DNA from: Devosia sp. 66-14
GTDB taxonomy: Bacteria; Pseudomonadota; Alphaproteobacteria; Rhizobiales; Devosiaceae
Direction of reading: 5' to 3'
Assembly (NCBI GenBank): GCA_001899085.1
Contig: MKVB01000008.1
Coordinates: 43,938-107,937, forward strand
Length of the DNA stretch: 64,000 nucleotides
Part shown: piece after piece, positions 1-64,000 of the stretch
Layout of the letters: every line of letters starts with the position of its first letter
Numbering within the stretch: position 1 is the stretch's first letter
The notes under the pieces: model-generated
What the model was told of the DNA's origin: nothing
Database searches by the model: none
Seen by the model: only the letters and a program-made list of their open reading frames with translations
Program-made: the position numbers and the translations under genes

Positions 1-218
1 GCTACGAGCCGGACAGCACCGTACCGGCGGAAGTGCGCGACAACCCGCATGTTGCCTATCGGGTCGATGATCTCGCGCCGCACCTGGCCGCGCCCGGCGT
101 CGAAGTCCTGATCCCGCCGTTCATCGTCGGCGATTTCCTCGAAGTGGTGTTCGTGAAGAAGCACGGCATGGTGTTCGAGTACATGCGCTACCTCAAGGAC
201 GGGTGGTTCGGGAACTGA
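1..218 (+). CDS. VOC (glyoxalase/bleomycin-resistance) fold protein, 3' fragment
   Basis: Only the C-terminal ~71 residues are in the window; the frame is open from base 3 to the TGA ending at 218. The segment HVAYRVDDL followed by a short loop, then VVFVKKHGMVFEYMRY, is the usual last beta-alpha-beta-beta unit of a VOC-family protein, whose C-terminal E/Y-containing strand supplies metal ligands in the enzymes. The fragment is too short to say whether it is a lyase, dioxygenase or isomerase. It lies 42 bases upstream of an SDR gene on the same strand and is probably part of the same catabolic operon (inference). Confidence 0.7.
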   Translation, partial: YEPDSTVPAEVRDNPHVAYRVDDLAPHLAAPGVEVLIPPFIVGDFLEVVFVKKHGMVFEYMRYLKDGWFGN

Positions 219-260
219 GGCGCAGACCACCGACGCGGACGAGCATTTGAAGGAGCAAGC

Positions 261-1040
261 ATGAGCGGCGCATTCACCGGCAAGACCATCGCCATCACCG
301 GCGCGGCAGGCGGCATCGGCCAGTGGCTTTGCCGGTTCTTCGGCGAAGAGGGGGCGACCATCGCAGCGCTCGATCGCAGCGACAAGGTGCACGCGCTGGC
401 CGAAACGCTCGGCAAGGATGGGATCACGGTGAAGCCGGCGGTGGCCGATATCGCCGATGCCGGCGCGGTGGCTGCGGCGTTCAAGGGGTTCGGCGAGGTG
501 GATATCCTCATCAACAATGCCGGCGGCACGCGCCACGCCACCTTCGAAAAGACCGACCCGGCCGGCTGGGACGAGGACATGGCCGCCAATGTCGGCGGCG
601 CCTATGCCTGCGCCCACGCGGTGCTGCCGCAGATGGTCGAGCGGCGCTCGGGCAATATCGTCAATGTCGGCTCGGTCAACGGCCTCGCGGCCTTGGGAGA
701 TCCGGCTTACAGCGCCTCGAAGGCGGCGATGATCTCGCTCACTCGCTCCCTGGCGCAGGAATACGGCCGCTACGGCATCCGCGCCAATATCGTCCTGCCC
801 GGCACGGTGCGCACCCCGGTCTGGGACGAGCGCAAGGCCAAGGATCCGAACGTCCTGAAGACGCTGGAGCGCTGGTATCCGCTGCGCCGCATCGTCGAGC
901 CTTACGAGGTGGCTCGGGTGATCGCCTTTCTCGCCTCGGACGCGGCCAGCGCCGTCACCGGCGCAGCGATCCCGGTCGATTGCGGGCTGACATCGGGTAA
1001 CATCGTGATGGCGCGCGAGCTGACGCTCGAGGATTTCTGA
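261..1040 (+). CDS. SDR-family NAD(P)-dependent oxidoreductase
   Basis: A 259-residue classical short-chain dehydrogenase. The cofactor-binding TGAAGGIG motif is near residue 13, NNAGG near residue 82 and the catalytic YSASK near residue 150, with the Ser in the GSVN segment just before. It should oxidise or reduce a hydroxyl/keto group of a small substrate; the substrate cannot be read from sequence. The ATG is preceded by AAGGAGCAAG, a strong ribosome-binding site. It stands between a VOC-fold gene and a Gfo/Idh/MocA dehydrogenase on the same strand, consistent with a sugar or polyol catabolic operon. Confidence 0.88.
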   Translation: MSGAFTGKTIAITGAAGGIGQWLCRFFGEEGATIAALDRSDKVHALAETLGKDGITVKPAVADIADAGAVAAAFKGFGEVDILINNAGGTRHATFEKTDPAGWDEDMAANVGGAYACAHAVLPQMVERRSGNIVNVGSVNGLAALGDPAYSASKAAMISLTRSLAQEYGRYGIRANIVLPGTVRTPVWDERKAKDPNVLKTLERWYPLRRIVEPYEVARVIAFLASDAASAVTGAAIPVDCGLTSGNIVMARELTLEDF

Positions 1041-1082
1041 CAGGCATTCAGCCTCAGTCCATTTTCTTTTGAGGGGGTCGTT

Positions 1083-2084
1083 TTGGACAAGCTGCGTATC
1101 GGCATTATCGGGCTCGGCTGGTTCGGCGAAATTCACGCCGAGACTATCGTCGGGGTGCCCAACCTGGAACTCAAGGCGCTCTGCACCCGCACCGAAGATC
1201 GGCTGCAGGAACTGGGCAACAAGTTCGGCGTCAAGAAGCTCTATCGCGACTATCACGACATGCTCGCCGACCCGGAGATCGACGCGGTGTCGATCTGCAC
1301 CATGTGGGACCAGCATACCGAGCCGGCGATCGCGGCGCTCAAGGCCGGCAAGCATGTGTTCCTCGAAAAGCCGATCGCTTCGACGGTCGAGGATGCCAAC
1401 AAGATCATCGCGGCCTCGAAGGGCGCCAAGGGCATCCTGTTCATCGGCCATATCGTGCGCTTCAACCCGCGCTACCGCATGGCCAAGCAGGCGATCGCCG
1501 AGGGGCGTATCGGCAAGGTGGTGGCGCTGTCGTCGCGCCGGAACATTCCGGCCGCCTGGACCCCGACCATCCTCAACAAGATCGGCCCGATCGTCGGCGA
1601 CGCCATCCACGACACCGACATAATGCTGTGGCTGACCGGCGACAAGATCGTCTCGGCCTATGCGCAGACCGTCGACGTGCGCGGGCTGAAGCACCCCGAT
1701 ATCGGCCAGACCATGTTCCGCTTCGCCGGCGGCGCCACGGCGACGCTCGAGACGGTGTGGTGCATGCCGACGCAGACGCCGTTCGATATCGACGAGCGCA
1801 TGTCGATCATCGGCACCGAAGGCATCATCCACGTGCAGGACACCTTCCCGCCGCTCGGCATCGTCGATGCCAACAAGCTGCACTCCCCGGACATCACCTA
1901 CTGGCCGATGTTCGAAGGGGTGCGAGGCGGGGCGCTCCGCGAGGAGTTCAACTATTTCGCCGGCTGTGCGCTGAGCGGCACGACGCCGAAGATCGGCGCG
2001 CCGGAGGATGCGGCGGCGGCATTGCGGGCGACGCTGGCGGCGGAAGAGTCGGCGCGGACGGGGAATGTGGTGCGGATCGGGTAG
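1083..2084 (+). CDS. Gfo/Idh/MocA-family oxidoreductase
   Basis: 333 residues. The N-terminal Rossmann fold starts at residue 1 with IGIIGLGWFGEIHAE, followed by the family EKPIAS motif near residue 95 that carries the conserved lysine. The C-terminal domain contains GDAIHDTDIM, the histidine/aspartate catalytic segment of inositol-dehydrogenase-like enzymes. The start is TTG at 1083 with GAGGGGG about seven bases upstream; no better in-frame ATG precedes the Rossmann strand. It lies 42 bases after the SDR gene and probably belongs to the same operon, oxidising a sugar, inositol or sugar acid (inference). Downstream is a long palindromic repeat, so the operon probably ends here. Confidence 0.9.
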   Translation: MDKLRIGIIGLGWFGEIHAETIVGVPNLELKALCTRTEDRLQELGNKFGVKKLYRDYHDMLADPEIDAVSICTMWDQHTEPAIAALKAGKHVFLEKPIASTVEDANKIIAASKGAKGILFIGHIVRFNPRYRMAKQAIAEGRIGKVVALSSRRNIPAAWTPTILNKIGPIVGDAIHDTDIMLWLTGDKIVSAYAQTVDVRGLKHPDIGQTMFRFAGGATATLETVWCMPTQTPFDIDERMSIIGTEGIIHVQDTFPPLGIVDANKLHSPDITYWPMFEGVRGGALREEFNYFAGCALSGTTPKIGAPEDAAAALRATLAAEESARTGNVVRIG

Positions 2085-2108
2085 GGCGCTGAACTTGCAG
2101 TCGGGACT

Positions 2109-2320
2109 CCCTCTCCCGTTTACGGGGGAGGGGGGACCAGCCGACAGGCTGGTGGGAGGGGGGAGCCGCACACTCGGACCGTGGGTTGACGCCCCCGCTC
2201 TCTCAGTCGGCAAACGCCCACGCACTGTCAGTGCGCGGCTGGGGCAGGGGCGAGCGCGTGGGGCACCCCCCTCCCACCACGCTTTCGCGTGGTCCCCCCT
2301 CCCCCGCAAGCGGGAGAGGG
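2109..2320. repeat. Long GC-rich inverted repeat between convergent genes (family B)
   Basis: The left part CCCTCTCCCGTTTACGGGGG is mirrored by CCCCCGCAAGCGGGAGAGGG at the right end, with inner arms (GGTGGGAGGGGGGA and CCCCCCTCCCACC) also complementary. The element fills the gap between the oxidoreductase ending at 2084 and the convergent amidohydrolase ending at 2351. It is non-coding and could fold as RNA on either strand. Related palindromes lie near 28411, 37881, 42921, 48942 and 56260. Confidence 0.75.
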
Positions 2321-2350
2321 TGCGCCGACTGCTCGCCTTAGCGCGGACCG

Positions 2351-3562
2351 CTAGTGCGCATGCCCGTGATGGCGGCCGATAAGAAAGCTCTCCTCGAACG
2401 GGCGGCGGCTGACTTCCATGGATTTGCCGGCGAGGTACACCGACACCGGCTGCAGCAGGCTCGAACCCTGCCTGCGTTTGCCGACCACGTCCTGGAACAC
2501 GTAGTTGCTGTCATATTGCTTGAGCACAGTGATGTCGGCGACGGTGCCGACGCCGAGATGGCCGAGCTCGGGCTTTTGGATCGCAAGGGCAGGGCGGCTG
2601 GCCGACATGCCGATCACTTCGGGCAGCGACAGGCCGCAATTGAGCAGCTTGCTCATGGTGTGCAGCAGGTCGTAGCCCGGGCCTTCGACAGCAATGACGT
2701 GCACGTCCGACGAGATGACGTCGGGCTTGAAGCCATCCTTCAGCGCCGCCTCGGCGCTGTCATAGCCGAAGGCGCCCATGCCGTGGGCGATGTCGAACAG
2801 CACGCCGCGCTGGCGCGCCTTGAGCACCGCATCGATGACCTTGCCGTCGGGGCCGATGGCCGAGTTGGGGTCGGGACGGTAGCAATGGGTGAGGATGTCG
2901 CCCGGCCGCAGCATATCGACCACGTCGGCATAACTCGGCGGCGCGGTGCCGATATGGGTCATCAGCGGCAGGTTCAACGCATTGGCGGCTTCGAGCGCCA
3001 TCTCGAGGGCGCCAAGGCCCAGCTCGCCGGTCACCGGGCCGCCGATGCGCACCTTCACGCCGATGATGCGGTCACGGTTGGCCTCGACCTTGGCCACGCA
3101 CTTATCCACCGGCAGCATCGAGCGCAGCGTCGCCTCGCCGATCGAGACGCCCTTGTCGAAGCCGAAAATGCCCGGGAAGGAAATGTTGAGGAAGGCGAAG
3201 ATCCGGTACGGCGAGTGGATCATCACGTAGTCGCGGAAACCGTCATAGTTGCCGGCGCCGGCGCTGCCGGCATCGACCAGCGTGGTGCAGGCGGAGCGAC
3301 GGGCGATGAAGCCGGGGTCGACGCTGAGCGAGGTCGCCTTGTGGTAGACATGGGTGTGGATGTCGATCAGCCCCGGCGCGACGATGGCGCCGCTGACGTC
3401 CTCGACCTTGGCCCCCGCCGTCGGCAGGTCCTTGCCCAGCGCGGCGATCCTGCCGGCCTTGATCGCGACATCGAACACCCCGTCTATGCCGTTGCGCTCG
3501 TCAAGGACGCGGCCGCCCCTGAGCACGATATCGAAGCCCTGTCCGGCTGCCGGTGAAGTCAT
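2351..3562 (-). CDS. Amidohydrolase/deacetylase-family metallohydrolase
   Basis: 403 residues. The N-terminal beta-sandwich strand DIVLRGGRVLDERNGIDG leads to the metal-binding DIHTHV (HXH) near residue 68. GVKVRIGG near residue 170 carries the likely carboxylated lysine, THIG and THCY supply the next histidines, and SSDVH the catalytic aspartate near residue 290. The whole resembles dihydroorotase-like amidohydrolases of the deacetylase type often found beside sugar or amino-acid importers. It is the last gene of a minus-strand group after a Gfo/Idh/MocA enzyme and a TauABC-like importer. Hydrolysis of a C-N bond in the imported compound is a reasonable inference; the substrate is unknown. 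Confidence 0.85.
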   Translation of the reverse strand: MTSPAAGQGFDIVLRGGRVLDERNGIDGVFDVAIKAGRIAALGKDLPTAGAKVEDVSGAIVAPGLIDIHTHVYHKATSLSVDPGFIARRSACTTLVDAGSAGAGNYDGFRDYVMIHSPYRIFAFLNISFPGIFGFDKGVSIGEATLRSMLPVDKCVAKVEANRDRIIGVKVRIGGPVTGELGLGALEMALEAANALNLPLMTHIGTAPPSYADVVDMLRPGDILTHCYRPDPNSAIGPDGKVIDAVLKARQRGVLFDIAHGMGAFGYDSAEAALKDGFKPDVISSDVHVIAVEGPGYDLLHTMSKLLNCGLSLPEVIGMSASRPALAIQKPELGHLGVGTVADITVLKQYDSNYVFQDVVGKRRQGSSLLQPVSVYLAGKSMEVSRRPFEESFLIGRHHGHAH

Positions 3563-3640
3563 CGATGGTCTCCGCTTGGGGTATGGGGCAACAGCGGCGG
3601 GCAGGCGCCCGCCGGTTGCGTCACGCTGATCCGGTGGGTC

Positions 3641-4720
3641 TCAGGCCAGTTCGACGACGCGCTTCTCGTTGATCGACTGCTCGGCCGCAAGCACGATGCG
3701 CAGGCTGTTCACCGCCGCATCCATCGACTCGGTGAGGTCGAGGTCTTCCTGGATGGCTTTGAGGAAGAACGCCTGCTCGCGGTCGCAGAGCTCCTGGTGG
3801 TTGGGTTCGTCGGTCATGACGAAGATCTCGTCCTTCTTGGCGAAGCTCTTGTCCCCCGGCTGCACCTCGGCGTGGTGGTACTGGATGGCGTCGGTCTTGG
3901 TATGCTGGTCGATATTGGAGGAGTCCGAGACACCTTCCTTGTGCGCCTTGGGGTTGGGGACGATGGAGACGGCGCCCTTGGGGCCGACCACGTCTTTCAC
4001 GAAATAGGCGACCTCGCTCATCATCGGGCCCCAGCCGGCCTCGTACCAGCCGACCGAGCCGTCATCGAACTCGACATGGAGGTGCCCGTAATTCTGCTTG
4101 TCGGCCTCGGCCCACAATTTGGCGCCGATGCCGTGCACCCGTACCGGCCTGGCCTTGGTCATCTGGCACATCACGTCGACATAGTGGACGCCGCAATCGA
4201 CGATCGGGATCAGCGAGTCGATCAGGTTCTTGTGCCAGTCATAGGTCGGGCCGCCCGACTGCTGGTTGAGGTTGAGCCGCATGACCAGGGGTTTGCCCAA
4301 GGTCTGGGCGAGCTCGGTGAACTTCACCCAGCTGGGGTGGACGCGCAGGATATAGCCCAGCACCAGCTTCCTGTTTTTCTCGCGCGCCAGCTTCACCACC
4401 GCTTCGGCGTCGGCGATGTTGGTGGCGAGCGGCTTTTCCATGAATACATGGGCCCCGGCGTTGATCGCCTTGATGGCGTATTCGGCGTGTGTGTTGGGCC
4501 ACGAGTTGATCGACACCGCATCGGGCCTCGCCACCCGCAGCGCCTCGTCGTAGTCCTCGAACAGCGGATAGCCCTTGAGCTCATCCGGAATGGGCCTGGA
4601 TTTGATCGAGCGGCTCATCAGCCCGACGATCTCGAAGCCCGGATTACGGTGATAGGCACTCGCATGCGATGCGCCCATATTGCCGAGCCCGACGACCAGA
4701 ACCTTTACCACATTGGCCAT
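3641..4720 (-). CDS. Gfo/Idh/MocA-family oxidoreductase
   Basis: 359 residues. The Rossmann motif VLVVGLGNMGASHA is at residue 7 and EKPLATN near residue 95. The second-domain segment DSLIPIVDCGVHYVDVM contains the family's catalytic histidine. The protein is longer than the 333-residue paralogue at 1083 because of a C-terminal region with the motif HHAEVQPGD. It is followed 78 bases later by the amidohydrolase and preceded, after a palindromic repeat, by a substrate-binding protein gene. The context suggests it acts on the compound imported by the 4932-7932 transporter. Confidence 0.88.
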   Translation of the reverse strand: MANVVKVLVVGLGNMGASHASAYHRNPGFEIVGLMSRSIKSRPIPDELKGYPLFEDYDEALRVARPDAVSINSWPNTHAEYAIKAINAGAHVFMEKPLATNIADAEAVVKLAREKNRKLVLGYILRVHPSWVKFTELAQTLGKPLVMRLNLNQQSGGPTYDWHKNLIDSLIPIVDCGVHYVDVMCQMTKARPVRVHGIGAKLWAEADKQNYGHLHVEFDDGSVGWYEAGWGPMMSEVAYFVKDVVGPKGAVSIVPNPKAHKEGVSDSSNIDQHTKTDAIQYHHAEVQPGDKSFAKKDEIFVMTDEPNHQELCDREQAFFLKAIQEDLDLTESMDAAVNSLRIVLAAEQSINEKRVVELA

Positions 4721-4781
4721 CCGGCCCTCCCCATCCGCTTATGCGTGTTCGGCCGTATGGCCGTGAAATTTTGGTCAGTGT

Positions 4782-4887
4782 CACCGGCGTCATCCCCGCG
4801 AAGGCGGGGACCCAGTGCGGTCTCTCAGCCTCCACAGGTGCTGCTCAATCCCACTAGGTTCCCGCCTTCGCGGGAATGACGCCGGTG
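4782..4887. repeat. Palindromic intergenic repeat, family A
   Basis: The arms CACCGGCGTCATCCCCGCGA and CGCGGGAATGACGCCGGTG are near-perfect inverted copies about 29 bases long, enclosing a ~48-base loop that contains CCAGTGCGGTCT and CCCACTAGG. A near-identical element is at 36339-36448, and more diverged ones are at 44415 and 52591. It separates the binding-protein gene from the downstream oxidoreductase within a minus-strand gene group and could form a stable RNA hairpin. Confidence 0.8.
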
Positions 4888-4931
4888 GAGGGCGTGGGCA
4901 GCGAGACACTGCCCACGCTGATCACATGAGA

Positions 4932-6092
4932 TCAGGCCGGAACGGCCTGGTCGAACAGGTGCGCCTTGACGTTGTCGACGTCGATCGCCTTGAAGGCGTC
5001 GCTCAGCACGTAGGCATCGGCATCGGCCTTGACCTTGTCGTGGTCGAAGTCGTTGGCAGCAGCGATGCAGGCGTTGGTGCAGACGTCCTCGGCCTTGACG
5101 GCGTTGGTGATCTGCTTGAGCTCGTGGATCTTGTCGAAGAAGGTCTGCCAGGCGGTCATGTCGTGGTCGCCCCAGCCGGCGCGCTTCGACATGTCGCCAC
5201 GGAAGACGTTGATCTGCTGCAGGATCGAGGTGGTGCCCAGCTCCGGCCCGATATTGGAGGCGAGGGTGGGGAACTGCTCGAACACCGCCTCAACCGCAGC
5301 GCGCGGGTTGTGGTAGGCGAACTCGAGACCCATGGCCCAGCCCTTGAGGTACTTGTCGAGGAAGGCCTTCTTGTCCGGGTCGTCGAGGTCGGCAGCGCGG
5401 ACCACGAAGGTGTTGGCAAACAGGGGCGAGTGCTGCACGCCCAGCCAGTACTCGAACTCGAGCCCGTTGCCGATCCACTCGGCGCGCAGGCCCTCCCAGC
5501 TCAGGGCCGCATCGCCCTGGCCGGCGGCCAGAGCCGTGCCCCAGGTCGGCCAGCCGGCCTCGACATACTTCACCTTGGAGATGTCGACGCCCTGCACGGC
5601 GAGCATCGGATCGACGATCGACTGCCAGGCCGCCGAGCCCAAGAGGATGGTCTTGCCCTCGAGCGTCTTCAGGTCGTTGGTGCCGGTGCCCTTGCGGAAA
5701 GCGAGGCTGAAGGTATCGAGCGCGCCCATGTGGAAGGCCGATTTCAGCTTCATGCCGTTCTGGAGCGCGAACGAGAACACGCCCGGCGAGGGGAAGCCCA
5801 TGTCGGCCTGGCCGACATCGACGAACTTCACCGTCGCGGTGCCGTCGGACGGGCCGGGCTGCATGTCGGTCGCGACCTCGAGGCCATCGAAATAGCCCAT
5901 CTTCTTGCCGATCCAGTACGGATAGTCGTCGAGCACTTCGAGCGTGCCGCGCGGCGAGATCCAGGTGAACTTCGGATAGGGCGCGGCGCTGGCGCGGCCG
6001 ATGCCGCCGAGCGCCGAGGCGGTCACCACACCGGCTGCGGAAACCTGCAGGAAGGTGCGGCGGCTCATGCCGCTGGAGGAGAACTTGGTCAT
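4932..6092 (-). CDS. ABC transporter substrate-binding protein (NMT1/TauA/SsuA-like)
   Basis: 386 residues with a twin-arginine-type signal: SRRTFLQVSAAG followed by a hydrophobic stretch and ASA, so export by the Tat pathway is likely. The mature part has the family pattern YWIGKKMGYFD near residue 60, DVGQADMGFPSPG in the ligand-binding cleft and LKTLEGKTILLGS in the second lobe. Relatives bind sulfonates, thiamine precursors, nitrate or aromatic acids; the ligand here is unknown. The permease gene starts 164 bases upstream and the ATPase gene follows, so gene order along transcription is ATPase, permease, binding protein. Confidence 0.88.
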   Translation of the reverse strand: MTKFSSSGMSRRTFLQVSAAGVVTASALGGIGRASAAPYPKFTWISPRGTLEVLDDYPYWIGKKMGYFDGLEVATDMQPGPSDGTATVKFVDVGQADMGFPSPGVFSFALQNGMKLKSAFHMGALDTFSLAFRKGTGTNDLKTLEGKTILLGSAAWQSIVDPMLAVQGVDISKVKYVEAGWPTWGTALAAGQGDAALSWEGLRAEWIGNGLEFEYWLGVQHSPLFANTFVVRAADLDDPDKKAFLDKYLKGWAMGLEFAYHNPRAAVEAVFEQFPTLASNIGPELGTTSILQQINVFRGDMSKRAGWGDHDMTAWQTFFDKIHELKQITNAVKAEDVCTNACIAAANDFDHDKVKADADAYVLSDAFKAIDVDNVKAHLFDQAVPA

Positions 6093-6256
6093 TCAATCAT
6101 ACCCCTGTTGATGGATCGTCCCTTAGTCCCTTGGAGCGGGGCGGCTGTTCTGTCCGCCGTCCTCACCCCCAAATTCGATGTGGCGGTCCGGGCCTCCCTC
6201 GACCCCGATCGTCGCACCATGCTCCGCTGCCAATTCCTCCGGCAGCGGACCGTTCG

Positions 6257-7102
6257 TCAGGCCTCCCAGCTCGCGTATTTCTTCCCGAGCAGGAAGAAGA
6301 GCACGTAGATCAGGATGCCGAGGATCGAGAGGATCAGGACCACCGCGAAGAACTGCGGCATCTGGATCATCGATGAGTAGGAGGTGAGCCGGTTGCCCAG
6401 CCCGAAGCCGCCGCCGACCATCTCGGCGCCGACCGCGGTCAGGAGCCCGAAGATCGAGCCGACCATCAGGCCGACGAAGATCATCGGCAGCGCCATCGGC
6501 GCCCGCACCTTCCAGAAGATCTGCAGCGTCGAGGCGCCATAGGAGCGGGCCAGCGCGATCTTGCCGCGATCGACCCGGCGGAAGCCGGTGGCGGCGTTGA
6601 TCATCACCATCGGGCCGGCGGCGAGCGCCACCGCGATGATGCGCGGCTCGTAGCCGAAGCCGAAGCGCAGGATCAGCAGCGGCACCAGCGCCAGCATCGG
6701 CGTGGTCACCAGCAAGAGGATGTACGGGGTGATGATCTTTTCGGCGAACGGGAACTGGGTGATCACCGCCGCGAGGATCAGGCCGACCACGGCGCCGATG
6801 CCGAAGCCGACGAACAGCTCGACCAGAGTGTGCCCCAGATGCGGCAGGATGAAGGGGAAGTCGGTCACCAGCGCGACGGCAATCTCGCTCGGCTTGGGCA
6901 GCACGTATTGCGGCACGGCGAAGATGTTGAGCAGCAGCTCGGTGCCGCCGATGATCACCACGGCGACGAGCACGATGGCCAGCACCTCGCCCATCGACTT
7001 GATGCCGGGGCCGGAGGTGAGGGCGGACATGTTGGTGATGCCGACTTCACTGTCGCCGCCGGCGGATTTCTTGAACTCGGGAATGGCGTCGGTTTCGCTC
7101 AT
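6257..7102 (-). CDS. ABC transporter permease (SsuC/TauC-like)
   Basis: 281 residues from the ATG at 7102. A GTG at 7117 overlapping the ATPase stop would add five residues, but GAGAGAG sits at a good distance before the ATG. About six membrane segments begin near residue 30, and the inner-membrane coupling motif is the region around FRRVDRGKIALARSYGAS (EAA-type loop). The long N-terminal tail before the first membrane segment is typical of this family. It pairs with the adjacent ATPase and Tat-exported binding protein to form a complete importer. Confidence 0.88.
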   Translation of the reverse strand: MSETDAIPEFKKSAGGDSEVGITNMSALTSGPGIKSMGEVLAIVLVAVVIIGGTELLLNIFAVPQYVLPKPSEIAVALVTDFPFILPHLGHTLVELFVGFGIGAVVGLILAAVITQFPFAEKIITPYILLLVTTPMLALVPLLILRFGFGYEPRIIAVALAAGPMVMINAATGFRRVDRGKIALARSYGASTLQIFWKVRAPMALPMIFVGLMVGSIFGLLTAVGAEMVGGGFGLGNRLTSYSSMIQMPQFFAVVLILSILGILIYVLFFLLGKKYASWEA

Positions 7103-7113
7103 CTCAATCTCTC

Positions 7114-7932
7114 TCACGCCACCTGAGCCGGCTGGGCCGACGCGCTCGGGAAACGGCTCTGCTGCGTGCCGACGATTTCCGCCTTGATGGCGTTGGTGAG
7201 GTCGAAGACCTCCTTGGTCGACATGATCTCGAGCGAGCGCGGGCGCGGGAACGGGACTTCGTGGATATTGGCGACCCGGCCGGGTCGCGGGCTCATCACC
7301 ACCACGCGGTCGGAGAGGAAGATGGCTTCCTCGATCGAGTGGGTGATGAGGACGATGGTGGTTCTGGTATCGAGCCAGATTTCCTCGACCAGCCGGTTCA
7401 TCTCCTCGCGGGTGAAGGCGTCGAGCGCGCCGAACGGCTCGTCCATCAGCAGCACCGAAGGCTTGTAGCTGAGGGCGCGGACCAGAGCCGCGCGCTGCTG
7501 CATGCCGCCCGACAACTCGCGGGGGAAGCGCCCGCCGAAGCCTTCGAGGCCGACGCGGTTCAGCAGCTCATCGATCCAGACGCGGTCGGGCTTGGTGCCC
7601 TTGATCTCGAAGGGGAAGTTGATGTTGGCGTCGAGATTGCGCCAGGGCAGGAGGTTGGCCTCCTGGAAGACCATGCCGATCTCGGGATTGGGGCCGGTGA
7701 CCGGCTTGCCGTCGAGCAGCACTTCGCCGGAGGTGAGGCCGTGCAACCCCGACATCGACCACAACAGCGTGGTCTTGCCGCAACCGGAAGGGCCGACAAT
7801 CGACACGATCTCGCCGTCCATCACGTCGAGCGAGCAGCGATCGATCGCCAACAGGTCACCCGAGCGGGTGTTGTAGACCTTGGTGGCGCCCCTTACCCGT
7901 AGTTTCGGTTGCTTGGAATCTCCAGCTGTCAT
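7114..7932 (-). CDS. ABC transporter ATP-binding protein (SsuB/TauB/NrtD-like)
   Basis: 272 residues. Walker A GPSGCGKTT is near residue 47, the Q-loop is MVFQEANLLPW, the signature is LSGGMQQRAALVRAL, Walker B is VLLMDEPFGALD and the switch histidine lies in LITHSIEEA. This is the nitrate/sulfonate/taurine class of ATPases. It is the first gene of the minus-strand group and is divergent from an RpiR/MurR-type regulator, with 311 bases between the two starts, so control by that regulator is likely (inference). Confidence 0.92.
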   Translation of the reverse strand: MTAGDSKQPKLRVRGATKVYNTRSGDLLAIDRCSLDVMDGEIVSIVGPSGCGKTTLLWSMSGLHGLTSGEVLLDGKPVTGPNPEIGMVFQEANLLPWRNLDANINFPFEIKGTKPDRVWIDELLNRVGLEGFGGRFPRELSGGMQQRAALVRALSYKPSVLLMDEPFGALDAFTREEMNRLVEEIWLDTRTTIVLITHSIEEAIFLSDRVVVMSPRPGRVANIHEVPFPRPRSLEIMSTKEVFDLTNAIKAEIVGTQQSRFPSASAQPAQVA

Positions 7933-8018
7933 CGCCCCTCGCGCTGCCCCGTATCAGACTATGGAACGGCTTCCGGGCGCTCCCTGTTGCGCCCTCATCC
8001 CCGTCCGTAAGCCAGTCT

Positions 8019-8031
8019 GTAACTATCCTAC
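8019..8031 (+). promoter_or_regulatory. Candidate operator half: 13-base direct repeat, copy 1
   Basis: GTAACTATCCTAC matches copy 2 (GTAAGTTTCCTAC at 8117) at 11 of 13 positions, 98 bases apart, in the divergent region between the importer and the RpiR-type regulator. Paired direct repeats in such a position are a plausible regulator-binding arrangement; no published site is claimed. Confidence 0.35.
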
Positions 8032-8116
8032 TTTCCGAGTCAAGCGGCTGTCGGATTAGTTTCATCGTTCGCAGATAACTGCCGATTTCGCAGGCATCTT
8101 GGCGCTTGCGTCGTGT

Positions 8117-8129
8117 GTAAGTTTCCTAC
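8117..8129 (+). promoter_or_regulatory. Candidate operator half: 13-base direct repeat, copy 2
   Basis: GTAAGTTTCCTAC, related to copy 1 at 8019-8031. It lies about 115 bases before the preferred start of the regulator gene and nearly 190 bases before the first importer gene on the other strand. Confidence 0.35.
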
Positions 8130-8243
8130 ATTGTGCCGCGAAACGGGCGGCGAGGCACCGCCGGCGAGGCGTTTTCCGGGTAGGGCATTGGCTGGTCAGA
8201 AATGATAGAAGTCGCGTCGGACCCAACAGCCGGAAGGCCGGAT

Positions 8244-9173
8244 ATGCGCAAGCCCAGGCGCGATGACACAAGCAGTGAAGGCTACGCCAAGCCGATCCCC
8301 GACATCCTGTCGCAGATCAAGGATTCCTACAGCGAACTCCGGCCGGCCGAGCGGCGGGTCGCCGACGTGGTGCTGGCCGATGTCACCTTCTCAGTCGATG
8401 CCTCGAACGCCGAGATCGCGCGGCGCGCCGAAGTCAGCGAGCCGACGGTGACCCGCTTCTGCCGCGCCATCGGGTGCGACGGGGTGCGCGATTTCAAGCT
8501 GAAGCTGGCGCAAAGCGTCGTGGTGGGGCGGCTCTATCTCGCGCCGGCGCCGCCGGCCGGCGATGTCAGTTCCAATGCCTCGCCGCTCTGGACCGAAGTG
8601 TTCGGTGAGGCGCGCAACGCGCTCAACCTGGTCGAGCGGCAGATCGACCCGCTCGACATCGTGCGCGCCGCCGAGCTGGTGGCCAGTGCCCACCAGGTGC
8701 TGGTGTTCGGGCTGGGGGGGAGTTCCACCTCGCTGGCGCTCGAAACGCAGAACCGGTTGTTCCGATACGGCGTGGTGGTCAGCGCCCATTCCGATCCCTA
8801 CGTGATGAAGATGACGGCTTCGACCTTGAAGCCGAACGATCTGGTGATCGCCATTTCGGGCACCGGGCGCACCCGCGAAGTGGTGGAGGCGGTGCAACTC
8901 GCCAAGCACTACCGGGCCAAGGCGATCTGCATCACGGCGCCCGACACCGACCTCGCCGCGACGGCCGACGTGGCGCTCACCGTCGATATCCCGGAATTCC
9001 CCGACCCGCTGAAGCCCACCGCTTCGCGCTATGCCTTCCTCGCCATCATCGACCTCGTTTCGAGCGCCGTCGGCACCCGGCTCGATCCCGATGCGCGCGA
9101 GACGCTGCGCCGGATCAAGTACACCGTGCTGAACCATCGCAAGGGCCGGGTGCTGGAGCCGTTGGGCGACTGA
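8244..9173 (+). CDS. MurR/RpiR-family transcriptional regulator (HTH + SIS)
   Basis: 309 residues from the ATG at 8244, which has GGAAGG seven bases upstream; an in-frame ATG at 8202 would add 14 residues but lacks a good ribosome-binding site. The N-terminal HTH_6 domain shows YSELRPAERRVADVVL, NAEIARRAEVSEPTVTRFCRAIG and FKLKLAQS. A SIS sugar-phosphate-binding domain follows (VFGLGGSSTSLA near residue 155; AISGTGRTREVVEA near residue 210). Such proteins respond to phosphosugars. It is divergent from the 4932-7932 importer, which is the obvious target. Confidence 0.9.
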   Translation: MRKPRRDDTSSEGYAKPIPDILSQIKDSYSELRPAERRVADVVLADVTFSVDASNAEIARRAEVSEPTVTRFCRAIGCDGVRDFKLKLAQSVVVGRLYLAPAPPAGDVSSNASPLWTEVFGEARNALNLVERQIDPLDIVRAAELVASAHQVLVFGLGGSSTSLALETQNRLFRYGVVVSAHSDPYVMKMTASTLKPNDLVIAISGTGRTREVVEAVQLAKHYRAKAICITAPDTDLAATADVALTVDIPEFPDPLKPTASRYAFLAIIDLVSSAVGTRLDPDARETLRRIKYTVLNHRKGRVLEPLGD

Positions 9174-9230
9174 GTTTTCTTGTGGTGTGTTCCGGGCGGT
9201 TCTCCCGCCGTCCATAGTTGGGGTTTACTG

Positions 9231-11009
9231 ATGCACGATACTGCAGCCGTGGCAGCGGCGACGGCCTGGCTTGGCATGTTCAGCGAAACGCTGGCCAAAG
9301 GCGACATCGCCGCGACGCTCGAGCTGTTCGCCGAGGATTGCTACTGGCGCGATATCGTGGCGTTCACCTGGAACGTCAAAACGATGGAAGGCAAGCCCGC
9401 CATCGCGGCCATGCTCGAGGCGACGCTTGCGGGCACCAGGCCATCCGGCTGGCAGGTGGAATCGGCATCCGGCGCACATTCGGAGCCGCTCACCGCGTGG
9501 TTCAGCTTCGCTACGGCGGTGGGGCAGGGGCGTGGCATCTTCACGCTGGAGGGCGGCAAGTGCCGCACCATCCTCACCACGCTGCAGGCGCTCGATGGGC
9601 ATGAGGAGGCGATCGGCTTCACCCGCGCCATGGGCGTGCGCCACGGCGCCGACCGCAATCGCGAGACGTGGTCGGAAGCCCGGGCACGCGAGGAGGCGTC
9701 GTTCGGGGCCGGCGCCGACCCCTATTGCCTGATCATCGGTGGCGGCCAGGGCGGCATCATGCTGGGGGCGCGGTTGAAGCAGCTCGGCGTTCCCACCGTC
9801 ATCGTCGAGAAGAACGCCAAAGCCGGCGACTCCTGGCGCAACCGCTACCGCTCGCTCGTGCTGCACGATCCGGTCTGGTACGACCATCTGCCCTATGTGC
9901 CGTTCCCGGCGCACTGGCCCGTCTTTACGCCCAAGGACAAGATGGGCGACTGGCTGGAGATGTACGTCAAGGTGATGGAGCTCAGCTACTGGGGCAGCAC
10001 CGAGTGCATCTCGGCGAAGTTCGACGCGGCGGAACAGCGCTGGACGGTCGAACTGATGCGCGACGGTAAGCCGCTTACGCTCAAGCCGACGCAACTGGTG
10101 TTCGCTACCGGCGCCTACGGGCCGCCGAAGTTCATTCCGCTACCGGGGGCGACCGGCTTCAAGGGCGAGATTCTGCACTCCAGCCAGTATTCGGATGGCT
10201 CCAGGTACAAGGGCAAGCGCGCGGTGGTGATCGGCGCGGCCAGCTCGGGGCACGACGTCTCGGTGGACCTCTGGGAAGCCGGCGCCGAGGTCACCATGGT
10301 GCAGCGCTCGCCGACCACGGTGGTACGCTCCGAAACGCTGATGGAGCTCGCCTTCGATACCTATTCGGAAGCGGCGGTCGCTGCCGGGATCGACGTCGAC
10401 ACGGCCGACCTCCTCGGTGCCGCGACGCCATTCGCGTTGCAGCCGGCAAAGCAGCGGGCGCTCTATGACAGGATCCGGGCGCGCGACGCGGCGTTTTACG
10501 ACAGGCTCCGCGCCACCGGCTTCCTGCTCGATTTCGGCCCCGACGAGACAGGGCTGATGATGAAGGCCTACCGCACGGGGTCGGGCTATTATGTCGATGT
10601 CGGCGCCTCGCAACTGATCATCGACGGCGAGATCGGGATCAAGGCAGGGGTGGAGATCGAGACGCTCACCCCCGAGGGCATCCGGTTCGCCGACGGCAGC
10701 GAGATCGCGGCCGATGTCATCATCCAGTCGACCGGCTTCCAGTCGATGCATGAGGTGGTGGCCAAAATCGTGTCGCGCGACGTGGCCGACGAGATCGGCA
10801 CCTGCTGGGGGCTGGGCTCGGGCACCCGCAACGACCCTGGGCCGTGGCACGGCGAACTGCGCAACATGTACAAGCCCGTGGCGCAGGACAACCTGTGGTT
10901 CCAGGGCGGCAACCTGGCGCTGAGCCGCTTCTTTTCGAAGTTCGTGGCGCTGCAGATCAAGGCGCGCATGGAAGGGCTTGATACGGCGGTGTATCGAACG
11001 CCGCTGTAG
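9231..11009 (+). CDS. NTF2/SnoaL-like domain fused to FAD/NAD(P)-dependent monooxygenase
   Basis: 592 residues from the ATG at 9231; an in-frame TTG at 9180 has no support. Residues ~5-145 look like a SnoaL/NTF2-type cone fold (LFAEDCYWRDIVAFTW). A flavoprotein follows: FAD motif IIGGGQGGIMLGARL near residue 168, the NAD(P) motif VVIGAASSGHDVSVDLWEAG near residue 335 and the ATG-type motif VFATGAYGPP near 295. This domain order is known in YUCCA-like and related flavin-containing monooxygenases. The substrate is not evident. It follows the RpiR regulator by 57 bases, so the two may be co-transcribed. Confidence 0.85.
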   Translation: MHDTAAVAAATAWLGMFSETLAKGDIAATLELFAEDCYWRDIVAFTWNVKTMEGKPAIAAMLEATLAGTRPSGWQVESASGAHSEPLTAWFSFATAVGQGRGIFTLEGGKCRTILTTLQALDGHEEAIGFTRAMGVRHGADRNRETWSEARAREEASFGAGADPYCLIIGGGQGGIMLGARLKQLGVPTVIVEKNAKAGDSWRNRYRSLVLHDPVWYDHLPYVPFPAHWPVFTPKDKMGDWLEMYVKVMELSYWGSTECISAKFDAAEQRWTVELMRDGKPLTLKPTQLVFATGAYGPPKFIPLPGATGFKGEILHSSQYSDGSRYKGKRAVVIGAASSGHDVSVDLWEAGAEVTMVQRSPTTVVRSETLMELAFDTYSEAAVAAGIDVDTADLLGAATPFALQPAKQRALYDRIRARDAAFYDRLRATGFLLDFGPDETGLMMKAYRTGSGYYVDVGASQLIIDGEIGIKAGVEIETLTPEGIRFADGSEIAADVIIQSTGFQSMHEVVAKIVSRDVADEIGTCWGLGSGTRNDPGPWHGELRNMYKPVAQDNLWFQGGNLALSRFFSKFVALQIKARMEGLDTAVYRTPL

Positions 11010-11151
11010 TGCGGCTTCTAGCCAAGTTGTCGTCCGCGCCCGTCCACCGGCGGTTATGCACAGCCGCCTGCCGCAGTGCCGCCATCATTATCCACCCGAT
11101 CGGCGCCGGCGACAGCTGTGCGATCAAGGACTTGGCGCCAGTGACATCTGA

Positions 11152-11169
11152 TTGTCACCGAGGTGTCAT
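11152..11169 (+). promoter_or_regulatory. Candidate Pho box upstream of ugpB
   Basis: TTGTCAC-CGAG-GTGTCAT matches the alphaproteobacterial PhoB consensus CTGTCAY-N4-CTGTCAY at 12 of the 14 defined positions. It lies about 100 bases before ugpB. A further inverted half (GTGACA at 11141) precedes it. PhoB control of ugp genes is established in E. coli and Sinorhizobium; here it is inferred from the motif. Confidence 0.6.
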
Positions 11170-11269
11170 CGCCCGTTCACCGGGCTGAAATCCAACCGTC
11201 AAGGTCACCGACTAGGAGTGCGCCGCTCGAGAAATCGACCGGCATTCCAATTCCTCGGAGACCATCAAC

Positions 11270-12613
11270 ATGAAATCCAATTGGCTGCTCAGCGCAGCAC
11301 TGGGCGCGACCGCCCTGACGTTCGCCAGCGCCGCCCCCGCTGCCGCCGCGACCAAGTTCGAGTTCTGGTACGGCCTTTCGGGCGACCTCTCCGAACGTGT
11401 GCAGGAAATGTGCTCGCGGTTCAACGCTTCGCAGGCCGACTACGAGATCGTCTGCGTCAGCCAGGAGAACTACGAGAACAACCTGCAGAACACGATCGCC
11501 GCGTTCCGCGCCAACAAGCAGCCGACCGTCACCCAGATCTCGGACGGCGGCGTGGTCGACCTGATGCTCTCGGGCGCGTTCCTGCCCGTCAAGCAGCTGA
11601 TGGAAGAGAACGGCTACACGATCGACTGGTCGAACTATTTCTCGGGCATCGCGTCGTATTTCTCGACCTCGAAGGGCGAGCTGCTCGCCATGCCGTTCAA
11701 CTCCTCGACGGCCATGTACTACTACAACACCGACGCGCTGAAGGCCGTCGGCTTCGATGGCCTGCCCGAGACCTGGGAGCAGGTTGAAGACGTCGCCCGC
11801 AAGATGAAGGCCGCCGGCTATGCGTGCCCGATCGCGTTCGACCCGACCGGCCAGTGGCAGTGGTGGGAGCAGTTCTCGGCCATCCACAACCAGCCGATCG
11901 CCTCCAAGGGCAACGGCTATGGCGGGCTCGACGCCGAAGTCGAGTTCAACAAGGGCAAGTTCGTCCAGCAGCTGGCCTGGTTCAAGAAGATGTTCGACGA
12001 GGGCCTGATGGTCCACAAGTCGAAGGCCGCCGGCCAGACCGCCAACGAAGCCTTCACCGCCGGCGACTGCCAGATGACCTCGTCGTCGATCGCCGACCAC
12101 GGCTCGTTCTCCAAGCAGGCCAAGGACGGCGTGCACTGGGATGTCGCCATGCTGCCGATCTGGGCCGGCACCGAGCGCCACAACTCGCTCGTCGGCGGCG
12201 CCGCGCTCTGGACCCTCAAGGGCAAGTCGGCGGAAGAGTACAAGGGCGCTGCGGCGTTCTACAACTTCATCGCCCAGCCGGCCGAAGTGCAGCACTGGTC
12301 GACCATCACCGGCTACATCCCCGTCACCAACAGCGGTTTTGAGTCGATGAAGGCCGCGGGCTTCTATGACGCCGCCCCGTACAAGGGCCGCGAACTCGCC
12401 ATCAAGTCGCTGACCTTCACCCCGGTTGGCGAATACACCCGCGGCGTTCGCCTGGGCAATTTCGGCGCGGTGCGCAAGGAAATCCAGAACGCCATGCAGG
12501 CCGTGCTGTTCGACGGCGTCGATCCGCAGAAGGCCCTCGATGATGCGGCGACGCGCTCCAACGAAGTGCTGCGCAAGTTCGAGCAGACCTACAAGGGTCA
12601 GCAGCTCCCCTGA
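11270..12613 (+). CDS. ugpB: sn-glycerol-3-phosphate ABC transporter binding protein
   Basis: 447 residues with a Sec signal peptide ending in PAAAA near residue 27. The mature N-terminus KFEFWYGLSGDLSERVQEMC, then YENNLQNTIAAFRA and PFNSSTAMYYYNTDALK, follows the UgpB pattern closely. The protein binds glycerol-3-phosphate or glycerophosphodiesters in the periplasm and delivers them to UgpAE. It is the first gene of ugpBAEC, preceded by a Pho box and followed by a strong hairpin that may keep binding-protein mRNA more abundant than the permease message. Ligand assignment rests on family resemblance and operon order. Confidence 0.88.
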   Translation: MKSNWLLSAALGATALTFASAAPAAAATKFEFWYGLSGDLSERVQEMCSRFNASQADYEIVCVSQENYENNLQNTIAAFRANKQPTVTQISDGGVVDLMLSGAFLPVKQLMEENGYTIDWSNYFSGIASYFSTSKGELLAMPFNSSTAMYYYNTDALKAVGFDGLPETWEQVEDVARKMKAAGYACPIAFDPTGQWQWWEQFSAIHNQPIASKGNGYGGLDAEVEFNKGKFVQQLAWFKKMFDEGLMVHKSKAAGQTANEAFTAGDCQMTSSSIADHGSFSKQAKDGVHWDVAMLPIWAGTERHNSLVGGAALWTLKGKSAEEYKGAAAFYNFIAQPAEVQHWSTITGYIPVTNSGFESMKAAGFYDAAPYKGRELAIKSLTFTPVGEYTRGVRLGNFGAVRKEIQNAMQAVLFDGVDPQKALDDAATRSNEVLRKFEQTYKGQQLP

Positions 12614-12630
12614 TCTGACGATCTGAACTG

Positions 12631-12665
12631 CGCCCGGGCGGCAGCCGCCCGGGCGTCTTGCTTTT
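12631..12665 (+). terminator. Intercistronic hairpin between ugpB and ugpA
   Basis: CGCCCGGGCGGC and GCCGCCCGGGCG are perfect inverted arms at 12631-12655, followed by TCTTGCTTTTT. It has the form of an intrinsic terminator inside the operon, probably leaky, or an RNA-stabilising 3' end for ugpB. Confidence 0.75.
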
Positions 12666-12686
12666 TGACGAACAGGACTCCTGCCC

Positions 12687-13571
12687 ATGGAACGACGCGC
12701 GGTATACCGCAACAAGGTGCTGCCCTGGCTGCTGATCGGCCCGCAGCTGCTGCTGGTGCTGGTGTTCTTCTACTGGCCGACCTCGCAGGCGCTCTACTGG
12801 GCCTTCACCCTGGAACAGCCCTGGGGCGGCGGGAACCTGTGGGCCGGCCTCGACAACTTCCTCTACATCTTCCGTGATGACCGCTACTGGGGCACCGTGC
12901 TGCGCTCGGGCTTCTACGCGCTCGCCGCGACCGGGCTCTCGATGCTGGTGGCGCTCACCCTCGCCAGTTTCGTCGACCGGGCGCTGAAGGGCACCAAGCT
13001 GTTCCAGTCGGTGTTCATCTGGCCCTACGCGATCGCGGCGCCCGCCGCGGGCGTGGCCTTCCGCTTCATCTTCTCGCCCGAAGCGGGGCTGGTCGGCGCC
13101 ATCAACGACATCTGGCCCGGGGTGTGGGACCCGGCGACCAACGGCATCCATGCGCTCGCCATGGTGATCGTCTGCCATGCCTGGCTCGGCATCGGCTACA
13201 ACTTCGTGTTCTTCCTTGCCGCGCTGCAGATGATCCCGCGTTCGATCAACGAAGCCGGCGCCATGGATGGGGCGCGGCCGTTCCGGCGCATGCTCGACCT
13301 GCAGCTGCCGCTGATCGCGCCGACGGCGTTCTTCCTGCTCATCATGAACATCATCTCAAGCTTCACCGACAGTTTCGGGCTGATCGACACCATGACCGAA
13401 GGCGGCCCGATCGGGCAGACCGAGGTGATGGTCTACAAGATCTATGTCGATGGCTTCAAAGGCCTCGACTACTCGGGCGCCGCTGCCCAGTCGATCATCC
13501 TGATGCTGCTCGTCATCGGCCTCACGTTCATCCAGTTCAAATGGGTGGAACGTCGCGTGCACTACAACTGA
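12687..13571 (+). CDS. ugpA: sn-glycerol-3-phosphate ABC transporter permease
   Basis: 294 residues, six predicted membrane segments, starting with a short positively charged tail (MERRAVYRNKVLPW) before WLLIGPQLLLVLVFFYW. The cytoplasmic EAA loop is INEAGAMDGARPFRRMLDLQLP near residues 190-211. The ATG at 12687 follows AGGACTCCTGCCC. It is a CUT1-family permease forming a heterodimer with UgpE in the inner membrane, and the UgpE gene begins 10 bases after its stop. Confidence 0.92.
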   Translation: MERRAVYRNKVLPWLLIGPQLLLVLVFFYWPTSQALYWAFTLEQPWGGGNLWAGLDNFLYIFRDDRYWGTVLRSGFYALAATGLSMLVALTLASFVDRALKGTKLFQSVFIWPYAIAAPAAGVAFRFIFSPEAGLVGAINDIWPGVWDPATNGIHALAMVIVCHAWLGIGYNFVFFLAALQMIPRSINEAGAMDGARPFRRMLDLQLPLIAPTAFFLLIMNIISSFTDSFGLIDTMTEGGPIGQTEVMVYKIYVDGFKGLDYSGAAAQSIILMLLVIGLTFIQFKWVERRVHYN

Positions 13572-13581
13572 GGGCCGGTCC

Positions 13582-14499
13582 ATGATCGAACGTTCCCCCT
13601 TCTTCGACGCCCTCACCTATGCGGTGATGATCATCGGGCTCATCCTCGTGATCATCCCGTTCTGGGTGGTGATCGTCGCCGCCTCGCAGTCGCTGCAGGA
13701 AGTCAGCCAGGTGCCGATTTCGCTGCTGCCGAGCAACCAGCTCTGGACCAATCTCAGCGAGGCCTGGGCGCGCGCCGACCTCGGCCCCAAGATGATCAAC
13801 AGCTTCATCGTCGCCATCGGGGTCACCGTCGGCAAGATCACGCTGGCGGCGATGTCGGCCTTCGCCATCGTGTTCTTCAACTTCAAGGCGCGGATGATCT
13901 GCTTCTGGCTGATCTTCATCACCCTGATGCTGCCGCTCGAAGTGCGTATCGTGCCGACCTACGCCATTGCCGCCAATGCGCTGCTGCCGTTCCAGACCAT
14001 TCTCGACGTCACCGGATTGACCTGGCTGGTGCAGGCGGTTTCGGGCATCCAGGTGTCGCTCAACTGGAACCTGCTCAACTCCTATACCGGCCTGATCCTG
14101 CCGCTGGTCGCCACCGCGACCGGTACCTTCCTCTACCGGCAGTTCTTCATGACCATCCCCGACGAGCTGGCGGAAGCCAGCAAGATGGATGGCGCCAGCG
14201 CCATGGAATTCTTCTGGGACGTGCTGATCCCGCTCAGCCGCACCAACATGCTGGCGCTCGCCACCATCATGTTCGTGGGCAGCTGGAACCAGTACCTGTG
14301 GCCGCTGCTGATCACCACCGACCGGGCCAATTTCGGCACCGTGGTGATGCAGCTGAAGGCGCTGATCCCCGCCATGAACGGCACGCCCGACTGGAACGTC
14401 ACCATGGCGGGCGCCCTCATCATCATGCTGCCGCCGCTGCTGGTCGTTGCCTTCATGCAGCGCTGGTTCGTGCGTGGCCTCATCTCCCGCGACAAATGA
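13582..14499 (+). CDS. ugpE: sn-glycerol-3-phosphate ABC transporter permease
   Basis: 305 residues, about six membrane segments, with the second-permease EAA loop ELAEASKMDGASAMEFFWDVLIP near residues 194-216 and the C-terminal LISRDK common in CUT1 MalG-type permeases. It starts at ATG 13582 ten bases after ugpA and ends 12 bases before ugpC, so translation is probably coupled. It is somewhat longer than typical UgpE because of a periplasmic loop around residues 125-165. Confidence 0.92.
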   Translation: MIERSPFFDALTYAVMIIGLILVIIPFWVVIVAASQSLQEVSQVPISLLPSNQLWTNLSEAWARADLGPKMINSFIVAIGVTVGKITLAAMSAFAIVFFNFKARMICFWLIFITLMLPLEVRIVPTYAIAANALLPFQTILDVTGLTWLVQAVSGIQVSLNWNLLNSYTGLILPLVATATGTFLYRQFFMTIPDELAEASKMDGASAMEFFWDVLIPLSRTNMLALATIMFVGSWNQYLWPLLITTDRANFGTVVMQLKALIPAMNGTPDWNVTMAGALIIMLPPLLVVAFMQRWFVRGLISRDK

Positions 14500-14511
14500 T
14501 TGGATAGACTC

Positions 14512-15588
14512 ATGGCTCAGATCACCATCAAGGGCGTGAAGAAGAACTACGCCAAGACCGCCGTGATCCACGGCGTCGACGTCACCATCGAAGCGGGGGA
14601 GTTCGTCGTCATCCTGGGGCCCTCGGGCTGCGGCAAGTCGACGTTGCTCAGGATGATCGCCGGGCTCGAGGAGATCTCGGGCGGCGAGATCGCCATCGGC
14701 GGCAAGGTGGTCAACGACCTCGAGCCGCGCGAACGCGGCTGCGCCATGGTGTTCCAGAACTACGCGCTCTACCCGCATATGACGGTGCGCCAGAACATCG
14801 GCTACTCGCTGAAGGTGGCCAAGGTCGCCAAGGCCGCCCGCGACGCGCGGGTGATGAAAGTGGCGCAGGCGGTGTCGCTCGAGCCCTATCTCGACCGTCG
14901 CCCGGGCGAGCTTTCGGGTGGCCAGCGGCAGCGCGTCGCCATGGCCCGCGCCATGGTACGCGAGCCCAAGGTGTTCCTGTTCGACGAGCCGTTCTCCAAC
15001 CTCGATGCCAAGCTGCGAGTCGCGATGCGCGCCGAAGTGCGCCGCCTGCACCGCGACCTCGGCGTCACCTCGGTGTTCGTCACGCATGACCAGACCGAGG
15101 CGATGACGCTGGCCGACAAGCTGATCATCATGAATGCCGGCAAGGTCGAGCAGATCGGCAAGCCGACCGAGGTCTACAACAACCCGGCCAGCCGCTTCGT
15201 CGCCGACTTCATCGGCTCGCCGGCGATGAACCTGTTCGAGGGCGAGTTCGATGCCGAGGGACAGTTCGTGCACGGCACCGGCGGCCGGATGAATGTCAGC
15301 CAGCTCAACGGCGTGCGCCAGCCCGGCCGCAAGGTGGTGCTGGGCGTTCGCCCCGAAGGCGTGCGCCGCACCGGCGCCGATACGCATGGCGCCATCCCGG
15401 CGGTGGTCGACTATGTCGAGGAACTGGGCGCCTCACGGCTGATCCATGCCGACGCCAATGGCAGCCGCATCGTGGCGCTCGACAACGACACGTCCGAGAT
15501 CAAGTCGGGCACGCCGGTACATCTGAGCCTCGCCGACAGTGCGCTGCATCTGTTCTCGCTCGAAGACGGGCGCCGCATCTCGCACTAA
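14512..15588 (+). CDS. ugpC: sn-glycerol-3-phosphate ABC transporter ATP-binding protein
   Basis: 358 residues from the ATG at 14512; a TTG four codons earlier is unlikely. Walker A is GPSGCGKST near residue 38, Q-loop [11 protein letters not shown], signature [15 protein letters not shown], Walker [16 protein letters not shown], and H-loop [12 protein letters not shown]-terminal TOBE/OB regulatory domain covers residues ~240-358. It is the CUT1/UgpC/MalK class of ATPases. A second ATPase of the same class stands alone at 49195, so energy coupling may be interchangeable. Confidence 0.92.
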
Positions 15589-15618
15589 GGCCAGCATCCC
15601 ATCCCCCAGGAGACTTTC

Positions 15619-16533
15619 ATGAGCAACATCATTGCGACCGGCTTCAATGTCGGATCGGACAATGGCGAGTTCGCCAGCCTCGAAGCCGATATGCGCGCGC
15701 TCAGCGAGATGGGCGTCGACACCGTCGAGATCGGCATCACCAGCCTCGACCTCGTTGCCGGCGGCCGGATCATCAAGGAACGCCATGAGGCGCTCCTGGC
15801 GCTGACCCGCCAGTTCGATTTCCGCTACACCGTGCACGGGCTGGTCTCGTCCAACTTCATGGATCCGGTGACGCAGCGCTACCAGCTGGATGCCGCCAAG
15901 GCGCTGGTGGAAGTGTCGAACTCGATCGGCGCGGGCATCCTCGTGCAGCACAGCGGCAGCCTGCGGGCCGAGGCGATCGCCGACTGGGCCGGCGCCGACA
16001 TGCGCGAACGCGAGGCGCTTACCGAACTCGCCGATTTCGCCCGTCCGCATGGCGTGCGCATCGCGCTCGAGAACATCTTCACCACCGAGCTCGGTCAGTA
16101 TCGCCAGACCCCGACCGAGGTGGCCGAGACAGTCAAGGCGGTGAACCACCCGAACGTCGTGGCGCTGATCGACTTCAGCCACGCCTATATCGAATCCACC
16201 TTCAAAGGCCTCGATTTCCGCGCCGAGATCCGCGCCATGGCGCCGGTCGCCGGGCACCTGCACCTGCACGACTCCTTCGGCCGGCCGCAGGGCTTCTACA
16301 AAGCTTTCCACCCGCAGGAAAACACGGCAATGGGGATCGGCGACCTGCACATGCCGCTCGGCTGGGGCGACATCGCCTGGGACGAGATCTTCGCCGAGCT
16401 GAGCTTTCTGCCCGATACCGTGGCGATGATGGAAATCGGCCGCCGCTATCGCCGCGAACAGCCCGAGAGCCTCACGCGCGCCAAGGCGCTGGCTGGCCTC
16501 GACGCGGCTCCCGAGGCTGTGGCGGCGGAGTAA
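15619..16533 (+). CDS. Sugar phosphate isomerase/epimerase-like TIM-barrel protein
   Basis: 304 residues of the xylose-isomerase-like TIM-barrel superfamily (AP endonuclease 2 fold). Visible metal and active-site segments are YTVHGL near residue 75, ILVQHSGS near residue 112, IALENIF near residue 150, ALIDFSHAYIES near 185, HLHLHDSFG near 213 and MMEIG near 272. It lies 30 bases after ugpC with GGAGACTTTC before the ATG, in the place where many operons carry ugpQ (glycerophosphodiesterase). Whether it processes the imported compound is unknown. The perfect hairpin just downstream marks the operon end. Confidence 0.8.
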   Translation: MSNIIATGFNVGSDNGEFASLEADMRALSEMGVDTVEIGITSLDLVAGGRIIKERHEALLALTRQFDFRYTVHGLVSSNFMDPVTQRYQLDAAKALVEVSNSIGAGILVQHSGSLRAEAIADWAGADMREREALTELADFARPHGVRIALENIFTTELGQYRQTPTEVAETVKAVNHPNVVALIDFSHAYIESTFKGLDFRAEIRAMAPVAGHLHLHDSFGRPQGFYKAFHPQENTAMGIGDLHMPLGWGDIAWDEIFAELSFLPDTVAMMEIGRRYRREQPESLTRAKALAGLDAAPEAVAAE

Positions 16534-16534
16534 T

Positions 16535-16571
16535 CCAGGCTGGTGCGTGGGGAGCCCACGCACCAGCCTGG
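16535..16571. terminator. Perfect 17-bp stem hairpin between convergent genes
   Basis: CCAGGCTGGTGCGTGGG and CCCACGCACCAGCCTGG are perfectly complementary arms with a three-base loop. It lies two bases after the stop of the TIM-barrel gene and 33 bases from the end of the convergent transporter gene. There is no U-tract, so it may act as a bidirectional block or RNA 3' stabiliser rather than a classic terminator. Confidence 0.65.
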
Positions 16572-16604
16572 CACTTGGCTGGACCGAGATCGGTCGAAAG
16601 ATAG

Positions 16605-17489
16605 CTAGGTCATCTCGCGCGGTTGCTCGGCGTCGCGCGGGGCCTGCTGGCGCAGCACCAGCACGAGGCCGACCAGCGCGATGATGCCGCCTGCCGCCAT
16701 GCGCAGGTCAAAGCCTTCGCCGAGCAGCAGGATGCCCATCAGCACGGTCATCAGCGGCGTCATCAGGCCGAGCGGCGCGACGATCGAGGCGGGATAACGC
16801 TGCAGGATGCCCAGATAGAGGGTCGTCGCCAGCAGGGTCACCGCGACAACCGAGAAGGCGAGCCCGGCGAAGAACGGCCAGCCGGCACCGAGGCTTGCCG
16901 TCACCGGCGTGGCTTCGGCCAACAGCGAATAGGCCAGCATGGGCGGCGCCGAGACGAAAGCGGTCCAGGCCTGCATGGTCAGCGGCTTTATGGCGCCATA
17001 GCGTTTGAGCAGCACCTGGCCGAGCGAGATGGCGATGGCCGAGACGAAGGCGAAGAGCAGCCCGAGGCTGACGCTGGCGCCTTCGCCGTCCCACATCACC
17101 AGGATCACCCCGCCCAGCGCCAGCGCGATGCCGGCGCCGCGCATGAGGCCGACCCGCTCGCCGAGCAGCAGCACCGAGAGCAGGGCAGTGATCGGGATCG
17201 CCGTCTGCAGGACGATCGAGACGCTCGACGAGGTGGCGTGCGACAGGCCGAGGAACATCAGGCCGAAATGGCAGGCGCCCATCAGAAAGCCGATGCCGAG
17301 GATCGGCAGCAGCGGACGGGGCAGGGGCCGAAGCAGCGGCGACAGGATCGCCGCGACGATGAGGAAGCGCGCCGCCGCATAGAAGATCGGGGCGACCGCG
17401 AACTCGGAGAACAGCACGCGGCTGACGACCAGGTTCAAGGCCCAGATCAGGCAGACGGCAGCATAAAGCAGAAGGTCGAGGGGGCGCAT
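16605..17489 (-). CDS. EamA-domain DMT-superfamily transporter
   Basis: 294 residues from the ATG at 17489 (MRPLDLLLYAAVC); an upstream in-frame ATG at 17537 would add a 16-residue Arg-rich tail that does not look like family N-termini. Ten membrane segments are arranged as two EamA repeats; the first begins with LLLYAAVCLIWALNLVVSRV and the second with LGLLFAFVSAIAISLGQVLLKRYG. Members export or import amino acids, nucleotides or other metabolites; the substrate is unknown. It is divergent from a flavin monooxygenase gene. Confidence 0.85.
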   Translation of the reverse strand: MRPLDLLLYAAVCLIWALNLVVSRVLFSEFAVAPIFYAAARFLIVAAILSPLLRPLPRPLLPILGIGFLMGACHFGLMFLGLSHATSSSVSIVLQTAIPITALLSVLLLGERVGLMRGAGIALALGGVILVMWDGEGASVSLGLLFAFVSAIAISLGQVLLKRYGAIKPLTMQAWTAFVSAPPMLAYSLLAEATPVTASLGAGWPFFAGLAFSVVAVTLLATTLYLGILQRYPASIVAPLGLMTPLMTVLMGILLLGEGFDLRMAAGGIIALVGLVLVLRQQAPRDAEQPREMT

Positions 17490-17641
17490 GGAAGCTCGGA
17501 GGGGATGACGCGAACGCGCCGCCAGCGGGCATGGCATATGGCCGCCGATCTGCCAATGGGCCTTTCGTTGCCGGACGCGCCCACCGTTGCGCGCGGGGCG
17601 GGCTCGCCCTACCTCTGGGGCGACAACAGGATGGCTCGTCG

Positions 17642-18757
17642 ATGGATGCCGAAACTCTCGCGCCTCAAAGCGCAGCGCCCGCCGGAGTGGCGATCAAGAC
17701 CGAGATCGTGGTCATCGGCGCCGGGCAGGCGGGGCTGTCGTCGGCCTATCACCTGAGGCAGCGCGGGCTCGCGGCGGGGCGTGGCTTCGTCATGCTCGAC
17801 CAGTCGCCGAGGGCGGGCGGCGCCTGGCAGTTCCGCTGGCCGTCGCTGACGCTCAGCACGGTCAATCGGGTGCATGACCTGCCGGGCATGGCGTTTTCCG
17901 AGGCCGTCGATACCAGCAGGGACACGGTCGAGGCGGCGATCGCCGTGCCGCGCTATTTCGAGGCTTACGAGGAGAAGTTCGGGCTCAGCGTCTACCGGCC
18001 GGTCAAGGTGAAGGTGGTGTGCCGGCGTGGCGAGCGCTTCCGGGTCGAGACCGACCGCGAGACGTTCTCGGCGCGCGGCATCATCAATGCCACCGGCACC
18101 TGGGAAACGCCCTACATCCCCGACTATCCCGGGCGCGAGCAGTTCAAGGGACGGCAGCTCCATACCCGCGACTATCGCACGGCGGCCGAATTCGCCGGCC
18201 AGCATGTGGTGATCGTCGGCGGCGGCATTTCGGCGATCCAGTTGCTCAACGAGATCTCTCAGGTGACCAGCACGACCTGGGTGACGCGACGGCCGCTGCA
18301 GTTCCGCGATGGGCCGTTCGACCAGGAAGCGGGGCGCGCCGCGGTGAAGCTGGTCGAGGACCGGGTGCGCCAGGGCCTGCCGCCGAACTCGGTGGTTTCG
18401 GTCACCGGCCTGCCGCGCTCGCCGCTGATCGAAGCGATGGCGGCGCGCGGCGTGCTGAAGCGGCAGGAAATGTTCTCAGAGATCACCGAGACCGGGGTGC
18501 GCTGGAACGATGGCAGCGCGCAGCATGCCGACGTGATCCTCTGGTGCACCGGGTTTCGCTCGTCGCTCGATCACCTGGCGCCGCTGCTGCTGCGCGAGGC
18601 GGCAGGCGGCATCCTGATGGGGGGGCGGCTTGCCACCCAGGTGGTCAAGGAGCCGCGCGTCCATCTGGTCGGCTATGGCCCGTCGGCCTCGACCATCGGC
18701 GCCAACCGGGCCGGCTCGGCGGCGGCGAACGAGCTGCTGGCGACGCTGGGTTTGTAA
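17642..18757 (+). CDS. FAD-dependent NAD(P)-binding monooxygenase-like flavoprotein
   Basis: 371 residues from the ATG at 17642, which has AGGAT about ten bases upstream. FAD-binding VVIGAGQAGLSSAYHL is near residue 25, the NAD(P) motif VVIVGGGISAIQLL near residue 192, and GTWETPYIPDYPG near residue 156 is the linker seen in CzcO/TrkA-like flavoproteins. The C-terminal VILWCTGFRSSLDHLAPL is the conserved ATG-like motif. Relatives include ArsO-type and Baeyer-Villiger-like enzymes. The substrate is unknown; it is divergent from the DMT transporter. Confidence 0.85.
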   Translation: MDAETLAPQSAAPAGVAIKTEIVVIGAGQAGLSSAYHLRQRGLAAGRGFVMLDQSPRAGGAWQFRWPSLTLSTVNRVHDLPGMAFSEAVDTSRDTVEAAIAVPRYFEAYEEKFGLSVYRPVKVKVVCRRGERFRVETDRETFSARGIINATGTWETPYIPDYPGREQFKGRQLHTRDYRTAAEFAGQHVVIVGGGISAIQLLNEISQVTSTTWVTRRPLQFRDGPFDQEAGRAAVKLVEDRVRQGLPPNSVVSVTGLPRSPLIEAMAARGVLKRQEMFSEITETGVRWNDGSAQHADVILWCTGFRSSLDHLAPLLLREAAGGILMGGRLATQVVKEPRVHLVGYGPSASTIGANRAGSAAANELLATLGL

Positions 18758-18787
18758 GCATCATCGCGGGTCTCGCGTGTGGCCCAA

Positions 18788-18814
18788 CAAAAGGGGCGCG
18801 CCGCAGCGCGCCCC
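18788..18814 (-). terminator. Rho-independent terminator for the 18837-19826 gene
   Basis: GGGGCGCGC and GCGCGCCCC form a 9-bp stem (18793-18814) with a CGCA loop; on the minus strand the stem is followed by CTTTTG. It lies just after the stop of the minus-strand binding-protein gene and also serves the convergent flavoprotein gene. Confidence 0.75.
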
Positions 18815-18836
18815 GATCTGGTCCGTCGAGCTTCGC

Positions 18837-19826
18837 CTACTTGGCGCAGATACCCGGATCTTCCTTGGTGCAGAGGTCGAGGCCGGTATACATCGGGTCC
18901 GGCACGGACTCTCCCTTGATCAGCTTGATCAGCACATCGGGTGCCTCGTTGCCCATCTGATAGGGGCGCTGGCCGATCTGGAACTGGCTGCGGCCTTCGC
19001 GGAACGCCTGGGTCTGCGGCGGCAGCGTGTCACCGGCGATGATCACCAGGTCGCCGCTCTTGAGCTTGTCCATCACCTGGTCGGTGTTCTGGGCGTAGGC
19101 CTGCGGCCCGAACTGCGCCCAGCCACCGACGAGCACGAAGGCGGTCAGGTTGGGCTGCGCGGTGAAGACGTCCGCCATCTGCTGGTTGGCAGTGGGGATA
19201 TCGTCATTGGTGTAGGTCGGGCAGCCTTCGGCCTCGGTCCAGCCATTGGAGTTGTTCAGCCGTTCGGTGCCCTTGGCGCCGGCGATGGTATCGCGGAAAC
19301 CGGCGGCGCGTTCGTTGATGTTGGCGGCGGCGACGTTGCCGAGCTGCAGGCAGACAGTGCCGCCCGTGGGCTTGAGCTTCATCAGCTCGGTGGCCATGCC
19401 GACGCCCATGTCATAGTTGTTGGTGCCGAAATAGGTCTTGCGCAGCGCCTTGTCGGCCGGCAGCAAGTCCGCGTCGATGGTCATGATCGGCATGGTCGGC
19501 GCCGCGGCTTTCAGCATGTTGGCCATGGCCGGGGCATTGGACGGCGAGATGGCGATGCCGGCGACGCCCTTGCTGATCAGATCCTGCACGATCTGCACTT
19601 CGCCGGCTTCGTCCGAGCTGAGCGCCGGGCCGGTGTAAAGGCAGGTATATTCGCTGTCGGCGTGAGCGGTGTTCCAGTCGGCACAGCCCTGGCCCATCAC
19701 CGTGAAGAACGGATTGTCGAGGCCTTTGACGACGACGGCGAGGATCTTCTTGTCCTGCGCCATGGCGCTGCCCGCGAGCGCGACGGCAATGGCCGCGCCG
19801 GCAAGCACAAACGTAGTCTTACGCAT
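18837..19826 (-). CDS. Sugar ABC transporter substrate-binding protein (ribose/fructose class)
   Basis: 329 residues with a Sec signal ending in GSAMA near residue 23. The mature start DKKILAVVVKGLDNPFFTVMGQGC is the first strand of a type I periplasmic binding protein (Peripla_BP_4). MTIDADLLPADKALRKTYFG and the IGQRPYQMG segment near the C-terminus line the sugar cleft. The start has GGGAGGAAGACT upstream. Its gene is divergent from a FrcA-like ATPase and a permease, with which it surely forms one importer. Four to five cysteines in the mature protein suggest disulfides. Confidence 0.87.
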   Translation of the reverse strand: MRKTTFVLAGAAIAVALAGSAMAQDKKILAVVVKGLDNPFFTVMGQGCADWNTAHADSEYTCLYTGPALSSDEAGEVQIVQDLISKGVAGIAISPSNAPAMANMLKAAAPTMPIMTIDADLLPADKALRKTYFGTNNYDMGVGMATELMKLKPTGGTVCLQLGNVAAANINERAAGFRDTIAGAKGTERLNNSNGWTEAEGCPTYTNDDIPTANQQMADVFTAQPNLTAFVLVGGWAQFGPQAYAQNTDQVMDKLKSGDLVIIAGDTLPPQTQAFREGRSQFQIGQRPYQMGNEAPDVLIKLIKGESVPDPMYTGLDLCTKEDPGICAK

Positions 19827-20017
19827 AGTCTTCCTCCCTCAGGTTCAGTCCCGGCCTGCGTTGCGCAGACCCTCCGTCGAGCCCGATTGACGTACCTCAA
19901 GAAGCGGGAGGTCCCTGGCCGCCCGCTGGTCCGTCGATCGTCTCGATGAGCTCCTCGTCCTGTCGCGGGCTGCCGCGCGCGCCGTTGCCCGGTGCTGCGC
20001 TCCGCCTGTCGGGCCGG

Positions 20018-20046
20018 ATACTGAGACGACACGTTGCAATAGTCAA
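20018..20046 (-). promoter_or_regulatory. Candidate sigma-70-type promoter for the binding-protein gene
   Basis: On the minus strand TTGACT (20046-20041) and CAGTAT (20023-20018) are 17 bases apart, about 190 bases upstream of the start. The -10 match is only moderate. The 431-base intergenic region 19827-20257 holds no gene that I can support; it also carries TGTCAGACA at 20084-20092 and the palindrome TGCACGTGCA near 20056, both possible regulator sites. Confidence 0.35.
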
Positions 20047-20176
20047 TCGGGCTGATGCACGTGCACATTCTAGCGCTCCAAGTTGTCAGACATTCCTGTG
20101 AAGACGTTGGAAAGGTTACGCAAAAAGCAACCGGCCGATTGTTTTTGATGGTCGGTAAACAAATGCTCGAAGTCGA

Positions 20177-20206
20177 TTGACGCTCGCCGCATCATCCCGC
20201 ATAGAT
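20177..20206 (+). promoter_or_regulatory. Candidate promoter for the ATPase-permease operon
   Basis: TTGACG at 20177-20182 and CATAGAT at 20200-20206 are 17 bases apart, about 50 bases before the ATPase start. The -35 is good and the -10 is weak. It is divergent to the promoter proposed at 20018-20046. Confidence 0.35.
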
Positions 20207-20257
20207 TTTCCCGCGACATCTGGAGGAGGGCGAAGCCTTCCAGCCTTGGGAGGGGCG

Positions 20258-21058
20258 ATGATGGCGGTTCTCGAGCTGGCGAACATCGCCAAGCATTACG
20301 GCGCTATCACTGCATTGACCGACATTTCGCTGACGCTCAACGCGGGCGAAGTGGTCGGATTGGTGGGCGATAACGGGGCGGGCAAGACCACGCTGGTCAA
20401 GATCATCGCCGGCAATTTCCAACCCTCGGAGGGCAGCATCAGCCTCAACGGGCAGGTGGTGCAGTTGCACGGCCCCAAGGACGCGCGATCGAAGGGCATC
20501 GAGATCGTCTACCAGGACCTGGCGCTGGCCGATAACCTCACGGCGGCGGCCAATATCTTTCTCGGCCGCGAACTCACCACCATTGCGCGAACCCCCGAGG
20601 AAGCGGAGCTGCCGTTCCGCCAGCGGCGGCGCGGCTGGCGGCTGTTCATGCCCGAAATTCTCGACTACGGCGCCATGTACAGGAAGGCCGGGGAGCTGTT
20701 CGCCGAACTCAAATCCGAGACGCGGCCGCGCGATGTGGTGCGGCGCATGTCGGGCGGGCAGCGGCAGGCCGTGGCCATCGCCCGCACCCGGCTTTCCAAC
20801 CCGAAGATCGTCTTGATGGACGAGCCGACCGCGGCGATCAGCGTGCGGCAGGTGGCCGAGGTGCTAAACCTGATCCGCCGGCTCAAGGAGCAGGGCATCG
20901 CGGTGGTGCTGATCAGTCACCGCATCCCCGACGTCTTCGCGGTGTGTGACCGGCTGGTGGTGCTCAGGCGCGGCCGCAAGGTCGCCGACAAGCGGGTCGC
21001 CGATTCCTCGCCCGAGGAAGTGACCGGGTTGATCACCGGCGCGCTGCAGAGCGCCTGA
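20258..21058 (+). CDS. Sugar ABC transporter ATP-binding protein, single-domain (FrcA-like)
   Basis: 266 residues from ATG 20258 (a second ATG at 20261 has better spacing to the GGGAGGGG site). Walker A is GDNGAGKTT near residue 36, signature MSGGQRQAVAIARTRL near residue 169, Walker B IVLMDEPTAAISVRQ and H-loop VLISHRIPDVFA. Unlike the two-domain RbsA/MglA proteins at 30670 and 54735 it has a single ABC domain, as in fructose transporter FrcA of Sinorhizobium, which it resembles in the ISVRQVAEVLNLIRRL stretch. An inserted charged segment around residues 110-135 (QRRRGW) is unusual. The permease follows after 13 bases. Confidence 0.88.
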   Translation: MMAVLELANIAKHYGAITALTDISLTLNAGEVVGLVGDNGAGKTTLVKIIAGNFQPSEGSISLNGQVVQLHGPKDARSKGIEIVYQDLALADNLTAAANIFLGRELTTIARTPEEAELPFRQRRRGWRLFMPEILDYGAMYRKAGELFAELKSETRPRDVVRRMSGGQRQAVAIARTRLSNPKIVLMDEPTAAISVRQVAEVLNLIRRLKEQGIAVVLISHRIPDVFAVCDRLVVLRRGRKVADKRVADSSPEEVTGLITGALQSA

Positions 21059-21071
21059 GGAGCTTGCCGAC

Positions 21072-22088
21072 ATGACCACCGACACCTCGCTCAAGGACGC
21101 CATCGACCAGCAGACGCACCGCGGCTTTCTGCCCTGGCTGATCAGCCGGCAGATCTTCTGGATCCTGTTGGCCGTGATCATCGCCATCGTGGCGATGATG
21201 CTGCTGACCAAGACCTTCGCGACGCCGCAGAACCTGTTCAACGTCACCCGCAACTTTGCCTTTGTCGGCATTGTCGGGCTGGGCATGACGGCGGTGATCA
21301 TCACCGGCGGCATCGACCTGTCGGTCGGCGCCACGGTGCTGATCTCGGCGATGACCACCACCATCATCATGCATGCGGGCCTGCCGATCACGCTGGCCAT
21401 TCCGGCCTCGATCGCCGCGTCGCTGCTGGTCGGGCTGATCAACGGCGTATTGATCGCCATTGTCGGGATGCCGGCCTTCGTGGTGACGCTCGGCATGATG
21501 TCGATCGCCCGCTCGATCGGCATGGTGATGTCGAACAATGCGCTGATCTACGAGTTCGGGCCGGACCAGCCGATCCTGTTCAGCATCGGCGGCGGCTCGG
21601 TGGTGGTCGGGGGGCTACCGATCCCCAACCCGCTGATCGTCATGGTGGTGCTGGCGCTGATCACCGGCTTCGCACTGCGCTGGACCCGCTGGGGCCGGCA
21701 TCTCTACGCGATCGGCGGCAATGAGAAGGCGGCGATCCTCACCGGCGTGCCGGTGAAGGCGGTGAAGATCTCGGTCTACATGTTCGTGGCGTTCTGCGCC
21801 GGCCTGACCGGGTTCCTGCAGACCGGCTGGCTCGGCTCGGTCACCACCGGGTTCGGCACCGGGCTCGAACTCACGGTCATCGCCGCCACCGTCATCGGCG
21901 GGGCGAGCCTTGCCGGCGGCACCGGTACGGCGCTCGGCGCCGTGGTCGGCGCGGCGCTTATCGAGATCATCCGCAACAGCCTGACGCTTCTGGGCATCAG
22001 CACGTTCTGGCAGGGCACGTTCGTCGGCTCATTCATCATCCTGGCCGTCGCGTCCAACCTGCTGCGCAACAAGGATACCGGGGAGTAG
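21072..22088 (+). CDS. Sugar ABC transporter permease (RbsC/FrcC class)
   Basis: 338 residues with eight to ten membrane segments, beginning with a cytoplasmic tail and FWILLAVIIAIVAMMLL. Family motifs are GIDLSVGATVLISAM near residue 79, AFVVTLGMMSIARS near residue 136 and the conserved C-terminal region GGASLAGGTGTALGAVVGAAL near residue 278. It belongs to the CUT2 (ribose, xylose, fructose) class and pairs with the single-domain ATPase just upstream and the divergent binding protein. Confidence 0.9.
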   Translation: MTTDTSLKDAIDQQTHRGFLPWLISRQIFWILLAVIIAIVAMMLLTKTFATPQNLFNVTRNFAFVGIVGLGMTAVIITGGIDLSVGATVLISAMTTTIIMHAGLPITLAIPASIAASLLVGLINGVLIAIVGMPAFVVTLGMMSIARSIGMVMSNNALIYEFGPDQPILFSIGGGSVVVGGLPIPNPLIVMVVLALITGFALRWTRWGRHLYAIGGNEKAAILTGVPVKAVKISVYMFVAFCAGLTGFLQTGWLGSVTTGFGTGLELTVIAATVIGGASLAGGTGTALGAVVGAALIEIIRNSLTLLGISTFWQGTFVGSFIILAVASNLLRNKDTGE

Positions 22089-22139
22089 CCGGCGCGACGG
22101 CTCCTCCGCCAAGCCCGGGTCGTGTCGAACGACTCGCGC

Positions 22140-22892
22140 TTACCCCTCGACCCGCTCCATCAGCCCTTCTTGCCGAATATCGACATACTGTCCGGCGAGA
22201 TCGTCGGCGACGCCGCTGGCCAGCCAGGCGATGACCCGGGCCGGACGCTCCGGCGGCTGCAGGTTCTCGCGCGGCACCTCGGAGATCTGGTTGATCTTGG
22301 CCGCGCGGATCGAGGCCTGCATGTCCGTGTCGACAAGGCCGGGCGCGAAGGCGAAGCCGCGGAGGCCGATCTCGGCGCCTTCGAGTTCGATCGAGCGGGT
22401 CAGCATCATGAGCGCCGCCTTGCCGGCGCAATAGGCCGACCAGCCCGACATGGCGTGGTTGGCGGCGCCGCTCACCACGTTGACGACGCGGCCACCCTTG
22501 AGGTCGGGCCACAAAGCCGCGACCAGCGCGGCGGGGCCGCTGACATTGACGGTCAGCGACCGGTCGAAAGCCAAGGCATCGAGCGCGCTGAGCTTCGCCA
22601 TCGGTTCGATGGTCGCGGCATTGTTGACGAGGATGTCGATGCGGCCATAGAGCGCCAGCGCCACGGCAGCGCGTGCCGGAATGGCGGCGAGGTCGCCGAC
22701 GTCGAGGACCAGTTCGCTGGCCTTGCCGCCTTTGGCGGTGACAGCTGCGATCACCTCGGCACAGTCGCCGGCCTTGCGGCCCGAAGCGATGACAGTGGCG
22801 CCGAGCTCGGCCAGCGCCAGCACGGTGGCGGCGCCGAGGCCGGCGCGCGCGCCGGTGACCAGCGCGACTTTGCCTTGCAGGGATGCGCTCAT
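22140..22892 (-). CDS. SDR-family oxidoreductase
   Basis: 250 residues from ATG 22892. The motifs are VTGARAGLGAAT near residue 11 (a variant TGxxxGLG), NNAA near residue 90 and catalytic YCAGK near residue 153. It overlaps the preceding SDR stop by four bases (ATGA), so it is translationally coupled. It is the last gene of the GntR-controlled operon 22140-27102. Its substrate is unknown; with the second SDR next to it, it may oxidise successive intermediates of a sugar-acid pathway (inference). Confidence 0.87.
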   Translation of the reverse strand: MSASLQGKVALVTGARAGLGAATVLALAELGATVIASGRKAGDCAEVIAAVTAKGGKASELVLDVGDLAAIPARAAVALALYGRIDILVNNAATIEPMAKLSALDALAFDRSLTVNVSGPAALVAALWPDLKGGRVVNVVSGAANHAMSGWSAYCAGKAALMMLTRSIELEGAEIGLRGFAFAPGLVDTDMQASIRAAKINQISEVPRENLQPPERPARVIAWLASGVADDLAGQYVDIRQEGLMERVEG

Positions 22893-23701
22893 TTCGTCGG
22901 GCCTCGCTGGGCTGCGGCGCGGACGGAGTCCGCACTGGGCGTCGAGGCATAGGCCTGGAAGCCGCCGGTGATGTTGATCAGTTCGCCGGTGACGAAGCTG
23001 GTGTCGGGGCCCATCAGCCAGCTGACGCCGCCGGCCACATCCTCGGGGGTGCACCAGCGGTGCAGCGGGATGGTGGCGACCACGTCGGCCTCGAAATCGT
23101 CCCAGCTCTTGCCGAGCTTTTCGGCCTTGGCGCGGAAGGCTTTCTCCATGCCGGTGCCGGGCCCGACATGACCCGGGGCAATGGCGTTCACCCGCACGCC
23201 GCTCGAGGCCATCTCGATGGCGAGGCACTGGGTCAGGCCCCAGATGGCGTTCTTGGAGGAGAGGTAAGCCGAGGAGAACGGGTTGCCGAAGCCGAGCTTG
23301 GTGATGATGTTGACGATCTGGCCGCTCTGCTGCGCCGCCATGATGCGGGCCGCCTCGCGCGACATCAGGAAGGTGCCGCGGGTGTTCACCGAAAAGATCC
23401 GGTCCCAATCCTCGACGGCGGTTTCCACCACCAGCGCCTGCATGTGGATGCCGGCATTGTTGACCACGCCATACAGCCCGCCATGGCGCGCCGCGACGGC
23501 TTTGACGCCTGAGATCACCGAGGCTTCGTCGCCAATGTCGATCAGCTCGAGGTCGCAGCCGATGGCGCTGGCGGCGCTTTCGGCTACCGCCTGATCGCGG
23601 TCGGCGATCACCACGGTATGGCCGTCGGCATGCAGGCGCTTGGCGATGGCGCGACCGATGCCGCCGCCTCCGCCGGTGACGATGATGGCTCCAGTACTCA
23701 C
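22889..23701 (-). CDS. SDR-family oxidoreductase
   Basis: 270 residues starting at GTG 23701, which overlaps the stop of the upstream TIM-barrel gene by four bases (GTGA). Cofactor motif VTGGGGGIGRAIAKRL is near residue 8, NNAGIHMQ near residue 81 and YLSSK near residue 149; GGFQAYAS near the C-terminus follows the usual core. The central segment carries a ~20-residue insert (GMEKAFRAKAEKLGKSWDDF) around residue 195 that lengthens the substrate loop. Confidence 0.88.
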   Translation of the reverse strand: MSTGAIIVTGGGGGIGRAIAKRLHADGHTVVIADRDQAVAESAASAIGCDLELIDIGDEASVISGVKAVAARHGGLYGVVNNAGIHMQALVVETAVEDWDRIFSVNTRGTFLMSREAARIMAAQQSGQIVNIITKLGFGNPFSSAYLSSKNAIWGLTQCLAIEMASSGVRVNAIAPGHVGPGTGMEKAFRAKAEKLGKSWDDFEADVVATIPLHRWCTPEDVAGGVSWLMGPDTSFVTGELINITGGFQAYASTPSADSVRAAAQRGPTK

Positions 23702-24516
23702 AGGGCACTCCAGGCGCGGAACAGGTCGCGCAGTTTCACGGTCTCGGTCAGCACGTCATCGTGCAGCGTATCGAAATAGCCCTGGTGGACGACTTCGGCA
23801 GCTAGCCATCCGTCGTAGCCGGCATCGCGCAAGGTGGCGAACAGGGCGGGGAAGTTGAGCGTTCCCTGGTCGAGCTTGGCCTGCAGCGCGCCGGGCCGCG
23901 CCTGGCGCAGATGGATATGGCCGGCCCAGCGGGCGAGCGCATCGATCTCGTCCTGCCGATAGCCGGACACGGCGAAGTGCGCGTAGTCGAGCGCCAGCTT
24001 CACGCCGGGGGCGCGTTCGCAGAGCTCGGCCGTGAGGGCGGGGCTTTCGAGATAGGAATGGACATGCGGCTCGATGCAGACGGTGACACCGGTATTGGCC
24101 GCGAGATCGAGCAGCGGCTTCAGCGACTCGACGGTTTCGGCCAGCGCCTCCGTGCGGCTCTGTGCGCCGTTGATCACGCCGGGGAGGATGAACACCGTGG
24201 GCGAGCCGGCGGCAGCGCAGAACTTCAGCACGGCGGCGAAGTCGGCGGCGTTCCTCGTGCGATTGGCGGGGTCGGCGAGGTTACGGTCGGCAACGGAGTT
24301 GCCGAACAGGTGGTAGAGGTTGGCGACCGGCAGCGGCAGGCGCTTTCGCAACTCGTCGGCATAGGCTTCGGGCGCTGTCAGGAGCCGGGTGCGATCGAGC
24401 GCGGAGCGGTAGAAGTAACCGATATCGAGGCCCGCGATGCCGAGCACCCTGGCAACGCCGCCGACCTCGTCGAGCGTCAGTTCGGGGAAAGACCAGCTGG
24501 TGACGCTGAGCTTCAC
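23698..24516 (-). CDS. Sugar phosphate isomerase/epimerase-like TIM-barrel protein
   Basis: 272 residues from GTG 24516, overlapping the stop of the Gfo/Idh/MocA gene by four bases. It belongs to the xylose-isomerase-like TIM-barrel superfamily: the metal-ligand segments are VCIEPHVHSY near residue 152, ALDYAHFAVSGY near residue 182, HIHLRQARPG near 203 and WLAAEVVHQGYFD near 238. Relatives include hydroxypyruvate isomerase, tagatose epimerase and inosose dehydratase. Its place between two oxidoreductases suggests isomerisation or dehydration of a keto-sugar intermediate. Confidence 0.82.
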   Translation of the reverse strand: MKLSVTSWSFPELTLDEVGGVARVLGIAGLDIGYFYRSALDRTRLLTAPEAYADELRKRLPLPVANLYHLFGNSVADRNLADPANRTRNAADFAAVLKFCAAAGSPTVFILPGVINGAQSRTEALAETVESLKPLLDLAANTGVTVCIEPHVHSYLESPALTAELCERAPGVKLALDYAHFAVSGYRQDEIDALARWAGHIHLRQARPGALQAKLDQGTLNFPALFATLRDAGYDGWLAAEVVHQGYFDTLHDDVLTETVKLRDLFRAWSAL

Positions 24517-25562
24517 AGCACGTCCTCCATGCGCCCCGATCTCGCCGAGCGGTACATGGCGTCGAGCAGCACGCTCGAGCGCATGCCGACCACGCCGTCG
24601 GCAGGGTTCGGCACCTGCTTGCCGCGCGCCAGATCGACCAGGAGGGTAATAGGCGCCACCTGCTCGTAGGCACCGGCATCGGGGCCGAGATCGGCGATAT
24701 GGGTTTTGCCGTCGTGACGGATCACTTCCACCCGGGCCCGTTCGATGTCGAACAGCATCATCCCCTCGGTGCCGAAGATGCGGATGTCGATCTGGTAGCC
24801 GCGCGACTTGGGCACGGTGGCCGAGCCGGAGAGCGCCATGGTGGCGCCGTTGGCGAACTCGACCACGGCGGCGTCGTAGAAATCGACACCGGCGGGCGAC
24901 AGGCCGGTCTTCGCGAACACCTTTGCCGGGTCGAGATCGACGATGCGGAACAGCGCGCCGAGCCCGTGGGTCAGCTGACCCCAGCCATAACCGCCGGATT
25001 TCTTCGGGTCGGCCCAGGTGGAGACCGGCGGGCGGAACAGGTGGTCTTTGGTTTCGACCATCGGCTCGCCGCCGAACAGGTCGGCCAGCGCCGAGGCCAT
25101 CTGCGCCACCACGTGGCGGACCTCGCCGACCCAGCCGTCCGCCACCAGCTGATGGGCGGTCTCGACGATCGGCCTGAAATTCCAGCCATAGGGCAGGATG
25201 ATCTGGGTGTTGTTGGCATTGGCGGTGGCGAGGAGGGCACGGGCATCGGCGGCGCTGGTCGCCATCGGCTTTTCGATCAGCGTCGGCAGGCCGCGCGACA
25301 GGGCCAGTTGCGCATGCTCGGCGTGAAGGATGTGCGGCGAGGCGACGACCACGCCATTGAGGGTCTCCCTGGCCAGCATTTCCGCCGCATCGAAATACGG
25401 CTTCACACCGGGAAAGCTGGCGACCACCTTCTCCATGCCATCGGCATCGGGGCGGTTCACCGCGACGATCTCGACATTGGGGTTGGCGCGCAAAGCGGGG
25501 ATGTGGCTGAGGGTCGCCCACCAGCCGGCGCCGATGACGCCGATATTGACCTTGTCGTTCAA
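24513..25562 (-). CDS. Gfo/Idh/MocA-family oxidoreductase
   Basis: 349 residues from TTG 25562, chosen because GGGAGGATAGC precedes it directly and the Rossmann strand VNIGVIGAGWWA follows within five residues. EKPMATS lies near residue 95 and GQLTHGLGALFRI near residue 185 supplies the catalytic histidine. It lies 35 bases after the acetoacetate-decarboxylase-family gene and overlaps the next gene by four bases. One of four family members in this window (also 1083, 3641, 36584). Confidence 0.88.
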   Translation of the reverse strand: MNDKVNIGVIGAGWWATLSHIPALRANPNVEIVAVNRPDADGMEKVVASFPGVKPYFDAAEMLARETLNGVVVASPHILHAEHAQLALSRGLPTLIEKPMATSAADARALLATANANNTQIILPYGWNFRPIVETAHQLVADGWVGEVRHVVAQMASALADLFGGEPMVETKDHLFRPPVSTWADPKKSGGYGWGQLTHGLGALFRIVDLDPAKVFAKTGLSPAGVDFYDAAVVEFANGATMALSGSATVPKSRGYQIDIRIFGTEGMMLFDIERARVEVIRHDGKTHIADLGPDAGAYEQVAPITLLVDLARGKQVPNPADGVVGMRSSVLLDAMYRSARSGRMEDVL

Positions 25563-25597
25563 GCTATCCTCCCAGGGATCGGCGCTTAGGCGCTCTC

Positions 25598-26380
25598 TCA
25601 GGTGTTCTTGGCCAGGTAGTCGTGGATGATCTCGCCGGTGACGAGGGTGAAATCGGCGCGCCAGTAGAAGGCCTCGAGCGGCTCGACCACCGGCAGGCGG
25701 AACACCGGCGCCTGGGCGTTGGGCCTGAGCTCGACCGTTGCCGGACCACGCCAGCACTCATGCACCTTGACGTCGGTGAGCTTGCGCGAGGTGATCTGGC
25801 GGATCGCCGGGGTGCCGTCGATGTGGTTGACGGCCTTCAGATTGAGATTGGTGCCGTAGTCGAAATGCGCCTTCATCATCGCGGGATCGACGGGCTGCTG
25901 CTTGTAGGGCGTGGTGACGGTGATGACGTCGATGCCGTTGCGCTCGACGCCGCCGACCATCAGGTCGCCGCGGAATTCGAGGAACGGGTTGGCGAGCTTC
26001 TTGGGCTGGCCATGCACCTCGCGGCCATGCGCCACGCCGCCATCCGAGGCGAGGAACAAATAGGGCGAGTAGGCGCCGGAGCGGCCGTTGGGGAGCTTGG
26101 CGCCGAACATCACGTTGGCCTCGTGATAGGGGCCGATCCAGCTGGTGTCGTTCATCTTGTAGATGTGCACGCAGACCACGTCGCCGGTGGCTTCGACCGG
26201 CGGTGGGGCGAGGAACTGCATCGCCTTGGGGTCGGTACGCCAGAACACCGTCAGCACCTCGGCATTGCGGAAGGTGAAGGGGAAGGGCGGGATGAACGGC
26301 GCATCCCACGGAGTGGAAAAGCCACCGGCGAGGATGTCGGCCTCGGTGACCTTGTCGAGGCCCCAGCGTCTTTCGGTCAT
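25598..26380 (-). CDS. Acetoacetate decarboxylase-family protein
   Basis: 260 residues. The acetoacetate decarboxylase fold is recognisable from FPFTFRNAEVLTVFWRTDP near residue 32, the central SPYLFLASDGGVAHGREVHG and then QPKKLANP near residue 126, where the tandem lysines match the Schiff-base lysine and its neighbour in true decarboxylases. Members outside solventogenic bacteria often act as aldolase-dehydratases or hydrolases on keto acids. Its start overlaps the stop of the GntR regulator by four bases, and the operon context points to a 2-keto sugar-acid derivative rather than acetoacetate (inference). Confidence 0.85.
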   Translation of the reverse strand: MTERRWGLDKVTEADILAGGFSTPWDAPFIPPFPFTFRNAEVLTVFWRTDPKAMQFLAPPPVEATGDVVCVHIYKMNDTSWIGPYHEANVMFGAKLPNGRSGAYSPYLFLASDGGVAHGREVHGQPKKLANPFLEFRGDLMVGGVERNGIDVITVTTPYKQQPVDPAMMKAHFDYGTNLNLKAVNHIDGTPAIRQITSRKLTDVKVHECWRGPATVELRPNAQAPVFRLPVVEPLEAFYWRADFTLVTGEIIHDYLAKNT

Positions 26381-27102
26381 TCGTTCTTTGCCTTCATCGC
26401 AGCCTCGGTGGATTGCAGCACATGGTCCATGTGGGTGGTCATCGCCTGCCGTGCGGCAGCAGCATCGCGCCGCCGGATCGCTTCGACAATGATGCGATGG
26501 TCGGCAATCGATGTGGAAATGACATTGGGCGTTTCCGACGCGGTCTTCCGGAACTCCTGGCCGAGCACATTGAGGCTCTGGGCGGCGCGCGACAGGAACT
26601 CGTTGCCGGAAAGTTCGCCCAGCCGGCGATGGAAGGCGGTATCGACGTCGCGATAGCGCGCCGGCTCGAGTTTAGCCGCTTCCTGCGCCGCGATCAGCGC
26701 GTCGAGCTCATCCAAGGCTGCCGTGTCGCCGCGGGTGGCGGCGAGCGCTGCAATCTCGCCTTCGATCAGTTTTCGCGCTTCGTAGAGCTTTTCGACCTCT
26801 GCGGCGCGCAGGGTGAGGAAAAAGGTCAGCGGCGCCAGGAGGTCGGAGGCCTCGAGCTGCGAAACGAACACGCCGCCACCATGCCGCACCTCGATGACCC
26901 CCAGCACGGCGAGGGCCCGCAATGCTTCGCGCAGCGTCGGGCGGGAAACGTCGAAGGTTTCGGCGAGCTTGCGCTCGGGCGGCAACTGGTCGCCGGGTTT
27001 CAGGTTGCCGGTGGTGACGAGGCCGAGCAGGCGCGCCACCAGCATCTCGGTCAGGCCGGAACGGCGCAACGGCACTTCGCCGCTGAGATCACTGATCGGC
27101 AC
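26377..27102 (-). CDS. GntR/FadR-subfamily transcriptional regulator
   Basis: 241 residues from GTG 27102. The winged helix includes LLGLVTTGNLKPGDQLPPERKLAETFDVSRPTLREALRAL (the GntR helix-turn-helix) at about residues 25-66, followed by an all-helical FCD ligand-binding domain with the metal-binding arrangement around DTAFHRRLGELSGN near 160 and HRIIVEAIRRRD near 208. It is the first gene of the operon 22140-27102 and is divergent from a dehydratase; the perfect palindrome AAGTGGTCTGACCACTT lies between them. A close paralogue is at 33189. Confidence 0.9.
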   Translation of the reverse strand: MPISDLSGEVPLRRSGLTEMLVARLLGLVTTGNLKPGDQLPPERKLAETFDVSRPTLREALRALAVLGVIEVRHGGGVFVSQLEASDLLAPLTFFLTLRAAEVEKLYEARKLIEGEIAALAATRGDTAALDELDALIAAQEAAKLEPARYRDVDTAFHRRLGELSGNEFLSRAAQSLNVLGQEFRKTASETPNVISTSIADHRIIVEAIRRRDAAAARQAMTTHMDHVLQSTEAAMKAKNE

Positions 27103-27160
27103 TGGTTAGGCTCCCTGATGCGGGTGCGGCTTCGACAAGCCGTCTTCATCGCAAGTGGCC

Positions 27161-27177
27161 AAGTGGTCTGACCACTT
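27161..27177. promoter_or_regulatory. Perfect 17-bp palindrome, candidate GntR operator
   Basis: AAGTGGTCTGACCACTT is a perfect palindrome around a central T and contains TGGTCTGACCA, which fits the FadR-class GntR pattern TGGTN-N-NACCA. It lies in the 156-base divergent region between the GntR gene and the dehydratase. The same core recurs at 29319 upstream of the operon carrying the second GntR gene. Confidence 0.7.
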
Positions 27178-27258
27178 CTTGACCTAGCAGCGCCCCCGGT
27201 GCTAGTCAACGCCGGACAATGCCGAGCCTGGGCAACAGGCCAAGATGGAGGATGCCGC

Positions 27259-28386
27259 ATGCGCGTGGGCCAGATCAGCAGCCACGTGATCCGCTATGCC
27301 GACACCAACGACCACGGCAACCTGCGCCAGACAGTGCTGGTCAGGGTGGAGACGGTGGACGGTGTGGTCGGCTGGGGCGAAGGCATCGCCATGTGGCCGG
27401 AGGCCTGCTGGGCGACCAAGACGCTGATCGATACCGGCTTCGGACCGCTGCTCAAGGATGCCGGCGAGATCAGCATCACGACAGCCTGGGAGAAGATGCG
27501 GGCGCATGCCTGGTGGTATGGCGAGGGCGGCATTGCCTGCTTCGCCTATTCGGCGCTCGACATGGCGCTGTGGGATATCGAGGGCAAGCTCCGGGGCAAG
27601 CCGCTCTATGAGCTCTTGGGCGGCAAGGCGCATGAGAGCCTGCCGGCCTATTCCTCCAGCCACGTCAACAAGGCGACCCGGGCGCTCTGCGTCGAGGAGA
27701 TCGTCGGCTACCAGGCGGAAGGCTATCGCGGCGCCAAGCTCGGCTTCGGCAAGCGCGGCCTCTCCAATATCGGGCAGGATCCCGACAACGACGTGGCTTT
27801 CGTGCGCGAGTTGCGCGAAGCACTCGGGCCCGAGTTCGAGATCATCGTCGATGTCGGCAACGGGGTGAAATGGGATCGCGAGACCGGTATCGCGACGACC
27901 CGGCGCATGGCGGAATACGACATCGGCTGGATCGAGGAGCCGTTCTATCCGACGCGGATCGACGATTATCGGGCGCTCAAGGCGGCGCTGCCGGAGATGC
28001 CGATCGGCACGGGCGAGCGCGAGTTCACGGTGACCGGCTACCAGCGCTTGATCGAGACCGGCACGGTCGACGTGCTGGGGGTCGATCCGTCGCGGGCCGA
28101 GGGGGTCACCGGGTTCTCGAAAATCGACGCGCTCTGCGGTGCGGCCGGGATCACCATCAACGCCCACGCCTGGAGCACGGCGATCCTCAGCGCGGCGAGC
28201 CTGCATCTGTCGCTCTGCTCACCCAATGCCCGGCTGTTCGAGTTCAAGCCGATCCCGGTGGTGGTGCAGGCGGACCTGGTCGACGAGCCGATCCGCCAGC
28301 GCGATGGGCGGGCTTATGCGCCGACCCGTCCGGGGCTTGGGATCGAAGTGGACGAGGCGGTGGTGAAGGCGTTGAGCCTTGGGTAG
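27259..28386 (+). CDS. Mandelate racemase/muconate-lactonizing (enolase superfamily) dehydratase
   Basis: 375 residues from ATG 27259 with GGAGG eight bases upstream. The N-terminal capping domain is residues 1-125; the barrel shows GAKLGFGK near residue 160 (catalytic lysines), the metal ligands DVGNG near residue 197, EEPF near 223 and GERE near 248, and INAHAW near 298 (the histidine of the mandelate-racemase subgroup). Sugar-acid dehydration is the usual activity of this group. Being divergent from, and sharing an operator with, the 22140-27102 operon, it is probably the first step of the same pathway (inference). Confidence 0.87.
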   Translation: MRVGQISSHVIRYADTNDHGNLRQTVLVRVETVDGVVGWGEGIAMWPEACWATKTLIDTGFGPLLKDAGEISITTAWEKMRAHAWWYGEGGIACFAYSALDMALWDIEGKLRGKPLYELLGGKAHESLPAYSSSHVNKATRALCVEEIVGYQAEGYRGAKLGFGKRGLSNIGQDPDNDVAFVRELREALGPEFEIIVDVGNGVKWDRETGIATTRRMAEYDIGWIEEPFYPTRIDDYRALKAALPEMPIGTGEREFTVTGYQRLIETGTVDVLGVDPSRAEGVTGFSKIDALCGAAGITINAHAWSTAILSAASLHLSLCSPNARLFEFKPIPVVVQADLVDEPIRQRDGRAYAPTRPGLGIEVDEAVVKALSLG

Positions 28387-28410
28387 CGAGCATAGACGGT
28401 GGAGGGATGC

Positions 28411-28569
28411 GCCTTCTCCCCTTGCGGGAGAAGGTGGCCGAAGGCCGGATGAGGGGTATCTCTCCGCGTACGGGATCGCTCCTCGCTTCGCTCGGATCGC
28501 GCTACACTTCGTTGCGCGTACCCCTCATCCGGCGCTGCGCGCCACCTTCTCCCGCAAGGGGAGAAGGCA
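28411..28569. repeat. Long inverted repeat, family B
   Basis: GCCTTCTCCCCTTGCGGGAG and CTCCCGCAAGGGGAGAAGGC are outer arms; inner arms CGGATGAGGGGT and ACCCCTCATCCG are also complementary. It fills the gap between the dehydratase and the convergent SGNH esterase and is non-coding. Confidence 0.75.
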
Positions 28570-28594
28570 GATCGGTGCGAGTGGCGGAGAGGAG

Positions 28595-29260
28595 CTAAAC
28601 CTCCAGTATCCGCCTTACCTCCCCCGCCAGCGCCAGGCCGAGCGTCTTATGCGCGCCGGCATCGAGGTGGATGCCGTCGTCGTCGCTCGAACTGATGACG
28701 CTGCCGGCGTCGAAAAAGTGCACGCCATAGGCCTTGGCGACGCGGGCATACTCGGTGGCGAACTTGTGCGATTTGGCGCTGCCGCCCTCGAACATCTCGG
28801 TGAGCCAGGTGAGCCTGGCCAGCGGGGCGGGCGAGACCAGCAGCACTTCGGGCGCGAGGCCCTCGGGGCCCGCCGTGGAGCGGCGCACCAGGTCGGCGAG
28901 TTTGCCGGCGCCATCGGCGATGTCGCCGGCGGTCATCGACAGGCGGGCTTTCAGGTCGTTGGTGCCCAGCATGATGATCACCAGGTCGAGCGGCATGTGG
29001 GTGATCAGCGACACCGGCAGGTAGCGTTCGCCGTTGCGGATCGCGCCTTCGATCGGATCGTCGACGCAGGTGGTGCGGCCGTTGAGCCCTTCCTCGAAGA
29101 CCGTAACGCCGGCGCCAAGCGCCGCCTGCATGATGCGCGGCCAGCGCTGGGTGACGCCGAAGCGGCCGCCGGCGCCACGCCAGGGCTGGGGCACGGCGCC
29201 CCAGGTGTTGGAATCGCCATAAGCCAGCACCGACAGCGGTGCGGACGCCTGATCTGCCAT
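28595..29260 (-). CDS. SGNH/GDSL hydrolase (arylesterase/acyltransferase type)
   Basis: 221 residues from ATG 29260, preceded by GGAGG. Block I YGDSNTWG (catalytic Ser) is near residue 16, block III LVIIMLGTNDLKA near residue 99, and block V SSSDDDGIHLDAGAH near residue 198 holds the Asp-His pair. The pattern (EEGLNGRTT, ERYLPVSLITHMPLDL) closely follows the mycobacterial acyltransferase/arylesterase group. It is divergent from the rhamnose importer, sharing its operator region, so it may remove acyl groups from, or hydrolyse the lactone of, the imported sugar (inference). Confidence 0.88.
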   Translation of the reverse strand: MADQASAPLSVLAYGDSNTWGAVPQPWRGAGGRFGVTQRWPRIMQAALGAGVTVFEEGLNGRTTCVDDPIEGAIRNGERYLPVSLITHMPLDLVIIMLGTNDLKARLSMTAGDIADGAGKLADLVRRSTAGPEGLAPEVLLVSPAPLARLTWLTEMFEGGSAKSHKFATEYARVAKAYGVHFFDAGSVISSSDDDGIHLDAGAHKTLGLALAGEVRRILEV

Positions 29261-29318
29261 TCGGACCTCCGTTATCGTCGAGACGTACGGCCGCAGAGTG
29301 AGCGCGGTCAACGCATAA

Positions 29319-29331
29319 TTGGTCTGACCAA
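29319..29331. promoter_or_regulatory. Candidate GntR operator, copy 1 (rhamnose locus)
   Basis: TTGGTCTGACCAA is a perfect palindrome with the same TGGTCTGACCA core as the site at 27161. It lies about 60 bases from the esterase start and 90 from the binding-protein start, so it can serve both divergent promoters. Confidence 0.65.
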
Positions 29332-29382
29332 ATAGCCAGAACTGGCTTGCGCCCGAAAAACGGACGCGATATGAGCTTGGAT

Positions 29383-29399
29383 AATTGGACTGACCAATT
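29383..29399. promoter_or_regulatory. Candidate GntR operator, copy 2 (rhamnose locus)
   Basis: AATTGGACTGACCAATT is a 17-bp near-perfect palindrome, the core TTGGACTGACCAA differing by one base from copy 1. It is 66 bases (about six helical turns) from copy 1, suggesting cooperative binding or looping. It ends 23 bases before the binding-protein ATG. Confidence 0.65.
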
Positions 29400-29422
29400 G
29401 TCCAATACAAGGGAGAGAGAAC

Positions 29423-30610
29423 ATGCGACTGAAGAGTCTGCGCCTGGCTGCTATCGCCGGGCTGACGGCGGCCCTTATGTCGGGCGCCGCCTTCGCCGAG
29501 GATTTCCACGGCTTCGATCCGGCCAATTTCGACGGCAACATGGTGAGCGCCGAGCAGCTTGCCGCCATGGTGGTCGATGCGATCGCCGCCAATGCGCCGC
29601 GCAACGGCCAGAAGCTGACTATCGGCTTTGCCAACCTGCAGCGCGACATCTCGTTCTGCCTCAAGGTGGAACAGGGCATCGTCGCCAATGCCGAGGCCGC
29701 GGGGATCGACCTGCAGATCGTCGACAACCGGCTCGACGGCGCCACGGCGCTGGCCAATGCCGAGAGCTTCCTGCAGCGCAATGTCGACTTCGTCATCGAA
29801 TTCCAGACCGATGCGAATTTCGGCGCCACCATCATGCAGAAGATGAACGAGGCCAACACCAAGGTCATCGCCATCGATATCCCGATGCCGGGCGCCACCT
29901 TCTTCGGCGCCAACAATCCGAAGTCGGGCTTCATGGGCGGCGCGTATCTCGGCCAGGCGGCGATCCAGAAGTTCGGCGCCGACAAGGTGAAGACCGGTTT
30001 CCTCGTGGTCGGCGAACTGCCGCAGTCCGGCGCCGTTCCGGCAATGCGCACCAATGGCCAGGTGGCGGGTTTCAAGGGCGCGGTGGGTGAGTTCCCGGAT
30101 GCGCAGATCATCAAGATCGACACCAAGAACACGCTCGAAGAGAGTTTCACCCAGATGAACAATGTCATCGGGCGGATTCCCGAAGGCGTGCCGATCATGG
30201 TGACGGCGATCAACGACCAGGCAGCAACCGGCATGCTGCGCGCCGTCAAGCAGGCGGGCCGCGAGGCTGACCTGATCGTCGTCGGCATGGGCGCCGACGA
30301 AATCCAGACGCTGATCGACGAGCCGGCCTTCGTCGCCTCGGTGGGCTATTTCCCCGAGCGCTACGGCAACTTCCTCGTGCCGCTGGCGCTGATGGAACTG
30401 GCCGGCAAGGACGTGCCGGATACCGTGCTGATGACCCACTACATGGTCACCGACGGCAATGTCTGCGAATTCTACAAGGACTTTGCATGCTCGGCGACGC
30501 CGGACGCGATCACCTTCGAGCTGCCCGAGGCCGCCTACAAGGCTCACCTCGAAGAGATCCGCAAGCTCCCCGAGCTGCAGGACTCGCTCAACCTGATCCC
30601 GACCAACTGA
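29423..30610 (+). CDS. Sugar ABC transporter substrate-binding protein (probable rhamnose importer)
   Basis: 395 residues with a Sec signal peptide ending GAAFA near residue 23. The mature protein has the type I periplasmic-binding-protein features LTIGFANLQRDISFCLKVEQG near residue 67 and NPKSGFMGGAYLGQAAIQKFG near 170. Its ligand is inferred to be L-rhamnose or a rhamnoside because the operon continues into RhaM and RhmD. The start has GGGAGAGAGAAC upstream and the stop is followed by a strong hairpin, separating it from the ATPase. Confidence 0.85.
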   Translation: MRLKSLRLAAIAGLTAALMSGAAFAEDFHGFDPANFDGNMVSAEQLAAMVVDAIAANAPRNGQKLTIGFANLQRDISFCLKVEQGIVANAEAAGIDLQIVDNRLDGATALANAESFLQRNVDFVIEFQTDANFGATIMQKMNEANTKVIAIDIPMPGATFFGANNPKSGFMGGAYLGQAAIQKFGADKVKTGFLVVGELPQSGAVPAMRTNGQVAGFKGAVGEFPDAQIIKIDTKNTLEESFTQMNNVIGRIPEGVPIMVTAINDQAATGMLRAVKQAGREADLIVVGMGADEIQTLIDEPAFVASVGYFPERYGNFLVPLALMELAGKDVPDTVLMTHYMVTDGNVCEFYKDFACSATPDAITFELPEAAYKAHLEEIRKLPELQDSLNLIPTN

Positions 30611-30616
30611 CCCTGA

Positions 30617-30653
30617 ATTGGGACGGTGGCATCCGCCATCGTCCCAATCTTTT
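30617..30653 (+). terminator. Intercistronic terminator-like hairpin after the binding-protein gene
   Basis: ATTGGGACGGTGGC and GCCATCGTCCCAAT form a 14-bp stem with one G-U pair and an ATCC loop, followed by CTTTTT. It has the form of an intrinsic terminator inside the operon; partial read-through would give more binding protein than ATPase and permease. Confidence 0.8.
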
Positions 30654-30669
30654 TCCGGCAGGTTATGGC

Positions 30670-32184
30670 ATGTCCAGCATACCCCGGCTTTCGATGCGCG
30701 GCATCGGCAAGTCCTTCGGCGGCGTCCCGGTGCTCAGCAATGTCGAGCTCACGCTCGAAGCGGGCGAAGTCGTCGCCTTGCTCGGCTCGAACGGCGCCGG
30801 CAAGTCGACGCTGGTGAAGATCCTTACCGGGCTCTATAGCCGCGATGCCGGGACCGTCGAAGTCGATGGCGAGGCCGTGCTGTTCGGCAAACCGGCAGAC
30901 GCGATCGCCGCGGGCGTGAAGCTGCTGCCGCAGGAAATCTCGGTCATGCCCGACCTCAGCGTCGGCGAGAACATCCTGCTCGGTGACCTGCCGATGAAGC
31001 CGGGCTTCGGCTTCAAGCAGGTCGACTACAAGACCATCCACATCCGCGCCACGGAGCTGCTCGCCCAACTGGGGTTCGAGGCGCTCGATACGCACCAGGA
31101 CGTCAAGCGCCTGTCGGTGGCCGAGCAGCGCATCGTCGAGATCGCACGCGCCATTGCCGGGCAGGCGCGCATCCTGATCATGGACGAGCCGACCGCGGCG
31201 CTCACGGAGCAGGAAGCCGAACTGCTGTTCGCCATCATCCGCCGGCTGAAACAGCAGAAGGTCTCGGTGGTTTACATCTCGCACTACATGAGCGAGGTGT
31301 TCGAGATCTCCGATCGCATCGTGGTGCTGCGCGACGGGCGCAATGCCGGCGATTTCGTCACCCGCGACACCAACAAGGCCGAAGTGCTGGCCGCCATGCT
31401 CGGCGCCACAGCCGGCGATCTCTATCCCACCGAGCCGCCCCCGCCGCCCGGTACCGACGTGCTGAAGGTCGAAGGCTTTGGCGTGCGCGGCAAACTTGCC
31501 GATGTCAGCTTTACGGTGCGCTCGGGCGAGATTCTCGGGATCTTCGGGCTGGTCGGCTCGGGCGTCGAAGTGCTGGGCCGGGCGCTTTATGGCGCAGTGC
31601 ACAGCGAGCGCAGCGGCCAGGTGACGCTGGATGGGCGGCCCTATCGGCCGTCGACGCCGCAGCACGGCAAGGAGGCCGGTATCGGCTTCGTTGCCGCCGA
31701 GAGGAAGAAGGAAGGCATCATCGCCGACCTGACGGTGCGCGAGAACATCGCGCTGCCGTTCCAGAACCGCTTCACTCGCGGGCTGTTCGTTTCGACCGAA
31801 GCGGAGACCGGGCACGCGCAGAACTGGATCCGCTACCTCGGCATCCGCACCCGCGGGCCGGAACAGAAACTCAGGACGCTGTCGGGCGGCAACCAGCAGA
31901 AGGTGTGCCTCGCCCGCTGGCTGGTCGAGGGCGTGAAGCTCTTGATCCTCGAAGAGCCGACGCGTGGCGTCGATATCGGGGCGCGTCGCGAGATCTACGG
32001 CAAGCTGCGCGAACTGACCGCCAAGGGCTTTGCGGTGGTCATCCTCTCCTCCGATGTCGAGGAAGTCGCCGGCATTTCCGATCGCTCGCTGGTGCTCGAT
32101 CGCGGGCGCGTCGTCGAACAATTCCCGCGCGGGGTCACCCCCGCCGCGCTGATGGCCGCCACGGCCGAAACCCAAACTGCCTGA
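30670..32184 (+). CDS. Sugar ABC transporter ATP-binding protein, two ABC domains (RbsA/MglA class)
   Basis: 504 residues from ATG 30670. The first domain has Walker A GSNGAGKST near residue 40, a degenerate signature LSVAEQRIVEIARAI near 152, and Walker B ILIMDEPTAAL. The second domain starts near residue 257 (VEGFGVRGKLADVSF), lacks a full Walker A (GLVGSGVEV) and has the signature LSGGNQQKVCLARWL near 405 and LILEEPTRGVD. This asymmetry is normal in the class. Together with the next permease it forms the importer. Confidence 0.9.
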   Translation: MSSIPRLSMRGIGKSFGGVPVLSNVELTLEAGEVVALLGSNGAGKSTLVKILTGLYSRDAGTVEVDGEAVLFGKPADAIAAGVKLLPQEISVMPDLSVGENILLGDLPMKPGFGFKQVDYKTIHIRATELLAQLGFEALDTHQDVKRLSVAEQRIVEIARAIAGQARILIMDEPTAALTEQEAELLFAIIRRLKQQKVSVVYISHYMSEVFEISDRIVVLRDGRNAGDFVTRDTNKAEVLAAMLGATAGDLYPTEPPPPPGTDVLKVEGFGVRGKLADVSFTVRSGEILGIFGLVGSGVEVLGRALYGAVHSERSGQVTLDGRPYRPSTPQHGKEAGIGFVAAERKKEGIIADLTVRENIALPFQNRFTRGLFVSTEAETGHAQNWIRYLGIRTRGPEQKLRTLSGGNQQKVCLARWLVEGVKLLILEEPTRGVDIGARREIYGKLRELTAKGFAVVILSSDVEEVAGISDRSLVLDRGRVVEQFPRGVTPAALMAATAETQTA

Positions 32185-32193
32185 AGGATCGCC

Positions 32194-33189
32194 ATGGCCA
32201 CCACCGAGACCACCGTCGTCGCCCCGTCGCTGAAGCGCCGGTTCATGGAGCTGCTGGCCAAGCCCTGGTCCGGCGTCGCCATGCTCTTGGTGTTCTACCT
32301 GATCCTGATCGCGGTGTTCTCGATCCTGTCGCCGTTCTTTTTCAACACCCGCAACATGCTGCAGATCGGGCTCAACGTCGCCTATATCGGGCTGATGGCG
32401 GCGGCGGGTACGCCGCTGATCATTGCCGGCGGGCTCGACCTGTCGGTGGCGGCGATTGCCGGGCTGACCGGGGTGATGATTTCGCTGCTGGTCGGGCTCG
32501 GCGTGCCGGTCTGGGTGGCGGTCGGGCTGGCGCTGGCGCTTGCCGCGGCGATCGGCGTCGCCAATGGGCTGTTCACCACCCGGCTGAAGCTCAATCCGCT
32601 GATCACGACGCTGGGGATGATGAGCATCGTTTCGGGCATCGCCCTGGTGCTGACCGGCGGCCTCACCCGGCCGTTGATGATCCCCGGCTTCAACTGGATC
32701 GGCAGCGAGCGGCTGTTCTCGATCCCGATTCCGCTGATCATCATGGTGGTGACCTTCTTCGCCCTGTGGCTGGTGATGACCAAGACCAAGTTCGGCCGCT
32801 TCATCTATGCGGCCGGCGGCAATGCCGAGGCGTCGCGGCTGATCGGCATTCCCGTCGAGCGCACGGTGATCGTGCTCTATGTCATCTCGGCGCTGGCCGG
32901 CGCCGTTGCCGGCACCATTCTCGGCGCCATGCTGGGGGCGGCCGGCCCGAACGCCGCGGGCTCGCAGCTGCTCACCGTCATTGCCGCCATCATCCTCGGC
33001 GGCACCAGCCTCAATGGCGGGCGCGGTTCGGTGTGGGGCACGCTCCTGGCGGTGCTGATCCTGGGGACGCTCAACAATGGCTTGACCCTGCTCAACGTAT
33101 CGAGCTTCTGGCAGGATGTGACGCGCGGCGTCGTCCTGATGCTCGCGGTGAGTCTGGATCAGTTGCGCAATCGCGCCCTGGGTGAGTGA
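32194..33189 (+). CDS. Sugar ABC transporter permease (RbsC class)
   Basis: 331 residues, eight or more membrane segments starting near residue 27 (MLLVFYLILIAVF). The motifs GLDLSVAAIAGLTGVMIS near residue 78 and NPLITTLGMMSIVSGIAL near 132 and the C-terminal ILGGTSLNGGRGSVWGTL are typical of CUT2 permeases. It starts nine bases after the ATPase stop and its own TGA overlaps the start of the GntR gene by one base. Confidence 0.9.
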   Translation: MATTETTVVAPSLKRRFMELLAKPWSGVAMLLVFYLILIAVFSILSPFFFNTRNMLQIGLNVAYIGLMAAAGTPLIIAGGLDLSVAAIAGLTGVMISLLVGLGVPVWVAVGLALALAAAIGVANGLFTTRLKLNPLITTLGMMSIVSGIALVLTGGLTRPLMIPGFNWIGSERLFSIPIPLIIMVVTFFALWLVMTKTKFGRFIYAAGGNAEASRLIGIPVERTVIVLYVISALAGAVAGTILGAMLGAAGPNAAGSQLLTVIAAIILGGTSLNGGRGSVWGTLLAVLILGTLNNGLTLLNVSSFWQDVTRGVVLMLAVSLDQLRNRALGE

Positions 33190-33911
33190 TGATCGCGGTT
33201 GAGTCCTATGCGCCTATCGAACGCAGCAGTTCCGTTGCCGAGCAGGTGGCCAAGCGCCTGCTCGAGATGGTGCGGACCAAGGCGCTGAAGCCGGGCGATC
33301 AGTTGCCGCCCGAACGGGAACTCGCCACCTATATGCAAGTCAGCCGGCCGAGCCTGCGCGAAGCGCTGCGTGGGCTGCAGATCCTCGGCGTCCTCAAGAT
33401 GCGGCAGGGCGGCGGCATCTATGTCACCGGGCTCGAGGCTTCGGACCTGCTGGGTCCGCTGCAGTTCCTCATCACGCTCGACAGCCAGAATCTCGGCTCG
33501 CTCTACGAGAGCCGGCACATGATCGACGGCTCGATCGCGCGGCTGGCCACCGAACGGATCACCGACGCCCAGATCGCGAGCCTCCATCGACTGGTCGAGG
33601 CGCAGGTGCATCTCACCAGCGACTCGCTCGGCTTCCGGCTCGCCGATACCGAGTTTCACGAAACCATCGCGGCTGCGACCGGCAACACCTTCCTCGTCAC
33701 CATCTCGCACTCGCTCTACGTGCTCGGCATGGAGTATCGGCGGATCGCTGCAGAAACGCCCAATGTTCTGGAGCGTTCGCTCGCCGAGCACCGGGTGATC
33801 GTTGCGGCGCTCGAGGCGCGCGACGCGGCGGCGGCGGAAGCGGCCATGCAGGCGCATCTGCTCAGCGTCCACCGATCGACCCTCGAAGTGATGCAGGCCA
33901 AGGGCGCCTGA
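33189..33911 (+). CDS. GntR/FadR-subfamily transcriptional regulator
   Basis: 240 residues from ATG 33189 (a GTG at 33186 is in frame and possible). The GntR helix-turn-helix is LKPGDQLPPERELATYMQVSRPSLREALRGLQ at about residues 35-66, followed by an FCD domain with DTEFHETIAAATGN near 155 and HRVIVAALEARDAA near 203. It is embedded in the operon it probably regulates, through the two TTGG-CTGACCAA sites at 29319 and 29383. It is homologous to the GntR regulator at 26377. Confidence 0.9.
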   Translation: MIAVESYAPIERSSSVAEQVAKRLLEMVRTKALKPGDQLPPERELATYMQVSRPSLREALRGLQILGVLKMRQGGGIYVTGLEASDLLGPLQFLITLDSQNLGSLYESRHMIDGSIARLATERITDAQIASLHRLVEAQVHLTSDSLGFRLADTEFHETIAAATGNTFLVTISHSLYVLGMEYRRIAAETPNVLERSLAEHRVIVAALEARDAAAAEAAMQAHLLSVHRSTLEVMQAKGA

Positions 33912-33936
33912 TCGCCACAACTGACAGGAGACAGCC

Positions 33937-34254
33937 ATGTCCGAGCGCATTGCCTTTCGCATGAAGGTGCATCCCGGCAAGATCGCCGAATACAAGAAGC
34001 GGCACGACGAGATCTGGCCCGAACTCAGCCAGGCGCTGCGCGACGCCGGCGTCTCCGACTACTCGATCTGGCACGACCCGGAGACCGACGAGCTGTTCGC
34101 GACGCTGGTGCGCACTGCCGACCACAGCATGGCCGATCTCCCCAAGACCGAGATCAACAAGCGCTGGTGGACGTTCATGAGCGACATCATGGACTATAAT
34201 GACGACGGCACGCCTGAAGTCGTCGACCTCAAGCAGGTCTTCCACCTCTCCTGA
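33937..34254 (+). CDS. rhaM: L-rhamnose mutarotase
   Basis: 105 residues, the usual family length. The ferredoxin-like dimeric fold is recognisable from RIAFRMKVHPGKIAEYKKRH, with the histidine near residue 23 (KRHDEIWPEL), YSIWHDPETDELFA and the terminal pair KRWWTFMSDIM. The enzyme interconverts alpha and beta anomers of L-rhamnose. Its presence is the best evidence that the importer upstream handles rhamnose rather than only the acid. GACAGGAGACAGCC precedes the ATG. Confidence 0.93.
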   Translation: MSERIAFRMKVHPGKIAEYKKRHDEIWPELSQALRDAGVSDYSIWHDPETDELFATLVRTADHSMADLPKTEINKRWWTFMSDIMDYNDDGTPEVVDLKQVFHLS

Positions 34255-34273
34255 TATCGATCGGTCCCTCTCC

Positions 34274-35452
34274 ATGTCCGACTTCACCATCAAGTCCGTG
34301 CGCGTTTCGCTCGTTGAGAGCGAGGGCGACGGCGGCGACTATTTCCAGCAGGGGCGCGGCCACTGGCTGATCGACACGCTGATCGCCAACCCGATGTCGG
34401 GCTACGAGAAATACAAGGCGTCGCGCCAATCCTGGGGCATCGGGGTGATGGGCTCGATCGTGGTCGAGATCGAGAGCGAGGGCGGCGTCACCGGCGTCGC
34501 CACCGGCTTCGGCGGCCCGCCGGCGGCGTGGCTGGTGGCCAACCATTTTGCCCGCTTTCTCGTCGGCGAGGATGCGCGCAACACCTCGAAGATCTGGGAC
34601 CAGATGTTCCGCGCCTCGATGCCCTATGGGCGCAAGGGCATGCCCATCGCCACCATCTCGGTGGTCGACCTGGCGCTATGGGACCTCGTCGGCAAGCTCA
34701 GGGGTGAGCCGGTCTACAACCTGATCGGCGGCAAGTGCCACGACGAGATCAGCTTTTACTGCACCGGCCCGGCGCCCGACGCGGTGAAGGATCTCGGCTT
34801 CTGGGGCGCCAAGGTGCCGCTGCCCCATAGCCATTTCGACGGCGAAGACGGGCTCATAAAGAACATCGAATTCCTTACCGCGCAGCGCGAACTGGTGGGG
34901 CCGGATTTCCCGCTGATGGTCGATTGCTACATGGCGCTCACCGTGCCCTATGCGATCCGCCTCGCCGAGAAGGCCAGGCACCTCAACATCTACTGGTGGG
35001 AAGAGGTGCTGCACCCCGACGATGTCGAGGGGTTCCGGCTGTTGAAGCAGGCGCATCCGACCCTCAAGTGGACCACCGGCGAGCATGAATATACCCGCTA
35101 CGGTTTTCGGCGGCTGATCGAGGAGCGAACCATCGACGTGCTGCAGCCCGACGTGATGTGGGTGGGCGGACTGACGGCGCTGCTGCAGATCGCGGCGCAG
35201 GCGGCCGCCTACGATATCCCGGTCATTCCGCATGGCTCGGGACCCTACTCATACCAGTTCATCGCCAGCCAGCCGGCGCAGTCGCTGTGCGAGTACGTGG
35301 CGGCCAGTCCTGACGGACGCTCGATCCGTCCGATCTTCGGCAAGCTGTTCAGCGGCGAAGACCTGCCGCAGAACGGTCGACTAAAGGTCAGTAGCGCGCC
35401 GGGCTTCGGTATGGAAATAGCTGATCGCGGTCTGCTAAAGCCATTCGCCTGA
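34274..35452 (+). CDS. rhmD: L-rhamnonate dehydratase
   Basis: 392 residues from ATG 34274. This enolase-superfamily enzyme follows the E. coli L-rhamnonate dehydratase pattern: EGDGGDYFQQG, NPMSGYEKYKASRQSWGI near residue 38, DLALWDLVGK near residue 133, the metal ligands in MVDCYMA near 216 and the segment GEHEYTRYGFRRL near 270, and IPHGSGPYSYQF near 320 holding the catalytic histidine. It dehydrates L-rhamnonate to 2-keto-3-deoxy-L-rhamnonate in the non-phosphorylated pathway. It lies 19 bases after rhaM and 16 before an SDR gene. Confidence 0.92.
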   Translation: MSDFTIKSVRVSLVESEGDGGDYFQQGRGHWLIDTLIANPMSGYEKYKASRQSWGIGVMGSIVVEIESEGGVTGVATGFGGPPAAWLVANHFARFLVGEDARNTSKIWDQMFRASMPYGRKGMPIATISVVDLALWDLVGKLRGEPVYNLIGGKCHDEISFYCTGPAPDAVKDLGFWGAKVPLPHSHFDGEDGLIKNIEFLTAQRELVGPDFPLMVDCYMALTVPYAIRLAEKARHLNIYWWEEVLHPDDVEGFRLLKQAHPTLKWTTGEHEYTRYGFRRLIEERTIDVLQPDVMWVGGLTALLQIAAQAAAYDIPVIPHGSGPYSYQFIASQPAQSLCEYVAASPDGRSIRPIFGKLFSGEDLPQNGRLKVSSAPGFGMEIADRGLLKPFA

Positions 35453-35468
35453 TCTAAGAAAGAGTTTC

Positions 35469-36215
35469 ATGAACCAGATTGATCTCAACGGCCAGGTGGC
35501 CGTCATCACCGGCGGTGCGCAGGGCATCGGCTTCGCCATTGCCAAGCGGCTGGTCGCCTCCGGCGCCAAAGTGAGCCTCTGGGACATGAATGCCGACCTG
35601 TTGGCGAGCGCCAAGGCCGAACTCGGCGCTGCCGCTTCGACCGTTGCGGTCAACATCACCAATTATGACGCCGTGGCCGCCGCAGTGGCGGAAGTCGAAA
35701 AGGGTCTCGGCAAGCTCGATATCCTCGTCCACTCCGCCGGCATTGCCGGCAAGAACGCTCCGCTCGACGAGTATGAGCTCGACGAGTGGCGCCGGGTCAT
35801 CGACATCGACCTCAATGGCGCGTTCTACGTCAACCGCGCCGTGCTGCCGGGCATGAAGGCCCGCAATTTCGGCCGCATCGTCAACATCGCCTCGATCGCC
35901 GGCAAGGAAGGCAACCCGAACGCCTCGGCCTACGCCGCGGCCAAGGCCGGCGTCATCGGCATGACCAAGGCGGTGGGCAAGGAAGTGGCGAAGTACGACA
36001 TCGCCATCAACGTCATCACCCCGGCGACCGCCAAGACCCGCATTCTCGACGAGCTGAAGCCCGAGTTCATCGACTACATGCTGAGCCGCATCCCGCGCGG
36101 CCGCTTCCTCGAAGTCGAGGAAGCCGCCAACATGGTGGCCTGGCTGGTGTCGAAGGAAAACAGCTTTACGACCGCCTCGGTGTTTGACCTGAGCGGTGGC
36201 CGCGCCACGTACTGA
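35469..36215 (+). CDS. SDR-family oxidoreductase, probable 2-keto-3-deoxy-L-rhamnonate or L-rhamnose dehydrogenase
   Basis: 248 residues. ITGGAQGIGFAIAKRL is near residue 13, HSAGIAGKN near residue 87, catalytic Ser in NIASIAGKEGN near 142 and YAAAK near 155. Directly after rhmD it is best placed to be the 4-dehydrogenase of 2-keto-3-deoxy-L-rhamnonate, though rhamnose 1-dehydrogenase is also an SDR and cannot be excluded. A strong terminator follows. Confidence 0.87.
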   Translation: MNQIDLNGQVAVITGGAQGIGFAIAKRLVASGAKVSLWDMNADLLASAKAELGAAASTVAVNITNYDAVAAAVAEVEKGLGKLDILVHSAGIAGKNAPLDEYELDEWRRVIDIDLNGAFYVNRAVLPGMKARNFGRIVNIASIAGKEGNPNASAYAAAKAGVIGMTKAVGKEVAKYDIAINVITPATAKTRILDELKPEFIDYMLSRIPRGRFLEVEEAANMVAWLVSKENSFTTASVFDLSGGRATY

Positions 36216-36218
36216 TTG

Positions 36219-36248
36219 AAAGAAGGCCGCCTCAGGGCGGCCTTCTTG
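36219..36248 (+). terminator. Rho-independent terminator after the rhamnose operon
   Basis: AGAAGGCCGCC and GGCGGCCTTCT are perfect arms with a TCAG loop, starting five bases after the SDR stop and followed by TGCTTG. It closes the operon that starts at 29423. Confidence 0.85.
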
Positions 36249-36338
36249 CTTGTGGGTGGCACCCACCTCCGCCACCAACTCACCCGAGTATTGGCTGCCG
36301 GCTCCTCGCCGGCGTAGCAGGCTAGCCCTGAGCAGTCT

Positions 36339-36448
36339 CCCACCGGCGTCATTCCCGCGCAGGCGGGAACCCAGTGCGATCTATCACCCTCCACCAGCGC
36401 TGCAGCATCCCACTAGGTTCCCGCCTGCGCGGGAATGACGCCGGTGGG
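36339..36448. repeat. Palindromic intergenic repeat, family A, perfect 32-bp arms
   Basis: The left arm 36339-36370 and right arm 36417-36448 are perfectly complementary over 32 bases (outer part CCCACCGGCGTCATTCCCGC). The 46-base loop carries CCAGTGCGATCT and CCCACTAGG, the same landmarks as the copy at 4782. It lies in the 368-base gap between the rhamnose operon and the next gene; the remainder of that gap holds the terminator and a promoter. Confidence 0.85.
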
Positions 36449-36495
36449 AGTGGAGATGCAGTGCACAACCACTGGGCCCATCACCCAAGGTCGGC

Positions 36496-36524
36496 TTGAC
36501 CTAAGTAACCAGACGGTGAATTAT
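36496..36524 (+). promoter_or_regulatory. Candidate sigma-70-type promoter
   Basis: TTGACC (36496-36501) and AATTAT (36519-36524) are 17 bases apart, the latter inside GAATTATGCT, about 60 bases before the oxidoreductase start at 36584. It has the best -35/-10 pair seen in the window. Confidence 0.5.
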
Positions 36525-36583
36525 GCTTGGGCGACCCGCTGGAGGAGCCCGGGTGGCACGACCACCCGACGAGGATACCCCCA

Positions 36584-37876
36584 GTGAAATACGCGATAGT
36601 CGGCGTCGGCGGGCGCCATGCCATGTTCCGCAGGGCGATCACCCAGACGCATGCGGAGGGCAACGACCTGGTCGCCCTGTGCGACGTGAACGAGACCCGG
36701 CTGGCGCTTTCCGCCGGCAAAGTCCCAAAGAAGGGCAACGGCATCGCCACCTACGAGGCGGCCGATTTCGAGCGGATGATCGCCGAGCAGCAACCGGACA
36801 CGGTGATCGTCACCACGCCGGATTATCTGCATCACGAGTATATCGTTAAGGCGCTGAAGGCCGGGCGCAACGTGATGACCGAGAAGCCGATGACGGTGGA
36901 TCTCGAAAAGCTCCGCGCCGTGCTCGAGGCGCAGCAGCAGAGCGGCAAGCAGCTCACCGTTACCTTCAATTATCGCTACACGCCGGCCCGCACGCAGCTC
37001 AAGGACCTGCTGATGAGTGGCGTCATCGGCGACATCACCGCGGTGGATTTCCGCTGGTATCTCGACCGGGTGCACGGCGCCGACTATTTCCGCCGCTGGC
37101 ACCGCTACAAGGAGAAATCCGGTGGCCTCTTGGTGCACAAATCCACCCACCATTTCGACCTGATGAACTGGTGGGTCGCCTCCACCCCCAAGACCGTCAG
37201 CGCCAACGGCAAGCGGGTGTTCTACACGCCTCAGATGGCTGAGGAGCTCGGGCTGGGCGAGCATGGCGAGCGCTGCCACGACTGCCCGGTGTTCGACCGC
37301 TGCGAGTACCGGCTCGACCTTGCCGGCGATCCGGCGCTGCGCGAGCTTTACCTCGATGCCGAGGACGATGACGGCTACCTGCGCGACAAATGCGTGTTCG
37401 CCGACGACATCACCATCGAAGACACCATGCAGGTGCAGGTGAAATACGCCAACGACGTGTTCCTCAACTATACGCTGTGCGCCTACAGCCCCTGGGAGGG
37501 CCTCGAGATCAAGTTCCACGGCACCAAGGGCGAGCTGACGCATCGGCATGTCGAAGTGCACGGGGTGTTCGGCGGGGTGCGCGACAAGGCTGAGGAAGAC
37601 GCGATGACGACGACGCTGCATCTCGCCGGCGGGTTGCCGGAGGCGATAGACGTCTGGGCCGGCGAGGGCGACCATGGCGGCGCCGACCCGGTGATGCTGG
37701 GTTATCTGTTCGAGCCCGAGAGCATGGAGCCCGATCGCTACAACCGCGCCTCGACGCACAAGGAAGGCGCCTGGTCGATCCTCACCGGGATCGCGGCGAA
37801 TGCGTCGATCGCATCGGGGCAGACGGTGGATGTGGATCGGATGCTGGCTGAGGCGGGGATCAGTCTGGCGCGGTAG
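36584..37876 (+). CDS. Gfo/Idh/MocA-family oxidoreductase with four-cysteine insert
   Basis: 430 residues from GTG 36584 with GAGGA nine bases upstream; this is about 80-100 residues longer than the other family members here. KYAIVGVGGRHAMF starts the Rossmann fold, EKPMTVD is near residue 104, and HKSTHHFDLMNWW near 190 carries the catalytic His-Asp. A segment ERCHDCPVFDRCEYRL places cysteines at 231, 234 and 240, with a fourth at 270 (DKCVF), a C-X2-C-X5-C-X29-C pattern that could bind metal. The gene stands alone between a terminator and a palindromic repeat. Its substrate is unknown. Confidence 0.87.
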   Translation: MKYAIVGVGGRHAMFRRAITQTHAEGNDLVALCDVNETRLALSAGKVPKKGNGIATYEAADFERMIAEQQPDTVIVTTPDYLHHEYIVKALKAGRNVMTEKPMTVDLEKLRAVLEAQQQSGKQLTVTFNYRYTPARTQLKDLLMSGVIGDITAVDFRWYLDRVHGADYFRRWHRYKEKSGGLLVHKSTHHFDLMNWWVASTPKTVSANGKRVFYTPQMAEELGLGEHGERCHDCPVFDRCEYRLDLAGDPALRELYLDAEDDDGYLRDKCVFADDITIEDTMQVQVKYANDVFLNYTLCAYSPWEGLEIKFHGTKGELTHRHVEVHGVFGGVRDKAEEDAMTTTLHLAGGLPEAIDVWAGEGDHGGADPVMLGYLFEPESMEPDRYNRASTHKEGAWSILTGIAANASIASGQTVDVDRMLAEAGISLAR

Positions 37877-37880
37877 CTGA

Positions 37881-38020
37881 CTGATAGAGACGGCCCCCTC
37901 CCGGCCTCCCCCATAAAGGGGGAGGTGAAGAGTCGAGGCTCTGTCTTCGATCGTGCCCTGTGAACCGGCGGGGCACCTCCCCCTTCATGGGGGAGGATGG
38001 GAGGGGGCCGTCTCTATCGG
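37881..38020. repeat. Long inverted repeat, family B, between convergent genes
   Basis: CTGATAGAGACGGCCCCCTC is mirrored by GAGGGGGCCGTCTCTATCGG at the far end, and inner arms CCTCCCCCATAAAGGGGGAGG and CCTCCCCCTTCATGGGGGAGG form nested hairpins. It occupies almost the whole gap between the oxidoreductase and phnF. Confidence 0.8.
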
Positions 38021-38030
38021 TCAGCCACCC

Positions 38031-38768
38031 CTAAACCACCAGCTCCATCCGATCTGCCGGAAACCGCGTCAGCATGGCGTGGATGGGCGCGCCCTCGGCA
38101 TCGAGATCAACCGCGTCCGACACCAGGACGACAGCGCCGGGCGCGAGCTTCAGGGCCTGCACTTCCTCGACGGTGGCGTGGCGGGCCGAGATGCGGGTGG
38201 TGCCGCGCGAGTAGTCGTCGATGCCATAGCGCTTCAGCGCTTCGGTGATCGAGCCGGTTTCGGCATAGGCGCGATCGATGCCGGAGAAGCGCGCTTCGGG
38301 GAACCAGCCGGTGGCGCGGGCGAGAGGGCGGCCGTCGGCGAAGGACACTGTTTCCTGCCGCAAGAGGCGCGTGCCGGGCTTGACCGCCAGCGCTTCGGCG
38401 AGGCGCGGGGTGGCGCGCTCGATCTTCGATGACAGCAGTTCGGCGCTCCGTTTGCGCACCTGCCCGGCGAGGCCTTCGGAAAAGCGGGTGCGGCGGCCGA
38501 TCGGGTAGCTGAGGCGGCGCGCTTCGGCGACGAAGGTGCCGCGACCGTGCTCGGCGCGGAGCACGCCTTCCTCTTCCAGCACGGCGAGGGCGCGGCGGAC
38601 GGTGTGGCGGTTGACGCCGAAACGCTCGGCGAGGCTCAGTTCACCTGCCAGTTTGTCGCCGCTTTCCAGCTTGCCGCCGATGATGTCGAGGCGGATGGCG
38701 TCGGCGATCTGTCGCCACAGGGCGACGCCTCCGGCCGGGGCGATTTCGGTGCGGCTCAAGATTGTCAT
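38031..38768 (-). CDS. phnF: Phosphonate operon transcriptional regulator
   Basis: 245 residues from ATG 38768. GntR/HutC-type helix-turn-helix at residues ~15-70 (LWRQIADAIRLDIIGGKLE, LAERFGVNRHTVRRALAVLEEEGV), followed by a UTRA ligand-binding domain (TRFSEGLAGQ, LLRQETVSFADGRPLARATGWFP). It is divergent from phnG with an 81-base gap containing an inverted repeat, so it is very likely the local repressor of the C-P lyase genes. Confidence 0.92.
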   Translation of the reverse strand: MTILSRTEIAPAGGVALWRQIADAIRLDIIGGKLESGDKLAGELSLAERFGVNRHTVRRALAVLEEEGVLRAEHGRGTFVAEARRLSYPIGRRTRFSEGLAGQVRKRSAELLSSKIERATPRLAEALAVKPGTRLLRQETVSFADGRPLARATGWFPEARFSGIDRAYAETGSITEALKRYGIDDYSRGTTRISARHATVEEVQALKLAPGAVVLVSDAVDLDAEGAPIHAMLTRFPADRMELVV

Positions 38769-38811
38769 TGCATCTTCACACGGTCGGCCTATAGCGGGGC
38801 GAAACGACATC

Positions 38812-38835
38812 ACTTGTCTATTTTACTATACAAGT
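38812..38835. promoter_or_regulatory. Candidate PhnF operator between phnF and phnG
   Basis: ACTTGT and ACAAGT flank an A/T-rich centre (CTATTTTACTAT) in a 24-base imperfect dyad. A/T-rich dyads of this kind with TNT...ANA arms are typical of HutC/UTRA regulators. It ends 14 bases before phnG, where it would block transcription of the operon, and lies 44 bases from phnF. Confidence 0.5.
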
Positions 38836-38849
38836 TGGAGCAAGAGCCA

Positions 38850-39299
38850 ATGTTTGAGGCGCCCCAGAATAACCCCCGGCAGGAGGCGATGGCGGTGTTG
38901 AGCCACGCCACGCCGAAGCGGCTCGGCGAGCTCTGGGCCGCCTGGTCCGACAAGCCCGCCTACCACAAGGTGCGTGGCCCGGAGACCGGGCTGGTGATGG
39001 TGCGCGGTCGCGCCGGCGGTGGCGGCAACGCCTTCAACCTGGGCGAAGCGACGGTCACCCGCGCCACCGTGCGGCTCGAAACCGGCGAGGTCGGGCACGC
39101 CTATTGCCTCGGCCGCGACGGCGACAAGGCGGTGCAGTCGGCGCTGTTCGATGCGCTGCTGCAGCGCGACGCCGAGGCGGTGGAGACGCTGGTGCTGAAG
39201 CCGCTGCGCGCCGAGCAGGCGGCTGCGGATGCAAAACTCCGCGACGAGACGGCGGCTACCAAGGTCGATTTCTTCACCATGGTCCGGGGAGACGATTGA
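38850..39299 (+). CDS. phnG: C-P lyase core subunit PhnG
   Basis: 149 residues from ATG 38850 with TTGGAG nine bases upstream. The family motifs are VRGPETGLVMVRGRAGGGG near residue 44 and FNLGEATVTRATVRL, then GHAYCLGRDGDKA. PhnG is part of the PhnGHIJ core complex that transfers phosphonate onto ribose before radical cleavage. The stop codon overlaps the phnH start by one base. Confidence 0.94.
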   Translation: MFEAPQNNPRQEAMAVLSHATPKRLGELWAAWSDKPAYHKVRGPETGLVMVRGRAGGGGNAFNLGEATVTRATVRLETGEVGHAYCLGRDGDKAVQSALFDALLQRDAEAVETLVLKPLRAEQAAADAKLRDETAATKVDFFTMVRGDD

Positions 39300-39889
39300 T
39301 GGATCTGACGATCGAAGGCGGCTTCGCCGACCTGGTGCTGGGGGCGCAGAGCGTGTTCCGCGCCGTGATGGAGGCGCTGGCCCGTCCGGGGTCGGTGCAG
39401 TCGATCGCGTCCGATGCGCTGCCGCCGGCGCCGCTGACGCCCGAGCTCGGCGCCGTGGTGCTGACCTTATGCGACCACGACACGCTGGTGTGGCTCGATC
39501 CGGTGCTCGCAGCGAACGAGGCAGTGGTGGCCTGGCTGGCGTTCCATTGCGGCGCGCCGCTGACTTCGGACATCGGCGAAGCGGCGTTCGCCCTGGTGAG
39601 CGATGTGGCGCTTCTGCCGGCGCTGGGCGGTTTTGGGCAGGGCACCGACGAGTATCCGGATCGCTCGACAACGGTGGTGCTGGCGGCGGGGCCGCATGAC
39701 CGCGCCGTGACCCTCAAGGGCCCCGGCATCAAGGATCAGCTCAGCATCGAGCTGCCGCTGCCGGGCGGCGATTTCATCGAGCAGTGGGCCGAGAACCGCA
39801 CCCGTTTCCCCCGGGGCGTCGACCTGCTGCTGGTTCGTGACGGCACGGTCGTCGGCCTGCCGCGCACCACTCGTATCTCGGAGGCCTGA
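39299..39889 (+). CDS. phnH: C-P lyase core subunit PhnH
   Basis: 196 residues from ATG 39299. The characteristic N-terminal segment QSVFRAVMEALARPGSV near residue 18 and the C-terminal FPRGVDLLLVRDGTVVGLPRTTR are clear PhnH signatures. It is an alpha/beta-fold structural subunit of the PhnGHIJ complex. Its stop is three bases from the phnI start, consistent with coupled translation. Confidence 0.94.
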   Translation: MDLTIEGGFADLVLGAQSVFRAVMEALARPGSVQSIASDALPPAPLTPELGAVVLTLCDHDTLVWLDPVLAANEAVVAWLAFHCGAPLTSDIGEAAFALVSDVALLPALGGFGQGTDEYPDRSTTVVLAAGPHDRAVTLKGPGIKDQLSIELPLPGGDFIEQWAENRTRFPRGVDLLLVRDGTVVGLPRTTRISEA

Positions 39890-39892
39890 GCC

Positions 39893-40993
39893 ATGTATGT
39901 TGCCGTCAAAGGCGGTGAGGCCGCCATTGCCAACGCCCACCGGCTGCTCGCCGATCGCCGTCGCGGCGATCGCTCGGTGCCGGCGCTGCGCCTCGACCAG
40001 ATCATCGAACAGCTCGGCCTCGCGGTCGATCGCGCCATGGGCGAGGGGTCGCTCTATGACCGCGAACTGGCAGCGCTGGCCATCATCCAGTCGCGCGGCG
40101 ACCTGATCGAGGCGATCTTCCTGGTGCGCGCCTATCGCACCACGCTGCCGCGCTTCGGCTATTCGAAGCCGATCGACACCGCGGCGATGAAGATCGAGCG
40201 TCGCGTCTCGGCGACCTTCAAGGACCTGCCGGGAGGCCAGCTGCTCGGGCCGACCTTCGATTATACGCACCGGCTGCTCGACCCCACGATTGCCGAGGGC
40301 GCCGCAGTGGACGAGGCGATGGCCCGGCCCAGCGCCGACGAGCCGGCGCCGCGGGTCACCGACCTCCTCGACCATCAGGGGCTGATCGAGCCCGACGTGT
40401 CCGAAGTGCAGGACGAGATCGGCGACCTTACCCGTGAACCCCTCGAGTTCCCGCTCAACCGCGACCGCCGCCTGCAGGCGCTGGCCCGTGGCGATGAGGG
40501 TTTTCTGCTGGCGCTCGGCTACTCGACACAGCGCGGCTATGGCCGCTCGCACCCGTTCGTCGGCGAGATCCGCATCGGCGAGGTCGAGGTGGAGCTCGAT
40601 ATCCCGGAGCTCGGCTTTGCCGTGAACCTCGGACGGATCCGGGTCACCGAGTGCCAGATGGTCAACAAGTTCAAGGGCAATGCCAAGGTGCCGCCGCAGT
40701 TCACCCGCGGCTACGGGCTGGTGTTCGGGCAGGCCGAGCGCAAGGCCATGGCGATGTCGCTGGTCGATCGCTCGCTGCGCGCCGCCGAGCTCGGCGAGGA
40801 TGTGAACCATCCGGCGCAGGACGAGGAATTCGTCATCTCGCACTCCGACAACGTGCAGTCGACCGGCTTCGTCGAGCACCTGAAGCTGCCGCACTATGTC
40901 GATTTCCAGGGCGAGCTCGGGCTGCTGCGCGAGATGCGCGCCGAGCACGACATGGCCGACGATGCAGAGGCTTATCCGGAGGCGGCAGAATGA
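39893..40993 (+). CDS. phnI: C-P lyase core subunit PhnI (nucleosidase component)
   Basis: 366 residues, the usual length. MYVAVKGGEAAIANAHRLL at the N-terminus, YDRELAALAIIQSRGDLIEAIFL near residue 60, and HNVQ-type C-terminal region (EFVISHSDNVQSTGF) match PhnI, which removes the base from ATP so that ribose-triphosphate phosphonate can be made. The end of the gene overlaps a minus-strand small ORF by 22 bases. phnJ begins 232 bases further on, an unusually wide gap for this operon. Confidence 0.95.
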   Translation: MYVAVKGGEAAIANAHRLLADRRRGDRSVPALRLDQIIEQLGLAVDRAMGEGSLYDRELAALAIIQSRGDLIEAIFLVRAYRTTLPRFGYSKPIDTAAMKIERRVSATFKDLPGGQLLGPTFDYTHRLLDPTIAEGAAVDEAMARPSADEPAPRVTDLLDHQGLIEPDVSEVQDEIGDLTREPLEFPLNRDRRLQALARGDEGFLLALGYSTQRGYGRSHPFVGEIRIGEVEVELDIPELGFAVNLGRIRVTECQMVNKFKGNAKVPPQFTRGYGLVFGQAERKAMAMSLVDRSLRAAELGEDVNHPAQDEEFVISHSDNVQSTGFVEHLKLPHYVDFQGELGLLREMRAEHDMADDAEAYPEAAE

Positions 40994-41175
40994 CCTCGGT
41001 CGCCGCCACCGCCACCATCGCTGTCGGCGCCACTCCAGCCGTCGCCGCTGTCACCATCTGCACCACCACCGCCGGCGTATGGGCGCTTGCGGCGGGAGCG
41101 CCAGATCGCAACGAGAATGGTCGTCACCACCACGACGATGATGGCGATGCCAAGCACCACGTCTTCCACGGGCAT
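40972..41175 (-). CDS. Hypothetical small membrane protein, antisense between phnI and phnJ
   Basis: 67 residues on the minus strand from ATG 41175 (AGGGGA nine bases upstream; an ATG at 41184 would add three residues). It reads as one hydrophobic helix (VLGIAIIVVVVTTILVAIW), a positive cluster RSRRKR and a glycine/aspartate-rich tail. That layout is typical of real small bacterial membrane proteins and not of chance frames. A plus-strand frame 40990-41229 (79 residues, His-rich) covers the same bases and is coupled to both phnI and phnJ by ATGA overlaps. Only one of them need be real, and homology could not be checked. Confidence 0.4.
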   Translation of the reverse strand: MPVEDVVLGIAIIVVVVTTILVAIWRSRRKRPYAGGGGADGDSGDGWSGADSDGGGGGDRGHSAASG

Positions 41176-41225
41176 CCGCGCCATTCCCCTACGCCGGCGG
41201 CGTATGAGCTGAAGGATATGCGAGC

Positions 41226-42107
41226 ATGAGCATGATCGCCAAATACAACTTCGCCTATCTCGACGAGCAGACCAAGCGGATGATCCGCCGGGCCATCCTC
41301 AAGGCCATTGCGGTGCCGGGCTACCAGGTGCCGTTCGCATCCCGCGAGATGCCGATGCCCTATGGCTGGGGTACCGGCGGGGTGCAGGTCACTGCCTCGA
41401 TCATCGGTCCATCGGATGTGCTGAAGGTCATCGACCAGGGCGCCGACGACACGACCAATGCGGTATCGATCCGCGCCTTCTTCGCCAAGGTCGCTGAAGT
41501 CGCTGTGACCACGCATACTGAGGAAGCGACGATCATCCAGACCCGCCACCGCATCCCGGAAGCCAAGCTCACGGAGGGACAGGTACTGGTCTACCAGGTG
41601 CCGATCCCCGAGCCGCTGCGCTTCCTCGAACCGCGTGAAACCGAGACGCGGAAGATGCACGCGCTCGAGGAATATGGGCTGATGCATGTGAAGCTTTACG
41701 AGGACATCGCCAAGCATGGCCGCATCGCCACGACCTACGCCTATCCGGTGAAGGTCGAGGGCCGCTACGTGATGGACCCGTCGCCGACGCCGAAATTCGA
41801 CAATCCCAAGATGCACATGTCGGAAGCGCTGCAGCTGTTCGGCGCCGGGCGCGAGAAACGCATCTATGCGGTGCCGCCCTATACCGAAGTGGTGAGCCTC
41901 GATTTCGAGGACCATCCGTTCGAAATCCAGCATTTCGAGGAGCCGTGCGCGCTGTGCGGCGCGACCGGGGTGTATCTCGACGAGGTGATCCTCGATGACA
42001 GGGGCGGGCACATGTTCGTCTGCTCCGACACCGATAATTGCGAAGACCGCCGCGAGCACGGCCACCGCGGCAAGCTCGCCGGCCATGCCCTGGAGGCAGC
42101 AGAATGA
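41226..42107 (+). CDS. phnJ: Carbon-phosphorus lyase PhnJ (radical SAM enzyme)
   Basis: 293 residues. The cysteine set ECALCGATG... to VCSDTDNC gives C-X2-C-X21-C-X5-C near residues 239-269, the known arrangement for the 4Fe-4S cluster and the catalytic cysteine. KYNFAYLDEQTKRMIRRAI at the N-terminus and PYGWGTGGVQ near residue 40 are also conserved. It cleaves the C-P bond of ribose phosphonate in the PhnGHIJ complex. The stop overlaps phnK by four bases (ATGA). Confidence 0.96.
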   Translation: MSMIAKYNFAYLDEQTKRMIRRAILKAIAVPGYQVPFASREMPMPYGWGTGGVQVTASIIGPSDVLKVIDQGADDTTNAVSIRAFFAKVAEVAVTTHTEEATIIQTRHRIPEAKLTEGQVLVYQVPIPEPLRFLEPRETETRKMHALEEYGLMHVKLYEDIAKHGRIATTYAYPVKVEGRYVMDPSPTPKFDNPKMHMSEALQLFGAGREKRIYAVPPYTEVVSLDFEDHPFEIQHFEEPCALCGATGVYLDEVILDDRGGHMFVCSDTDNCEDRREHGHRGKLAGHALEAAE

Positions 42108-42895
42108 GCACCAGAGTTTCAGCCAGCGAACCGCTGCTCAGGGTCGACCGGCTCAGCAAGTTCTACGGCAGCCGGATGGGCTGCGCCGATGTGTCGTTCG
42201 AGCTGTGGCCGGGCGAAGTGCTGGCCATTGTCGGGGAATCCGGCTCGGGCAAGACGACGCTGCTCAACTGTCTCTCGACCCGGCTGGAGCCGACCTCCGG
42301 TCTTGCCGAGTACCGGATGCGCGACGAGGTGTGGCGCAATCTCTATGACCTCAGCGAGGCCGAGCGGCGCTTCCTGATGCGGACCGACTGGGGTTTTGTG
42401 CATCAGAACCCGGCGGATGGCTTGCGGATGACGGTCTCGGCCGGCGCCAATGTCGGCGAGCGGATGATGGCGGTGGGCGACCGGCACTATGGCCGGATAC
42501 GCTCGACAGCCATCGAGTGGCTCGGTCGTGTCGAGATCGCCGAGGACCGGGTCGATGACGAACCGCGCGCCTTTTCCGGCGGCATGCGGCAGCGGCTGCA
42601 GATCGCCCGCAACCTCGTCACCCATCCGCGTCTCGTCTTCATGGACGAGCCGACCGGTGGTCTCGACGTCTCGGTGCAGGCGCGCCTGCTCGACCTGATC
42701 CGCGGCCTCGTCGCCGATCTCGGGCTCTCGGCCATCATCGTCACCCATGACCTCGCCGTGGCGCGGCTGTTGTCGCACCGGATGATGGTGATGAAGGACG
42801 GCCACGTGATCGAGCAGGGCCTCACCGACCGGGTGCTCGACGATCCGCGCGAGCCCTATACGCAGCTGCTCGTGTCTTCGATCTTGCAGGTGTGA
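42104..42895 (+). CDS. phnK: C-P lyase ABC-type ATPase PhnK
   Basis: 263 residues. Walker A is GESGSGKTT near residue 40, GFVHQNPADGLRMTVSAGANVGERMM is the PhnK-specific Q-loop region, the signature is FSGGMRQRLQIARNL and Walker B LVFMDEPTGGLD. PhnK binds the PhnGHIJ core and is not an importer ATPase. TGGAGG precedes the ATG. A family-B palindrome separates it from phnL. Confidence 0.94.
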   Translation: MSTRVSASEPLLRVDRLSKFYGSRMGCADVSFELWPGEVLAIVGESGSGKTTLLNCLSTRLEPTSGLAEYRMRDEVWRNLYDLSEAERRFLMRTDWGFVHQNPADGLRMTVSAGANVGERMMAVGDRHYGRIRSTAIEWLGRVEIAEDRVDDEPRAFSGGMRQRLQIARNLVTHPRLVFMDEPTGGLDVSVQARLLDLIRGLVADLGLSAIIVTHDLAVARLLSHRMMVMKDGHVIEQGLTDRVLDDPREPYTQLLVSSILQV

Positions 42896-42920
42896 CTGTG
42901 AACGTCGCGCCCTTGGCCTC

Positions 42921-43030
42921 CCCCCTCCCAGCCTCCCCCACAAGGGGGGAGGTGCCGTTCCGTGCGTTTGGCACGATCCCGCCGCAGCCGCTCTTCACCT
43001 CCCCCTTGATGGGGGAGGCCGGGAGGGGGT
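42921..43030. repeat. Nested inverted repeat, family B, inside the phn operon
   Basis: CCCCCTCCCAGCCTCCCCC is mirrored by GGGGGAGGCCGGGAGGGGG, with inner hairpins ACAAGGGGGGAGGTG and CACCTCCCCCTTG. It lies between phnK and phnL, genes normally adjacent, so it interrupts the operon without breaking it and may set 3' ends or attenuate expression of phnL onward. Confidence 0.75.
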
Positions 43031-43055
43031 GGGGCAGTCTCACTCGAGGTTCGAA

Positions 43056-43760
43056 ATGACCGCCCTGCTTTCGGTCGCCGATGTGGCGAAGAGTTTCACC
43101 ATGCACCTGCGCGATGGCATCGTGTTGCCGGTCGTCTCGGGTGTCGGGTTCGAAGTGAATGCCGGCGAGTGCGTGGTGCTCGGCGGGCCCTCGGGGGCGG
43201 GTAAATCGAGCCTGCTCAAGATGGTCTACGGCAACTATGGCGTCGATGCCGGCTCGATCGCGCTGCTGCATCACGGCCAGCCGGTGGACCTCGCAACCGC
43301 GAGCCCGCGCACCGTGCTCGACCTCAGGCGCGACACCATCGGCTATGTCAGCCAGTTCCTTCGCACCGTGCCGCGCGTCACTACACTCGACGTGGTGGCG
43401 GAGCCGCTGGTGAGCCGCGGCACGTCGCGCGACGAGGCGACGGCCAGGGCGCGCGAGCTGCTGGCGCGGCTCAACCTGCCGGAGCGGCTGTGGTCGCTGC
43501 CGCCGGCCACCTTCTCGGGCGGCGAGCAGCAGCGGGTGAACATCGCCCGCGGCTTCATCACCGAGCATCCGGTGCTGCTCCTCGACGAGCCGACGGCGTC
43601 GCTCGATGCCACCAACCGCGCCGTGGTGGTGGCGATGATCGCCGAGAAGAAGCAGGCGGGCGTGGCGCTGCTGGGCATCTTCCATGACGAGGAGGTGCGT
43701 GCCCAGGTCGCCGACCGCATCGTCGATGTGACCCTGTTCGCGCCAAGGAAAGCCGCATGA
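43056..43760 (+). CDS. phnL: C-P lyase ABC-type ATPase PhnL
   Basis: 234 residues from ATG 43056. Walker A GPSGAGKSS is near residue 43, the segment TIGYVSQFLRTVPRVTTLDVVAEP near residue 98 is the PhnL-type Q-loop, the signature is FSGGEQQRVNIARGF and Walker B VLLLDEPTASLD; GIFHDEEVR carries the switch His. It is part of the C-P lyase assembly. GAGG lies eight bases before the start. Its stop overlaps the next gene by four bases. Confidence 0.93.
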   Translation: MTALLSVADVAKSFTMHLRDGIVLPVVSGVGFEVNAGECVVLGGPSGAGKSSLLKMVYGNYGVDAGSIALLHHGQPVDLATASPRTVLDLRRDTIGYVSQFLRTVPRVTTLDVVAEPLVSRGTSRDEATARARELLARLNLPERLWSLPPATFSGGEQQRVNIARGFITEHPVLLLDEPTASLDATNRAVVVAMIAEKKQAGVALLGIFHDEEVRAQVADRIVDVTLFAPRKAA

Positions 43761-44365
43761 AACTCTCGGAAACCCCGATGCTGCACCCGACCGCCGAGGT
43801 GCACGACTCGACGCTTGGCCGTTACACCGAGGTCGGTGCCAATTGCCATGTGCACCGCTCGACGCTGGGAGACTATTCCTACCTCGTCGACGGCACGCAG
43901 GTGGCTTATGCCGAGATCGGCAAGTTCGCCAATATCGCGGCCAATGTGCGCATCTATGCCAGCAAGCATCCGATGCAGCGCGCCTCGCTGCATCACTTCA
44001 CCTATCGCTCGAGCTGGTATTTCGACGGCGAGACGGACGATGCGGCATTTTTCGAGTGGCGCGCCGAGAACGGCATCGAGATCGGCCACGACACCTGGAT
44101 CGGGCATGGCGCGGTGATCATGCCGGGCGTCAAGGTCGGGCACGGGGCCATCATCGGTTCGAACGCCGTGGTGACCAGGGACGTCGCCGACTTCGCCATC
44201 GCGGTGGGCGTGCCGGCCAAGCCGATCCGCCAGCGCTTCCCCGGTCCGATCGCCGACCGGCTGCTGGCGCTCGGCTGGTGGGACTGGAGCCACGACAAGC
44301 TCCATCAGGCGCTGCCGGATTTCCGCGCACTCGAGATCGAAGCCTTCCTCGAAAAGTACGAGTAG
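43757..44365 (+). CDS. Phosphonate-operon hexapeptide-repeat acetyltransferase (DapH/GlmU-like)
   Basis: 202 residues. The left-handed beta-helix repeats occur at residues ~10-60 (HDSTLGRYTEVGANCHV, STLGDYSYLVDGTQV) and again near 115-150 (IEIGHDTWIGHGAVIMPGVK). A ~50-residue helical insert (SKHPMQRASLHHFTYRSSWYF) lies between them. Proteins of this type accompany many phn operons (the phnO-like hexapeptide family) and probably modify aminophosphonates or related compounds; the function here is inferred from position. ATGA overlap with phnL supports co-translation. Confidence 0.88.
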   Translation: MKLSETPMLHPTAEVHDSTLGRYTEVGANCHVHRSTLGDYSYLVDGTQVAYAEIGKFANIAANVRIYASKHPMQRASLHHFTYRSSWYFDGETDDAAFFEWRAENGIEIGHDTWIGHGAVIMPGVKVGHGAIIGSNAVVTRDVADFAIAVGVPAKPIRQRFPGPIADRLLALGWWDWSHDKLHQALPDFRALEIEAFLEKYE

Positions 44366-44414
44366 CGGGCTTTACCGCACCGGCTGAGAGGGTTGGCTGG
44401 ATACTGGACCCATC

Positions 44415-44450
44415 CACGGCGTCGTCCCCCGCGAAGGCGGCGAACCAGTG
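44415..44450. repeat. Degenerate half of repeat family A
   Basis: CACGGCGTCGTCCCCCGCGA and GGCGGCGAACCAGTG match the left arm and loop start of the 4782 and 36339 elements but no right arm follows. The gap 44366-44653 (288 bases) otherwise holds the Pho box at 44567 and no gene that I can support. Confidence 0.5.
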
Positions 44451-44566
44451 ATGGTATGCCGTTCCTGAAAGCGCCAGCCGTCTTTCAACTGTCACAATGG
44501 GTTTGAGGGCGTGGCGAAATGGCTGCGCCCTCAATGCTTTGGAATGGGCGCCTGCCGGGCTTTCCA

Positions 44567-44584
44567 CTGTCATCAAGACGTCAC
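44567..44584 (+). promoter_or_regulatory. Candidate Pho box upstream of phnC
   Basis: CTGTCAT-CAAG-ACGTCAC: the first half is a perfect match and the second matches five of seven to the PhoB consensus CTGTCAY. It is 70 bases before phnC. A single CTGTCAC at 44489 might be a further half-site. Phosphate-starvation control of this transporter is known in Sinorhizobium (phoCDET); here it is inferred. Confidence 0.65.
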
Positions 44585-44653
44585 CCAACCTTCACGCACG
44601 CTTCTTGTAGCCGCCTTAGGAGTTGGCCCCGTCGATTGGACGGGGTTGAGCGC

Positions 44654-45526
44654 ATGCTGAAGATTTCTCGGGTTACACGTCGCTTCGGCGCCAAAGTAGC
44701 GGTCGACAACGTCAACCTCGAAATCCCCGCCGGTCAGATGGTCGGCGTCATCGGCCGTTCCGGCGCCGGCAAGTCGACCCTGCTCAGGATGATCAACCGG
44801 CTGATCGATGTCAGCGAAGGCAGCGTCGAGTTCGGCGGCCTCGAGGTCTCGTCGCTGCGGGGCCAGGCGTTGCGCGACTGGCAGCGCGACTGCGCCATGA
44901 TCTTCCAGCAGTTCAACCTGGTGCCGCGCCTCGACGTCATCACCAATGTGATGCTCGGCCGGCTCAACCGCCGCAACAGCATCATGAGTCTGTTGCAGAT
45001 CTTTTCCGAGGACGAGCAGTTGATGGCGCTCAAGGCGCTGGAGCGCCTCGATATCGCGCAGACCGCCAGCCAGTGGGCGCAGACCCTGTCGGGCGGCCAG
45101 CAGCAGCGCGTCGCCATTGCCCGGGCGCTGATGCAGGAGCCCAAGGTGATCCTCGCCGACGAGCCGATCGCCTCGCTGGACCCGCGCAACGCCAAGATCG
45201 TCATGGACTCGCTGCAGGCGATCAACGAGGAGCAGGGGATCACCGTGATCACCAATCTCCACACTCTCGATACGGCTCGTGCCTATTGCGAGCGGATCAT
45301 CGGCATGTCGGCCGGCCGGGTGGTGTTCGACGGCACGCCCGAGCAGCTGACCACCGAGGTGGCGCGCGAGCTCTACGGCGCCGACGGCCTCGAAGAAGCC
45401 TTCTCGGAGGAAATGACCTCGACCAGCCTCGAGGCCATCGTTCCCAAGAAGAAAAAGAAGAAGCACGCCGAGCTGCCGGCGGGCGCCCTCGAGGCCCCGC
45501 TCGCTTCGGCCGGCCTCCCCAACTGA
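44654..45526 (+). CDS. phnC: Phosphonate/phosphate ABC transporter ATP-binding protein
   Basis: 290 residues from ATG 44654. Walker A is GRSGAGKST near residue 36, [22 protein letters not shown] near residue 93 is the characteristic PhnC Q-loop region, the signature is [15 protein letters not shown] and Walker [14 protein letters not shown]. The H-loop is [12 protein letters not shown] lysine-rich tail ([11 protein letters not shown]) after residue 265 is an unusual extension. It belongs to the PhnC-PhnD-PhnE importer (equivalent to rhizobial PhoC), under its own Pho box. Confidence 0.93.
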
Positions 45527-45619
45527 GATTTCACCAGTTTCCGCTCCTGCCGGTCGGCCGCCTGCTCGAGCGGCGCGGCAGGTGGCGGAAAGCCAATCGC
45601 GTCACCAAAGGAGACTTCC

Positions 45620-46528
45620 ATGTCCGCGATCCGTAACGTCCTGATGGCGACTCTCGCCCTCACCATGACCAGCACTGCGTTCGCGCAGGATGTCTCGGTC
45701 CTCCGTATCGGCCTCGATGGTTCGGAGAACGAAGCCGACCAGATCCGCAAGACCGAATGCGTCGCCGAAGGCCTGAAGGCCGCGACCGGCGTGCCGGACG
45801 TGCAGATCTTCCCGTCGCCCGACTATAACGGCGTGATCCAGGGCCTGCTCGGCGGCACCATCGACATCGCCTCGATGGGCGCTTCGTCCTACGCCGCCAT
45901 CGCGCTGCAGGACCCGGCCGCGGTCGACCCGATCCTGACCACTGCCGGTTCCGACGGCTCGACCGGCTACTACTCGCTGCTGGTCGCCCGCAAGGACAAG
46001 GGCTACACCAAGCTCGCCGACCTCAAGGGCAAGAAGCTCGGCTTCGCCGACCCGGATTCGACCTCGGGCTACCTCGTGCCGAACGTCTCGCTGCCGGCCG
46101 ATATCGGCGCTCCGGTGGCCGAGTTCTTCGGTGAGACCGGCTTCGGCGGCGGCCATGAGAACCTGGTTCTCGGCGTGCTCGACGGCACCTGGGATGCCGG
46201 CACCACCTTCGGTTCGGGCGTCGGCGACTGGGCCGAGGGCTACACCACGGGTAACCTGCACACCATGGTCGAGAAGGGCATTCTCGACACCGACGATCTC
46301 GTCGAGCTGTGGAAGTCGCCGCTGATCCCGAACGGCCCGCTGATGGTCTCCAACAAGCTGCCGGACGAGCTGAAGGCCAAGATCCAGGCGTTCTTCCTCG
46401 AGCTGCCGACCAAGGACCTCGCCTGCTTCCAGGGCTTCACCGGTGGCGAGAACACCGCCTATGTCGAAGTCGACCCGTCCTTCTACGACACCATCGTGGC
46501 CGCGCGTAAGTCCGTGATCGGCGACTGA
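45620..46528 (+). CDS. phnD: Phosphonate/phosphate ABC transporter binding protein
   Basis: 302 residues with a Sec signal ending TAFA near residue 22. LRIGLDGSENEADQI near residue 30, then FPSPDYNGVIQGLLGGTIDIASMGASSYAAIAL in the phosphonate-binding PhnD family, with GKKLGFADPDSTSGYLVP near residue 137 contacting the phosphonate group. An imperfect hairpin (45546-45582) lies between phnC and phnD. GGAGACTTCC precedes the ATG. Confidence 0.94.
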   Translation: MSAIRNVLMATLALTMTSTAFAQDVSVLRIGLDGSENEADQIRKTECVAEGLKAATGVPDVQIFPSPDYNGVIQGLLGGTIDIASMGASSYAAIALQDPAAVDPILTTAGSDGSTGYYSLLVARKDKGYTKLADLKGKKLGFADPDSTSGYLVPNVSLPADIGAPVAEFFGETGFGGGHENLVLGVLDGTWDAGTTFGSGVGDWAEGYTTGNLHTMVEKGILDTDDLVELWKSPLIPNGPLMVSNKLPDELKAKIQAFFLELPTKDLACFQGFTGGENTAYVEVDPSFYDTIVAARKSVIGD

Positions 46529-46596
46529 TCGAACACCCAATGAACGCGAACGGCGGTGCCCCCGAGGCGCCGCCGTTTCCTCATCAGGAGCAGGAC

Positions 46597-47574
46597 ATGG
46601 CGCATATCGCCCACGATCCAGCCGGCGGCATCAGCGAAGCGACCCGGACCGTCTATGGTCATTATCGCCAGCAGATCCGCACCCGGCGCGTCTATTCCAT
46701 CATCGCGCTGGTGGTGTTCGCCATCGTGCTGGCCGTGTCGCTCAACTTCGCCAACGCGGCGAACTCGGGCAAGTTCTTCGAGCGGCTGCCATACCTGTTC
46801 GATTTCCTGCGCAGTTTCGTGCCGAACGATCCGCTGGAGATTTTCCGGGCGATGTTCGATCTGCCGTCGCCCTATGCCGACGGCTCGATGAAGTACGATT
46901 TCACCTCGCAGCGGATGTATTTCACCGACACGCTCTATATCCCGCACTTCATCTACGAACTGATCGTCACCGTGAACATCGCGATCGTGTCGACCATTAT
47001 CGGCGGCGGGATCGCGTTCTGCCTGTGCTTTTTCGCGGCCACCAACCTGGTCGGCGCCGGCGCGGTGCGCTTCTTCGTCCGGCGCGTGATGGAAATCCTC
47101 CGCGCCTTCCCCGAGATCGTCATTGCGGGCCTGCTTACCGCCATCCTGTCGATCGGCCCGATCGCGGCGATCTTCGCGGTGTCGCTCCACACCATCGGAG
47201 CGCTCGGCAAGCTGTTCTTCGAAGTGGTCGAGAATGCCGACATGAAGCCCGACGAAGGGCTGAGGGCGGTCGGCGCCACCTGGCTCGAGCGTGTCCGCTA
47301 CGGCATGCTGCCGCAGGTGCTGCCCAATTTCGTCTCCTACACATTGCTGCGCACCGAGATCAACGTGCGCGCCTCGACCATCATCGGCGCGGTGGGCGGC
47401 GGCGGCATCGGCGAGGCGTTCCGCCTGTCGATCGGCAACAATCACGCCGCCAAGACCTATGCCATCATCATCCTGCTGCTCTCCACCATCATCGCCGTCG
47501 ACCAGTTCTCGGGCTGGCTGCGGCGCCGGCTGGTCGGCAACCAGGCCTTCGAATTCGGACGGGGAGCGGCGTGA
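46597..47574 (+). CDS. phnE: Phosphonate ABC transporter permease PhnE (first copy)
   Basis: 325 residues from ATG 46597, which has AGGAGCAGGAC directly upstream; an ATG at 46540 would add 19 residues without a ribosome-binding site. An N-terminal region of ~100 residues precedes the transport core (SIIALVVFAIVLAVSLNF membrane segment; long periplasmic loop). The core has the EAA-type motif around VGATWLERVRYGMLPQVLPNF near residue 226. It pairs with the longer PhnE at 47574, as in rhizobial PhoET. Confidence 0.92.
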   Translation: MAHIAHDPAGGISEATRTVYGHYRQQIRTRRVYSIIALVVFAIVLAVSLNFANAANSGKFFERLPYLFDFLRSFVPNDPLEIFRAMFDLPSPYADGSMKYDFTSQRMYFTDTLYIPHFIYELIVTVNIAIVSTIIGGGIAFCLCFFAATNLVGAGAVRFFVRRVMEILRAFPEIVIAGLLTAILSIGPIAAIFAVSLHTIGALGKLFFEVVENADMKPDEGLRAVGATWLERVRYGMLPQVLPNFVSYTLLRTEINVRASTIIGAVGGGGIGEAFRLSIGNNHAAKTYAIIILLLSTIIAVDQFSGWLRRRLVGNQAFEFGRGAA

Positions 47575-48923
47575 TGTCGAACGTGCTCGCAATGGATGAG
47601 GCGGAACGGGCGCGACTGCGTTCGACGCATGCCACAGTGCTGCACCAGCCGTGGTGGAAGCGCTGGGCGCTGCTGATCGGGCTCGTCGTCACGGTGCTCT
47701 ATCTCGGCTTCTGCTACGCCTTCTTCAATGTCGGCCCGGCCTTCGAGAATGGCAAATGGGACCGGGCGGCGCTCTACCTGCAGGATTGGTATTCGTGGCG
47801 GGCGCAGCCGCGGCTCAAATTCGCCGATGGCAGGGTAGCGGCCACCTGGTCGACGCGCGGCCAGTATCCCGCCGATGCGAAGATCGACTGGCTGGTGCCG
47901 CATGACGACGGGTCGATGACGGTGACCTTCGGCAGCGATGCCAATCGGCTGGAAGTGACACCGACGCTCGTCACCGCCTATGTCGACGGCGCGCCCTACC
48001 GCATCACCATCGGCAGCGACACGGTGACGGCGCCGAGCGATGCCCCTGGCGCGGTGCGCCAGGACGCCAGCAAGGTGGTGGTCGAGTACGGCTTTGCCGG
48101 GCAGGCGGAGATCCGCGCCAACCAGGTCTATGTGCAGCGCCGGTTCCTCGGCTGGGCCAATTTCTGGTTCGATACCCGCTCGGCCTATTGGGGGCTCAAT
48201 CCGCTCGAGGTGATCGGGCTGATGTTCAGCCCGGAGCGGGTCGATCCGGCTCGGTCCAATTTCGACACGGCGGTGAAGGACTTCCTCGGCAACGGCGTCT
48301 GGCAGCATGGCGACATCCTGTCAAAGTTGCTGCAGACGCTGGTGATGGCGTTCGTCGGTACCCTGCTGGCGACGCTGTTCGCCTTCCCGCTGGCCTTCAT
48401 CGCGGCGCGCAACATCACCCGTTCGCGCCCGGTGAACTGGCTGATGAAGCGGGCCTTCGACTTCCTGCGCTCGATCGACATGCTGATCTGGGCGCTGTTC
48501 TTCACCCGCGGTTTCGGTCCCGGGCCGATCCCGGGGATCGCGGCGATCTTCTTCACCGATGCCGGTGCGCTGGGCAAGGTCTATGCCGAGGCGCTGGAAA
48601 ACGTCGATGATCGGCAGCGCGAGGGCGTGAAGTCGGTCGGTGCATCGCCGGCGGTGGTCAATCGTTTCGGCGTGGTGCCGCAGGTGCTGCCGGTGTTCAT
48701 CTCGCAGTCGCTGTATTTCTGGGAAAGCAATACCCGCTCGGCCACGGTGATCGGCGCAGTGGGTGCAGGCGGCATCGGGCTCAAGCTGCTCGAAGCGATG
48801 GGCACCAATTCCGATTGGGACAAGGTCGCCTACATGGTGCTGCTGATCCTGATGGTGGTGTTCGTGTTCGACAATCTTTCCAATGCGCTGCGCTCGCGGC
48901 TGATCGGGCCGCGCGGGCATTAG
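47574..48923 (+). CDS. phnE: Phosphonate ABC transporter permease PhnE (second copy, long form)
   Basis: 449 residues from ATG 47574, overlapping the first phnE by one base (TGATG). After a first membrane segment (WALLIGLVVTVLYLGFCYAFF) there is a ~180-residue largely hydrophilic domain (residues ~50-225, with motifs TFGSDANRLEVTPTLV and YVQRRFLGW) before the permease core at ~240-445. The EAA motif is VGASPAVVNRFGVVPQVLPVF near residue 358. Most PhnE proteins are 260-290 residues, so the extra domain, probably periplasmic, is notable. Confidence 0.9.
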   Translation: MSNVLAMDEAERARLRSTHATVLHQPWWKRWALLIGLVVTVLYLGFCYAFFNVGPAFENGKWDRAALYLQDWYSWRAQPRLKFADGRVAATWSTRGQYPADAKIDWLVPHDDGSMTVTFGSDANRLEVTPTLVTAYVDGAPYRITIGSDTVTAPSDAPGAVRQDASKVVVEYGFAGQAEIRANQVYVQRRFLGWANFWFDTRSAYWGLNPLEVIGLMFSPERVDPARSNFDTAVKDFLGNGVWQHGDILSKLLQTLVMAFVGTLLATLFAFPLAFIAARNITRSRPVNWLMKRAFDFLRSIDMLIWALFFTRGFGPGPIPGIAAIFFTDAGALGKVYAEALENVDDRQREGVKSVGASPAVVNRFGVVPQVLPVFISQSLYFWESNTRSATVIGAVGAGGIGLKLLEAMGTNSDWDKVAYMVLLILMVVFVFDNLSNALRSRLIGPRGH

Positions 48924-48941
48924 GGGTGGGATTGGTGCGTG

Positions 48942-49132
48942 GGCCCACCCCCACCCAGCTTCGCTACGGCTTCGCTACGGCTTCGCCTAGCTGCGCTACC
49001 CTCCCCACAGGGGGGAGGGAAAGCCGACTGCAGGCTCTCGGTTCCATCCTCCTTTCCCTCCCCTTGATGGGGAGGGTAGCGCAGCTAGGGCCAGCGGCCC
49101 GTAGCGCAGCTGGGTGGGGTGGGGCCACAGCC
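48942..49132. repeat. Long composite inverted repeat, family B
   Basis: GGCCCACCCCCACCCAGC is matched by GCTGGGTGGGGTGGGGCC; inner arms AGCTGCGCTACCCTCCCC and GGGGAGGGTAGCGCAGCT are also complementary. The left part contains a short tandem (CTTCGCTACGG repeated near 48959-48985). It separates the phosphonate operon from the convergent ATPase gene and holds no coding sequence. Confidence 0.75.
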
Positions 49133-49141
49133 ACCAGACAA

Positions 49142-49174
49142 CAAAAAGGCCGCCGTGGTTGCCCACGGCGGCCT
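49142..49174 (-). terminator. Rho-independent terminator for the 49195-50235 gene
   Basis: On the minus strand the stem AGGCCGCCGTGG / CCACGGCGGCCT (loop GCAA, 49147-49174) is followed by TTTTTGT. It lies 21 bases after the stop codon of the ATPase gene. Confidence 0.85.
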
Positions 49175-49194
49175 CGATGCATTCAGCGGCGCGC

Positions 49195-50235
49195 TCAGTT
49201 GACGCGCTTGCCGTCCTTGTCGAACAGGTGGACGACGCTCAGATCCGGCGCCACCTTGATCTTGGAACCCGGCTGCGCGGTGATGCGCTCGCGGAAGATG
49301 CCGTTGATCGACTGGGTGCCGAGGCGGCCGATGACCTGGGTCTCGGAACCGGTCGGCTCCAGCACCACCACTTCGATCTCGATGCCGTTCGGATCGAGAT
49401 GCAGGTGTTCGGGGCGGATGCCGTAGACGGCGGCATTGGCCGGAACGTTGACGGCCGGCAGCTGGATGCCGTCGGTGGTCTTGAAGCCGCCATCGGCAGC
49501 CGCGCCGTTGATGAAGTTCATCGACGGCGAGCCGATGAAGCCGGCAACGAAGGTATTGAGCGGGCGGTCATAGAGATCGAGCGGGGTGCCCATCTGCTCG
49601 ATGATGCCATCGCGCATCACCACGATCTTGTCGGCCATGGTCATGGCTTCGACCTGGTCGTGGGTCACGTAGATGGTGGTGGTCTTGAGGCGCTGGTGCA
49701 GTTCCTTGATTTCGGAACGCATCTGCACGCGCAGCTTGGCGTCGAGGTTCGACAGCGGCTCGTCGAACAGGAAGACCTGCGGATCGCGCACGATGGCGCG
49801 GCCCATGGCGACACGCTGGCGCTGACCGCCGGAAAGCTGGCGCGGCTGACGGTCGAGCAGCTTCTCGAGGCCCAGGATCTGCGCGGCGCGATCGACCTTG
49901 GCCTTGATCTCGGTCTTGGGCACGCCCTTGAGCTTCAGCGAGAAGCCCATGTTCTGCGCCACCGTCATGTGCGGGTAGAGCGCGTAGTTCTGGAACACCA
50001 TGGCGATGTCGCGTTCCTTGGGCGGCAGGTCGTTGACCACGCGGTTGCCGATGCCGATCTCGCCCGAGGTGATTTCCTCGAGGCCGGCGATCATGCGCAG
50101 CAGCGTGGACTTGCCGCAGCCCGAGGGGCCGACGAGCACGACGAACTCGCCGTCGGAAATGTCGACCGACACGCCCTTCAGCGCTTCGAAGCCGCCATAG
50201 TGCTTGCCGGCCTTGTTGATGGTTACTGGTGCCAT
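49195..50235 (-). CDS. ABC transporter ATP-binding protein, MsmK/UgpC/MalK class, stand-alone
   Basis: 346 residues from ATG 50235. Walker A is GPSGCGKST near residue 37, Q-loop [13 protein letters not shown], signature [15 protein letters not shown] and Walker B VFLFDEPLSNLDAKL; the C-terminal OB/TOBE region follows from residue ~235. No permease or binding protein gene adjoins it: upstream is an alpha/beta hydrolase and downstream a terminator. It may therefore energise one or several CUT1 importers encoded elsewhere (inference). Two small dyads precede the start. Confidence 0.9.
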   Translation of the reverse strand: MAPVTINKAGKHYGGFEALKGVSVDISDGEFVVLVGPSGCGKSTLLRMIAGLEEITSGEIGIGNRVVNDLPPKERDIAMVFQNYALYPHMTVAQNMGFSLKLKGVPKTEIKAKVDRAAQILGLEKLLDRQPRQLSGGQRQRVAMGRAIVRDPQVFLFDEPLSNLDAKLRVQMRSEIKELHQRLKTTTIYVTHDQVEAMTMADKIVVMRDGIIEQMGTPLDLYDRPLNTFVAGFIGSPSMNFINGAAADGGFKTTDGIQLPAVNVPANAAVYGIRPEHLHLDPNGIEIEVVVLEPTGSETQVIGRLGTQSINGIFRERITAQPGSKIKVAPDLSVVHLFDKDGKRVN

Positions 50236-50327
50236 GAAGGTTCCTCGTCCCTGTGGCGGGATACCCCGCCTGTCGGCCGGCACCTTCGGCGGGGGTGTCG
50301 CCAGCGTCAAGGCAGGATCGGCCGATA

Positions 50328-50343
50328 TTAGACCAAAGTCTAA
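50328..50343. promoter_or_regulatory. Inverted repeat upstream of the ATPase gene
   Basis: TTAGAC-CAAA-GTCTAA is a perfect dyad about 95 bases upstream of the ATPase start, in the most A/T-rich stretch of the surrounding kilobase. Confidence 0.4.
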
Positions 50344-50352
50344 GAAAAGCGT

Positions 50353-50366
50353 AATACTAAAGTATT
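50353..50366. promoter_or_regulatory. Second inverted repeat upstream of the ATPase gene
   Basis: AATACT-AA-AGTATT is a perfect dyad nine bases from the one at 50328. The two together suggest an operator pair; a promoter for the ATPase gene on the minus strand probably overlaps them. Confidence 0.4.
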
Positions 50367-50399
50367 ATCCAGCCCAAGTGCCGTAAGCCGGTGGGTGGA

Positions 50400-51347
50400 T
50401 CACCCCCACACCTGCCTTGCCCAGTACCCCATCACTCCGATCAGTTCCCGCGCTGCAGGCGTGACCCCGGCCATGATCATGAAGCCGTGCGTGGCGCCGG
50501 GCCATTCGTGGAACGTCACCGCATTGCCGGCTTCTGCCAGCCGGGCGGCGTAGGCGCGGCCTTCGTCGCGGAGCGGATCGTGGTCGGCGGTGACCAGCAG
50601 GGTGGGGCAGAGGCCGCTGAGGTCGGGGGCGAGAAGGGGCGAGGCCTCGGGGTGAGACGGGTCGGCGCCGCCGAGATAGTTGGCGATGTACCAGCGCAGC
50701 GTGGCGCGGGAGAGAAAGAAGCCATGCGCGAACCGGGCGATGCTGGCGCTCTCGTGGGCGAGGTCGGTCGCCGGGTAGATCAGCATCTGGCCACCCAGCC
50801 GGATGCCGGCGGCGCGGGCCCGCAGCGCCAGGGCGGCGGCGAGGTTGGCGCCGGCGCTGTCGCCGGCGAGGATGATACGCTCGCTCGTGAGGCCGAGGCC
50901 GACGCCCTCGGCAATGATCCAGCGCAGCGCCGTCTCGGCATCGTCGAGCCCGGCCGGAAACGGCTGTTCCGGCGCCTTGCGATACTCCACCGACAGCAGG
51001 TTGCAGCCGGCGGCCTTTGCCAAGGCGCGGGCGGCGCCATCGTGGGTGTCGAGGCTGCCGACCACCCAGCCGCCGCCATGCAGGAACAGGATCGTCCCCG
51101 TGCTGCTGCCGCCCCGATAGAGGCGGCAGCGGAAAGCGGGGTCGCCGAGGGTGAAGGTGCGTGGCGTGGGCAGCTCGTCCGGCAGATCCCAATGGCCGGC
51201 GAGACCAAGTTCGGAGGCGGCGCGCGCCTTGATGACGCCGAGCTGGTCGTTGCTGAGGGTGCCGGCCCGCTCGGCGGCCTCGAGCATCAGGCGCAATTCA
51301 GGCCTCAGGCGCGACCGGTCGGGGCGCCCGTCGTCAAGATCTTCCAA
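50400..51347 (-). CDS. Alpha/beta hydrolase of the hormone-sensitive-lipase family
   Basis: 315 residues. LFLHGGGWVVGS near residue 89 (oxyanion hole), YRKAPEQPFPAGLDD near 122, nucleophile GDSAGAN near 163, acid TADHDPLRDEG near 252 and histidine GATHGFM near 283. It is an esterase or lipase of the HSL group. It is followed by a 164-base gap to the ATPase gene and is divergent from the 51507 importer, so it could de-esterify the importer's substrate, but that is a guess. Confidence 0.88.
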   Translation of the reverse strand: MEDLDDGRPDRSRLRPELRLMLEAAERAGTLSNDQLGVIKARAASELGLAGHWDLPDELPTPRTFTLGDPAFRCRLYRGGSSTGTILFLHGGGWVVGSLDTHDGAARALAKAAGCNLLSVEYRKAPEQPFPAGLDDAETALRWIIAEGVGLGLTSERIILAGDSAGANLAAALALRARAAGIRLGGQMLIYPATDLAHESASIARFAHGFFLSRATLRWYIANYLGGADPSHPEASPLLAPDLSGLCPTLLVTADHDPLRDEGRAYAARLAEAGNAVTFHEWPGATHGFMIMAGVTPAARELIGVMGYWARQVWG

Positions 51348-51410
51348 GCGCCGCTCTCCCTTGCAGGCGGCGCCATAACAGCAGAGGCACGGCGAAAGTC
51401 AATGAAAAGA

Positions 51411-51426
51411 ATATTGCATGCGATAT
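51411..51426. promoter_or_regulatory. Near-perfect palindrome upstream of the 51507 importer
   Basis: ATATTGCATGCGATAT is a 16-base palindrome with one mismatched pair around a perfect GCATGC centre. Its position, 80 bases before the binding-protein start in the divergent region, suggests an operator for a LacI- or GntR-type regulator not encoded nearby. Confidence 0.45.
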
Positions 51427-51506
51427 GCGTTAGTGTTACGCCTTTAACCAGAGTGGATGCTGCCCGAGGAGGATTGGGAGGCATCCGCCGACAAAGGGAG
51501 AAGATC

Positions 51507-52541
51507 ATGCAGGTTACCCGTATGCGCGGCGCGCTCGCCGTGGGCCTCGCCTTGGGCGTGGCATTGTCGCCGCTCGCCGCTCTGGCGTCCGACAACAAGA
51601 TTGCCCTCGTGCCTGGTGGACCGCACCCGTATTTCGCGCCCTGGGAGCAGGCGGCGGCCGATGCACAGAAGGATTTCGGCATCGCCGCGGTCGAGTACAA
51701 AGTGCCGGCCGAATGGAAGCTGGAGCTGCAGACCGAGCTGTTCGAGAGCCTCGCGGCGCAGGGCTATGCCGGCATCGGCTACTTCCCGGGTGATGCGGTT
51801 GGCGTCAACTCGACGATCGCCGAGCTCAAGGCCTCGGACATTCCGGCGGTGGCGCTGGGCGGCTGCGCGCTGGATCCGACCGATACGGCGTTCTGCATGG
51901 CGACGGACGTCTACGCCTCGGCCTATCTCGGCACCAAGGCGCTGATCGAGGCGATGGGCGGCAAGGGCGCTGTGGTGCATCTGGCCGGGCTTCTCGTCGA
52001 CCCCAACACCACGCTGCGCGTACAGGCGGTGGAAAAGGCCGTGGCCGAGACCAATGGCGCGGTGACGCTGCTGCAGACGCTGGGCGACACCGACAACCAG
52101 GAACAGGGCGACCAGAAGATCAACGCGCTGCTCGCCGCGCAGAAGGACCAGATCGGCGGGATGATCGCCACCGGCTACATTTCCTCGGTGGTGGCCGCCA
52201 CGGCGCTGAAGAATCTCGGCGACAAGAAGATCAAGCTGATCGGCATCGACGACGACAAGATCGTGCTCGACGGCATCAAGGACGGCTTCGTTGCCGGCAC
52301 CATGGCGCAGAACCCCTATGGACAGGGCTATATCGGCGCCTATGCGGTGGACCTGCTGGCCGAGGGCTGCACGGTGAAGGCGGATGCGCCGTTCATCACA
52401 ACGCCACAGACGGCACGGTTCATCGACTCCGGCACGCTGCTGATCAATGCGGCCAACCTCGAGAGCTACAAGGACGACCTCAAGAAGCTGACCGGCGAAC
52501 TGCAGGCGAGCTTCAAGGACAAGTTCCTCAGCTGCCCGTGA
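51507..52541 (+). CDS. Sugar ABC transporter substrate-binding protein
   Basis: 344 residues from ATG 51507 with AAAGGGAGAAG upstream and a Sec signal ending ALA near residue 28. NKIALVPGGPHPYFAPWEQAA near residue 31 and GIGYFPGDAVGVNSTIAELKAS near 90 identify a type I periplasmic binding protein of the ribose class. Two permease genes and a two-domain ATPase gene follow. The ligand is unknown. A GC-rich hairpin and a palindromic repeat lie directly downstream. Confidence 0.85.
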   Translation: MQVTRMRGALAVGLALGVALSPLAALASDNKIALVPGGPHPYFAPWEQAAADAQKDFGIAAVEYKVPAEWKLELQTELFESLAAQGYAGIGYFPGDAVGVNSTIAELKASDIPAVALGGCALDPTDTAFCMATDVYASAYLGTKALIEAMGGKGAVVHLAGLLVDPNTTLRVQAVEKAVAETNGAVTLLQTLGDTDNQEQGDQKINALLAAQKDQIGGMIATGYISSVVAATALKNLGDKKIKLIGIDDDKIVLDGIKDGFVAGTMAQNPYGQGYIGAYAVDLLAEGCTVKADAPFITTPQTARFIDSGTLLINAANLESYKDDLKKLTGELQASFKDKFLSCP

Positions 52542-52552
52542 TCGAGTGACGC

Positions 52553-52579
52553 GGAGGTGGAGTGATCCACTCCACCTCC
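52553..52579. terminator. Hairpin after the binding-protein gene
   Basis: GGAGGTGGAGTG and CACTCCACCTCC are perfect 12-base arms with an ATC loop, starting 12 bases after the stop. There is no U-tract, so it is likelier to protect the 3' end of the binding-protein RNA than to terminate fully. Confidence 0.6.
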
Positions 52580-52590
52580 ATACCCACCGG

Positions 52591-52672
52591 ATGTCATCCC
52601 AGCGAAAGCTGGGACCCATCCAACAGCCCGGACATGAGGCGAGTTGGGTCCCTGCTTTCGCAGGGATGACAC
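52591..52672. repeat. Palindromic repeat, diverged family A
   Basis: ATGTCATCCCAGCGAAAGC and GCTTTCGCAGGGATGACAC form the arms, with GGGACCCA and TGGGTCCC inside. It has the same GTCAT-CCC...GGG-ATGAC frame as the elements at 4782 and 36339 but different sequence. It lies between the binding-protein and first permease genes. Confidence 0.65.
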
Positions 52673-52729
52673 CGAGTAGGAGGAGCGGTTGATGCTCCTC
52701 ACTGCCGTTGCTTCTTCGAGTACCCCGCA

Positions 52730-53791
52730 ATGACCTCTGCGCTTGACGCCGAGCCTCGTCCGAGTTCAGCCTCGGCCATGGACCCGGCCCCCCGCCGTAC
52801 GCTCACTTCGTTGCTGCTTCGCGGCTCGACGCAGGCCGGGTTGTTCGTGATCCTCGTGGTGCTGTGGGTGGTGTTCGCCAACCTGGCGCCGGGGTTCCTG
52901 TCGAAGTTCAACCTCAACTCGCTGCTGCGTTCGGTGGCGGTCGATATCGTCGTCGGTTTCGCCCAGATGGTGGTGCTGGCGACCGGCGGGATGAACCTCT
53001 CGGTCGGGGCGATCGGGGTCTGCGCGGTGATGTTCTCGGGCTACCTGATGCAGGTGCTGGGGCTGCCGATCCCGGTGGCGATTGCCGGTACGCTGGCGCT
53101 GGGCGCCTTGCTCGGCTGGCTCAACGGCTTTGCCATCGTCAAGACCGGGGTGAACAGCTTCGTGGTGACGCTGGCGAGCGCCAGCCTGTTCTCGGGCGGC
53201 ATGCTGATCCTCACCAAGGCGGTGCCGCTCAACGGCCTGCCGGCCGAGTTCGGCGCGTTCGGCAAGAGCGCCGTGGGTCCCGCGATCGGCAGCATGCCGG
53301 CGATCCCCAGCCTCGCCGTGGTGGCGCTGGCGATCGGGCTCGGGCTCTATGTGCTGTTCAAGCATTCGACGCTGGGCCGGCAGATCCTCGCGGTGGGCGC
53401 CAATGCACGGGCCGCCGAGATGAGCGGCATTCCGGTCGATCGTACCATCGTCTTCGTCCATGCGCTGTCAGGGGCGCTTGCCGCAGCGGCGGCGCTGATG
53501 CTGACCGCGCGGCTGGCGGCGGCGATGCCGGCGGTGGCGGGTGACGACTGGTTGCTGCCGAGCTTCCTCGCGCCGGTGATCGGCGGCACGGCATTGTCGG
53601 GCGGCATCGTCTCGGTGGTGGGCACCATCCTTGGAGCGCTGCTGGTCTCGACCATCCGCTCGGGCCTGCTGGTCCTGGAGATCGGCAATTTCTGGCTGCC
53701 GCTGTTCCTCGGGGCGTTCCTGCTCGCGGCGATCCTCGTCGAGCGCGGGCGCGCCGCCTATGTGGCGCGAGAGCAGGCGAGGCGGGCGTGA
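52730..53791 (+). CDS. Sugar ABC transporter permease (RbsC class), first copy
   Basis: 353 residues with a long cytoplasmic N-terminus (~40 residues) before GLFVILVVLWVVFANLAPGF. The motifs TGGMNLSVGAIGVCAVM near residue 86 and SFVVTLASASLFSGGMLIL near residue 144 and the C-terminal IGGTALSGGIVSVVGTI are those of CUT2 permeases. Its TGA overlaps the second permease start by one base. Confidence 0.9.
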   Translation: MTSALDAEPRPSSASAMDPAPRRTLTSLLLRGSTQAGLFVILVVLWVVFANLAPGFLSKFNLNSLLRSVAVDIVVGFAQMVVLATGGMNLSVGAIGVCAVMFSGYLMQVLGLPIPVAIAGTLALGALLGWLNGFAIVKTGVNSFVVTLASASLFSGGMLILTKAVPLNGLPAEFGAFGKSAVGPAIGSMPAIPSLAVVALAIGLGLYVLFKHSTLGRQILAVGANARAAEMSGIPVDRTIVFVHALSGALAAAAALMLTARLAAAMPAVAGDDWLLPSFLAPVIGGTALSGGIVSVVGTILGALLVSTIRSGLLVLEIGNFWLPLFLGAFLLAAILVERGRAAYVAREQARRA

Positions 53792-54735
53792 TGGGCGCGT
53801 TCTTCCGCCTGCAATGGTCGGGCATCCTCGTCGGTATCATTGCCGGCGGCATCGCCCTGGCGCTGAGTGCACCGGCGTTCCTCAGCGAATTCAACCTGTT
53901 CGTGTTGCTGCGTTCGATCTGCGTGTCGCTGCTGGTCGCCTATGCGCAGATGGTGATGCTCGGCGTGGGGCAGATGAACCTCTCGGTCGGCGCATTGGGC
54001 GGGCTGGTGGCGGTGGTCACCGGCGGGCTGATGGATGCGCTGGGCGTACCGACTCTGCCGGCGATCATGATCGGGGTGGCGGCGGGCGGGGCGGCCGGTT
54101 TCGTCAATGGCTGGCTGACGGTCAGAACCGGGATCAACGGCTTCATCGTCACCCTGGCGACTGCGTCGGCGTTCGCCGGCATCAACCTCGGGATCACCAA
54201 AGCGGTGCCGTTCTACAACCTGCCGGCGGATTTCGTGGCGTTCGGCAACGGCCGGGTGGGGCTGTTTCCGCTGCTGCTGATCGTGCCGCTGCTGGTCACC
54301 GTGGTGCTGGCGCTGTTCTTTGCGCGTGCGGTGCCTGGCCGGCACATGCTGGCGGTGGGCGGCAACGCCCCGGCGGCGCAGCTCAGCGGCGTATCGGTGC
54401 CTCGGGCGATCATTTCGGCGCATGTGCTGTCGGGGCTGCTGGCGGCAGTGGCGGGCGTTCTCGCGGTGGCGCAGCTCGGCTCGGCGCAGCCCACCATCGG
54501 CTCGGACTGGCTGCTGATCTCGTTCGCGGCGCCGATCATCGGCGGGGCGAGCCTCGCCGGCGGCGCGATCTCGATCGTCGGTACGCTGCTCGCGGTGGTG
54601 CTGATCGGGCTGATCCAGAACGCCATGGTGCTGGTCAAGGTCGACCCCTACTGGGTGCAGTTCCTGCTCGGGGCGCTGATCCTCGCGGCGGTGTGGTTCA
54701 ACCGCTATCGCGCCATCAAGGTGGGAGAGATCTGA
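53791..54735 (+). CDS. Sugar ABC transporter permease (RbsC class), second copy
   Basis: 314 residues from ATG 53791 (a GTG at 53788 is in frame). It is homologous to the preceding permease: VGQMNLSVGALGGLVAVVTG near residue 63, GFIVTLATASAFAGINLG near 117, IIGGASLAGGAISIVGTL near 250. Two different permeases suggest a heterodimeric channel. The stop overlaps the ATPase start by one base. Confidence 0.9.
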   Translation: MGAFFRLQWSGILVGIIAGGIALALSAPAFLSEFNLFVLLRSICVSLLVAYAQMVMLGVGQMNLSVGALGGLVAVVTGGLMDALGVPTLPAIMIGVAAGGAAGFVNGWLTVRTGINGFIVTLATASAFAGINLGITKAVPFYNLPADFVAFGNGRVGLFPLLLIVPLLVTVVLALFFARAVPGRHMLAVGGNAPAAQLSGVSVPRAIISAHVLSGLLAAVAGVLAVAQLGSAQPTIGSDWLLISFAAPIIGGASLAGGAISIVGTLLAVVLIGLIQNAMVLVKVDPYWVQFLLGALILAAVWFNRYRAIKVGEI

Positions 54736-56255
54736 TGGCGCTGACGGTCGACAAGGCGAGCAAGTCGTTCCCCGGCGTCCGGGCGCTGAAGGATGCGTCG
54801 CTGGAGCTCCGGTCCGGCGAAGTGCACGCCCTGATGGGCGAAAACGGCGCCGGCAAATCGACACTGATCAAGATCATCACCGGCGTGCACCGGCCGGATG
54901 GTGGGCGGCTGCTGCTCGACGGGCAGGACGTTTTGTTCGCGAGCCCGCGCGATGCGATCCGGCTGGGGATCTCGGCGGTGCACCAGGAGCGCAACCTGAT
55001 CCCGCGCTTCTCGGTGGCCGAGAACATCCTGCTCGAGAACCTGCCGCGGCGCACCGGGCTGGTGGATTACGCCAGGGCCAATGCCGAGGCGAAGAAATAT
55101 CTCGAAATGATCGGGCTCGTGGTCGATACGCGAACCGAGGTGCGGCACCTGAGCGTGGCGCAGATGCAGATGGTGGAGATCGCCAAGGCGCTGAGCCACG
55201 AGGCCAAGGTGCTGCTGCTCGACGAGCCCACGGCGTCGCTGACCGGCGAGGAAGCCGACGCGCTGTTCGCGCTGGTGCAGCGGCTCAAGGCGCAGGGCGC
55301 GGCAATCCTGTTCGTCTCGCACAAGCTCGAGGAAGTGCTGGCGATCTCGGATCGGGTGACGGTGCTGCGCGATGGCGAGACCACGCTGATCGGCGAGCCG
55401 ATGGCCAACATGACGCGCGGCCGGCTGATCGAGGCGATGATCGGGCGGGCCGAGCGCATCGCGGTGGTGCGGCCGCCCAAGGCTGCGACGGGCGCGGTCA
55501 AGCTGGAGGCCAGCGGCGTCGCCACGGCCGCCGGGCATCGCGACATCTCGTTTACCGTGCGGCGCGGCGAGATTCTCGGGCTCTACGGGTTGGTGGGCGC
55601 CGGACGAACCGAGCTGGCGCGAGCGCTGGTGGGGAAAGACAAGCTCAGCGGCGGGACCCTGTCGATCGACGGCAAGCCGGCGGTGATCCGCTCGGTCGAG
55701 GAGGCGCTGAAGCGGCACCGCATCGGCTATCTCAGCGAAGACCGCAAGTATGAGGGCGTGGTGCTGCTGCACCCGATCCGCTTCAACGTGGCGATGACCA
55801 TCTGGGACCGGCTGGCGCGGTTCCTCGGCTTCCAGACGGCGGCCGGCGAACGCCGGGCGACCGAACCCTTCGCGCGGCAGCTCGAAATCCGCACGCCCAG
55901 CCTCGAACAGTCGGTGGGGAACCTGTCGGGGGGCAACCAGCAGAAGGTGTCGCTGGCCAAATGGCTGGCGGCCAAGGTCGACCTGCTCATCATCGACGAG
56001 CCGACGGTGGGGATCGACATCAAGACCAAGGCCTATATCCACGAGCTGATCGGCAAGCTGGCGGACGATGGGCTGGCGATCCTGCTGATCTCGTCGGAGC
56101 TGCCGGAAATGGTGGCGCTGGCCGACCGCATCCTGGTGATGCACGAGTTCCGCATCGTCGACGGTTTCGACAATGATCGCAGCTACGAGGCGATGAGCCG
56201 CAAGGTGATGGGGGCGATCCACCGGCGCTCGGATGAGGCGGTGGCGGTGGAGTAG
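54735..56255 (+). CDS. Sugar ABC transporter ATP-binding protein, two ABC domains (RbsA class)
   Basis: 506 residues. Domain 1: Walker A GENGAGKST near residue 36, signature LSVAQMQMVEIAKAL near 140, Walker B VLLLDEPTASL. Domain 2 starts near residue 255 with GLVGAGRTE in place of a normal Walker A, then LSEDRKYEGVVLLHPI, signature LSGGNQQKVSLAKWL near 398 and LLIIDEPTVGID. It completes the importer encoded from 51507. A family-B palindrome begins five bases after its stop. Confidence 0.92.
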   Translation: MALTVDKASKSFPGVRALKDASLELRSGEVHALMGENGAGKSTLIKIITGVHRPDGGRLLLDGQDVLFASPRDAIRLGISAVHQERNLIPRFSVAENILLENLPRRTGLVDYARANAEAKKYLEMIGLVVDTRTEVRHLSVAQMQMVEIAKALSHEAKVLLLDEPTASLTGEEADALFALVQRLKAQGAAILFVSHKLEEVLAISDRVTVLRDGETTLIGEPMANMTRGRLIEAMIGRAERIAVVRPPKAATGAVKLEASGVATAAGHRDISFTVRRGEILGLYGLVGAGRTELARALVGKDKLSGGTLSIDGKPAVIRSVEEALKRHRIGYLSEDRKYEGVVLLHPIRFNVAMTIWDRLARFLGFQTAAGERRATEPFARQLEIRTPSLEQSVGNLSGGNQQKVSLAKWLAAKVDLLIIDEPTVGIDIKTKAYIHELIGKLADDGLAILLISSELPEMVALADRILVMHEFRIVDGFDNDRSYEAMSRKVMGAIHRRSDEAVAVE

Positions 56256-56259
56256 GCCC

Positions 56260-56373
56260 TTCACCTCTCCCTTGGGGGAGAGGTCGACGCGCAGCGTCGG
56301 GTGAGGGGGCCTTTCGCTCGGTGTTTGCGGCAAGGCCCCCTCACCCTGACCCTCTCCCCCGAGGGAGAGGGGA
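56260..56373. repeat. Long inverted repeat, family B
   Basis: CACCTCTCCCTTGGGGGAGAGG and CCCTCTCCCCCGAGGGAGAGG form nested hairpins, with GGGTGAGGGGGCCT and AGGCCCCCTCACCC as the inner arms. It separates the importer operon from kynU; kynU begins 56 bases after the element. Confidence 0.75.
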
Positions 56374-56428
56374 CGATGGGGGCAAGGCCGGTGGACAACA
56401 GGGTGCTTCGGGTGCTGTAGAAGACGCC

Positions 56429-57649
56429 ATGACCGACATCACCGCCCTCGACGCCGCTGACCCGTTTGCCCGCACGCGAACCCTGTTCGACCTGCCTGAT
56501 GGCATCATCTATCTCGATGGCAATTCGCTCGGGGCGCTGCCGCGCGCGGTGAAGGGGCGGATGGCCGAGGTGGTGGCCACGCAATGGGGCGAGGGGCTGA
56601 TCCGCAGCTGGAACACACATGACTGGATCGACCTGCCGGGACGGGTGGGCGATCGGATCGCCCGGCTGGTCGGCGCCGCTCCGAAGACCGTGATGGTGGC
56701 CGACTCCACTTCGGTCAACCTGTTCAAGGTGCTGGTGACGGCGCTGCGGCTCAGGCCTGGTCGCAAGGTGATCGTCTCGGAGCGAGGGAATTTCCCCACC
56801 GACGCTTATGTCGCGGCAGGTGTCGCAGAACTGCTGGGGCAGGGGCATGAGCTGCGACTGGTGGAGGCAGATGCGATCGCCGCCGCGCTCGGCGAGGATG
56901 TGGCGGTGCTGTTACTGACCGAGGTCAACTATCGCACCGGCGCGAAGCTCGACATGGCCGGGCTGACGGCGATGGCGCACGCGGCGGGCGCGCTGACGAT
57001 CTGGGACCTTTGCCACTCGGCCGGGGCGTTTCCGGTCGAGCTGGGCGGCGCAGCTGCCGATTTCGCCGTCGGCTGCGGCTACAAATATCTCAATGGCGGG
57101 CCCGGGGCGCCGGCCTTCGTCTATGCCGCACCGCGACATCTGGATGGGCTGCGGCAGCCGCTGACCGGGTGGTTGGGCCATGCGGCGCCGTTCAGCTTTG
57201 CCGAGGCCTATCGGCCGGCCGAGGGCATCGGGGCAATGCGGGTCGGAACGCCGCCGGTGCTGTCGATGTCGGCGCTAGATGCGGCGCTCGACGTGTTCGA
57301 CGGCGTCGATCTCGGCGCGCTGCGGGCCAAGGCGGACCAGCTGTTCGAGCTGTTCACCAGCGAGGTGAAGCGGCTGGCGCCGGAACTGGAACTGGCGACG
57401 CCCGGTGAGGCGGCGCGGCGCGGCACGCAGGTGTCGCTGCGGCATCCCGAGGCCTATGCGGTGATGCAGGCGCTGATCGCGCGCGGGGTGATCGGCGATT
57501 TTCGCGAACCCGACATCCTGCGCTTCGGGCTGACGCCGCTCTATCTCAGCTTCACCGATGTGCAGCGGGCGGCCGGGATAGTCGGTGAGGTGATGCGCAC
57601 CGGCGCCTGGGATCAGCCGCGCTACAAGGTACGGGCCAAAGTGGTGTGA
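56429..57649 (+). CDS. kynU: Kynureninase
   Basis: 406 residues, the usual bacterial length. IIYLDGNSLGALP near residue 28 and the ADSTSVNLFKVL segment near residue 92 match kynureninase. The PLP lysine lies in GCGYKYLNGGPGAP near residue 213, with the PLP aspartate in TIWDLCHSAGAF near 190. It cleaves kynurenine or 3-hydroxykynurenine to anthranilate(s) and alanine. The other tryptophan-degradation genes (kynA, kynB) are not beside it. Confidence 0.94.
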   Translation: MTDITALDAADPFARTRTLFDLPDGIIYLDGNSLGALPRAVKGRMAEVVATQWGEGLIRSWNTHDWIDLPGRVGDRIARLVGAAPKTVMVADSTSVNLFKVLVTALRLRPGRKVIVSERGNFPTDAYVAAGVAELLGQGHELRLVEADAIAAALGEDVAVLLLTEVNYRTGAKLDMAGLTAMAHAAGALTIWDLCHSAGAFPVELGGAAADFAVGCGYKYLNGGPGAPAFVYAAPRHLDGLRQPLTGWLGHAAPFSFAEAYRPAEGIGAMRVGTPPVLSMSALDAALDVFDGVDLGALRAKADQLFELFTSEVKRLAPELELATPGEAARRGTQVSLRHPEAYAVMQALIARGVIGDFREPDILRFGLTPLYLSFTDVQRAAGIVGEVMRTGAWDQPRYKVRAKVV

Positions 57650-57722
57650 GGTCGTTCGTCGCTGTGACACCGCGCGGGGGAAGCGACGGCGCCCGCCCGA
57701 CAAGGGGCCAACCCGAGAAGGC

Positions 57723-58076
57723 CTAAAACAGCTCGGCTTCGCCGTGTACGCCAAAGCTGGCGCTGCCGGAGAGGGCGGGGACGCGCAGCTCGTCGAGCAC
57801 CAGGCTCGACCAGATCTCATCGTAGACCGAGGGCGGAGCGTCCGGCGGCAGGAGCGCGAACTGGCGCACCGCGAGCGCCATGTTCTGGCAGCGCTGCTCG
57901 ATCCGGTCCTGGCCCTGCAGCGCGTTGACGATGATCCGGGCGGCCTGGCGACGGGCCTCGTCAGCGGAGAGCGATTTGTCGGCGAGCAGTTCGAGGGCCT
58001 GCGTCACGCCTTCCACCATGCCGGCGGTCTGGCGTGCTGTTTCATCGAGCTCGCGGGCGAGCCTTTGCAGAGACAT
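57723..58076 (-). CDS. Small helical chemotaxis protein, candidate CheT/CheZ-type phosphatase
   Basis: 117 residues, minus strand, divergent from cheD. It is almost entirely helical and holds a DXXXQ motif: Asp57 and Gln61 in GQDRIEQRCQ, the arrangement of CheZ catalytic residues and of the Sinorhizobium CheT protein that dephosphorylates CheY1. The acidic-hydrophobic C-terminus EAELF may be a response-regulator binding peptide as in CheZ. In Sinorhizobium cheT lies next to cheD; here it is next to cheD but on the opposite strand. The call is inference from motif, size and neighbourhood. Confidence 0.55.
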   Translation of the reverse strand: MSLQRLARELDETARQTAGMVEGVTQALELLADKSLSADEARRQAARIIVNALQGQDRIEQRCQNMALAVRQFALLPPDAPPSVYDEIWSSLVLDELRVPALSGSASFGVHGEAELF

Positions 58077-58204
58077 GTAGACAAAACCCCCGTAGTGCCA
58101 TCGGACCCTAGCGCGGAATCCTGAATGGCTCCTTGCGAATGCAGGACAGTCAGGGTGGACCCGAAGCTTTTGGTTAGCGCTTCACTAAGGAATTGACGGT
58201 AACG

Positions 58205-58834
58205 ATGACACCCCAAACTATCGGGTCCAACGTTACTATGGTCATGTCGAGTTCACTGCCGCCCGAGTTCGATCGTGGTGTGGTGACGACCGTACACCAG
58301 GGTGATTGCCTGGTGTCGAATGAAGTGGACCTGACCTTCTCGACCGTGCTCGGCAGCTGCATCTCGGCCTGTGTGCGCGACCGCGCCGCCAATGTCGGCG
58401 GGATGAACCATTTCCTGCTCGCCGAACAGTCGGCCTCGGCGGCCGATCGCTACGGCGCCTCGGCCCGTTACGGCGCCTTCGCCATGGAACAGCTGATCAA
58501 CAAGGTGCTCACCCGCGGCACCGGGCGCAAGGCCAACCTCGAGATCAAGGTGTTCGGCGGCGGCAAGATCAATGGCGCGCTCGACGATATCGGGCTCAAG
58601 AACATCGAGTTCGTACGCGAGTTCCTCGCCAATGAAGGCTACGAGATGGCCAAGGAAGATCTCGGCGGCACCTATGCGCGCCGGGTGATGTTCAAGCCCT
58701 ATTCCGGCCGGGCCTTCGTCAAGCGGCTCGACAATGCCGCCAACGCCTCGATCGCGAGGGAAGAACTGGCAGTGGCCGCCAGCCGCCGCAGCGTCATCAC
58801 CAAGCCGGTGCTCGACGACATCGAGCTGTTCTGA
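58205..58834 (+). CDS. cheD: Chemoreceptor glutamine deamidase CheD
   Basis: 209 residues from ATG 58205; TTG 58193 and ATG 58238 or 58244 are in frame and also possible, since no start has a clearly better ribosome-binding site. FSTVLGSCISACVRD near residue 42 has the catalytic cysteine and NVGGMNHFLLAEQ near 62 the histidine; EIKVFGGGKINGAL near 117 is the family loop. The enzyme deamidates receptor glutamines. The C-terminal extension ends in DDIELF. Confidence 0.9.
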   Translation: MTPQTIGSNVTMVMSSSLPPEFDRGVVTTVHQGDCLVSNEVDLTFSTVLGSCISACVRDRAANVGGMNHFLLAEQSASAADRYGASARYGAFAMEQLINKVLTRGTGRKANLEIKVFGGGKINGALDDIGLKNIEFVREFLANEGYEMAKEDLGGTYARRVMFKPYSGRAFVKRLDNAANASIAREELAVAASRRSVITKPVLDDIELF

Positions 58835-58988
58835 GGCCGGCCGAGAAACCCGACGTGTCGCGTGTGGGGCGCCCCAGGCACCATTACCAAGTTCTTACGC
58901 ATCGCCTCCCAAGTATAGATTTGATTAACCATTCCGGCCCTAGGGTCGCCGCGAGGGCCTGGGGAGGCCCGTCGGGGCTCGGTGATTC

Positions 58989-60500
58989 GTGCGGCGCTTC
59001 AGTGTGGCGCTCATCGCTAATCTATGCTGGCTTGCCGCTCTCGTGGTTGCGGCCGGGGGCGTGCTGCTGTTCGGCGTCGGACTGTTGAGCGCGCTGCTGG
59101 CGCTGGCCGCCGCGGGGGGCGCAGCGATCGGTGCATTCATCATTGCCGAGCGCGCCGACCGCACCTTCTCGACCCGGCTCAGCACGATCGGCCAGGCGGT
59201 CGGGGTGCGTGCCGGCGAAGCCACCAGCCTCGAAGCCATTGTGCAGAGCCTCTGCACCCGGCTGGACCGAGCCTACAATTTCAAAGCGGCGTTCGGCAGC
59301 CTGAGGCAGCCTGCGGCGCTGATCGACAGCGATGGCGAGATCCTCGGGGTCAGCAACGGCCTCGTGCTGGTCGAACCGAAAGCCGAGGAAGGCGGTCTCG
59401 TTTCCGACGTGCTCGGCGGTGACATGCTGCTCGAAGACATGGCCGAGGAGAGTATCGTCGTGGTGGGCGACCGTCGCTACGTCGCCGAGCGGCGCGAACT
59501 CGGCGGCGGGCGCTCGATCATCGAGTTCACCCCGGCCGGCTACCAGATCGCCGATGACGATTTCGATGCCTTCGTCAGTGCACTGGCCAATGGCCGCACC
59601 GGCTTCCGCTTCGACGACTGGGGCATGCAGCATTCGCCGGCGCTGAAGGCGTTGGGCGGGGCGCTGGAGCAATTCGACAAATCGGTGAAGGCGATCGGCC
59701 AGTTGCTGCGCGGCGAAGAGATCGATGCGCTGCTGCTGATGGGCGCCGGGGCATTGGCGCCGGAGCTCAGGCAGTTCGAGCAATATCTCAACGCCATGCT
59801 GGTCGAGCGTGAGGAAGCGCTGATGGCGCGTGCCCATCTCGAGGCCAAGATGGAGGCGATCCTGCGCGCCATCGACCGCTACCGCGCCAGCGTCACCAGC
59901 CTCGCCGAACTCGCCGACCAGAGTCGGGCCGGGCTCAGTGTCGCCTCGTCGGCCATCGAGAAGGGCCGCGCCAAGGCACAATCGGTGCGCGCGCTGGAGC
60001 GGCAGGCAGTGGCGCTGGCCGCCGATGCGGCGCTTGCCGTACAGCGCACCAGCGTCTCGGTCGGTGGTGTGGAGAGCACCACCGCCGAGATCGACCGGAT
60101 GGTGTCGAGCATCGAAGATGTGAGCTTCCGCACGAACCTGTTGGCGCTCAATGCCGCAGTCGAGGCGGCGCGGGCGGGCGAGAAGGGCGCCGGCTTCGCC
60201 GCGGTGGCGGCCGAGGTGCGCACCCTGGCGCAGGCGACGCAGAAGGCGGCGCGCGAGATCAAGTCGCTGGTCGGCACGTCGCGGCGCGAGGCCAGCGCTT
60301 CGGTCGAGCAGGCCGCCTCGCTCAAAAAGATTCTCTCCGGCCTCGGCGGACATTTAGAGAATCTAAGCAATGAGACGGACATGATCGCCGGTGCACTGGA
60401 TGAGGGCAGCGGCGCCATCGCCCGGCTGGACGGCAGCGTGGCTGCGGTCGGCTCGGAAGCTGCGAAAGCCCTGCAACTCCCGGCGCGCAAGCGGGCCTAG
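58989..60500 (+). CDS. Methyl-accepting chemotaxis protein, short atypical form
   Basis: 503 residues from GTG 58989. Two membrane helices run back to back at residues ~5-53 with almost no periplasmic loop, so sensing is probably cytoplasmic. Residues ~60-270 contain a PAS-like or unknown region ([20 protein letters not shown]). The signalling tip lies at ~375-412 ([21 protein letters not shown]), followed by only ~90 residues. It lies between cheD and cheR, so it probably feeds the same pathway. Confidence 0.87.
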
Positions 60501-60521
60501 AAGGGGCCTACAGGGGGCAGT

Positions 60522-61385
60522 ATGGATCAGGGCGAATTTGCCCTCAGTGACCGCGAGTTCAATCGGGTCAAGGCACGCGTCTATCAGGAAGCCGGAATCT
60601 CGCTGTCGGAGGCCAAGCGCACCCTGGTGGTGTCGCGGCTGGGCAAGCTCGTTCGCACGCTGCGGCTGAGTTCGTTCGATGCCTATCTCGATTATCTCGA
60701 GCGGCAGGGCACCCCTGCCGATGCGCAGGACTTCATCAACGCGCTGACCACCAACCTCACCCGGTTCTGGCGCGAGGATCACCATTTCGATCATCTCGAG
60801 AACTATGTGCGCCAGCTGATGACGCAGCGGCCGCGGATGGGGGCGAACGGGCGGCCGAAGTTGCGGATCTGGTCGGCCGGCTGTTCGACCGGGCAGGAGC
60901 CCTACACCATCGCCCTGAGCCTGCTTTCGGCCTTCCCGGAGCTCAAGCGCTGGGATTTCCGCATCCTTGCCACCGACATCGACACCAATGTGGTGGCCAA
61001 GGCGGCGGGCGGGGTCTATCCGGAAGCCGAGCTCAACGGACTGTCGCGCGAGCGGGCGGCGCTGTTCGAGCGCGCCGAGGCGGGGCAAGTGCGGATCCCG
61101 ATGGCGGTGCGCGAGCTGATCGCCTTCAAGCCGCTCAACCTGATGAGCAATCCCTGGCCGATGAAGGGTCCGTTCGACGCGGTGTTCTGCCGCAACGTCG
61201 CGATCTATTTCGACAAGAAGACGCAAGGCGAGCTGTTCGCGCGGCTGGGAGCGATCCTCGCGCCGGACGGCTTCCTCTATATCGGGCATTCCGAGAACCT
61301 GGGCGCCGGCGGCGCCAATTTCCGACTGGTCGGCAAGACCATCTATCAGGCACGTGCACAGCAGAAGGCGAGGGACGCAGCATGA
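60522..61385 (+). CDS. cheR: Chemotaxis protein methyltransferase CheR
   Basis: 287 residues. The N-terminal helical domain begins FNRVKARVYQEAGISL, and the SAM domain shows IWSAGCSTGQEPYTIAL near residue 117 and DFRILATDIDTNVV near 146, then FDAVFCRNVAIYFDKKTQ near 220. The gene starts 21 bases after the methyl-accepting protein and overlaps cheB by four bases (ATGA). Confidence 0.95.
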   Translation: MDQGEFALSDREFNRVKARVYQEAGISLSEAKRTLVVSRLGKLVRTLRLSSFDAYLDYLERQGTPADAQDFINALTTNLTRFWREDHHFDHLENYVRQLMTQRPRMGANGRPKLRIWSAGCSTGQEPYTIALSLLSAFPELKRWDFRILATDIDTNVVAKAAGGVYPEAELNGLSRERAALFERAEAGQVRIPMAVRELIAFKPLNLMSNPWPMKGPFDAVFCRNVAIYFDKKTQGELFARLGAILAPDGFLYIGHSENLGAGGANFRLVGKTIYQARAQQKARDAA

Positions 61386-62428
61386 GCATCAAGGTGCTGG
61401 TCGTCGATGACTCCGCGCTTATTCGCGAGGTGCTGAGCCGCACGCTGGGCAAGGATGGCGACATCATCGTGGTCGGCACGGCCGAGGACCCGATCGAGGC
61501 GCGCTCCAAGGTCAAGGACCTCAATCCCGACGTGCTGACGCTCGATATCGAGATGCCCAACATGAACGGGCTGCAGTTCCTCGACAAGCTGATGCGGCTT
61601 CATCCGCTGCCGGTGGTGATGGTCTCCACGCTGACCACCAAGGGAGCGAGCGAGACGCTGCTGGCGCTGGAACTGGGCGCGGTGGATTTCGTCGCCAAGC
61701 CCAACGCGACGCTGTCGGGCGGGCTCGACGCGTTCGGCGAGAACCTGCGCCAGAAGGTGCGGGCAGCGGCTCATTCCGATGTGAAGGGTCGCGCCATGAA
61801 GGCCCCGATGGCCAAGGTGCCGGTGCGCACCGCCGCAGCGCCGAACGGCGCGCTGATCGCCATCGGCGCTTCGACCGGCGGGGTCGAGGCGATCCGCGTG
61901 GTGCTTAGCGAAATGCCGCCCGATTGCCCGCCCATCGTCATCGCCCAGCACATGCCGGCCGGTTTCACCAGCCGCTTTGCCGGCCGGCTGGACGAACTGA
62001 CCGAACTCAAGGTGGTGGAAGCCGAGGACCGCATGCCGCTCCTGACCGGCCATGCCTATGTGGCGCGCGGCGACTTTCACCTGCGGGTGGAGCGCAGCTC
62101 GGGCCAGCTCAAATGCCGGGTGACGCAGGACGAGCTGATGTCCGGGCACCGGCCCAGCGTCGACGTGCTGTTCGAATCGGTGGCCAGGACCGTCGGGCCG
62201 ATGGCGGTCGGCGCCATTCTCACCGGCATGGGGCGCGACGGGGCGCGCGGCTTGAAGCTGATGCGCGAAGCGGGCGCCTACACGGTGGGGCAGAGCCAGG
62301 CTTCGGCACTGGTCTATGGCATGCCGCGCGTGGCGTTCGAAGAGGGCGCAGTGATCGAGCAGGCCCCGGTCGAAGGCATCGCCGCCCGGCTGGCGGCAGC
62401 GCTCACCCGGCTCAAATCCGCAGCATAA
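61382..62428 (+). CDS. cheB: Protein-glutamate methylesterase CheB
   Basis: 348 residues. The receiver domain has VDDSALIRE near residue 8 and the phosphoacceptor in LTLDIEMPNMNGL near residue 58; K in VAKPNAT near 107. The methylesterase domain starts near residue 155 with IAIGASTGGVEAI (catalytic Ser), QHMPAGFTSRFA (His) near 183 and ILTGMGRDGARG (Asp) near 279. Phosphorylation by CheA would activate demethylation of receptors. Confidence 0.95.
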   Translation: MSIKVLVVDDSALIREVLSRTLGKDGDIIVVGTAEDPIEARSKVKDLNPDVLTLDIEMPNMNGLQFLDKLMRLHPLPVVMVSTLTTKGASETLLALELGAVDFVAKPNATLSGGLDAFGENLRQKVRAAAHSDVKGRAMKAPMAKVPVRTAAAPNGALIAIGASTGGVEAIRVVLSEMPPDCPPIVIAQHMPAGFTSRFAGRLDELTELKVVEAEDRMPLLTGHAYVARGDFHLRVERSSGQLKCRVTQDELMSGHRPSVDVLFESVARTVGPMAVGAILTGMGRDGARGLKLMREAGAYTVGQSQASALVYGMPRVAFEEGAVIEQAPVEGIAARLAAALTRLKSAA

Positions 62429-62526
62429 CGCGGGTCCGGATTGAAGGTTTGGTAACGGAATGTGCCTAGGGTTTTACGATACGCGACCCGGGCGTATTTC
62501 GGGCAGCTAGAAGGCGCAGCGTAACG

Positions 62527-62916
62527 ATGCCGAAGGCAAGTGCAGTCAGTGTGATGATCGTCGATGACCAGCAGTCGATGCGGGGCATCTGCAAATACAT
62601 CCTCACGCAGCTGGGATTCACCAACATCGTCGAAGCCAAGTCGGGGCGCGATGCGCTCGGCAAGCTCGAAAAGAGCAGTGTCGACCTGATCATTTCCGAC
62701 TGGAACATGGACGACATCGACGGGCTGACGCTGCTGCGCGTCATCCGCAAGCACCCCAAGACGCAGGGTATGCCATTCATCATGGCCACCGGCCGCTCCG
62801 ACAAGGAGCAGGTGAAAGAGGCAATCTCGTCGGGGGTCAACAATTACATCATCAAGCCGTTCGACGCCTCGACCATGAAGAAGCGGATCGAGGCGGTGAT
62901 CGGCGTGCTGTCCTAG
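62527..62916 (+). CDS. cheY: Single-domain response regulator CheY
   Basis: 129 residues. The acidic pocket is VDDQQSM near residue 12, phosphoacceptor Asp in IISDWNMDDIDG near 58, the Thr switch in IMATGRSD near 87 and lysine in IIKPFDAS near 109. With the CheT/CheZ-like protein and cheD in the same cluster, this may be the motor or sink response regulator; which one cannot be decided here. It is followed by an intrinsic terminator. Confidence 0.93.
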   Translation: MPKASAVSVMIVDDQQSMRGICKYILTQLGFTNIVEAKSGRDALGKLEKSSVDLIISDWNMDDIDGLTLLRVIRKHPKTQGMPFIMATGRSDKEQVKEAISSGVNNYIIKPFDASTMKKRIEAVIGVLS

Positions 62917-62942
62917 GCCGCCAACTGCCAGCCGAAGCCACC

Positions 62943-62970
62943 AGGCCGCCTCCGGGCGGCCTTTGTTTTT
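62943..62970 (+). terminator. Rho-independent terminator after cheY
   Basis: GGCCGCC and GGCGGCC form the stem with a TCCG loop (62944-62961), followed by TTTGTTTTT. It lies 27 bases after the cheY stop and closes the cluster that runs from cheD. Confidence 0.85.
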
Positions 62971-63031
62971 GGCGCCAGCGCCGGATGGAACGGCGCTTTC
63001 CGGGCGACCGTTGCCATCGATTGCATGCCCT

Positions 63032-63051
63032 GCATGTAATCGACTACATGC
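63032..63051. promoter_or_regulatory. Perfect inverted repeat upstream of the second chemoreceptor
   Basis: GCATGTA-ATCGAC-TACATGC is a perfect dyad in the 348-base gap between cheY and the next gene. Its regulator is unknown. The gap holds no gene that I can support. Confidence 0.45.
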
Positions 63052-63083
63052 CCGGAAATGCTGGGTTTGCTACGCATCGTTCC

Positions 63084-63098
63084 GTAACACGAAATTAA
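63084..63098 (+). promoter_or_regulatory. Candidate CtrA-type site upstream of the second chemoreceptor
   Basis: GTAA-CACGAAA-TTAA matches the alphaproteobacterial CtrA motif TTAA-N7-TTAA at seven of eight defined positions. CtrA controls motility and chemotaxis genes in many alphaproteobacteria; the assignment is speculative. Confidence 0.3.
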
Positions 63099-63264
63099 TC
63101 CACCCCTGCCAGTCTCAGGCGCAGTCGTGCACGGGCCTTGGGGGGAAGGTCGACGTGACGCCGGCGCCAATGCAGCGCCGGCTCTCGGCATTCCCCGAGG
63201 TCATGGTCGCGGGCGCGCTTCTCGCCGAAGCGCCGCGGCGGCCGCACGCGAGGGGGAGCAAGGC

Positions 63265-64000
63265 ATGGGTTGGTTTCCGAACTTCAAGATCGCGCAGAAG
63301 CTGCCGCTGGCACTGGTCGGCTCGGCATTGCTGGTCAGTGCCGGCGTCGGCATTGCCAGCTATCTGATCGGCTCGAGCACGGTCGACCGGATGAGCATCC
63401 GGCAGATGCAGATGGCGGCCGGCGACCGGGTGAAATCGTTCGAAACCTATCTCGAGACCATCGAGGCGGACCTGGTGAACCAGGCAGCGGCGGAAAGCGT
63501 GCAGACGACGCTGCGCGACTTCGCCATCGGCTGGGGACAGTTCGCCACTTCCAGCCCGGCGGCCGATCCGATCACGACGCTGCGGGCCAACTATATCGAC
63601 AACAACCCCAACGCCGCCGGCTCGCGCCAGGCGCTCGATACGCCGGCGCAGGCGCCGGGGGCGAAGAAATGGAACTACGACTTCCTCCATTCCAAGGTGC
63701 ACCCGAACTTCCGCCGGCAACTTGAAGCGCGAGGCTATGCCGACCTGTTCCTGTTCGATCCCAAGGGCAACCTCGTCTACTCGGTGATGAAGAATGACGA
63801 CTTCGCCCGCAATTTTGCCGAGGGTGGCGATCTCGCCGACAGCGGGCTGGGACGCGCCTTCCGCGCCGCGGCCGCGCTCACCGAGCCGGGCAAGGTGGCG
63901 TTCGAGGATCTGGGCCTCTACGCAGTGGCGGGGATCCCGGCGAGCTTTCTCGCGACGCCGGTGTTCGATGCGCGCAGCAAGCTGATCGGCGTGATGGCGA
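63265..64000 (+). CDS. Methyl-accepting chemotaxis protein, 5' part
   Basis: About 245 residues from ATG 63265, with GAGGGGGAGCAAGG upstream; the gene runs off the window end. MGWFPNFKIAQKLPLALVGSALLVSAGVGI is a cytoplasmic start plus first membrane helix. The periplasmic region that follows (METM-type, with YETIEADL and NYIDNNPN segments, then LFDPKGNLVYSVMKNDDFARN near residue 165) resembles the double-Cache-like sensor of rhizobial receptors. No signalling domain is in view, so its identity rests on the N-terminal half. Confidence 0.8.
   Translation, partial: MGWFPNFKIAQKLPLALVGSALLVSAGVGIASYLIGSSTVDRMSIRQMQMAAGDRVKSFETYLETIEADLVNQAAAESVQTTLRDFAIGWGQFATSSPAADPITTLRANYIDNNPNAAGSRQALDTPAQAPGAKKWNYDFLHSKVHPNFRRQLEARGYADLFLFDPKGNLVYSVMKNDDFARNFAEGGDLADSGLGRAFRAAAALTEPGKVAFEDLGLYAVAGIPASFLATPVFDARSKLIGVMA

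Follow-up and report, generated by a model that had tools for sequence, protein, structure and literature searches.

The window analysed here, a 64,000-nucleotide stretch of the genome of Devosia sp. 66-14, carries a small reading frame between kynU and cheD on the strand opposite to both, upstream of a run of chemotaxis genes (Table 1). A first-pass annotation, made from the sequence alone, had proposed that its product is a CheT/CheZ-type phosphatase; the coordinates, the minus-strand orientation, the length of 117 residues, the DRIEQ motif spanning D57 to Q61 and the identity of the two flanking genes are all as it had described them.

Table 1 Features of the cheD region in the window and fused MCP-signalling proteins at other loci (L numbers)
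Feature	Coordinates	Strand	Remarks
kynU	56429..57649	+	start inferred; PF22580, PF00266; outside the che system
cheT-like gene, 117 aa	57723..58076	-	stop codon within the coordinates; conservation and profile match
Codons of conserved C-terminal tail GEAELF	57726..57743	-	proposed docking peptide; disordered in the model
Codons D57-R-I-E-Q61	57894..57908	-	proposed phosphatase motif, inside LQxxDxxxQ; invariance and CheT alignment
Inverted repeat GTTAG-N7-CTAA	58173..58188	.	conserved; in the spacer separating the cheT-like gene from divergent cheD; may be an operator or promoter element
cheD	58238..58834	+	PF03975; start inferred from conservation; ends DDIELF (58817-58834)
mcp	58989..60500	+	MCP signalling domain PF00015
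cheR	60522..61385	+	
cheB	61382..62428	+	
cheY	62527..62916	+	in the cheY2 position (after cheB); candidate substrate
Fused MCP-signalling proteins	L167 7549-8592; L168 7626-8750; L169 C-terminal part of 7196-8755; L172; L173; L175		
Fused MCP-signalling proteins	L133 604-1863; L136 778-1890; L132 1405-2505; L232 5140-6381; L234-L247		

That the reading frame is a real gene follows from its recurrence, with a match in 125 of 136 Devosiaceae genomes (114 of 119 among the more complete ones), and from an excess of synonymous over non-synonymous codon differences against each of five relatives (26 versus 4 for L001, 34 versus 26 for L007), the changes falling mostly at third positions. Species genomes yielded 65 loci, of which 55 carry the title Devosia. 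In a congener assembled as a single contig (G088:C1:1683520-1683869) the cheT-type gene appears as two overlapping frames and is broken or mis-sequenced. A generic annotation would indeed fail to flag the gene as chemotactic, as the first-pass annotation had supposed: no Pfam family scored above cut-off for the window protein, the weak matches to DUF982 (E 0.0048) and ParB (E 0.036) both being sub-threshold, and no NCBIfam family matched it at E values up to 10.

Three observations had been named in advance as speaking against the proposal: homologues lying mainly outside che clusters, loss of Asp57 or Gln61 in close homologues, and a predicted fold without a long helical hairpin. As to the first, the gene stands beside cheD at all 86 loci of our synteny set (the window, L001-L065 and L096-L115), and at all 86 it is divergent from cheD. 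Mechanical ORF starts give divergence at 84 of the 86; the starts at L060 and L115 lie too far upstream, and both pairs are divergent once the starts are set by alignment. The opposite orientation described for the window is thus real, not peculiar to this genome, and the rule across the Devosiaceae loci examined. Their basic order is cheY1-cheA-cheW > < cheT cheD > (mcp) > cheR > cheB > cheY, frequently preceded by a cheS-like gene, and cheW was the next gene on the other side, pointing towards the cheT-like gene, at 7 of the 14 loci whose gene order was drawn completely. The che locus of the window genome is divided: cheS-cheY1-cheA-cheW lie on another contig (G000:C3, L225 4290-7821), and kynU is a neighbour shared with only 6 of the 85 other loci, all of them from close relatives. 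The S. meliloti che locus reads, on one strand, STAS-response regulator-cheA-cheW-cheR-cheB-response regulator-cheD-cheT, which bears out the earlier statement that Sinorhizobium cheT is placed after cheD.

In the window the first in-frame ATG of cheD lies 128 bp from the start of the cheT-like gene (median 164, range 35-283 across the 86 loci). The intergenic region holds the conserved inverted repeat listed in Table 1, whose exact pattern occurs twice across all 5.7 Mb of the genome, against 7 and 6 occurrences in the reversed-pattern control; no evident che gene adjoins the second copy. A second conserved intergenic block, about TTTCTRAA-N5-CTTGC, is found nearer to cheT in the relatives. 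A separate, putative promoter for the cheT-like gene is plausible.

The DXXXQ motif turns up by chance in 43% of 20,000 composition shuffles of the window protein, so its mere presence says little, and the weight lies on its conservation. In the 88 different sequences that 116 loci provided (the window, genome contigs and the loci with G handles, some genomes being represented twice), Asp57 and Gln61 are invariant in 88/88, as are Q54, R58, R62 and the Phe of the terminal column; Q56 is kept in 87 and L53 in 84. Besides Asp57 and Gln61, the invariant positions of a 33-row alignment are M1, A7, E9, L10, E12, L31, Q54, R58, R62, W89, E96, L97 and F117. The protein tails end in [ED][LF]F at 85 of the 86 Devosiaceae loci. 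At L005 (8001-8384) the cheT-type frame continues past the usual end, and the ELF tail is not C-terminal there.

An AlphaFold2 model computed from a 53-row alignment predicts the helical product and the long helical hairpin that had been expected, with helices at residues 2-31, 38-53, 56-74 and 82-91 and a mean pLDDT of 81.5. In blocks of ten residues the mean pLDDT lies between 84 and 97 over residues 1-90, and values fall under 50 at residues 97-100 and 102-117, so that the conserved tail is disordered in the model. D57 and Q61 are placed one turn apart at the start of helix 56-74. A Foldseek search of the model against the PDB returned nothing significant, all matches listed having E values of at least 0.88 and CheZ not being among the best 50, and a sequence search of the PDB with the window protein likewise gave nothing useful (best E 0.11).

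The comparison with CheT was made at the profile level. S. meliloti CheT, the study of which is reportedly that of Agbekudzi et al. 2024, was reached via a rhizobial relative and corresponds to UIJ95574.1 (CP090106.1 703671-704045, annotated there as 'hypothetical protein'); it scores 225.5 bits against the NCBIfam model NF047973, 'chemotaxis protein CheT', whose cut-off is 200. By synteny and profile search we gathered 17 CheT-type proteins from che loci. Only Q54, D57 and Q61 (S. meliloti numbering) are kept in all 17, and the 88 Devosia-family sequences all keep them too. When 33 Devosiaceae members were aligned by hhalign with the 17 CheT-type proteins, the match had an E value of 2.4e-6 and a probability of 89% over residues 3-117, and D57 and Q61 of the window protein fell on D57 and Q61 of S. 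meliloti CheT. Since the helical CheT profile also matches keratin coiled coils in the PDB (E 8e-7), which counts against the match, heptad-preserving shuffles were needed as a control: the score of 39.1 was reached by none of 150 column shuffles (best 22.9) and by none of 150 heptad-preserving ones (best 21.9).

With 14 CheT members the E value was 3e-6, or 8e-7 after the f40 intermediate had been added on the Devosia side, and when 6565 ORFs were ranked with a 14-member CheT-type profile that contained no Devosia sequence, the Devosia family came out on top (best E 1.1e-5). Smaller CheT sets gave weak results (E 0.0012 with a probability of 19% for the smallest set, E 0.0097 for another), and the match became firm as more CheT sequences were added. 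An intermediate from another family (G302) has a cheT-like gene divergent from cheD, with the motif LQAEDRIRQ and the tail EIELF, and reached E 6e-8 with the A2 profile. Further points count against the match: the Devosia profiles rank S. meliloti CheT only 20th of 1293 ORFs (E 1.9), identity between it and the window protein is about 19%, and the two genes are oriented differently with respect to cheD. NF047973 does not match the window protein at E values up to 10 and was not among the matches listed (25 of 27 families) for the 33 Devosiaceae members. The model is a narrow one: L171 passes with 215.6 bits, but L178, a rhizobial-type protein likewise encoded behind cheD, gets 47.3, and among the 17 CheT-type proteins 11 have a match at E values up to 10. 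The lack of a match marks the window protein as a distant CheT homologue and not as an equivalog member. Taken together, the profile comparison for which the first-pass annotation had called shows profile-level homology between the cheT-like product and S. meliloti CheT, and the window protein is, judged by its sequence, an inverted and strongly diverged CheT-type protein.

The acidic tail has a similar counterpart in CheD. CheD ends in DIELF at 83 of the 86 Devosiaceae loci, the exceptions being L042, where the frame is lost, and L060 and L115, where the end is EIEMF; in other CheD proteins an [ILV][EDQ][LF]F end was present in 20 of 20, some with an additional final D. The tails of the 17 CheT-type proteins are more varied, nine ending in Phe after L, F or A, three having LF a few residues before the end and five being without such a tail. 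The CheD and CheT-type variants agree within some clusters (VQLF with VQLF at L172, L173 and L175, IDLF at L167, IELF at L168) and disagree within others (LELF versus CEFF at L178, VELF versus IELF at L169, and also L183). The simplest reading of these similar tails is a putative common docking site.

The gene probably encodes the CheT-type protein, a putative CheY~P phosphatase, of the main chemotaxis system of this bacterium. S. meliloti CheT dephosphorylates one CheY and also binds CheR, according to the review PMC12654446. For the Devosia product we infer that it most likely does the job of CheT, the dephosphorylation of CheY~P. Two hairpins would pair, and the tail G[DE]xELF would dock on a CheY, so that Asp57 and Gln61 could reach into its active site. 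In CheZ, Gln147 positions the attacking water, and Gln61 would place it in the same manner. Dephosphorylation of CheY~P would then end the swimming signal quickly. By analogy with S. meliloti, one CheY should be preferred, either the one encoded in the window or the CheY1 encoded together with cheA on the other contig, and the product may bind CheR as well. With the gene turned round in the Devosiaceae and transcribed away from cheD, its level should be uncoupled from that of the cheD-mcp-cheR-cheB-cheY genes.

The strongest alternative, which we regard as improbable, though still worth weighing, is an adaptor derived from CheT whose phosphatase activity is low or absent and which mainly binds CheR or CheD or holds CheY, with D57 and Q61 serving structure or binding. 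The CheR binding of the S. meliloti protein would fit such a role, the similar C-terminal tails of CheT-type proteins and CheD in many genomes suggest a shared partner, and the 33-row alignment has the other invariant residues listed above. Across the 17 CheT-type and 88 family members together, however, the invariant residues are the D and the Q of the motif and the Q preceding them, and the window genome is without CheZ, no match to PF04344 being found in it; both points speak against the adaptor.

The other half of the earlier proposal, kinship with CheZ, did not hold up beyond analogy, while the CheT half stands as homology, though distant. A true CheZ that has become short is very unlikely. 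In its favour, QDRIEQR resembles the QD[ILM]TGQR present in 20 of 20 alphaproteobacterial CheZ proteins fetched, and the motifs are in register when the Devosia profile is aligned by hhalign with sets of 15 and 20 of them; moreover, 15 of the 20 end in DID[AS]LF plus one residue. These alignments reach E values of only 0.0036 to 0.062, compared with 2.4e-6 for the CheT-type proteins. Their scores, 17.4-24.7 against shuffle maxima of 18.7-23.1, are at or just above the shuffle level, narrowly exceeding all 100 shuffles in four of six comparisons (one of the values for A2 against CheZ equals the real score and may be a repeat of it), and there is no PF04344 match to the window protein, so that membership in CheZ is not supported. 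Of 199 genomes sampled from the order, 126 match PF04344 (121 above cut-off), but only one of the seven Devosiaceae in the sample (G113) and two of 12 other sampled genomes with a cheT-type gene at cheD (G302 and, weakly, G266) do so. This scarcity of CheZ fits a replacement of CheZ by CheT, although common ancestry confounds the comparison. A small helical protein of unrelated origin that stands at cheD by chance, for example a DUF982- or ParB-like one, is hardly credible: the sub-threshold DUF982 and ParB matches and the ease with which DXXXQ arises by chance are outweighed by the conservation, the invariant motif, the constant che synteny and the shuffle-controlled profile homology to CheT.

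Unexpectedly, the Devosia profile also matches the ends of proteins of about 350-425 residues (Table 1). The four that we scanned have an MCP signalling domain (PF00015, E 4e-24 to 1.6e-17), and this domain is followed in the fused proteins by QFQDRxxQ and then by a tail ending in [IV][EDQ]LF. The fused protein comes after cheB in five of the six clusters that hold one; at L169, the remaining cluster, the adjoining gene is obscured by an overlapping mechanical ORF. A profile of the fused module matched the Devosia family at E 2.4e-9 and CheT at E 2.1e-7, each score being reached by none of 150 heptad-preserving shuffles, and the arms of ordinary MCPs, used as a control with only seven arms, gave no signal. 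A PDB sequence search with the module gave nothing useful. In 397 genomes of the order we found 14 fused proteins, from five families other than the Devosiaceae, at E 7e-25 or better, eight of the 14 being the profile's own rows. All 14 combine an MCP tip, QFQD[RL]xxQ and a tail (GIEFF in one), and the module lies 114 residues after the tip in all five measured. One named example is WP_075382284.1 of Methylobacterium oryzae, which is annotated only as a methyl-accepting chemotaxis protein.

A third architecture consists of frames of 579-744 residues with QVGD[AS][TP]RQ or Q[AST]GD[AS]TRQ and acidic tails that vary in form, found in seven Devosiaceae (G000, G043, G120, G017, G052, G060 and G050) and in family f35. 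The window genome itself has such an ORF of 622 residues (G000:C5, L264 5876-7744, minus strand) directly after the cheB of a second chemosensory cluster; its MCPsignal match is sub-threshold (23.6 versus 34.6 bits), and it is a degenerate MCP-like protein.

These findings raise the possibility, which we put forward tentatively, that LQxxDxxxQ together with an acidic '-ELF' tail forms a reusable CheY-phosphatase module of alphaproteobacterial chemotaxis, one that can stand by itself, its gene facing either way within the che locus, or can form the C-terminus of soluble MCP-signalling proteins or an internal part of long, degenerate MCP-like ones, with CheD carrying a similar docking tail. If the receptor-fused form works alike, some receptors would carry their own signal-terminating enzyme, and signal termination would be built into a receptor-like protein; in the open-access literature no description of this was among the matches listed. 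The similar tails would mean that deamidase and phosphatase have one partner in common, CheY~P or CheR, for which they compete or by which they are recruited, which offers a testable hypothesis for the coupling of adaptation and signal termination. NF047973, the only CheT model found, recognises proteins close to rhizobial CheT and misses the window protein; several che-cluster proteins of like motif and position are also missed or score well under its cut-off, and there is no matching Pfam model. The present work extends CheT-type proteins to a whole bacterial family that is mostly without CheZ in our sample, and provides a signature for finding more; for CheT with Devosia, no chemotaxis title was among the matches listed in the open-access literature.

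Among known systems, the protein is closest to S. meliloti CheT. Both are small, have LQxxDxxxQ with D57 and Q61 and carry an acidic, Phe-ended tail (GDFEAF in S. meliloti, GEAELF in the window); their che loci also encode CheD, two CheYs and a STAS protein of the CheS type, and neither belongs to a Pfam family. The Devosia type differs in having QDRIEQR in place of IDLAVQK and a conserved W..LxLDEL stretch, and its gene is divergent from cheD, whereas S. meliloti cheT follows it. With CheZ (PF04344) it has in common the D-xxx-Q on a helix, the QDxxxQR form seen in alphaproteobacterial CheZ and a flexible acidic C-terminal peptide that somewhat resembles the tails of the latter, but it is only about half as long and the profile similarity is not clear. 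The fused MCP proteins, such as WP_075382284.1, share the QFQDRxxQ module and the ..[IV][EDQ]LF tail; there the module sits behind an MCP signalling hairpin, whereas the Devosia protein stands alone.
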